From a virus, in IMG/VR virus record IMGVR_UViG_3300015245_000381, positions 1-25,844 of that record: a stretch of 25,844 nucleotides of DNA; one strand, written 5' to 3'. A program made the position numbers and the translations under genes. A model generated the notes under the pieces. That model ran no database searches. It worked only from the letters and a program-made list of their open reading frames with translations, and was not told where the DNA came from. Below are positions 1-25,844 of the stretch, piece after piece (position 1 is the stretch's first letter; every line of letters begins with the position of its first letter).

Positions 1-3000
1 CAAACCGGAGTCCCTACGGAGTTCTCTGAACAAATCGCGATGCTTGGTATGATGTTTATGGGCCTTCGGCATGGAAAATCTCACGTCTATGGTGGTGAAG
101 TTCCACCTCCGGGGCTTTCTAAAGAAGTCGATGGTATTCGTGAACATCGTTCGAAGGAGAATCTACGTGCGCTTGACGAAGCTACTAAGTCTATGCAAAA
201 AACCCAAACCAATCAAACTGTGCCCGATCCTCTTGGAAAGGGATTTGCAGAACTTGTTGTTGAGAATAGAAGTGTTTACGTCTCTGTCGACGCTATCAAG
301 CGCCTCTACGGAGACAAAATTCCGGCTCCAGAAGATGGGATCCTCGGGTGGGTTGATGGAATCGGAGAGAAAATCACGAGCCATGGAGAAGTTGGGAAGG
401 ATATAGCGATTCCATTGAAGGATTGGTTAACCAAAGTCGATCCTGAGATTGCGAAAGCGTTGCATGATGATACTCGGGTTACCAAGGATGATGTTACTAC
501 TAACGAAGCGAAGAGATATAAGGAGCTTCAAGAGTCACAGGAAGCTGCAACTCCTGAAAAGCCCGGTGTGCAAAACATCGATCTCTCCCGCCGAGGCTTT
601 CTCAAAGGCGCTGGAGCCACTATTGCTACTGCTGCCGCTGGCAAGGTGCCGAAGTTAGGAGAGGTGAATCCGTTTGCTGGGGCAGACCTTTCGGTTTTTG
701 ATAAAAACGCTCAGCATAGAGCTGCTGAGTTTTGGAATTTCTTCAATCCTGGCGGAGATAGGAGTAAGGACGATGCATTCAGAAATCTAGTGAAAGGCCA
801 ATTGACTAAGGGAGCCAAGCATTTCGAAGGCCAAGGTGGGCATCCTGACGTTAAGCTTATGCAAAAAGCAGCTAGACTCATTGAATCTGGCTGGACTCCA
901 ACTGAGGAAATGCTTGTTCAGGTTCGGAAGACTGGGCAAGGCGAAGGTGGTGAGCCTTCAGAAATGACCAAGAAGATGGTCGAAGAAGACCATATGAAGC
1001 CTTCTGAAGCGGAAGAAATCTCCCAACTTCCTTGGCCCGAAGAATACATGAAAGGCGACTACCCCAAAGGCCTAACTGAACCCTTCGTTCGTGAAACCAT
1101 GCATCGGCATCAAGAAGCTATTGATGAAACCCGCGATGCCTATCATCTCCGACCTTCTTTTGCAAAGCCCAAAGAGGTCAAGCTCGAAATCACCGATACT
1201 TTTGATCAACCTGAGTTCGAAGACCAATCCGGGAACAAACACAAAGCCGGGAAACTCATCGACATTAATCTGAAAGACGACGAAGGCAACCCTCTCGGCG
1301 CTATCTCCGTTATAACCGGCGAAGACTTTCTCCACGTCGACTATGCTCATAATGCCGAATTCCAACCATGGCAACATGGGTTCAACCAGATGGAGGTTTT
1401 GCTTCGGACCGCTAAAGAACTCTATAACATGTTCCCTGAGACTAAGGGCCTTGGTGGACATCTTATAAGTCGAGATAAGTATGTCAAATACACTTGGGAC
1501 CAACTTTTTGGTGTGGAAGATTCAGGCCCTTCCAACATCAGCATCGCCGATCTGAAGGAGAAATACTTCGAAACTCCCTTTGAACTCGGGCCTTCTCAGC
1601 CTACTGGAGTTATCCAGTCAGCAAAGGGCAAGCGATTCACCACCGATAGCCTCGGCTCTACTACCATTCGCAGGGCTTTTCAACAACTTGACCTTGGTAG
1701 TACTATCGGTGGCCCAATAGCTGGTGCTTTGGACGCCATCGCGAAGAAAATCTCTGAAAAAGTTGGCAGTACCCAAATCCATGTTATCAAACAGGCCGAA
1801 TGGGAGGCTATGCAAGAAGGAGTGAATTTAGCTGGTTTTTATGATCCGATTAGTAATACAATTGCTATATCGGAAAACAACTTTGAAGGCCACTCTGCTT
1901 CCCGCTTTTTCTTCCATGAAGCTGTTCACGCTGCGACTGTTCGTGAGATTATTCGTAATCCAGAACTTAATGCACGTATACAGCTTGTAATGAATGAGGT
2001 ACAATCACAAATTGTCGGTAAGCATTATGGAATGACAGATACTGGAGAGTTCATTGCTGAAGCCCTTACCAATCCAGTATTTCAACGAGAATTAGCGTTG
2101 ATGAAAATCTCTCCTGAACTAGCTAAGCATCTTGGTGTACGTGAATCTGGCCTTATCAAAACCATGTGGGATGCAATTATTCACACAATCGCTAAAGGCC
2201 TGGGCCTGGATTCAAATCCCGCGACTGTGTCGGCTTTGGAAGCCGCTATGCGAGTATCCCAAGAAGCGTTTGATAAACAACTCACTCTCAAAGACCGTAT
2301 TAAGATGATGGAATGGAAAGCGAGCTTAATGGCTTCGGAAGAGGCACCGAAGCCATCTCCGATGGAAGCCGAACTTCCTGCAAGTGCCAAACCCACCGCT
2401 TTCCGAGGCAAAACCCCAGGCATTGCCTCTATGGCCCGCCAAGGTGAACTTGATGTCACACGAATGGAGGATAAGAAGGCATTCGCTACGCCTACTGCCT
2501 TAGGTATCAACAAAGAATGGTACCAACGCTATCAAGACCTCATCGCAAAACAACAGGGCGAAGATGCAAAGCGGCAGATGGAAATTGCGCTTAAGCGAGC
2601 TGAGCAGATTCAAACCAAAGAATGGAAGGATACCTCTGATAGGATTTCGAAGGAAGTCGAAGAGAAAATCCGGGCCCGCCCAGACGTTAGTGTTGATGAA
2701 GCTTTGCGAAAGGGAACGCTCGGAGAAGGGACAAGGGCTAAAGGTAGTCGGCGACTTCGTTTAAATGCTGAAGAGCTTACAGAGGAGCAGAAAGGCGTTC
2801 TTGATCCTTCTGAATATTCTCTTGACGGAGTCCACCCAGACGATCTCGCAGGGTACTTCGGGTTCCCTTCCGGGGATGCCATGCTCGAACGATTGGGGCA
2901 ATTTCGAGAATTCGTCAAAGCCACCTACGCCTCCAGTGAAATCTTTGTCAAAGCCGCTACCCGCGAGGAAACTACAAAACGAATGGAACAAGAATTTGGT

Positions 3001-5862
3001 GACCTTGGCCAGAAAATCCTTGAAGAAGCCCGAGATCATGTTCTTTCCGAAACCCAACTTGACCTCATGCATGAGGAACTTGTAGGGATGGCGATGCAGG
3101 GTGGAATTGAGTTTTCAATCACTAAAGCCCAGATGAAAGCTATTGCCAAGGGTTCTTTCGACAAGCATACCATGGGAGATATGTCGACGGCAGAGTATCT
3201 CAAGCTCGCTGGCAAGCATGGATTAGAGCTTGAAAAAGCCCTTCTTGATGAAGATTTCAAAACTGCCTTCAAGGCCAAACAAATGCAGACCCTTGCCACG
3301 ATGATGGCAGCGGAGGCAAAGAAAGTTGAAAAGGCAAAGAAGGTTTGGGATAGAAATGCAAAGCGATTCGCAAAGCGAGAAGTCTCTGGAATTGACCAAC
3401 GTTACACGAATGCAATCCATGACATCATGTTCCGAACTAACTCTACGCCCAAGCCTAGACGAACTCCTACCGACCTCATTGAGGCCTTTCGTCGTGATGG
3501 ATGGTCAGATATCTCACCCCTCAAAGATTTCGTGGAAGATCGTTTCGAAGCATTCCGTGAACTTGCCGTGCCTGAATGGTTACAAGATCCGAGATTTGAA
3601 AAGGATTTCGATTCGTTGACGACGAATGAGTTTATGGAGGCCAACAATGCCATCAAATCCTTGATCAAAAACGGTCGCGATGAACAGAAGGTATTTTCTG
3701 AAGGCAACGCGGCAGACCTGGCCGAAGTCTTCGAAGGTATGCGAGAGCAGATTAAGGACCTTCCGGTTCAAGAAGATAGAATCGATAGACCACAGGGTCG
3801 AATCGCGAAATGGATCGGGACTTCCTTCTGGGCCCATGTTAACATTGAATCCATGATGAACCGTCTCGATCGAGGGAATATCCAAGGGCTTTTCAAGAAA
3901 TACATCATGCGGCCCATAGCCGAGGCTTCAAACGCCAAAGACGCAATGATGAAGAAATACCAAGGTGAGGTCTCGGATCTTGGTAAAATTAAGGATATGG
4001 ATAAACTTGTTGAAAACAACCTCTTCATCGATCCTCGCGGCGATGGTAAACCCTTTATTATGCGTAAGCGCAATGTCCTTGGTGTTCTTCAGAATGTAGG
4101 CAACATCAGCAATTTGGAGAAGCTGACCAAAGGCTACAACATTTCTTCAGAAAACGTAATGGCATGGCTCAAACGCAACACCACCAAAGAAGATTGGGAC
4201 CGCGCACAGAAAATTGGTAAAATCTTCGACGATCTCTTCGATCAAGGCGCAAGGATGCAGCATGAGCTTACAGGCCTAGCTCCTGCCAAGGTTCCTTTGC
4301 AACCTTTCATCGACCCTTTTGGTACCGTCCGCGAGGGCTGGTATAACCCGGTTAAATATGACCGCAAGCGCCCTGGCAACAGCCCAAAACTTATGGGACG
4401 GAGTGCATTAGAGGATGAAGGTTACTTTCGAGCCACAGTTCCTACCGGATTCCTAACTGAGCGCACTGGCTACATCGCGCCGATGGAACTAAATCTTGAT
4501 ATCGTCCCTGTGCGTATGCGCCAGATGATTCACGACATCACGATGCGGTCATCGATTATTCAAGCCTCGAAGTTCTTTTATAATCCTGAATTCAATCGGA
4601 TGATCCGAAAAGCCTACGGCGATAAGCCAGTAGAAGAATTTATCCCATTCCTTCGTGATGTCGCTAATAGTCCTAACTTCGTTAGCTTCGCAGAGCAGGT
4701 TGGTAATGAAGCCATGGAATTCTTTCGGCAGAACCTGATCTCAACCCTTATTGGATTGAACCCAGGAACCGTGATGAAACATGGCACGACTGCGCTTTTA
4801 AACTCTCTCCAACAAATGGGTTATCGTGACTTTGCCAGAGAGTTCGTCAGCCAATTCCGCGTGGATTCTTCGACCGGCATTCGCGATGGTAAAATGGCAA
4901 TGGAGAAATCGGAAGAACTTCAACGGCGAAGACGTAATTTCCAAGAATTAATCTCTGGTCATGGCTCTGAAATCAACATTCGCGGCGGTAAAGGCGGTGG
5001 AACTTTCGATACCGCTCGCGAGATCATGATGCAATTTGGAGCAGCACCAGTTGCGGCAAGTGATCTTTTGTCTGCTCGGCCTACATGGCTAGTTGCATAT
5101 AAACGAGCAAGAATGGAAGGGGCTACAGAAGGAGAAGCGATTTATCGTGGTGATCTTGCTATCAGGCAAACCCATGGATCCTCTGTGATGTCGAATAAGC
5201 CTTCTGTGATGCGAACCAATGCTTTCGGTGCTCTTTATACGTCTCTTTATGGGTTTTTCAGTCATATGTTTCAAAAACAATATGAAATGGCCTGGAAGGC
5301 AAAGGATGCAGTGGGTCTGGCAAAGCAAGGAGAATATGCTGAAGGGGCAAAGCGAGTTCCCGAACTTGCGTCGTTATTCCTTTCTTACGTAATTCTCCCT
5401 GCTGTTATTGAAGAACTCGTCACTCCTTATACCAATTCGGAGAAGGATTCATGGGGAAAGAAGATTGCGAAGACCCTTGCCTTTGGGATAGGGTCTTCGA
5501 TGATAGGAGTCCGAGACTTTGTTCATGGATTTATAAACGTTCGAGACCCTTCGGCAGGCCTAGTTGGAACAATGTTCAAGACGATATCTGATGTGGGTAA
5601 GGATTTGGGCAACGGAGCTCAAGCATTCACCGATCCCGCACGCCAGGCGAAACTGGCTAACCATATTTTATCCATGTTCGGTCTACTAACGGGGCTAACC
5701 AATGCTAGCGAAGGCAAAATGGTGGAATATTTCTGGCGGGTAAATAAAGGTCTTGAAAAGCCAAAAGGCCCATGGGAGACCTTAACCGGTATGCGCTATG
5801 GCACCACTAAAGGCCACAGCAAAACTGGCGCACAATATCTAGAACATCTGAAAGGGCATTGA
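1..5862 (+). CDS. Giant virion-associated (polyvalent-type) protein, 5' partial
   Basis: The reading frame is open from the first base, so the gene probably starts upstream and the ATG at 40 is internal; at least 1953 codons are visible. Near 583-603 is a twin-arginine motif (SRRGFLKG) followed by an Ala-rich stretch. At 1915-1929 is HEAVH, the zinc-binding signature of zincin metallopeptidases, followed about 40 codons later by FIAEAL, a plausible third ligand. Long charged helical stretches fill the middle. Near 5365-5415 is one hydrophobic segment (LASLFLSYVILPAVIEEL). Size, mixed domains and position before the endolysin fit the large internal or ejected virion proteins of phages, which often carry peptidase domains. 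The exact role (ejection, wall passage, protection of injected DNA) is inference. Confidence 0.8.
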   Translation, partial: QTGVPTEFSEQIAMLGMMFMGLRHGKSHVYGGEVPPPGLSKEVDGIREHRSKENLRALDEATKSMQKTQTNQTVPDPLGKGFAELVVENRSVYVSVDAIKRLYGDKIPAPEDGILGWVDGIGEKITSHGEVGKDIAIPLKDWLTKVDPEIAKALHDDTRVTKDDVTTNEAKRYKELQESQEAATPEKPGVQNIDLSRRGFLKGAGATIATAAAGKVPKLGEVNPFAGADLSVFDKNAQHRAAEFWNFFNPGGDRSKDDAFRNLVKGQLTKGAKHFEGQGGHPDVKLMQKAARLIESGWTPTEEMLVQVRKTGQGEGGEPSEMTKKMVEEDHMKPSEAEEISQLPWPEEYMKGDYPKGLTEPFVRETMHRHQEAIDETRDAYHLRPSFAKPKEVKLEITDTFDQPEFEDQSGNKHKAGKLIDINLKDDEGNPLGAISVITGEDFLHVDYAHNAEFQPWQHGFNQMEVLLRTAKELYNMFPETKGLGGHLISRDKYVKYTWDQLFGVEDSGPSNISIADLKEKYFETPFELGPSQPTGVIQSAKGKRFTTDSLGSTTIRRAFQQLDLGSTIGGPIAGALDAIAKKISEKVGSTQIHVIKQAEWEAMQEGVNLAGFYDPISNTIAISENNFEGHSASRFFFHEAVHAATVREIIRNPELNARIQLVMNEVQSQIVGKHYGMTDTGEFIAEALTNPVFQRELALMKISPELAKHLGVRESGLIKTMWDAIIHTIAKGLGLDSNPATVSALEAAMRVSQEAFDKQLTLKDRIKMMEWKASLMASEEAPKPSPMEAELPASAKPTAFRGKTPGIASMARQGELDVTRMEDKKAFATPTALGINKEWYQRYQDLIAKQQGEDAKRQMEIALKRAEQIQTKEWKDTSDRISKEVEEKIRARPDVSVDEALRKGTLGEGTRAKGSRRLRLNAEELTEEQKGVLDPSEYSLDGVHPDDLAGYFGFPSGDAMLERLGQFREFVKATYASSEIFVKAATREETTKRMEQEFGDLGQKILEEARDHVLSETQLDLMHEELVGMAMQGGIEFSITKAQMKAIAKGSFDKHTMGDMSTAEYLKLAGKHGLELEKALLDEDFKTAFKAKQMQTLATMMAAEAKKVEKAKKVWDRNAKRFAKREVSGIDQRYTNAIHDIMFRTNSTPKPRRTPTDLIEAFRRDGWSDISPLKDFVEDRFEAFRELAVPEWLQDPRFEKDFDSLTTNEFMEANNAIKSLIKNGRDEQKVFSEGNAADLAEVFEGMREQIKDLPVQEDRIDRPQGRIAKWIGTSFWAHVNIESMMNRLDRGNIQGLFKKYIMRPIAEASNAKDAMMKKYQGEVSDLGKIKDMDKLVENNLFIDPRGDGKPFIMRKRNVLGVLQNVGNISNLEKLTKGYNISSENVMAWLKRNTTKEDWDRAQKIGKIFDDLFDQGARMQHELTGLAPAKVPLQPFIDPFGTVREGWYNPVKYDRKRPGNSPKLMGRSALEDEGYFRATVPTGFLTERTGYIAPMELNLDIVPVRMRQMIHDITMRSSIIQASKFFYNPEFNRMIRKAYGDKPVEEFIPFLRDVANSPNFVSFAEQVGNEAMEFFRQNLISTLIGLNPGTVMKHGTTALLNSLQQMGYRDFAREFVSQFRVDSSTGIRDGKMAMEKSEELQRRRRNFQELISGHGSEINIRGGKGGGTFDTAREIMMQFGAAPVAASDLLSARPTWLVAYKRARMEGATEGEAIYRGDLAIRQTHGSSVMSNKPSVMRTNAFGALYTSLYGFFSHMFQKQYEMAWKAKDAVGLAKQGEYAEGAKRVPELASLFLSYVILPAVIEELVTPYTNSEKDSWGKKIAKTLAFGIGSSMIGVRDFVHGFINVRDPSAGLVGTMFKTISDVGKDLGNGAQAFTDPARQAKLANHILSMFGLLTGLTNASEGKMVEYFWRVNKGLEKPKGPWETLTGMRYGTTKGHSKTGAQYLEHLKGH

Positions 5863-5863
5863 G

Positions 5864-6385
5864 ATGGAAACAAACTGGGACTACTGCCTCAAGGCCGTTC
5901 TTCTCGAAGAAGGCGGAAACGATGATGATTCTCATGATCCAGGTGGGCGTACTTCGCGAGGGATTATTCAGCGTGAATATACTGCTTATCGCAAGCGAGA
6001 AGGCTTGCCTATGCAGGATGTCTGGAAGGCATCTGACGTAGAGATTGATGAAATCTACGAAATCAGCTACTGGAATCCTTGGTGCCCGAAGTTGCCCTCA
6101 GGAATTGATTTAATCTACTATAATATGTGCGTCAACGCAGGTGCAGTACAAGCGACAAAGCTCTTGCAACGATGTCTTCATGTTAACGATGATGGGCACA
6201 TCGGCATTGTGACAATGGCAGCGATCGAATCTATCCATCCTGACGATGTAAAAACTTTGATTCATTTATTCTCTGAACGATGTTTGACGTTCTACCGAAG
6301 TCTGAAAGGTGCTAAATACTATATCAAAGGTTGGACCTCTCGCACACGAATAATTGAGAAGAAGGCCCTTGCCCTTTTGCCCTAA
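5864..6385 (+). CDS. Endolysin, GH108-type N-acetylmuramidase with peptidoglycan-binding tail
   Basis: This 173-aa protein should cut glycan strands of the host wall at lysis. It shows the GH108 pattern: LLEEGGND with the likely catalytic Glu at residue 16, then DPGGRTSRGI (25-34). The C-terminal half has the NAGAVQATKLLQRCL...DGHIGIVTMAAI pattern of the peptidoglycan-binding domain that usually accompanies GH108. There is no signal peptide or membrane segment, so it should need a holin or another export route; no holin lies next to it. AAAGGG about 6 bases upstream acts as ribosome site, and the start follows the giant gene's stop by one base. Confidence 0.9.
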   Translation: METNWDYCLKAVLLEEGGNDDDSHDPGGRTSRGIIQREYTAYRKREGLPMQDVWKASDVEIDEIYEISYWNPWCPKLPSGIDLIYYNMCVNAGAVQATKLLQRCLHVNDDGHIGIVTMAAIESIHPDDVKTLIHLFSERCLTFYRSLKGAKYYIKGWTSRTRIIEKKALALLP

Positions 6386-7629
6386 TCTTCCCCTGGCCCA
6401 AATACTGCTGTTTCCCATTTCGGGTGCCTACCAAGAATCACAATCTGACGTGAGCCAACCATTAGATCAAGAATTCGTTGTAACGACTGCGCAGGGATTT
6501 TATTCGTTGCAAACTTGATCAAATCCCCTTCTTCAACTTGGCCCAGGGCTTTCACATAGTGGGCAATCTCCTGCATAGCATTTGCATCTGCATTGCCTGC
6601 GCCGGCTTGGAACAAGTTCGGCATATGCATTTCGGCTTCTATGAGCCAACTTAACGCTCTTTTATAATCTTCTTCCGTGATAATCAGCTTTTGACCACGG
6701 TCAACACAAACGATAATGCACAATTTGAGCAAGTGCACAAATCGTCTGGAGTTGTAATGCAATAATCTAGGATGGTTAGGCACTGGGGGCATTCCGGCTC
6801 TTCGCCAATTATCGACTTGCGCAATGAAATTCTCCGCATTTCCAAGTTGTCCCCAGAGCGAACTGATAACGTGGAGGTCATGTATAAGATCTTCTGGATT
6901 CTTTTCTTTGCGACCGAATGCGGTTTCATTTATGTGCCTATCGTCTGAGAAGATGAACATTGCTCGTGAAGTAAATCCTTGTTCCCAACTACCTTCTGGC
7001 ATTGTTGTCATTAATTGTGAAGGCGTAGAACCAGCAAGGATATTAAGCTGGGGTGCCTTGATCTTGATATCGATTTCTTTAGTCCGTTTCATTTCGGAGT
7101 AAGAAGCGATTACATCATAAAAGGTTGTTAAACCGGCGATCAATTCTTTATTCCACTCCGACATCGTCACTTGCCAATCATCGGAGAAGAGAATCATGGA
7201 GTTGTATTCTTCCGAGATGCCAAGGGCAACGTTGGTAACACTCCTTCGCGATTTCTTGAGCGCGTCAACCAAAGATGCTTTGCTAACTGATTGCGGACCG
7301 ATTGGATATCCTTCAATAGTTTCACACAATCTTCTGGCGGCAGCAATCGTTCGACTTTTTCCAACGCCAGGATGCCCGACAATAAATGTGTACATATTTG
7401 GATAAATATTATCCGTTGTATGCGCCCAGACTTTTTGCTCAAGCGTGGCTCCTATAGTTGCAATCGCCGTCCATCGGCGGAAGATTTCTGGGCTTTCCAA
7501 GTCCGCGGTATATTCTACGAATGCTTCAATCCACGAATTCAGCCTCCTCAATCCGCTTCCGTTGGTCCCCTCCTTTGTAGCTTTTGAGCCCATTAGGGTT
7601 CGCCGAGGAATACTCGCATTATTCTGCAT
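6382..7629 (-). CDS. Replicative helicase-like P-loop ATPase (DUF3987-like)
   Basis: The 415-aa protein has a clear Walker A motif, GHPGVGKS, at residues 85-92, and a Walker B-like ILFSDD about 85 residues later. The lead-in PEIFRRWTAIATIGATLEQKVW...IYPNMYTFIVG is typical of phage DUF3987-like ATPases found beside family A polymerases, probably the replicative helicase. I see no primase zinc finger. The start at 7629 has GGAGAG four bases upstream. A second ATG at 7593 may be the ancestral start, because the first 12 codons lie over sequence displaced by an HNH gene (see the remnant at 7526-7600). The stop overlaps the endolysin stop on the other strand. Confidence 0.8.
   Translation of the reverse strand: MQNNASIPRRTLMGSKATKEGTNGSGLRRLNSWIEAFVEYTADLESPEIFRRWTAIATIGATLEQKVWAHTTDNIYPNMYTFIVGHPGVGKSRTIAAARRLCETIEGYPIGPQSVSKASLVDALKKSRRSVTNVALGISEEYNSMILFSDDWQVTMSEWNKELIAGLTTFYDVIASYSEMKRTKEIDIKIKAPQLNILAGSTPSQLMTTMPEGSWEQGFTSRAMFIFSDDRHINETAFGRKEKNPEDLIHDLHVISSLWGQLGNAENFIAQVDNWRRAGMPPVPNHPRLLHYNSRRFVHLLKLCIIVCVDRGQKLIITEEDYKRALSWLIEAEMHMPNLFQAGAGNADANAMQEIAHYVKALGQVEEGDLIKFATNKIPAQSLQRILDLMVGSRQIVILGRHPKWETAVFGPGED
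7526..7600 (-). pseudogene. Displaced original 3' end of the DNA polymerase gene
   Basis: Inside the helicase gene, in another frame, the minus strand reads NPNGLKSYKGGDQRKRIEEA and ends at a TGA four codons later. This matches the present polymerase C-terminus (NPNGLKSYKGGDTRQRIPEG, 8070-8135) at most positions. The frame is the same as that of the HNH gene and follows 6 codons after its stop. The simplest reading is that this was the genuine polymerase tail before the HNH gene inserted and supplied a substitute. It is probably kept because it is also helicase coding sequence. Confidence 0.75.
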
Positions 7630-8146
7630 AAAACTCTCCGAAGAGCTTCATAGCTGTTTCTTCATATGCTTCTGAAGCTTCTTCGGCAGTGTTGAATGTG
7701 CCTAATTGATGGGTTATTCCATCTTTTGTTATTCTTGCTTCGAATCTTCCACTACTTGTTTGTCTTACGCCCTTAATTTGAAGTTTGTTATTCGAGTAAA
7801 CTCCTTTATTGCAATTATTATCTGCTTGAGTTGTGGGCCTTAAATTATCAATTGCATTATGTGATTTGTTTCTATCTTTGTGATCTATGAAGACCCATTC
7901 TCCATATATATAGAACCAAGCTAAATTGTGTGCAGGATAAGATATACCGTCTATTCCTATAATAATATAGCCTAAATGATGCAAAGACCCGGCTTCTTGG
8001 TCTTTAAAACAATTAGGTCTCCCTTGAACTTTCTTCCATTTAAAGCTTCCAGTTTCTGAATCATAATCTAAAATCTCCTTCAGGTATTCTCTGTCTAGTG
8101 TCTCCTCCTTTATAGGACTTGAGTCCATTTGGATTGGTTTTTTCAT
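7619..8146 (-). CDS. HNH homing endonuclease with AP2 DNA-binding domain
   Basis: The protein of about 175 aa starts with the usual EYLKEILDYDSETGSFKWK lead-in. It continues with an HNH_3-type nuclease core (HNLAWFYIYG..IDHKDRNKSHNAIDNLR) and ends with an AP2-type domain (KGVRQTSSGRFEARI...LGTFNTAEEASEAYEETA..FGEF). These are hallmarks of phage homing endonucleases. Its 5' end overlaps the polymerase 3' end in another frame and its 3' end overlaps the helicase start. Start choice is uncertain: 8146 has GGGGA upstream; 8128 is homologous in position to the helicase ATG at 7593; 8182 is also possible. The region looks richer in A+T than its neighbours, which suggests acquisition. Confidence 0.85.
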   Translation of the reverse strand: MKKPIQMDSSPIKEETLDREYLKEILDYDSETGSFKWKKVQGRPNCFKDQEAGSLHHLGYIIIGIDGISYPAHNLAWFYIYGEWVFIDHKDRNKSHNAIDNLRPTTQADNNCNKGVYSNNKLQIKGVRQTSSGRFEARITKDGITHQLGTFNTAEEASEAYEETAMKLFGEFYAE

Positions 8147-9539
8147 CGTAGTGTCCCCAATTATATCCCGTGGCGCATCCATAAGGTATCACCAAGCTAC
8201 GATTATTGTTTAGTTCTACACGATATTCTAGTAGCTTGCGTATAACTGGAATTATGCCATCTTCCATCTCCTCGGGATATTGAACAATAATAGCATCATG
8301 GATTTGCATAAGCAAAATGCATTTCCTTTCTCGCCAGACCTGGAGCATCCCTTTGTTAACAATATCCGCAAGACTCCCCTGGGGATCATAGGCTATCGCC
8401 GCTCGAAGAGTATCTGCATCATTTCGGCGGCCGAAGAAATGCCTCCTACGCCCAGTCAAAGACGTAAGCATACCTTCACGACGAAGTGTATGCTCCGTCC
8501 AATCGTGCCATTGAAGATGGGCTGGGAAGGCGGCGAAATATGTTGGTTGAAAATCAATGATCATTCCGATGGGAACTTTAGCTTGGGTGCTGATAGTTTC
8601 AGGTTGACCTCCGTAATTAGTCCCGTGTCCGATCTTTTTACACATGAAGCGTCTAGAGTAATGTCGATAGTAAGGTTGCTCAGCAAGCTCTTTATCAGCA
8701 TTAGGGCTTCCGACCCATCCCAGATTGGGCCAACAAAGTTTTGCAACTGAAGTGTGCAAGTCTCCTGATTCACAAGCGTTGAGATACCTACCGTCATTGA
8801 ACAAGTTCCACTCGATTGCTCCAACTGCACGGCTTTCTCCTTGCTCAGCGTCGAAATATCCTAGTTTATGTCCCCTATCCGCTATGAAAACAGATCGGAG
8901 AGATTCTTCGATATTCTGGAGATTTGTACCGGTACCGAATTCGGAAAATGATGAGGATAGTCGACCAGTTGTTGTTCCTCCAATATTGTAGCTGGTTCGA
9001 ATTCTACCATCAGGATCGATTTCTGTTTTAAGCACGGAAACCTTTTTCCCAAGGTCCCGCATTGCTTTAATATGTCCGACAATGGGCCGTGCAATAAGGT
9101 AAGCCTCCATTCGTTCCATAGCATCTCGATTGACTGTGGGTTTCCCTTTCTTTCGAATAATCGGTACTCCAATTTTATCATAGAATAACTCCATCACATC
9201 TTGGGGTGAATTCGGATTAAAGTCCCATAGACCGAAGGCCTCGCCTACGATCCTTTGGAGGTTAGCCTGGAGGTGATCGATTTTATTTACATACTCCTCT
9301 ACAACCTCATCTCGTCGATGGAGATCAATCCTTACTCCACGGAGTTTCATCTCCAAAGTAGGTCCTTGTAAGGCTCTTGAAAAGGCGTAGGTCTTGGAAG
9401 TTTGATCGTCTAATTCTGGTAGAAGTACTTCCAAGACCTCTGCGGTAATAGTTACGTCCATACCGTTATAAATTTGGTCCCTCTCCCAAGCTGTGAGGTC
9501 TTCTGGACCGGTTATCGAGGTATCAACTATTTTTGCCAT
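8061..9539 (-). CDS. Family A DNA polymerase, polymerase domain plus exonuclease motif III
   Basis: The 492-aa protein synthesises phage DNA. Visible motifs: YNGMD (24-28), which is 3'-5' exonuclease motif III; TTGRLSSS (189-196); motif A DAEQGESR (230-237); the O-helix R297...K302...GTNYG; and motif C QIHDAIIV (412-419), where the Glu of VHDE is replaced by Ala, as in some phage enzymes. The protein lacks exonuclease motifs I and II, which are in the next gene upstream (9944-11038). The last 24 residues are a replacement tail. The start ATG at 9539 overlaps the 3' end of an HNH gene by 17 bases, with GGAAGAG as ribosome site. Confidence 0.92.
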   Translation of the reverse strand: MAKIVDTSITGPEDLTAWERDQIYNGMDVTITAEVLEVLLPELDDQTSKTYAFSRALQGPTLEMKLRGVRIDLHRRDEVVEEYVNKIDHLQANLQRIVGEAFGLWDFNPNSPQDVMELFYDKIGVPIIRKKGKPTVNRDAMERMEAYLIARPIVGHIKAMRDLGKKVSVLKTEIDPDGRIRTSYNIGGTTTGRLSSSFSEFGTGTNLQNIEESLRSVFIADRGHKLGYFDAEQGESRAVGAIEWNLFNDGRYLNACESGDLHTSVAKLCWPNLGWVGSPNADKELAEQPYYRHYSRRFMCKKIGHGTNYGGQPETISTQAKVPIGMIIDFQPTYFAAFPAHLQWHDWTEHTLRREGMLTSLTGRRRHFFGRRNDADTLRAAIAYDPQGSLADIVNKGMLQVWRERKCILLMQIHDAIIVQYPEEMEDGIIPVIRKLLEYRVELNNNRSLVIPYGCATGYNWGHYDEKTNPNGLKSYKGGDTRQRIPEGDFRL

Positions 9540-9942
9540 AACCGAGCTCTTCCATACGCTTATGAAGCAATATATGGTAGGACTGGTCAGGACAAATAAC
9601 TAATTTGCCGAATCCATGATTGTCTGCTGGACCGTACATATGATGAATGATGACACCTTTTGGTAATGGTCTACCCAGAGCCTTTTCTGCAAGCATCCTA
9701 TGTTCATAAACTAATTCGCCTTTAACCTTAATTAAGACATAGCCAAATTTACTATGAATCCACCTATCCTTACTTCCTCTAATTGGCAGAAGTTCAGTTC
9801 GGCCAACGCTGTTTAGATACCATTTCTGTTTGTAGTCTTTTCGCTTATCATTAGTAGCTTTGACTGCGCAGGTTTTGGAACAGTAGACATTCCTAGCACT
9901 CTTAATAAAGAATTCTTCGCCGCAGATTTTGCATTTTCGCAT
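9523..9942 (-). CDS. HNH endonuclease with N-terminal zinc ribbon, splitting the polymerase gene
   Basis: The 139-aa protein begins with a four-Cys zinc knuckle (CKICGEEF...YCSKTCAVKA, residues 4-28). It ends in an HNH core of the kind common in phages (VIIHHMYGPADNHGFGKLVICPDQSYHILLHKR). It starts two bases after the stop of the UDG-exonuclease gene, with AAAGAGG as ribosome site, and its end overlaps the polymerase start. No group I intron fits: only about 400 bases separate the two polymerase parts and the ORF fills them. It looks like a freestanding homing gene that broke the polymerase into two polypeptides. Confidence 0.88.
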   Translation of the reverse strand: MRKCKICGEEFFIKSARNVYCSKTCAVKATNDKRKDYKQKWYLNSVGRTELLPIRGSKDRWIHSKFGYVLIKVKGELVYEHRMLAEKALGRPLPKGVIIHHMYGPADNHGFGKLVICPDQSYHILLHKRMEELGYGKNS

Positions 9943-9943
9943 A

Positions 9944-11038
9944 TTAATCCTCTTTGATTGTGTCAGTTTTGCGAAGTCTCTTCCAGCTGCTGTCAGAACA
10001 ATAAATGGATCCTAGATAACCCAAACTCTTCTCTGATTCAGGATATAGAGCGTGATGCAAGAGCATACTGTCGTGTTCTGCGTTTATCACTTTCACACCA
10101 TATGCTCGCCATAGGAAGCTTATATCGTATGCTCCGTTTTGGAAGGTTTTTTGGGTAGTTGGGTCAGCAAGAATCTCTGAGATAATCCTCCAAGCTTCTC
10201 TCTCACTTGTGGGATTCGTGAAATAGTTTCTTCCACTTTTTCCAGGTCTGACGAATGGAACAACGAGGGCAATTTGAGGATTAGGTGCAAAGCCAATACA
10301 AGTTATAGCACGTCTAGAGGTTTCGATATCCACAGATAGAAGTTTACAATTATCAATATACTTAGCCTTGAACTCTCGAATATCATCAAGGGTAGGTGCT
10401 ATCCATATCTCTCTTTTGGGTCGTCTTATCTCTGGAAACTTACTTTCCCTTGCTGCCTTAATAAAATCTGCAACGCCAGTAGGCCTGGCTTCCCAGAAAC
10501 GCATGATATAAGCAGGATGATAAGTCGGTAGAACCTTATACCCCTTCACTGTATGTGTAGATAGGTGGGTAGTTCCTCTAATGGATGTGATCTTAGTTGT
10601 TCCGAGAAGAGCCCAACACGGAGTATTTCCACAAGCAATGATAAGGTTTGGGTTCTGCTCAAGCAATTCACTGGCAAGTCTATCGATTTCGGGTTCGAAT
10701 TCCCTTCGGAAGAACTTAGACTTGCCGAAGGAAGGAAGACCACTAATTCCTTCTTCCCGTGTGCCACATAGATCTTCGATCTTGTTTCCACGAGGGCGTA
10801 TGTTAAATACATTAGTTCGATAGATTTCCGGGTGCATTCGCCAGACCATATCGATAAGTCTTGGGTCTCGATCTTGCCAGAATTTGTATATATAATTCTG
10901 ATCTTCCGCAGTGAGTTCAAGGATACCGCCCTCATCTAACATTCTAAGAAGCTCTATACCGGATGAACCTACAAAGGCCTGTTGGATACGAGCTTCGTTC
11001 TCTCCCCAAGCTTCGCCGACTACACAGACATCTACCAT
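9944..11038 (-). CDS. Uracil-DNA glycosylase-like domain fused to 3'-5' exonuclease (N-terminal part of split DNA polymerase)
   Basis: Residues 1-200 look like a family 4/5 uracil-DNA glycosylase: GEAWGENE (8-15), NVFNIRP (76-82), ACGNTPCWALLG (135-146) and PTYHPAY (171-177). Residues 230-350 are a DnaQ-fold proofreading exonuclease: motif I DIET (237-240) and motif II FQNGAYD (299-305), then the HDSMLLHHALYPESEKSLGYLGSIY stretch in pieces typical of phage PolA proteins. It stops at residue 364, before motif III, which lies in the separate polymerase ORF. A UDG-like domain in front of a phage PolA is, to my knowledge, also reported for phage SPO1. Whether the UDG domain is catalytic is unknown. 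Confidence 0.88.
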   Translation of the reverse strand: MVDVCVVGEAWGENEARIQQAFVGSSGIELLRMLDEGGILELTAEDQNYIYKFWQDRDPRLIDMVWRMHPEIYRTNVFNIRPRGNKIEDLCGTREEGISGLPSFGKSKFFRREFEPEIDRLASELLEQNPNLIIACGNTPCWALLGTTKITSIRGTTHLSTHTVKGYKVLPTYHPAYIMRFWEARPTGVADFIKAARESKFPEIRRPKREIWIAPTLDDIREFKAKYIDNCKLLSVDIETSRRAITCIGFAPNPQIALVVPFVRPGKSGRNYFTNPTSEREAWRIISEILADPTTQKTFQNGAYDISFLWRAYGVKVINAEHDSMLLHHALYPESEKSLGYLGSIYCSDSSWKRLRKTDTIKED

Positions 11039-11041
11039 GGC

Positions 11042-11158
11042 TTATAGACGTTCTAACGCAAAGATAAATCCAACCACAGGTATCCAAATCCAGGACCTAT
11101 CTATAGCCACTAAGAACATTGTCCCTCCGGCTATGCAAGCGATTTCAAACGGGGTCAT
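11042..11158 (-). CDS. Small hydrophobic membrane protein (38 aa)
   Basis: An ATG at 11158 with GGAG seven bases upstream opens a 38-codon frame ending three bases before the UDG-exonuclease start. The product is mostly hydrophobic: FEIACIAGGTMFLVAI, a short DRSW break, then IWIPVVGFIFALERL. It could form one or two membrane passes. I recognise no family. Position and ribosome site support it more than any similarity. It could be a holin- or superinfection-type small membrane protein, but that is speculation. Confidence 0.5.
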   Translation of the reverse strand: MTPFEIACIAGGTMFLVAIDRSWIWIPVVGFIFALERL

Positions 11159-11175
11159 CTTTGATCTCCATTTAA

Positions 11176-11217
11176 CCACCCTCCGAGCGAGTGGTCTGAA
11201 TACTTCCCGGAGGGTGG
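11176..11217 (-). promoter_or_regulatory. Inverted repeat in leader of the UDG/polymerase genes
   Basis: Arms CCACCCTCCG (11176-11185) and CGGAGGGTGG (11208-11217) are perfect 10-bp complements with a 22-base loop. On the transcript the hairpin is followed by UUAAAUGGAG, which leads into the ribosome site of the 38-aa gene. It may be a weak terminator after the 11299-11751 gene or a translational control element. A second, smaller repeat (CCGGT/ACCGG, 11256-11270) lies just upstream. No promoter was seen in the 140-base gap 11159-11298. Confidence 0.5.
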
Positions 11218-11298
11218 CCAGGGTATGAGACTGATTACCGAGGTCTCCAGTAAGGCCGGTGACCGACCGGTGGCGGATGAAGGGCTGAGTGCCCTCTA

Positions 11299-11751
11299 TT
11301 AGGATTCGACAGGTCCCGTAAGATCAATCTCCCAGAACACACCTTTGCCATCTTTGGCCGGAGTATGTTTTACATGGCCGAGGAACTCATGGTTTGGACT
11401 TTCATCCACCATTGCGCGAATGCCCTTTTCGCCATCTTCATTGTCGATCTTCAGGTCATCAATGAGGAATTCGTTGAGACGATAGCCGGCATTCTCGGTG
11501 TCGTAGAATGTCAGTTCCTTGGTAACACCCTTGATACCGCCAAAGGCCGCCAGGGCATCTGGATCAACGTCATCCAACGCCGCCGTAGGCGCAACGAGGA
11601 ACTTTACAAACGGCGTCTGCTTCTGGGCCGACTTGCCGTGCTCAGGCAAGCCTCGGGTGATCCAGATATAAGTCCCCGTTGGAAACGGCGGTGGGCGTTT
11701 TACATCGCCGGATTTCCGATCAAGAATTGAAGAGAACTTCGTTTCAGTCAT
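11299..11751 (-). CDS. Conserved phage protein, possible ssDNA-binding protein
   Basis: The protein of about 150 aa has the pattern PPPFPTGTYIWITRGLPEHG..AQKQTPFVKFLVAPTAALDDVD, an FYDTENAGYRLNEFLIDDL segment, and an acidic, Asp/Glu-rich second half ending HTPAKDGKGVFWEIDLTG. Similar short proteins sit in phage replication modules. A beta-rich fold and the position between the Sak4-like ATPase and the polymerase suggest an SSB or recombination partner, but I cannot assign it firmly. The start at 11751 has GGAGAAAAGAG upstream; the longer frame from 11796 overlaps the previous stop (TAATG) but has a poor ribosome site. Confidence 0.7.
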   Translation of the reverse strand: MTETKFSSILDRKSGDVKRPPPFPTGTYIWITRGLPEHGKSAQKQTPFVKFLVAPTAALDDVDPDALAAFGGIKGVTKELTFYDTENAGYRLNEFLIDDLKIDNEDGEKGIRAMVDESPNHEFLGHVKHTPAKDGKGVFWEIDLTGPVES

Positions 11752-11795
11752 AGGCTCTTTTCTCCATGTTGAAAGGCCAGAGTGGAAACGGGACA

Positions 11796-11978
11796 TTAGA
11801 AGGGGATTTCCTCGTTGGGCGGTGATACTACTTGAACTGGGTATCTTATTTCCTGCACCTCCTTCGCTATCATCATTTCCAAGTCCGCGAGGATATCGGT
11901 TTTTATTGCATTGTTTGTTGGCGCTAGTGCAATATTACGATATGCTTCGCTTAGAAGTTTTAAGTGATGATGGCTCAT
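11796..11978 (-). CDS. Small hypothetical protein (60 aa)
   Basis: The 60-aa product begins MSHHHLKLLSEAYRNIAL and is mainly helical with a Pro-rich end. The ATG at 11978 shares ATGA with the stop of the Acb2-like gene, so it is probably translated by coupling. No family recognised. Confidence 0.6.
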   Translation of the reverse strand: MSHHHLKLLSEAYRNIALAPTNNAIKTDILADLEMMIAKEVQEIRYPVQVVSPPNEEIPF

Positions 11979-12283
11979 ACAGTAGCGGCCTTGACTGCCC
12001 ACATGGCTGCATCTTCGTAGTGGGTTTGGGCGAGCGAGAACAAACGACTAACCTCACCTACATCAGCGGTAGAACTGCCCATGTTCTTATTGGCATATTC
12101 GTTACGAAGTTTATCACACAAGTCAATAAGCTCCGCCGACTTCCGTTTAATCTCATCGACGAGCGAATTTGCCGAGGGGTTGAAACTTGCGCGGACTCGG
12201 CGCCGGCCGAGGGACTGCTTCTGCGGTTCGTTCTTCTCCTCCCACTGTCTCTGCTCCTGTCCCGATCTCACTTGGTCTTCCAT
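11975..12283 (-). CDS. acb2: Acb2-like cyclic-nucleotide sponge (anti-CBASS)
   Basis: Residues 34-102 read FNPSANSLVDEIKRKSAELIDLC...SLAQTHYEDAAMWAVKAATV in pieces. This is the helical hairpin described for phage Acb2 and Tad1 proteins: an FNPS(G/A)N start, a first helix with K..(A/S)AELID, and a second helix ending (D/E)AAMWAVKAAT. Acb2 proteins form hexamers that bind cyclic di- and trinucleotides and so block CBASS, and some also block Thoeris. A Gln/Glu/Arg-rich extension of about 33 residues precedes the hairpin. AGGAGAAGGAAA lies just before the ATG. The first 131 bases lie inside the 3' end of the ATPase gene in another frame. The family call is from memory of the motif, not a search. 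Confidence 0.8.
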   Translation of the reverse strand: MEDQVRSGQEQRQWEEKNEPQKQSLGRRRVRASFNPSANSLVDEIKRKSAELIDLCDKLRNEYANKNMGSSTADVGEVSRLFSLAQTHYEDAAMWAVKAATV

Positions 12284-13115
12284 TTTCCTTCTCCTCTTCT
12301 GTTAATGGCCCGCGAAGTAGTTCGAAGTACGTCGCTAGGCCGGTTTCCACAGGGAGCGAATCTGGTACCCCCGATGGAATTCCATTAGCAAGGTCGATCA
12401 TAACGTCCGATTTAAGTTGGATGGTACGTTTCCCTGCCAGATTCTTGAAGCGAATGTAATTCGGGAAGTATTGAGGGATCTTCGGCGATAGGGCCTTTCC
12501 TACGCCTTGTGGGAAAATCTTCGTGGTACCGTCTTTAAGTTCCATATACTGCCCATGGCAGATCACAATGACGTTTGTGCCAAAGGTATCTGAAGTCATG
12601 TATCCCAGGGCACTTTCCACTGCATCTTGGGCATCTCCGTACGTTGCCCTTGGGTCATATTCTCCGGATTTACCTCTAGGCGTAAGGGGCTCCCGGAAAT
12701 CATATGCAGCGTCACAGAATCGAGAGAGTGAGTCCAAGACAAGGATGCAACCTGCTCCCCATTGGGAAGGTGGTCCAAGATCAGTCTCGATCCCATCGGA
12801 ATCCTTGTATTTCCATCGATCAAGCATTTTGAGACCGTTGGCAAATGCTTTAGGCACTCCGTCAATAACGAGACCATCTCCGGTATACTTTCGCTTATCT
12901 CTAAGAGCACGGAATTCGACATTGGAAAGGTTCCCCGGACACTGTTCCTGGACGAGACGGACGAGGATATCGAGAAGGTTGTCGTAATCAAGGATTCGGA
13001 GTTTGTATCCCGCCTTTACAAGGCTCACGAGGCTTCCGGTTTTGCCACTTTTGGCATCGCCGAGGAGGAGCAATTTCGTGAATCGCTGGGATTTGTGCTG
13101 GGATAGGGACGGCAT
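12153..13115 (-). CDS. RecA-fold ATPase of the Sak4-like recombinase type
   Basis: The 320-aa protein has Walker A GDAKSGKT (19-26), Walker B CILVLDS (123-129) and a switch-like NVIVICHGQYMEL. It belongs to the phage AAA_24/Sak4-like group, single-strand annealing or RecA-like ATPases that sit beside Cas4-type nucleases and SSBs, as here. Its last 50 or so residues are low-complexity (Glu/Pro/Arg) and share DNA with the Acb2-like gene, so that tail is probably under weak constraint. It likely acts in phage recombination and replication restart. Confidence 0.82.
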   Translation of the reverse strand: MPSLSQHKSQRFTKLLLLGDAKSGKTGSLVSLVKAGYKLRILDYDNLLDILVRLVQEQCPGNLSNVEFRALRDKRKYTGDGLVIDGVPKAFANGLKMLDRWKYKDSDGIETDLGPPSQWGAGCILVLDSLSRFCDAAYDFREPLTPRGKSGEYDPRATYGDAQDAVESALGYMTSDTFGTNVIVICHGQYMELKDGTTKIFPQGVGKALSPKIPQYFPNYIRFKNLAGKRTIQLKSDVMIDLANGIPSGVPDSLPVETGLATYFELLRGPLTEEEKENGRPSEIGTGAETVGGEERTAEAVPRPAPSPRKFQPLGKFARR

Positions 13116-13273
13116 TCGATGATCATCCTTACTTGGTCAAATTTTGGCATATCTTCAGGAAGAAGAACAATGAAAGAACCTCCGGGACCCATTACACGGA
13201 GATCGCCATTTGTTTCCAAATCCCAAGAATCTAACTCGATTACAAGACTTATCTTACCGCCAGCGGATTCCAT
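13025..13273 (-). CDS. Small hypothetical protein between nuclease and ATPase genes
   Basis: The frame fills the 133-base gap between the Cas4-like gene and the ATPase gene and overlaps both. The first 55 residues (LVIELDSWDLETNGDLRV, FIVLLPEDMPKFDQVRMII) look like a real small beta-alpha protein. The last 30 are Ser/Pro-rich and lie over the ATPase Walker A region, so they may be free to vary. No family recognised. Confidence 0.5.
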   Translation of the reverse strand: MESAGGKISLVIELDSWDLETNGDLRVMGPGGSFIVLLPEDMPKFDQVRMIIECRPYPSTNPSDSRNCSSSAMPKVAKPEAS

Positions 13274-14262
13274 GGCTCACCTTTCACAAAGTCTGCACCA
13301 AGAAAGCGCTCGCGCACGCTTGGGCTCTTTGAGCATATCTTTCGAAATTTACACCCTCCATACATACTGCATGCAGTATCGTTCATTGGCCAATAATTCG
13401 CTTTCGCAAATTCTTCCGCAAGTTGAAACCAATAATGGAGATCATTGACCCATTCATCAATTTGATCCGGGTTACGGTAGGTGAACCCACGCTCAAAGCT
13501 TGAGAAACCAACTGCAACTTGGGCAGCGTCGATAATAACTCCCCGTATGGCCGTTTCAAACAAAACTTGGCCCGCCAATGTATATAACGACATCTGGTTG
13601 TCCGGGTCGAAGTTGTCAAAGTAGTAACTTCCTATTGTGTTTTTGGTCGTTTTGCGGTCCATAACGAAGAGCTCGTCATTGAAAGTAACAACACGGTCAA
13701 GGTGACCGCATAATAGGTAGGGTTGAATATCGTAAACATATTCACCATTTACAAGCTGCTCACTTTCCTTAATAATTGCCCCTTTTGGTCCCCAATCCAG
13801 TTGAAATCGAAAGCTCTGTTCCACAGCTACGGTGTTATCAGGCAATACATAAACCTTCGTAACATCATTGCGAAACTTTTCCAAATACCAAATAATCGTC
13901 CTCGTCAAGGTCTTTCGATTTTTATTTGGATGATCCGGGTCCCAATCGCCTGTGCGCAGCAACATGTCCTTAACCAACTCATGCATCGCATCATTGTGAT
14001 CTTTACCCGCATGCCGGAGTTTATCATACGCTTCCAACGCGTGGTGGTATTCAATGCCAAAACGTAGGTGGACGTTGTCTTCCTTCGGCTGCCAGCTTTG
14101 GATCATTTGATAGTAATAGAGACGTGGGCAACGCTTAAGAAATCCTAGCGCGGTTGAGTCCCACGCCACCTCTATATTAGTCCCCGGGAGAAATGGACTT
14201 TCGCTCACAACAGTCTCTGATGCTGTTTTTATTGAGCCCGGTAAGTTCTGCGATTTGGTCAT
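13249..14262 (-). CDS. Cas4/RecB-type PD-(D/E)XK exonuclease with Fe-S cysteines
   Basis: The 337-aa protein shows CPRLYYY (first Cys 45), GIEYHHALEAYD, LCGHLDRVV, the active-site pair D..VMDRKTTK, QMSLYTLA, and three C-terminal cysteines (about 298, 304, 310). This is the Cas4/AddB-like layout: a PD-(D/E)XK nuclease with a four-Cys iron-sulphur cluster. In phages such enzymes process DNA ends for annealing-type recombination together with a Sak4-like ATPase, which is the next large gene here. The frame overlaps the preceding small HTH gene by 86 bases. Confidence 0.85.
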   Translation of the reverse strand: MTKSQNLPGSIKTASETVVSESPFLPGTNIEVAWDSTALGFLKRCPRLYYYQMIQSWQPKEDNVHLRFGIEYHHALEAYDKLRHAGKDHNDAMHELVKDMLLRTGDWDPDHPNKNRKTLTRTIIWYLEKFRNDVTKVYVLPDNTVAVEQSFRFQLDWGPKGAIIKESEQLVNGEYVYDIQPYLLCGHLDRVVTFNDELFVMDRKTTKNTIGSYYFDNFDPDNQMSLYTLAGQVLFETAIRGVIIDAAQVAVGFSSFERGFTYRNPDQIDEWVNDLHYWFQLAEEFAKANYWPMNDTACSMYGGCKFRKICSKSPSVRERFLGADFVKGEPWNPLAVR

Positions 14263-14359
14263 AGGTAAATCCTATTCTGTAGGCCCTGCGAATGTTGATT
14301 TGAATGCCGTTTAGAATACTAGCAATCACCTCGCGTTCAAGAGATTTATCGTCTTCCAC
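14177..14359 (-). CDS. Small helix-turn-helix protein (GTG start)
   Basis: A GTG at 14359, with GGAGAAAG just upstream, opens a 60-aa frame. Its end reads AYRIGFTYDQIAELTGLNKN followed by SIRDCCERK, a good helix-turn-helix. The frame extends further upstream, but that part lies inside the preceding gene and lacks a ribosome site. It could be a local transcriptional regulator or a DNA-binding accessory for replication. Confidence 0.55.
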   Translation of the reverse strand: MEDDKSLEREVIASILNGIQINIRRAYRIGFTYDQIAELTGLNKNSIRDCCERKSISPGD

Positions 14360-14624
14360 GTTTCTTTCTCCAGTTATACGAGGGGTCGTGGTTGAAGGGG
14401 AGCATGGAATATTTATGGAGTTCGCTGACGCCCATTTGGCAGATAATATACGGATTGGAACGAATATCGTCGTCAAAGTTCCTCATGCAGCCTGCGCATT
14501 GGTTTTGGAGTTCGACTTCGGAGATAAATTTTCGCAGGCCAAATATCCATTCTGCGGGATTAAATATCATCCCTTCGGGAGGTTGTTCAGGCTTTGGCAG
14601 AAATCTTCGGCGACGATTATTCAT
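14346..14624 (-). CDS. Small hypothetical protein with CxxC pair (92 aa)
   Basis: The 92-aa basic protein starts MNNRRRRFLPKPEQPPEGM and carries QNQCAGCMRNF in the middle, with one more Cys later. It may bind a metal, but no family is recognised. Its ATG overlaps the stop of the zinc-ribbon gene upstream (ATGA), with GAGG eight bases before. Confidence 0.6.
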   Translation of the reverse strand: MNNRRRRFLPKPEQPPEGMIFNPAEWIFGLRKFISEVELQNQCAGCMRNFDDDIRSNPYIICQMGVSELHKYSMLPFNHDPSYNWRKKRGRR

Positions 14625-14785
14625 CGTATTGGCCTCATCTTTGCATCGCAGTCAGGACAGTAATCTGGATCAGTTCCGTAATATTCGTCATCATCGACCC
14701 ATTTACCATGTTCATCAACATTGGAATCGCAATTGCGACAACGCAGTTCATTAAAAGCGACTACTACATGCTCTGGAAATACCAT
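14621..14785 (-). CDS. Small zinc-ribbon protein (54 aa)
   Basis: GGAGG five bases before an ATG at 14785 opens a 54-codon frame encoding two Cys pairs (RCRNCD and YCPDCD) 26 residues apart with a very acidic middle. This is a typical zinc ribbon. It overlaps the previous stop by one base (TGATG) and shares ATGA with the following gene. The exact fit between neighbours makes it convincing. Function unknown; probably protein or nucleic acid binding. Confidence 0.75.
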   Translation of the reverse strand: MVFPEHVVVAFNELRCRNCDSNVDEHGKWVDDDEYYGTDPDYCPDCDAKMRPIR

Positions 14786-14988
14786 CAAAACCTCCGATTT
14801 ATCTTTTCCGGTGCCTTCACCAGGCCAAGGGCAACCAAATCCACCTTCGGCCCTGCCGCCTTTTTATTTGGCTTCCCGTCGTCATACTCACCGCGAGCTT
14901 TGCGCTGGTAGGCGATGATGTCGTCGATATCTTGTTCGGAGAGTTCGAGGGGGTCCAAATTCATGAGATCATCGAGTTCTCGGGTCAT
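14785..14988 (-). CDS. Small acidic phage protein (67 aa)
   Basis: The N-terminal half is acidic (MTRELDDLMNLDPLELSEQD, DIDDIIAYQR) and the C-terminal half is Lys/Gly/Pro-rich, ending KVDLVALGLVKAPEKI. Small proteins of this build are common in phage early regions, but no function is known to me. GAGGACC lies before the ATG, which overlaps the upstream stop (ATGA). Confidence 0.65.
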   Translation of the reverse strand: MTRELDDLMNLDPLELSEQDIDDIIAYQRKARGEYDDGKPNKKAAGPKVDLVALGLVKAPEKINRRF

Positions 14989-15182
14989 CGTAGGTCCTCT
15001 ATAAGACTAAGTTGACTTGCATTGTGAATAAACAATCGACCATTATCATCTTCTACTACGCAACGTTGAGCGCCTCCAATTTTCTTAAAAACCGTAACTA
15101 TGTAACCTGTATAAGAATAATCTTTGGCCACTACTAATATTGGTGTGCAAGAAGATAAAGACCATAACTCTTGATCCGTCAT
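14985..15182 (-). CDS. Small hypothetical protein (65 aa)
   Basis: A beta-rich product with GYIVTVFKKIGGAQRCVVED followed by DNGRLFIHNASQL, resembling a small SH3-like barrel. GGAGAG sits five bases before the ATG. It overlaps both neighbours by ATGA. The DNA looks richer in A+T than that around it. No family assigned. Confidence 0.65.
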   Translation of the reverse strand: MTDQELWSLSSCTPILVVAKDYSYTGYIVTVFKKIGGAQRCVVEDDNGRLFIHNASQLSLIEDLR

Positions 15183-15337
15183 TCATGCTCTCCATCTCGG
15201 CGCTCGTAATTCTTGACTTCCCTTCGCATGATCCTACGTAGCTCCACACTCCATCCATACCCAAACCTGCGTTCAAAAAACTCCACGTCCTCCTCAAACA
15301 GATTCACCGTTACCTTCTTGAACTTGTCTGACGACAT
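15179..15337 (-). CDS. Short ribbon-helix-helix-like protein (52 aa)
   Basis: The frame starts at an ATG with AAAGGG six bases upstream and ends by ATGA overlap with the next gene. The product has a beta strand (KKVTVNLF) and two helices (EEDVEFFERRFG and SVELRRIMRREVKNYERR), the size and order of a CopG/Arc-type DNA-binding protein. It is the only frame that explains the gap between its neighbours. If it is a repressor it could act on the palindromic sites near P2, but that link is untested. Confidence 0.65.
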   Translation of the reverse strand: MSSDKFKKVTVNLFEEDVEFFERRFGYGWSVELRRIMRREVKNYERRDGEHE

Positions 15338-15542
15338 CTGCAGCCCTTTCTCTATCAACGATGTAAACTCCTTGCTTTGCCTTCACAAGTGATAGCCGAT
15401 CGAGCTCTACGTCCCCATTTTCTCGCCTTGCCGTATATAACACCTGCATGAGATAGTTAATGTCCTTGGTAGGGACTAGAAGGCCAAGGTCGGCCTTTGC
15501 CGCACGGTGCCAAAGAGCAAGGGCGAGCTCGTTGGAGATCAT
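15294..15542 (-). CDS. Small hypothetical protein (82 aa)
   Basis: A soluble helical product (LALALWHRAAKADLGLLVPT, INYLMQVLYTARRENGD) ending AADVVRQVQEGNGESV. It shares ATGA with the gene upstream and overlaps the next by 44 bases. No family recognised. Confidence 0.65.
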   Translation of the reverse strand: MISNELALALWHRAAKADLGLLVPTKDINYLMQVLYTARRENGDVELDRLSLVKAKQGVYIVDRERAADVVRQVQEGNGESV

Positions 15543-15862
15543 TCGATGGCTTCCACATGCGATGGGGCCATTACCTTTTCAAGGTAGACCCAGAAGAGTT
15601 GATCTTCGGTGTCCGGATCACTGATTTTGATTGTAAAGATCAGTTCATCATAGATACTTGCGCCATGCATCTTTGTGCCGGGCTTGAAAGCGTCTTTGTT
15701 GAGCTTCCGTTCGAGTTGCCGGGCGCGATTAAGGCGAAGCCGATAGGTATATGCCGCTGCTCGGTCTTCGAATGGAGTTCGAACGCCTTTTGGTTCGGCG
15801 AGAGCTTTATTCATGAATTCATATTCGGCTGTGTAAGATAGCCGACTGGAAGACATTGTCAT
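15539..15862 (-). CDS. Hypothetical protein beside the helicase (107 aa)
   Basis: Basic and helical in the first half (AAAYTYRLRLNRARQLERKL), then a strand-rich part (GASIYDELIFTIKISDPDTE, LFWVYLEKVMA). The start overlaps the helicase stop by ATGA, with GAGG upstream. Translation coupled to the helicase suggests a related role, but no family is recognised. Confidence 0.65.
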   Translation of the reverse strand: MTMSSSRLSYTAEYEFMNKALAEPKGVRTPFEDRAAAYTYRLRLNRARQLERKLNKDAFKPGTKMHGASIYDELIFTIKISDPDTEDQLFWVYLEKVMAPSHVEAIE

Positions 15863-17313
15863 TTAATCCTCACTGAGTCGATTTCATAGAGCTCTCGGCG
15901 AGCGCGGGTCGTGATAACGTAAGCGAGATTCTTATCCTGATCATCCCCTCGGCACAGCCATCTATCGAGATGGTAGACAACGTCGAATTCGAGGCCCTTT
16001 GCCTTATGTCCCGTGGTAAGCGTGATCGTCCCGCGTTGTTTGAAAAGATGCTCCGCGTGGTCAATGGCAAGGCCTAGGGTCTTTCCGAAACCTGCAAAAA
16101 CCTTCATGCACTCCGCGATGTCGTCGGCGGTTTTGGATTCGCGATCAAGCTTTGCGTTTCGCCAGTTTTCGATAGCGGACAAGACTCCGGCCATGGACAA
16201 GTCCTCCGAACCGAGTCTACGCATGATTGCAATGATTTTTGGCCCGACGTCGCTTCCAGCAACGGTAACCGATCGTCCATGTTGCAGAAGTCGCATCGCC
16301 AACTTAAATAAGGGAGCGTTATTTCTACAGATGATAGCTGATCCGCCTGGAATATTAGTGAGAAGCAAATCCTTGAGGATTTCATACTTTCCCTCCTCTT
16401 TAACCCATCGCAACGCCGGTGCTCGCCAACGGGCAGCTTCGACTACTGGCTTAGGACAACGAAAGCAGAGCGATAGCGTAAATGTCTCGGCCTTGAAGCG
16501 ATCCGTAAGCTCTTGCATCGATTTCGTTTTAGCTCCTCGAAACGCGTATATCGACTGCCACGGATCGCCAACCGCAATAAGGCGGCCTCGAGAAAGTTTG
16601 TCCAACATGGCATGATTAAGTGGCGAAAAGTCTTGCGCTTCGTCGGCCATGACAAGGGGATATCTCGGGAATGTCCCTCCGAACAGAGTGGGCATATATA
16701 GTTGATCGTTAAAGTCGATATAACCGTCAAAGGCGGTTTGAATGCTGAGGAGTAGAACTGCATCGATAAGGTCAGATGTAAGTTCGTCTGGGCGTTCTTC
16801 GAGCACAGCATGGAGAGTAGCCTTATCGGTAAGGGGTTGAATATTCTGGTACTTTCCTTCAGGAATGTAGCCTAGGCTTTTCGCCATGCCTACGCCTTCG
16901 ACGATTTGGAAAAAGCTTTCCCAGACCTCGCTTGCGATGTCCTTCGGCATTTCCTTAATCATTTCCCGGAGGAGGTCACCCGTTTTCTTCGCATTGAGCG
17001 ATATACTTCGACCTGAAGCCCAAACGCGATGCCCGAGGCTATTGAGGGTGCGTACTGTCGTCGTAGAGGAAAATTTCTCTTCCGCTTCTTTGGCAACCTT
17101 CGTGTTGAATGCAAGATAAAGAATCGGTTGCTGTTTAGAAACGGATTGCACCATTTCGAGTGTTGTTGTCTTTCCTGTCCCGGCCAATGCGTTGATAACC
17201 AAATTCGTGTTGCTTGTCTTGACCTTGAACAAAATTGCATCCTGTTCCTCCGTCGGCGCTAGGCGATCGACAACGCCCTTGCGAGCAAGTTCAGCGAGGT
17301 TGATTTTGGGCAT
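15859..17313 (-). CDS. Superfamily 1 (UvrD/Rep-type) DNA helicase
   Basis: From the ATG at 17313 the protein is 484 aa. It has the SF1A motif set: Walker A AGTGKT (44-49), motif II DEAQD (224-228), motif III GDPWQSIYAFRGA (249-261), a LTTGHKAKGLEFDVVYHLDRW motif V-like block near 450, and YVITTRARREL near the end as motif VI. It is shorter than UvrD (about 720 aa) and lacks most inserted subdomains, as phage versions often do. It should unwind DNA with 3'-5' polarity. The frame continues upstream to a TTG at 17349, but the ATG overlaps the previous stop (TAATG) as elsewhere in this operon. Confidence 0.88.
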   Translation of the reverse strand: MPKINLAELARKGVVDRLAPTEEQDAILFKVKTSNTNLVINALAGTGKTTTLEMVQSVSKQQPILYLAFNTKVAKEAEEKFSSTTTVRTLNSLGHRVWASGRSISLNAKKTGDLLREMIKEMPKDIASEVWESFFQIVEGVGMAKSLGYIPEGKYQNIQPLTDKATLHAVLEERPDELTSDLIDAVLLLSIQTAFDGYIDFNDQLYMPTLFGGTFPRYPLVMADEAQDFSPLNHAMLDKLSRGRLIAVGDPWQSIYAFRGAKTKSMQELTDRFKAETFTLSLCFRCPKPVVEAARWRAPALRWVKEEGKYEILKDLLLTNIPGGSAIICRNNAPLFKLAMRLLQHGRSVTVAGSDVGPKIIAIMRRLGSEDLSMAGVLSAIENWRNAKLDRESKTADDIAECMKVFAGFGKTLGLAIDHAEHLFKQRGTITLTTGHKAKGLEFDVVYHLDRWLCRGDDQDKNLAYVITTRARRELYEIDSVRIK

Positions 17314-17639
17314 TAGGGATATTTCTTCTTGTTGATAATCTCTAGGCAAACATAATCTTTAGGATGAGCAGTGCTACAAGCATCGCACCAGTAGTTTCCG
17401 CTAGGCGCAGTCAGTTCCCTCGCTTGGAATTCGCCTTTTAACTTCGTTAGCATTCGTCCCGCGAGTTCTTTGGATAGCTCCGCACGTTTGGGATTAAACT
17501 CATCCCCAAAGGTCATTGAGAGTTCATTGCGGAGTTTTAGAAGATCTTCCTCGATCTTATTCACCTTCTGCATAAGCGCATCGAGTTTGTCGTCGATTGA
17601 CATGGGCCTTGCATTACCCTGGATTAATTCTGTTCCCAT
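17313..17639 (-). CDS. Coiled-coil protein with C-terminal CxxC
   Basis: The 108-aa product has a heptad-like helix (IDDKLDALMQKVNKIEEDLL) and a terminal WCDACSTAHPKDYVCLE with three Cys and a His, a probable zinc knuckle. Start chosen at the ATG that overlaps the preceding stop (TGATG), with AGAGGG upstream. Function unknown. Confidence 0.6.
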   Translation of the reverse strand: MGTELIQGNARPMSIDDKLDALMQKVNKIEEDLLKLRNELSMTFGDEFNPKRAELSKELAGRMLTKLKGEFQARELTAPSGNYWCDACSTAHPKDYVCLEIINKKKYP

Positions 17640-17836
17640 CAATTCAACCCTCTTGCTGCGAATTTTATCACCATCTTCACGATATTCCCCATTTGCTCAC
17701 TCCAAGCAAGCCAGCCTTTGGCTACAAGTGGATGAGCATCGCGTTCGATATGAGCTACCATCGCCATGGATTCTTGTGCCTTGCGCAGATATTCGATGAT
17801 TTTGGAGAATTCCTCGCCTTTAGTAGGTATGCTCAT
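17639..17836 (-). CDS. Small helical hypothetical protein (65 aa)
   Basis: The product reads FSKIIEYLRKAQESMAMVAH and later AWSEQMGNIVKMVIKFAARG, two amphipathic helices with no recognised family. The ATG at 17836 overlaps the upstream stop (ATGA). A GTG at 17845 is less likely. Confidence 0.6.
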   Translation of the reverse strand: MSIPTKGEEFSKIIEYLRKAQESMAMVAHIERDAHPLVAKGWLAWSEQMGNIVKMVIKFAARGLN

Positions 17837-18639
17837 CCTGTCCACCTTGAAGAATCGATTGCAGGTTTGGGACCAAAGTATAACTCCTGTGGATCGCGAC
17901 TTGGCCCATTACCCCAATAATAGGTTTCCAAGAACTCCTCCGGTTTTGCAAAACTTGCTCGATATCCTTTTTCGTGCTCCACAACTTCGCCCCAGAGCTT
18001 GACAGTGCCGAGGATAATCCCGACGATATGACCAGGAGCAGGCGGGCCGTGCTTTAGATCCGGTAATATTCCATGAAACTCATTCATAACCGCCTCGAGG
18101 TTATTGAATGAGTAAACTCCGCCGAAGCGATCTGGACTTCGCATACTTATGTGAACACATTTATTAATATCCCCAGTCATCGGGATTCCCGGTTCCCAGA
18201 AGATTTCATTTTTGACAAACGAACATAGCCTTCCATCTTTGTTAACCCACCATAGTCTCCAACCGATGATCTCGCCTGCGCGAAAGCCAGAATGGGGAAG
18301 TTCTGGTGGTTTTGGGATAAGGTCGTCGATGATGTTCCACGAATTAAACATCAACATTTGCATTTGCTGAATCGTTCTCTCCTGCGTCTGCTTCAGATGG
18401 TCGGAAGCAGCTCCGGGAGGGTCGGGGAAGGGCATGATGGGGATGGTTGCGATTCTGGTGATGGGGACTCCGTGATATAAGGCTCTCCAGGTGGCGGCTG
18501 GAAGGCGGGTTCTGATGGGCTCTCCGGCACCGGCTCTGTCAATGGAATCACCGTGTGTTTGCGTAGCGGATTTCCGATATCCATGTTTCATGCTCCGTGG
18601 TGGTTGTTTCATATCAATAATAAACTTGGGTACCTTCAC
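17833..18639 (-). CDS. Conserved hypothetical protein with IRTRLP motif (268 aa, GTG start)
   Basis: AGGAGG lies just before a GTG that overlaps the previous stop. Residues about 42-58 read IRTRLPAATWRALYHGVP, closely matching the end of the Tat-signal protein at 20146-20337. The C-terminal half (GWRLWWVNKDGRLCSFV...GVYSFNNLEAVMNEF...GTVKLWGEVVEHEKGYRASFAKPEEF) resembles small proteins of unknown function found in phages and bacteria, with a GxVxLWGxVVEHExGYRA signature. Another gene is nested over residues 19-82. No enzymatic motif seen. Confidence 0.7.
   Translation of the reverse strand: MKVPKFIIDMKQPPRSMKHGYRKSATQTHGDSIDRAGAGEPIRTRLPAATWRALYHGVPITRIATIPIMPFPDPPGAASDHLKQTQERTIQQMQMLMFNSWNIIDDLIPKPPELPHSGFRAGEIIGWRLWWVNKDGRLCSFVKNEIFWEPGIPMTGDINKCVHISMRSPDRFGGVYSFNNLEAVMNEFHGILPDLKHGPPAPGHIVGIILGTVKLWGEVVEHEKGYRASFAKPEEFLETYYWGNGPSRDPQELYFGPKPAIDSSRWTG
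18393..18584 (-). CDS. Nested proline-rich small protein (63 aa)
   Basis: The frame lies wholly inside the 268-aa gene. It has GGAG eight bases before its ATG. The product starts MDIGNPLRKHTVIPLTEPVP and continues Pro/Ser/Glu-rich. Short phage proteins that begin this way and then become Pro-rich are familiar to me, which argues that it is real. The Pro-rich part is exactly antiphase to the IRTRLP motif of the other frame, so both frames may be used. It could still be an artefact of composition. Confidence 0.45.
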   Translation of the reverse strand: MDIGNPLRKHTVIPLTEPVPESPSEPAFQPPPGEPYITESPSPESQPSPSCPSPTLPELLPTI

Positions 18640-18938
18640 ATTCCCCTCCTGTTGATAACCGGCTTTGCGATTTTCAATATGTCTAAAAGACTTGGCTTGT
18701 CAGTGCCGGAGGCAATTATTAAATCCTGATAGGCTTCGCTTTCAACGCAATAAGGACAATCAGCTTCCCAAACCCTGTCAAAGGCACTATGTAACTCCTG
18801 AAACTCTTCCTCGGTGAGCGAATACTCACACCCACCGAGGCGAATGGAGTAAGGGTAGGGGCTGTCTTCCCCGTTTCGTTTAACGTACCAGTCGACCACG
18901 ATCACAGACTCCCCAAGTGACTTCGCCGCATATGCCAT
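18636..18938 (-). CDS. Hypothetical acidic protein (100 aa)
   Basis: The product contains VIVVDWYVKRNGED, then RLGGCEYSLTEEEFQELHSA and a CPYC pair. No family recognised. It overlaps the upstream secreted-protein gene by 59 bases if the ATG is used. A GTG at 18899 with GGGGAG upstream is an alternative start that would still overlap. Confidence 0.6.
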   Translation of the reverse strand: MAYAAKSLGESVIVVDWYVKRNGEDSPYPYSIRLGGCEYSLTEEEFQELHSAFDRVWEADCPYCVESEAYQDLIIASGTDKPSLLDILKIAKPVINRRGM

Positions 18939-19299
18939 CCACTGCGTAGTCGGTGGCTTCCTGTTGGATGACCGAGAATATCACAAGCTGCTGTGTAACC
19001 CGCAGGGCCTCCAACATCGGCGCTGCTATGCCTTGGTACTCAACGATCGCAGTTGGCTTTGCAACCACGTTATCCATGGTCTTCGGACCCGATGTGGCGG
19101 CTTTCGTCGCTTGCGCATTGGTTTTCTCCCATTCTAGGTTTACCTTCGCCATGCTTCGACCGGTGTACCAGCATTTCTTACCGTCGATTAAGCGGTAGTG
19201 GCTTATTTGGCCCTTCGATGGATTTGAGTTGCACCCGGTCTTTGCTAATGCTGGTGTCGCTACCATCGTCAGGATCAGAATCGCTAGAAGCTTCTTCAT
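18880..19299 (-). CDS. Secreted protein with Sec signal peptide (139 aa)
   Basis: MKKLLAILILTMVATPALA is a textbook Sec signal with an ALA/K cleavage site. The mature part has SHYRLIDGKKCWYTGRSMAK then VNLEWE, a (R)LIDGxKCWYxG pattern that I associate with small periplasmic proteins of Hyphomicrobiales such as Bradyrhizobium. This suggests capture of a host gene fragment. Four more Cys are present. AGGAGAGAAGG precedes the ATG. A role in altering the host envelope or superinfection is possible but unproven. The signal peptide is encoded over the tail of the upstream coiled-coil gene. Confidence 0.72.
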   Translation of the reverse strand: MKKLLAILILTMVATPALAKTGCNSNPSKGQISHYRLIDGKKCWYTGRSMAKVNLEWEKTNAQATKAATSGPKTMDNVVAKPTAIVEYQGIAAPMLEALRVTQQLVIFSVIQQEATDYAVDGICGEVTWGVCDRGRLVR

Positions 19300-19657
19300 C
19301 CTTCTCTCCTATTCGTGGAAGCGTAGCGCGGATCTTTTGCAATTCCTTGCGCTGGGCTTCGATGGATTCGAGTTTTGTGTCAACGAGTTGAGTAAGTTCT
19401 TCATACGTCGCGCAGTAGGCTTTCGCGGCCTCTTCAGCAATCGCGACGGCCTTTTCAAATTCCACAGCGTGGGAAGTTAGCTCTTCCGAAAGCTGGACAG
19501 GTGTCCTTGGCTCGACTTTGCGTCTATCGTATCGAACATTCTCCATCGCTGTGTTTAGCAAAGCTTCGTCGAGTTCCTTGAGATTAGGCCTCTGCATTCT
19601 ACCAGAACCTGGGAGATCATCGCTAAGTGTCTTGTCTCGGTTTTTGAAAATGTTCAT
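19178..19657 (-). CDS. Coiled-coil hypothetical protein (159 aa)
   Basis: Residues about 55-115 form a long charged helix (EFEKAVAIAEEAAKAYCATY, EELTQLVDTKLESIEAQRKE) followed by an acidic Asp/Ser linker and a basic tail. The ribosome site is GAGGAGG. The last 122 bases overlap the secreted-protein gene in another frame; the low-complexity tail is probably tolerated because of this. No family recognised. Confidence 0.65.
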   Translation of the reverse strand: MNIFKNRDKTLSDDLPGSGRMQRPNLKELDEALLNTAMENVRYDRRKVEPRTPVQLSEELTSHAVEFEKAVAIAEEAAKAYCATYEELTQLVDTKLESIEAQRKELQKIRATLPRIGEKDEEASSDSDPDDGSDTSISKDRVQLKSIEGPNKPLPLNRR

Positions 19658-19835
19658 CTTTCACGTCCTCCTCTGGATTTCTACCTACAAATTTAGTAGG
19701 GATGCATTTACAAATTGGGCAATATTTAAATGGGCCTTGAATTCTCCATAGTTCCCCGTGCTTTTTCATGACTACAACAGCTTCAGGTAAACCCGTAAAA
19801 ATATCCGCCTTAATATGGTGATGGTGGGTACTCAT
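19623..19835 (-). CDS. Small His/Cys-containing protein (70 aa)
   Basis: The product begins MSTHHHHIKADIFTGLPEAV and has YCPICKCIPTKFVGRNP with three Cys, a possible metal site. It overlaps the upstream stop by ATGA and the downstream gene by 35 bases. Function unknown. Confidence 0.6.
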   Translation of the reverse strand: MSTHHHHIKADIFTGLPEAVVVMKKHGELWRIQGPFKYCPICKCIPTKFVGRNPEEDVKDEHFQKPRQDT

Positions 19836-20158
19836 TCTATCATCCCCAGTTTCTTCAGAATATTCCTTGCAAGGCTCCGACTTTCCTTATTCACCCTCGG
19901 CTTCGGCAATTGCCCTACGCGCTCGCGTTTGATCACCTCGTGATCGGTTTTCCAGCCATTCTTCTCACGATGCGGGCCAGATTTATTATAGGTGACTTTC
20001 ATAAAGTTTAGGGCCTTGTTCAACCCTGCGTCGGTCCAGTCGAATTTCATAATTATTGGCGAATGCCCGACAACAGGCATTTCAAGATAGATAGCTTCGC
20101 TGTCGTACCACATTCTGCGTGCCCATTTTGGGTAGCCGGTTTTTGCTATTTTGTCCAT
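19832..20158 (-). CDS. Hypothetical basic protein (108 aa)
   Basis: From the ATG at 20158, with AAGGGAAG upstream, the product has WARRMWYDSEAIYLEMPVVG and a Lys/Arg-rich C-terminus. It overlaps the end of the Tat-signal gene by 13 bases. A GTG at 20191 would extend it inside that gene. No family recognised. Confidence 0.6.
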   Translation of the reverse strand: MDKIAKTGYPKWARRMWYDSEAIYLEMPVVGHSPIIMKFDWTDAGLNKALNFMKVTYNKSGPHREKNGWKTDHEVIKRERVGQLPKPRVNKESRSLARNILKKLGMIE

Positions 20159-20337
20159 ATATACGGCTTCCCTTGATAAAGCTTTCGCCACTGCGCTGAT
20201 GGTAACCTAGTGCGGATTATCACATTTCGATAAGTAGTTGTTACCACCTTTGGCACAATCACAGGCAAAACCTTAAACGGCACCGTGGTCGCAGCCGCAG
20301 CGGTTGTAAGCCCCTTGAGAAATCCGCGCCTATCCAT
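20146..20337 (-). CDS. Short Tat-signal protein with IRTRLP motif (63 aa)
   Basis: MDRRGFLKGLTTAAAATTVP is a twin-arginine export signal (RRGFLK then a mild hydrophobic Ala/Thr stretch). The remaining part ends IIRTRLPSAQWRKLYQGKPY, which recurs in the 268-aa protein at 17833-18639 (13 of 18 positions identical) with different synonymous codons. The mature product would be only about 30 residues. GGAGGGG precedes the ATG. The product may be exported folded or remain anchored in the membrane. Function unknown. Confidence 0.68.
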   Translation of the reverse strand: MDRRGFLKGLTTAAAATTVPFKVLPVIVPKVVTTTYRNVIIRTRLPSAQWRKLYQGKPYIWTK

Positions 20338-20338
20338 C

Positions 20339-20755
20339 CTATAGTCCCCTCCGACTAAAATTCATCACGCCAGAGGGAGGCTTTGGAGGCTCTACCTCAA
20401 CCTCTGGCGTGACTGACGGAGCAAGGGAGGGGTCCTTCACTCCGTCATCCCCCGGCGGCAGGGGTTCGATATATGATCTTTCGACTGGCGGAAACCAATC
20501 TCCAGCCTGCTGGCAGAAGAACCAGCCCTTATCAATCCGTTCCGGATATGTCATGAAAGCATCAACGATGTCCAAATGCTTGCATGCCCCGCGATTGCTT
20601 TGCGGGCAGTTGCAAGTATAACCAAAGTCCCCATTGGGCTTCAAGTGATAGAACACAACTGGATTGAGGTCCTTGGTGAACTTAGTTATACGAAGCCCGT
20701 CGCCTTCGGTGCGAAGGGTGTAGACATCGTCTTTGAGGAGGTCATAGTCGTTCAT
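20339..20755 (-). CDS. SWIM-type zinc-finger protein (138 aa)
   Basis: Residues 45-62 read GYTCNCPQSNRGACKHLDIV, the CxC...CxH arrangement of SWIM zinc fingers, which bind DNA or proteins. A Pro/Glu-rich tail follows. The start shares ATGA with the small zinc-ribbon gene upstream. In phages such proteins are of unknown role. Confidence 0.7.
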   Translation of the reverse strand: MNDYDLLKDDVYTLRTEGDGLRITKFTKDLNPVVFYHLKPNGDFGYTCNCPQSNRGACKHLDIVDAFMTYPERIDKGWFFCQQAGDWFPPVERSYIEPLPPGDDGVKDPSLAPSVTPEVEVEPPKPPSGVMNFSRRGL

Positions 20756-20913
20756 ACTTGTCTTGCCTTTTGCGTTTCAGCTCGTTTCCGTGTCCGATCC
20801 TCCTCGTCCCTAGGATTACATATTGGGCAAGCAAAGATTGGGCCGCTATTTTCTGCATAACACCAGCCAGGCTCAGGGCTATTGTATTCACAGTATTTAC
20901 AACCTAGTTTCAT
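20752..20913 (-). CDS. Small Cys-rich zinc-binding protein (53 aa)
   Basis: An ATG at 20913 that overlaps the previous stop (ATGA) opens a 53-codon frame which itself ends by ATGA overlap with the SWIM gene. The product has GCKYCEYN and FACPICNPRD, two CxxC pairs, then a charged Arg/Lys/Glu tail. The exact fit and the zinc-ribbon layout make it a real gene. Confidence 0.72.
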   Translation of the reverse strand: MKLGCKYCEYNSPEPGWCYAENSGPIFACPICNPRDEEDRTRKRAETQKARQV

Positions 20914-21125
20914 GCTCCACCTATCATACTTGGGTCAAACCGTTCAAGCATTAAAGGAACGTCGACATATAATTTCACTTTATCGCCGACTTTCCATTTA
21001 TGCTCGTAAGGGCAGAGCATGCAAATATGCGCGCCCTCAGCAATTTCAATCGTAATCTGATATTGGCGCAAGCCTGGGTTGAACTTTATCTCAACCACTG
21101 TACAGTCTGTAACTTCGGCTTTCAT
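20910..21125 (-). CDS. Small beta-barrel-like hypothetical protein (71 aa)
   Basis: Alternating strands (VTDCTVVEIKFNPGLRQYQI, KVGDKVKLYVDVPL) suggest an OB- or SH3-like barrel with two Cys. The start overlaps the upstream stop (TGATG). No family recognised. Confidence 0.65.
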   Translation of the reverse strand: MKAEVTDCTVVEIKFNPGLRQYQITIEIAEGAHICMLCPYEHKWKVGDKVKLYVDVPLMLERFDPSMIGGA

Positions 21126-21340
21126 CAGAAGTTTACCTCGGGCTGATCAAGTATTGTCCAAAACAACGGCTTGGGTTGGTTGTCAAACCAAATCAGGAGA
21201 TACTTGCCTTTGTTAGGTCCTTCGCAAATAACCGTATGTTGCAATCGTGGCTGACCCAAGCGCAGCGCAGGCATCTGCTCCATCCAAATGTTGAACACCC
21301 ATTCAGGTCGCTGAGCCCAGATTTGCCACTCACCGTTCAT
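21125..21340 (-). CDS. Small Trp-rich hypothetical protein (71 aa)
   Basis: MNGEWQIWAQRPEWVFNIWM and later GKYLLIWFDNQPKPLFW are unusually rich in Trp and Phe. The ATG at 21340 has GGAG seven bases upstream; a TTG two codons earlier is less likely. Function unknown. Confidence 0.62.
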   Translation of the reverse strand: MNGEWQIWAQRPEWVFNIWMEQMPALRLGQPRLQHTVICEGPNKGKYLLIWFDNQPKPLFWTILDQPEVNF

Positions 21341-21405
21341 TTTCAATCTCCATTGAAAGGACCCCCAGATAACAGCTTGCGGGGAACCGTCTCTGAGGTC
21401 CAGTT

Positions 21406-21639
21406 TTACTGAGGAGATACGCTTTCAGTAATCATGATCCATTTTGGCCGCTGCTTATGCGCCGGAGGATTTTTAATCCTGAAGACCATCTGACGAATGG
21501 TGTTCGGATTAGTCAATGGAAACACTTTCGCGATTTCTCCGGATTTCATCCCGTGGACCATTAGAGAATAAACCTCGCGAAACTTTGTACCCTCTCGCGG
21601 CACAAGCCAGTCTCGCTCGTCGATAGGACGGATTTTCAT
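21406..21639 (-). CDS. Helix-turn-helix protein (77 aa)
   Basis: FREVYSLMVHGMKSGEIAKV, then LTNPNTIRQMVFRIKNP, forms a plausible helix-turn-helix. As the second gene behind P1 it could regulate that promoter or P2. The start overlaps the upstream stop by ATGA. A 65-base gap with no gene follows it. Confidence 0.65.
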   Translation of the reverse strand: MKIRPIDERDWLVPREGTKFREVYSLMVHGMKSGEIAKVFPLTNPNTIRQMVFRIKNPPAHKQRPKWIMITESVSPQ

Positions 21640-21818
21640 GGTTGGGTCTCCGACTTGTCTGCGTAGCGAACATAGACAACTTCGTTCCAGTTATAACTCG
21701 CGACGGGCTCGCTCATGACATCGCGAATGTCTAAGCAATCGTTGTTCCTGACCCAGGTATGATGTTCGTCAAATTCATGAACCACGTCCGTGTCGAAGAG
21801 AACTTCTATGATTTTCAT
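21636..21818 (-). CDS. First gene of the P1 string, small acidic protein (60 aa)
   Basis: MKIIEVLFDTDVVHEFDEHH opens the product; it ends VVYVRYADKSETQP. It is the first frame behind promoter P1 and has AAAGAGG eight bases before the ATG. No family recognised. Confidence 0.62.
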   Translation of the reverse strand: MKIIEVLFDTDVVHEFDEHHTWVRNNDCLDIRDVMSEPVASYNWNEVVYVRYADKSETQP

Positions 21819-21864
21819 TGGCTATGCCTCTTTCAACAATGCCCTTGTCCCATCTTACCCCTTA

Positions 21865-21893
21865 ACTATAACAGATTTTTCACGAAAAGTCAA
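21865..21893 (-). promoter_or_regulatory. Promoter P1, sigma70-type, leftward
   Basis: On the minus strand, TTGACT (21888-21893) and TATAGT (21865-21870) are separated by 17 bases in an A+T-rich stretch. The transcript should start near 21858, about 40 bases before the ATG at 21818. No other convincing promoter was seen in the leftward string below it, so it may drive genes down to the helicase. Confidence 0.75.
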
Positions 21894-21924
21894 TTACAAA
21901 ATTCCCTGGTAGACCTTAGGGACC

Positions 21925-21960
21925 TTGGGGCGAACAGGCCATGTGCCAAATTCGCCCCAA
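21925..21960 (-). promoter_or_regulatory. Inverted repeat between coiled-coil gene and P1
   Basis: Arms TTGGGGCGAA (21925-21934) and TTCGCCCCAA (21951-21960) are perfect 10-bp complements around a 16-base loop. No U-run follows, so it is not a classical intrinsic terminator. It could insulate P1 from upstream transcripts or be an operator. Confidence 0.5.
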
Positions 21961-21996
21961 AGACTTAGTCAAGTAGACAAAAGATACAGATAATTA

Positions 21997-22419
21997 TTAC
22001 GAATAGTGCGACGAGCGGCTCACTTCCGGAGGGGACCATGGCTTGGGTTCCGTAGGGTTGACGATGACAGGCTTTGGCTTGTCGGCTTCGGCCTCAGCCA
22101 TGGCAGCGGCGACGATGCCTTGGATAGTGTCGAATTTGTGCTGAAGCGAAGCAAGCCTCGTGTTCAACCTAAGAACCTCCCCTTGCTTATCGTTCGCAGC
22201 GTTAGCAAACCGTGCCCGTTCGTCTCGCTCAAGCTGGATTTCTAGCGTAAGCTCTTCCCTTTCCCGCTTCAAGCTCTCGCACTCGGCCTTCGTGGCCTCA
22301 AGCTCTTGACGAAGCGTGGGCAGTTTCGTGGCATCAGTCAAAAACTGAGCAATCATCGCCACCATACCTGCCATTTCAACCTCCTTGTTGGCAACCTGGA
22401 TGCCTGTAGAGTCGTTCAT
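21997..22419 (-). CDS. Coiled-coil protein (140 aa)
   Basis: Residues about 30-100 are a continuous charged heptad helix (LRQELEATKAECESLKRERE, ELTLEIQLERDERARFANAA) followed by a Pro-rich tail. GAGGAG lies six bases before the ATG. It follows the terminator at 22463-22488 without a visible promoter, so it probably depends on readthrough from P2. Function unknown. Confidence 0.7.
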   Translation of the reverse strand: MNDSTGIQVANKEVEMAGMVAMIAQFLTDATKLPTLRQELEATKAECESLKREREELTLEIQLERDERARFANAANDKQGEVLRLNTRLASLQHKFDTIQGIVAAAMAEAEADKPKPVIVNPTEPKPWSPPEVSRSSHYS

Positions 22420-22462
22420 TGTAGTCTCCTCGTTAGCCTAGACTGGCCCTAGGCAGCCATAA

Positions 22463-22488
22463 ACCCTGGGGTGGAAACACCCCAGGGT
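22463..22488 (-). terminator. Terminator-like hairpin after the Lys/Ala-rich gene
   Basis: Arms ACCCTGGGGTG and CACCCCAGGGT form a perfect 11-bp stem with a 4-base loop, followed on the minus strand by TTTATGG. The stem is strong but the U-run short, so termination may be partial. Confidence 0.7.
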
Positions 22489-22504
22489 CTATTCAGATTA
22501 AGCT

Positions 22505-23170
22505 TTAGGCATGAACGGGCTTAGAAGCCTGCTTTTTGCCCGGCACTGGCCGAGCCGCAGGCTTCCCGGCCTGCTTCGCCGAGATAGGAGTATCCGTTCC
22601 CTTTCCAGCCTTGACAGCTTCGCGCTTGGCCTTATCGGCAATCTTCTTTGCCTCGGCTTCAGCAACCTTCTTCGCGCTGACAGCGATCTTCGACACGTCG
22701 ATAGCAACCTTCGGCTTGGCCTCCTTGCGCTTGGCAATATTAGCCGTCGCCTCTTCAACGATCGAAGGATCGTTCTGTAGAAGTTCCTTTGCCGCTGTAG
22801 TGATCTCACTCGCTGCGTAGTGGGAAATCTTATGCCCACCTGCCTTGAGTTCGTCCTTGACGATGATCCGTGCCAGGCGCATGGCTTCGGTGTTAACCTC
22901 GCCAGAGGCCGCCTTGGCCTTGACGCCACCGGTCATGCGGATTTTGTTCGCATAGATTGCTTCAAGGTTCTTTGAAGCAATGATGAAAGCCTCGCCCTGG
23001 CGTTCGGCCTCATCGGAGATGAGTTCTTTCGTGACTTTCGTCATCCCCCTGTTCAACAACGATTTCAGTCCGAGTTTGAAACAATACTCGAACAGGTCCT
23101 GGTTGACCTGATCGGTCTCGACTTCCATGTTCTTCCCGGCCTTGGTAACTGGAATGAGAATCTTTGCCAT
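22505..23170 (-). CDS. Abundant-type Lys/Ala-rich phage protein with histone-like tail (221 aa)
   Basis: The N-terminus MAKILIPVTKAGKNMEVETD and LKSLLNRGMTKVT match a phage protein type I have seen before, of unknown function. From about residue 155 the chain becomes Lys/Ala/Pro-rich (AKKVAEAEAKKIADKAKREA), like a histone H1 tail, suggesting DNA or RNA binding. It has the best promoter in the window (P2) and its own terminator, so it is probably strongly and separately expressed. Confidence 0.72.
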   Translation of the reverse strand: MAKILIPVTKAGKNMEVETDQVNQDLFEYCFKLGLKSLLNRGMTKVTKELISDEAERQGEAFIIASKNLEAIYANKIRMTGGVKAKAASGEVNTEAMRLARIIVKDELKAGGHKISHYAASEITTAAKELLQNDPSIVEEATANIAKRKEAKPKVAIDVSKIAVSAKKVAEAEAKKIADKAKREAVKAGKGTDTPISAKQAGKPAARPVPGKKQASKPVHA

Positions 23171-23230
23171 ATTGTGTAACCTTTCTGTTGCCGATTGAAG
23201 TTAGCTAACGTCACCCTCAAAGTGACAAAT

Positions 23231-23262
23231 GCGACTATAGTCGCAATGCGCTCCGCTGTCAA
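23231..23262 (-). promoter_or_regulatory. Promoter P2 with palindromic operator over the -10 box
   Basis: Minus strand TTGACA (23257-23262), 17-base spacer, TATAGT (23234-23239). The -10 box is the centre of a perfect 14-bp palindrome GCGACTATAGTCGC (23231-23244), a natural repressor site. A second palindrome, CATAGCTGCTATG (23275-23287), lies just upstream of the -35 box. It drives the Lys/Ala-rich gene. Confidence 0.8.
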
Positions 23263-23290
23263 ATGTTATTTTCACATAGCTGCTATGCAG

Positions 23291-23318
23291 AAAAAGGGTG
23301 TGACATTTTCGCCACACC
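23291..23318 (-). terminator. Intrinsic terminator after the GIY-YIG gene
   Basis: On the minus strand GGTGTG, a 10-base loop and CACACC are followed by CTTTTT. It ends the P3 unit just before P2 begins. Confidence 0.7.
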
Positions 23319-23327
23319 ACAGGCTTA

Positions 23328-23633
23328 TCATCTAAGCCTAAGCCCTAAGGCTTTCAAGTCTATTCGCTTGATTGGCCCTCCTATGTTTTGCTTATTGAAC
23401 CTGGGTTGATACTGGCGTATTGCTATGAACTCCTTCTGCACCAACTCCTCGGGCTTACAGGCTTCAAAGGTAACTTGCTTCCATTGGTATTTGGCATTAT
23501 TCCTTCGCCTTGACTTGTGATGAGGGAGCCTATTTAACACGTGATTTGAGGCTCCCACATAAATACAGATATTATCTCCCCAAAGAATATATACGCCACA
23601 CAGTGGTTCAGCTAAGTGAGTTATGTCTTCCAT
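23328..23633 (-). CDS. GIY-YIG nuclease-domain protein (101 aa)
   Basis: CGVYILWGDNICIYVGAS contains the GIY-YIG core (GVY...IYVG). It is followed by NVLNRLPHH-like and E..QKEFIAIRQYQPRFN segments that supply the conserved Arg, Glu and Asn. Single-domain proteins of this size are usually freestanding phage endonucleases. The start at 23633 follows the previous stop by one base and has AAAGAG upstream; the longer frame from 23687 lies inside the neighbour. Confidence 0.82.
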   Translation of the reverse strand: MEDITHLAEPLCGVYILWGDNICIYVGASNHVLNRLPHHKSRRRNNAKYQWKQVTFEACKPEELVQKEFIAIRQYQPRFNKQNIGGPIKRIDLKALGLRLR

Positions 23634-23634
23634 A

Positions 23635-23796
23635 CTAATGCTCTTTCTCCTGTTCCACAAGCCAGAGGGCGAAGGCATGATAGTCATCGCCAGTGGCTGT
23701 GTCTAAGAATGCCAATATGGCACAGTTGAATGTGTCTTCCACCATATCACCATCAAGATATGCATTCGCGGCTTCCTTAAGTTGCTTCAGCGTCAT
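23635..23796 (-). CDS. Small hypothetical protein (53 aa)
   Basis: GGAGGAAGAA directly precedes an ATG; the product begins MTLKQLKEAANAYLDGDMVE and ends DDYHAFALWLVEQEKEH. It fits between the small membrane-protein gene (ATGA overlap) and the GIY-YIG gene. Acidic, helical, no family recognised. Confidence 0.65.
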   Translation of the reverse strand: MTLKQLKEAANAYLDGDMVEDTFNCAILAFLDTATGDDYHAFALWLVEQEKEH

Positions 23797-23876
23797 TTCT
23801 TCCTCCACTGTCTTACAAGTTCTCCTATCAGAAACCCCACGACGAGACCTCCGATTATTAACGCTGCCCAGTCCAT
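23793..23876 (-). CDS. Tiny single-pass membrane protein (27 aa)
   Basis: AGGAG lies eight bases before an ATG that opens a 27-codon frame: MDWAALIIGGLVVGFLIGEL followed by a basic tail (VRQWRKK). This is one membrane helix with a positive end inside. It ends by ATGA overlap. Such peptides modulate membrane proteins or act in lysis, but no target can be named. Confidence 0.55.
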   Translation of the reverse strand: MDWAALIIGGLVVGFLIGELVRQWRKK

Positions 23877-23949
23877 TCCAGAGTCTCCTGAATTCTAAGT
23901 CTGAATGCTTCCAGTCGCAGATGCTAAGTCTATGGTTTCACCTTAGTAA

Positions 23950-24159
23950 CTAATCTTCTTCTTCCTCATTTAACATGATTGATGTTACATCCAGATTTAA
24001 AGAATTAAGTCGTTGAAGATGAATCTGTGCAGCTTCCACAGCTTCGGTAAATGATTGTCGAAATAGACTAAATTCAATATACATAGACGGACAAGCAACG
24101 TCTTCGTCAAGTCTTTCAACTTGTAGTGTAGCTTGTACTCGCCACCAGCGATTTACCAT
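23950..24159 (-). CDS. Small hypothetical protein (69 aa)
   Basis: The product has a strand-rich start (MVNRWWRVQATLQVERLDED) and a helical, acidic end (FTEAVEAAQIHLQRLNSL...NEEEED). AAGGAGAG precedes the ATG. No family recognised. Confidence 0.62.
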   Translation of the reverse strand: MVNRWWRVQATLQVERLDEDVACPSMYIEFSLFRQSFTEAVEAAQIHLQRLNSLNLDVTSIMLNEEEED

Positions 24160-24184
24160 GTTTTCTCTCCTTTGTTAACAAATC

Positions 24185-24202
24185 GGCAGCATTTGCGCTG
24201 CC
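24185..24202 (-). ncRNA. Repeated intergenic stem-loop, copy C
   Basis: Stem GGCAGC/GCTGCC around loop GCAAAT (minus strand), between the 24211-24429 gene and the ribosome site of the 69-aa gene. TTTGTTA follows the stem, as in copy A. Confidence 0.6.
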
Positions 24203-24210
24203 TTAGAATG

Positions 24211-24429
24211 CTAATGCGACAGCTTCCAAGCCATGCCAATCGCCACCGCAATCGATCCCCAGCCCAGCGCAGCCACAATCGAAAGGCTTGCCCACCTAAG
24301 GTTGTGCAAACGCATTGCGGTTGTTTCAATCCGATAGGCAGGATTGAGCTTGGCCTGGATTTGCCTAACGTCCTGGGGCTTTAACACTCCAAGCTGCTGC
24401 AAGCTTTCAAGCTTTCGTTTTTTGGACAT
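24211..24429 (-). CDS. Small membrane protein (72 aa)
   Basis: A charged N-terminal half (MSKKRKLESLQQLGVLKPQD) is followed by one hydrophobic segment near the end (ASLSIVAALGWGSIAVAIGM). AAGGAGGG lies before the ATG at 24429. One membrane pass with a large inner basic domain; function unknown. Confidence 0.65.
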   Translation of the reverse strand: MSKKRKLESLQQLGVLKPQDVRQIQAKLNPAYRIETTAMRLHNLRWASLSIVAALGWGSIAVAIGMAWKLSH

Positions 24430-24461
24430 AAACTGTCCCTCCTTCGGCATTATTGCCAACA

Positions 24462-24479
24462 GGCTGCATTCGCGCAGCC
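24462..24479 (-). ncRNA. Repeated intergenic stem-loop, copy B
   Basis: Stem GGCTGC/GCAGCC around loop GCGAAT (minus strand), just after the stop of the 24486-24710 gene. A second small hairpin (GGCA-ATAA-TGCC) lies between it and the next ribosome site. Confidence 0.6.
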
Positions 24480-24485
24480 CTTCTA

Positions 24486-24710
24486 TCAGTTCCGCTTATG
24501 CCTTGCCGCAAACGCATGCAATGCCGTATTAACCACACTTTCATGTGCCAACACTGACCCATGTATTACATCATCAATGTTATTTCCAGCCGTAGCTATC
24601 ATAACCCCAAGAAATTGCGCAAGACATCCTATGCTTTGCTTGGGCTGTATGTTCTGGCTTTCAAACCAGTTCACTAGTGCTTCGCAAACATCTGCATCGT
24701 CTTTGGTCAT
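24486..24710 (-). CDS. Small hypothetical protein (74 aa)
   Basis: From the ATG at 24710 (GGAGG eight bases upstream) the product reads MTKDDADVCEALVNWFESQN, then CLAQFLGVMIATAGNNIDDV and a basic end. Helical and mildly hydrophobic. No family recognised. Confidence 0.65.
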   Translation of the reverse strand: MTKDDADVCEALVNWFESQNIQPKQSIGCLAQFLGVMIATAGNNIDDVIHGSVLAHESVVNTALHAFAARHKRN

Positions 24711-24740
24711 CGCTTCATCCTCCAATGTAACAAATAAACT

Positions 24741-24764
24741 GCTAAGGGCATTCGCGCCCCTAGC
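24741..24764 (-). ncRNA. Repeated intergenic stem-loop, copy A
   Basis: Nine-pair stem GCTAGGGGC/GCCCTTAGC (one G-U) around loop GCGAAT on the minus strand, just after the 24772 stop and before the ribosome site of the next gene; TTTATTTGTTA follows. Confidence 0.6.
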
Positions 24765-24771
24765 ATAATCC

Positions 24772-25152
24772 CTACCACTCTTCGCTCGGGCCAATATGGT
24801 TGCCCAGGCTATCATCCTCGATTGCTTCAGCCCCTACAATGCTTGCACACCAAGGCTTATGCCATTCCACTCCGCCACAAGCCTTGCAAATCGTCTTCCC
24901 TTCCACGCTCAGCGTCAGCCATCCTTTGTCTGACCAATCGTAAAACGCCTCTCTGAGCGCATCCACAACCGCATCAGCAATGCCATTCTCGCTATGGTTC
25001 TTTTTATAATCCTCCTTTGCCTGCTGTTCCTTTTCAATGGTCCACGCATAGCTCCTTGGCCCATGATATGTCTCCCAGAATTCCGTTCCCGGCCCATGAA
25101 CCTTATCATACTCTGCCTGGTTCACCTCAACCGTCACTACAACCTTCGTCAT
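24772..25152 (-). CDS. Hypothetical protein with Cys/His cluster (126 aa)
   Basis: The product starts with a strand (MTKVVVTVEVNQAEYDKVHG), has a helical middle, and a CKACGGVEWHKPWC cluster near residue 90 that could bind zinc. The start overlaps the preceding stop by ATGA. No family recognised. Confidence 0.65.
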   Translation of the reverse strand: MTKVVVTVEVNQAEYDKVHGPGTEFWETYHGPRSYAWTIEKEQQAKEDYKKNHSENGIADAVVDALREAFYDWSDKGWLTLSVEGKTICKACGGVEWHKPWCASIVGAEAIEDDSLGNHIGPSEEW

Positions 25153-25322
25153 GCCTTATCCTTCCTTACACTGTCGTCATCTTTAATGCTTTCCCAATTC
25201 TCCGCTTCGTCATGTTCCTCCACTTTAGGCTGCGGCCATCTATCATTGCCAATTTCAATATGATTACCCAGCTGCGGCCTTGTTGAAAATCTCAGCCCGC
25301 ACTTGCACACAAACCATGCCAT
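25149..25322 (-). CDS. Small zinc-finger-like protein, first gene behind P3
   Basis: MAWFVCKCGLRFSTRPQLGN followed by HIEIGNDRW resembles the front of a C2H2 finger (CxC...H). The rest is acidic. The ATG at 25322 lies about 25 bases after the expected P3 transcript start; AAAGG serves as ribosome site. A TTG at 25340 is less likely. Could be an early regulator. Confidence 0.62.
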   Translation of the reverse strand: MAWFVCKCGLRFSTRPQLGNHIEIGNDRWPQPKVEEHDEAENWESIKDDDSVRKDKA

Positions 25323-25353
25323 CTGTTCTGCCCTTTCCAATCTAACAAACTCT

Positions 25354-25382
25354 ACTATACACTATCCCAATCGATTTGTCAA
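25354..25382 (-). promoter_or_regulatory. Promoter P3, sigma70-type, leftward
   Basis: Minus strand TTGACA (25377-25382), 17-base spacer, TATAGT (25354-25359). The 12 bases before the -35 box, GTGAAAATAACA, are identical to those before the P2 -35 box. It drives the small-gene block that ends at 23328. Confidence 0.8.
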
Positions 25383-25460
25383 TTGTTATTTTCACCGCCT
25401 GCGGCCTTTGGTGAGGTCACTACTCTCTTGTTAGACCCCTCTTAGACCCTGGTAGCTCCC

Positions 25461-25627
25461 TGATACCCTCTTGTACCCCTTTCTGGCACCCCTTGCCAGA
25501 AAGCACTCCCAGGGGTCAGCTCTATATCTTTCTCTCTTATGTCAAATTTTTTTTTTTTAGAACAACACTACACACAGACAACTGGCCTGGGAACGGGTAT
25601 GACGCCTAGGGTTAGAAGAGGGTATCA
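25461..25627. repeat. Long-range 12-bp inverted repeat
   Basis: TGATACCCTCTT at 25461-25472 is the exact complement of AAGAGGGTATCA at 25616-25627, and similarity continues weakly beyond it (TGTACCCCT against CTAACCCTAGG). The arms enclose 143 bases that contain the T12 tract and the hairpin at 25479-25503. Confidence 0.65.
25479..25503. repeat. 10-bp perfect hairpin
   Basis: CTTTCTGGCA and TGCCAGAAAG pair perfectly around CCCCT. An outer GACCCCT...AGGGGTC pair (25434-25440 and 25511-25517) could extend the structure. Confidence 0.6.
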
Positions 25628-25734
25628 CGGTCCTTGAGGGTCCTAGAGAGGAATTCGGTAGGTGAATTGAAAACTATAGGGTCAACGAGCAGGTTGTGCA
25701 ACGCCGGCGGGGTTTATTCATGGCTTAAGCCCAA

Positions 25735-25770
25735 AGAATAGGCCGGGGAATTTCTCCCCCGGCCTATTCT
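25735..25770 (-). terminator. Strong terminator-type hairpin after the right-edge gene
   Basis: Arms AGAATAGGCCGGGG and CCCCGGCCTATTCT form a perfect 14-bp stem with an 8-base loop, starting three bases after the stop of the right-edge gene. The U-run is short (TTCTTTGGG includes only three T). Confidence 0.75.
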
Positions 25771-25773
25771 CGC

Positions 25774-25844
25774 CTAGGCTTTGTCCGAGGCATTTGGATA
25801 CTCAGCCTCGATCTTCGCCTTTAGGCTTTCAGCGTTCTCCCAGA
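25774..25844 (-). CDS. C-terminal end of an unidentified protein (5' part outside window)
   Basis: Only the last 22 codons are visible: WENAESLKAKIEAEYPNASD then KA and a stop. The charged helical end and the strong terminator right after it support a real gene. Nothing more can be said about its function. Confidence 0.55.
   Translation of the reverse strand, partial: WENAESLKAKIEAEYPNASDKA

Follow-up and report, generated by a model that had tools for sequence, protein, structure and literature searches.

The question raised by this locus is how a phage DNA polymerase came to have part of its 3' end repeated a short distance downstream, with an intact endonuclease gene in between. The window, by which we mean the whole stretch of DNA analysed, is a 25.8-kb IMG/VR virus record, and the genes at issue all lie on its minus strand. 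The polymerase is a two-gene enzyme, made up of an ORF for a uracil-DNA glycosylase plus the 3'-5' exonuclease half of the polymerase (9944-11038; PF03167, PF01612) and a separate family A ORF that holds the polymerase domain only (8061-9539; PF00476, 126.7 bits). The HNH-AP2 endonuclease gene follows at 7619-8128 (169 aa from the ATG at 8128, in a frame that is open from 8182), and after it a DUF3987 primase/helicase-like ATPase, hereafter the helicase, at 6382-7629 (PF13148, PHROG 14296), with a start at 7593 or 7629. Comparisons were made against 80 polymerase relatives, to which more were added with other queries.

A second HNH-like gene (9523-9942, minus strand) sits between the exonuclease and polymerase ORFs. 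It is unrelated to the HNH-AP2 gene, scores 18.2 bits against HNH_3, which is below the cut-off, matches several PHROG HNH families, overlaps the polymerase start with its 3' end and is absent from the relative L004. That it split the polymerase was ruled out, because the exonuclease and polymerase ORFs are separate in every relative in which both are readable, and they stay separate even in some relatives where only 2-12 nt lie between them. The exonuclease-polymerase junction is itself a second insertion hot spot among relatives, with HNH-type genes in the window, L048, L055 and L056 (in L055, as in the window, the HNH end overlaps the polymerase start codon), a GIY-YIG-like gene in L007, an endonuclease VII gene in L060 and unrelated small ORFs elsewhere. 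The window also carries a GIY-YIG nuclease gene at 23328-23687 (PF01541, 25.3 bits; cut-off 22.6).

The duplicated polymerase end and the HNH-AP2 gene

A repeat search paired positions 8100-8135 with 7565-7600, two segments of 36 nt at 78% identity and a spacing of exactly 535 that bracket the intact HNH-AP2 gene. The initial annotation had described a near copy of the polymerase end 535 bases downstream, and this was borne out, as the best match to the downstream 36-mer within the polymerase and HNH region reached 28/36 whereas 300 codon-shuffled controls gave at most 22. The correspondence that it drew between the HNH ATG at 8128 and the ATG at 7593 holds at the same spacing. The upstream copy (8100-8135, minus strand) encodes NPNGLKSYKGGD within the polymerase, and all 8 of its differences from the downstream copy are synonymous in the polymerase frame. 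DNA-level homology between the copies is limited to these 12 codons and ends after GGD.

Beyond that point, the polymerase reads in frame through 8135-8061 to end in NPNGLKSYKGGDTRQRIPEGDFRL and a stop (8063-8061) inside the HNH gene, such that the insert supplies a replacement C-terminus, and the present polymerase terminus of the window is the YDEKTNPNGLKSYKGGD version. Its new last 12 codons plus stop (TRQRIPEGDFRL; 8061-8099, minus strand) have 31% nucleotide identity to the tail of L004, i.e., chance level, and homology across the full 24-residue tails was ruled out past GGD. The suggestion that the element carried its own diverged version of the junction consequently stands for the duplicated NPNGLKSYKGGD segment and fails for the last 12 residues, which are overprinted on the HNH N-terminal codons TLDREYLKEILDY in another frame. 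On the other side of the repeat, codons ATGYNWGHYDEKT (8136-8174, minus strand) have residues unlike those of L004 and one extra codon, and codon alignment makes them a probable foreign flank of the insert with an inferred, approximate boundary. The extra codon (YDEKTNP) is missing from the downstream copy and from L004-L006 and is common elsewhere in the family.

The HNH-AP2 protein combines an HNH domain (PF13392, 31.8 bits against a cut-off of 24.8) with an AP2 domain that falls just under its cut-off (PF00847, 33.0 bits, E 7.3e-8, against 33.3), matches PHROG 99 (3.2e-58) and has residues D82, H83 and N91, which are invariant in five HNHs found at this junction. The GC content of the insert is ~35% (35.7%) as against about 45% in neighbouring sequence. 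No Rfam match was found in the window, and identity as a group I intron or intein was ruled out on this ground and because the polymerase and HNH have separate stops. A search of viral contigs (IMG/VR) for an HNH donor returned distant relatives only and no close HNH relative; no donor phage with both the window HNH and the window polymerase tail was found, the tail being about equally near several lineages.

The ancestral site and the retained polymerase end

The nearest relatives of the window, L004, L005 and L006 (82-83% polymerase identity), are HNH-free and have a single copy, with their polymerases ending in NPNGLKSYKGGD(Q/K)RRRIEEAEFVD and a stop inside the helicase gene, an overlap of about 67 nt. 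This is the arrangement that had been predicted for phages lacking the HNH gene, i.e., a single copy through which the polymerase runs straight into the helicase. In the polymerase tree the window is placed beside L004 (support 0.947) within the L005/L006 clade (1.0), and because it is nested in an HNH-free clade, the empty site is ancestral and the insertion falls on the window's own branch. Among the relatives examined, none that lacked an insert had the two copies in full. A single genome carries the window's fossil, as L003, identical over 8.7 kb, is probably the same or a near-identical IMG/VR record.

The downstream copy is a relic of the original polymerase terminus (7526-7615, minus strand), encoding EYSSANPNGLKSYKGGDQRKRIEEAEFVD and a stop and differing from L004 at 13 of 90 positions. 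As had been described, it follows the HNH stop (7621-7619) in the HNH frame and is in a different frame from the helicase; it is longer than was noted, starting at 7615, which is 15 nt upstream of the repeat and 3 nt from the HNH stop; the blastn match between the window and L004 spans 6524-7615. Past GGD the relic retains the genuine old tail, QRKRIEEAEFVD and a stop, and its doubly coded core (7526-7537, minus strand) reads FVD and a stop for the polymerase and SWIE for the helicase. The relic also encodes the helicase N-terminus in the +1 frame. The helicase start had been assigned to the ATG at 7593, and its distance of 57 nt before SWI is the family's commonest (32/74 junctions), but L004-L006 have ACG at this position and a second in-frame ATG at 7629 overlaps the HNH stop inside the HNH end, so translation may begin at either 7593 or 7629.

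With 4, 6 and 6 differences of 36 to L004, L005 and L006, which are its nearest neighbours, and with 15 further bases upstream, the relic is the ancestral terminus. The polymerase copy is nearest to L065 (8 differences of 36), lies 8 from the relic, 9 from L004, 10 from L045, L046, L063 and L080 and 11 from L005/L006, and is no closer to the relic than to unrelated family members. These distances bear on whether the junction was instead duplicated in tandem and in place when the HNH gene inserted, with no foreign tail and with fast divergence of the polymerase copy afterwards. Such a duplication is in keeping with the shortness of the segment and with both copies encoding the same 12 residues, yet sister copies would be expected to be closest to each other, and it is the relic and L004 that are; the polymerase copy, in addition, carries the extra codon together with residues that are usual in other lineages. 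Most changes proper to the relic leave the polymerase residue unaltered: in that frame, the 11 changes on its branch amount to 7 synonymous and 2 nonsynonymous codons, and so few nonsynonymous codons would arise without polymerase constraint with P = 5e-5. The relic thus served as a functional polymerase end during most of the time since it diverged. This favours a recent insertion over a duplication with a long period of drift after it, and the relic lost its role only recently. We therefore regard duplication in place as unlikely and strongly infer, from short segments (36-90 nt), that the polymerase copy is foreign rather than fast-diverged.

The same changes speak to another reading, that the second copy is kept as the helicase N-terminus, perhaps as its start signal, and is not a fossil. 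It does encode the first helicase residues from the family-typical start at 7593, but in the helicase frame the relic-branch codons divide into 8 nonsynonymous and 2 synonymous, and L016, L082 and L051 have replaced these codons, which leaves this reading improbable as well. An assembly chimera of two phage populations would account for the window's exact arrangement being on one contig only and for the GC steps at the insert; it is highly improbable given that the HNH ORF is intact and overlaps both neighbours neatly, and that five other contigs share the architecture while differing in HNH sequence. Insertion of an element at the polymerase-helicase overlap with the old end left behind, as initially proposed, is in turn supported by the empty sites, the tree and the match of the relic to its relatives.

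Repeated invasion of one overlap across the family

Related junctions numbered 89, of which 74 are zipped, that is, polymerase ILD and helicase SWI are encoded by the same bases in an exact +1 register. Besides the window, two separate copies occur at nine unzipped junctions, where the motifs lie 40-537 nt apart. Five of these hold HNH-AP2 genes (L016, L051, L082, L121 and L158, the last found by the same search as the other junction HNHs), one holds an endonuclease VII gene (L062; PF02945) and one an 80-aa ORF with no Pfam match (L059, 6492-6734), while in the other two the motifs are split without an intact nuclease, across a short spacer in L066 (6465-6505) and across a spacer with the frame AYEQAAKEHFG in L067 (5282-5380). 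The L067 spacer resembles the 3' end of an AP2 gene, and both of these loci look like scars of lost insertions, as would fit later nuclease loss. The remaining junctions are L036, with an apparent frameshift, L072, L073, L089 and L090, with truncated or diverged tails, and L096, the distant isolate Kuura. At this one site, then, HNH-AP2 is present in six occupied junctions as against 74 zipped ones, among 89 junctions. The insertion recognized in the initial annotation is real, and it is one of several events at this junction rather than a single oddity.

The two states also differ in their bases, as the offset-5 base is G in 74/74 zipped junctions because the helicase needs Trp, and it is not G in 9/9 unzipped polymerase copies, where each copy thus serves one frame. 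In the polymerase frame, the downstream copy of L062 still encodes PGDKRQRTPETPILDR; it stands at 11/48 from its sister L046, with the upstream copy at 20/48, an asymmetry as in the window. L062 hence appears to be a second polymerase-tail fossil, beside a different nuclease, on the strength of this reading frame and the L046 distances, its local repeat by itself not being significant (p 0.07). Local alignment found no significant DNA-level duplicated flanks in L016, L051, L082 and L121, and the duplication there is visible only in both proteins retaining residues that come from a single shared stretch in empty relatives. In Salmonella phage SE2, which has an HNH upstream of the helicase, inspection by eye found no tail swap. 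Within 150 nt, no 20-nt window is more conserved than the overlap core; that it is the most conserved site overall was ruled out, as over ~2.35 kb it ranks third of the 12-nt windows and outside the top eight 20-nt windows.

Two further observations concern the unzipped copies. For the Leu of ILDR, 8/9 unzipped polymerase copies (L016, L051, L082, L121, L158, L059, L066 and L067) use CTC (about 0.002 under the genes' codon usage), an excess that is suggestive only, be it of shared ancestry of the tails or of loss of a nuclease site. In L051 (5189-5764) the HNH protein extends past the usual end and terminates with RETKAGELD and a stop, resembling the old polymerase tail, and here the nuclease may have taken over the relic as its C-terminus.

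The junction HNHs (window, L016, L051, L082, L121 and L158) form no clade among 106 HNH-AP2 proteins. The L016 HNH is sister to that of L158 (0.94) whereas the L016 polymerase is sister to that of L082 (1.0), and this disagreement between the two trees points to repeated invasion and horizontal movement. The window nuclease is placed at GGD and those of the other five HNH-AP2 junctions after ILDR, and its exact target may differ from theirs. Wherever an HNH occupies the junction, its gene begins within the end of the polymerase, and the helicase begins at the 3' end of the HNH gene or within it; such overlaps make translational coupling the likely means by which junction HNHs are expressed.

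A proposed route of insertion and its precedents

Taken together, we think it probable that a promoterless, free-standing HNH-AP2 homing gene invaded the polymerase-helicase overlap of an HNH-free ancestor and brought with it a donor polymerase 3' end. The structure, polarity, recency and recurrence of the insertion are as documented above, and from them we infer the cutting, co-infection, donor and joint chemistry that follow. The incoming DNA would have consisted of the HNH gene and a polymerase 3' end from a different phage within the family. During co-infection, the HNH product would have nicked or cut the overlap in the HNH-free genome, which would then have been repaired with the HNH-bearing one as template. 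The left joint would have formed near 8174, through homology within the polymerase gene, and the right joint ectopically, just before codons EY of the old tail (7615), so that the whole old junction was kept. The polymerase would now finish with donor codons and then the 12 residues that overprint the HNH sequence, the HNH gene would have taken the ATG position of the former helicase start, and the helicase would restart at 7593 or 7629. In the remaining invaded relatives, the nuclease gene lies directly behind the doubly coded core (polymerase ILDR / helicase SWID), of which the polymerase and helicase genes each have a copy of their own.

More tentatively, and with somewhat less than even confidence, overlaps may be preferred landing sites of homing endonucleases, as doubly coded DNA is doubly constrained; the nucleases would unzip them into two copies that each serve one purpose, seize the start of the downstream gene and provide new ends and starts, and the genes would stay permanently separated once the nuclease decays. 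That targets are chosen for their double coding is offered here as a hypothesis, the conservation peak of the core being local (150 nt) and not one of the whole region. These loci present end-swapping of the fungal type in a phage together with its intermediates, namely empty, invaded, invaded with fossil, and scar, and they suggest a route by which overlapping viral genes are separated and essential replication proteins acquire new ends. The junction also provides a natural, sequence-defined target for probing the specificity of HNH-AP2 nucleases.

Several phage systems share parts of this arrangement. The T4-like free-standing endonucleases segC, segF, mobA, mobC and mobE are promoterless and use upstream transcription, share 1-24 bp with the 3' end of the preceding gene and target conserved essential genes (PMC2988022). 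The window gene is like them in lacking a promoter, in overlapping the upstream 3' end and in its essential-gene target, and it differs in its replaced C-terminus with the old one retained, which does not feature in the relevant passages of that review (PMC2988022). The HNH insertions in the ShiLan and Pacc40 methylases likewise place an HNH in one frame and a phage host gene in another, but they are internal and the methylase reads through, whereas in the window it is the end of the host gene that is replaced, the new end has a stop and a relic remains (PMC11855218). Phage HNH(HNN)-AP2 genes (Xop411, Xp10 and OP1; ICP1) have the same domain architecture, sporadic presence and degenerate remnants; no conserved flanking sequence was found for those of the Xanthomonas phages, in contrast to the one defined junction that is repeatedly invaded in the window's family (PMC2248197, PMC10448857). 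In the open PMC literature searched, we found no phage precedent for a swapped terminus with a fossil of the old one, and within that literature HNH-AP2 end-swapping at a repeatedly unzipped phage overlap is new, although the kind of event is known from fungal mitochondria.

The likeness to those fungal elements, raised in the initial annotation, held up against the C-terminus-swapping mobile ORFs of atp6, atp9, cox2 and nad3 in mitochondria of the arbuscular mycorrhizal fungus Glomus sp. and of Allomyces macrogynus atp6, which the same paper cites (PMC3630166). There, a replacement C-terminus arrives with a nuclease ORF and the native C-terminus lies downstream, closer to relatives (PMC3630166). 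In both systems, an endonuclease ORF brings a host-gene 3' end and leaves the native 3' end downstream, and the native piece matches relatives while the inserted piece is diverged in DNA and much less so in protein (PMC3630166). The window accordingly has an in-frame replacement C-terminus, a native one downstream (7526-7615) and a relic at 4-6/36 from L004-L006 with the polymerase copy at 9-11/36. Its nuclease, with HNH_3 and AP2 domains and resident in a phage DNA polymerase, is of another class than the LAGLIDADG or GIY-YIG enzymes of the fungal mitochondrial genes (PMC3630166). Unlike the fungal ORFs, moreover, the window element occupies a two-gene overlap, its nuclease starts where the helicase formerly began, and its new tail closes with nuclease codons read out of frame (PMC3630166). 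Judged from its sequence, the window element thus appears to work like the fungal end-swapping ORFs without belonging to that system.
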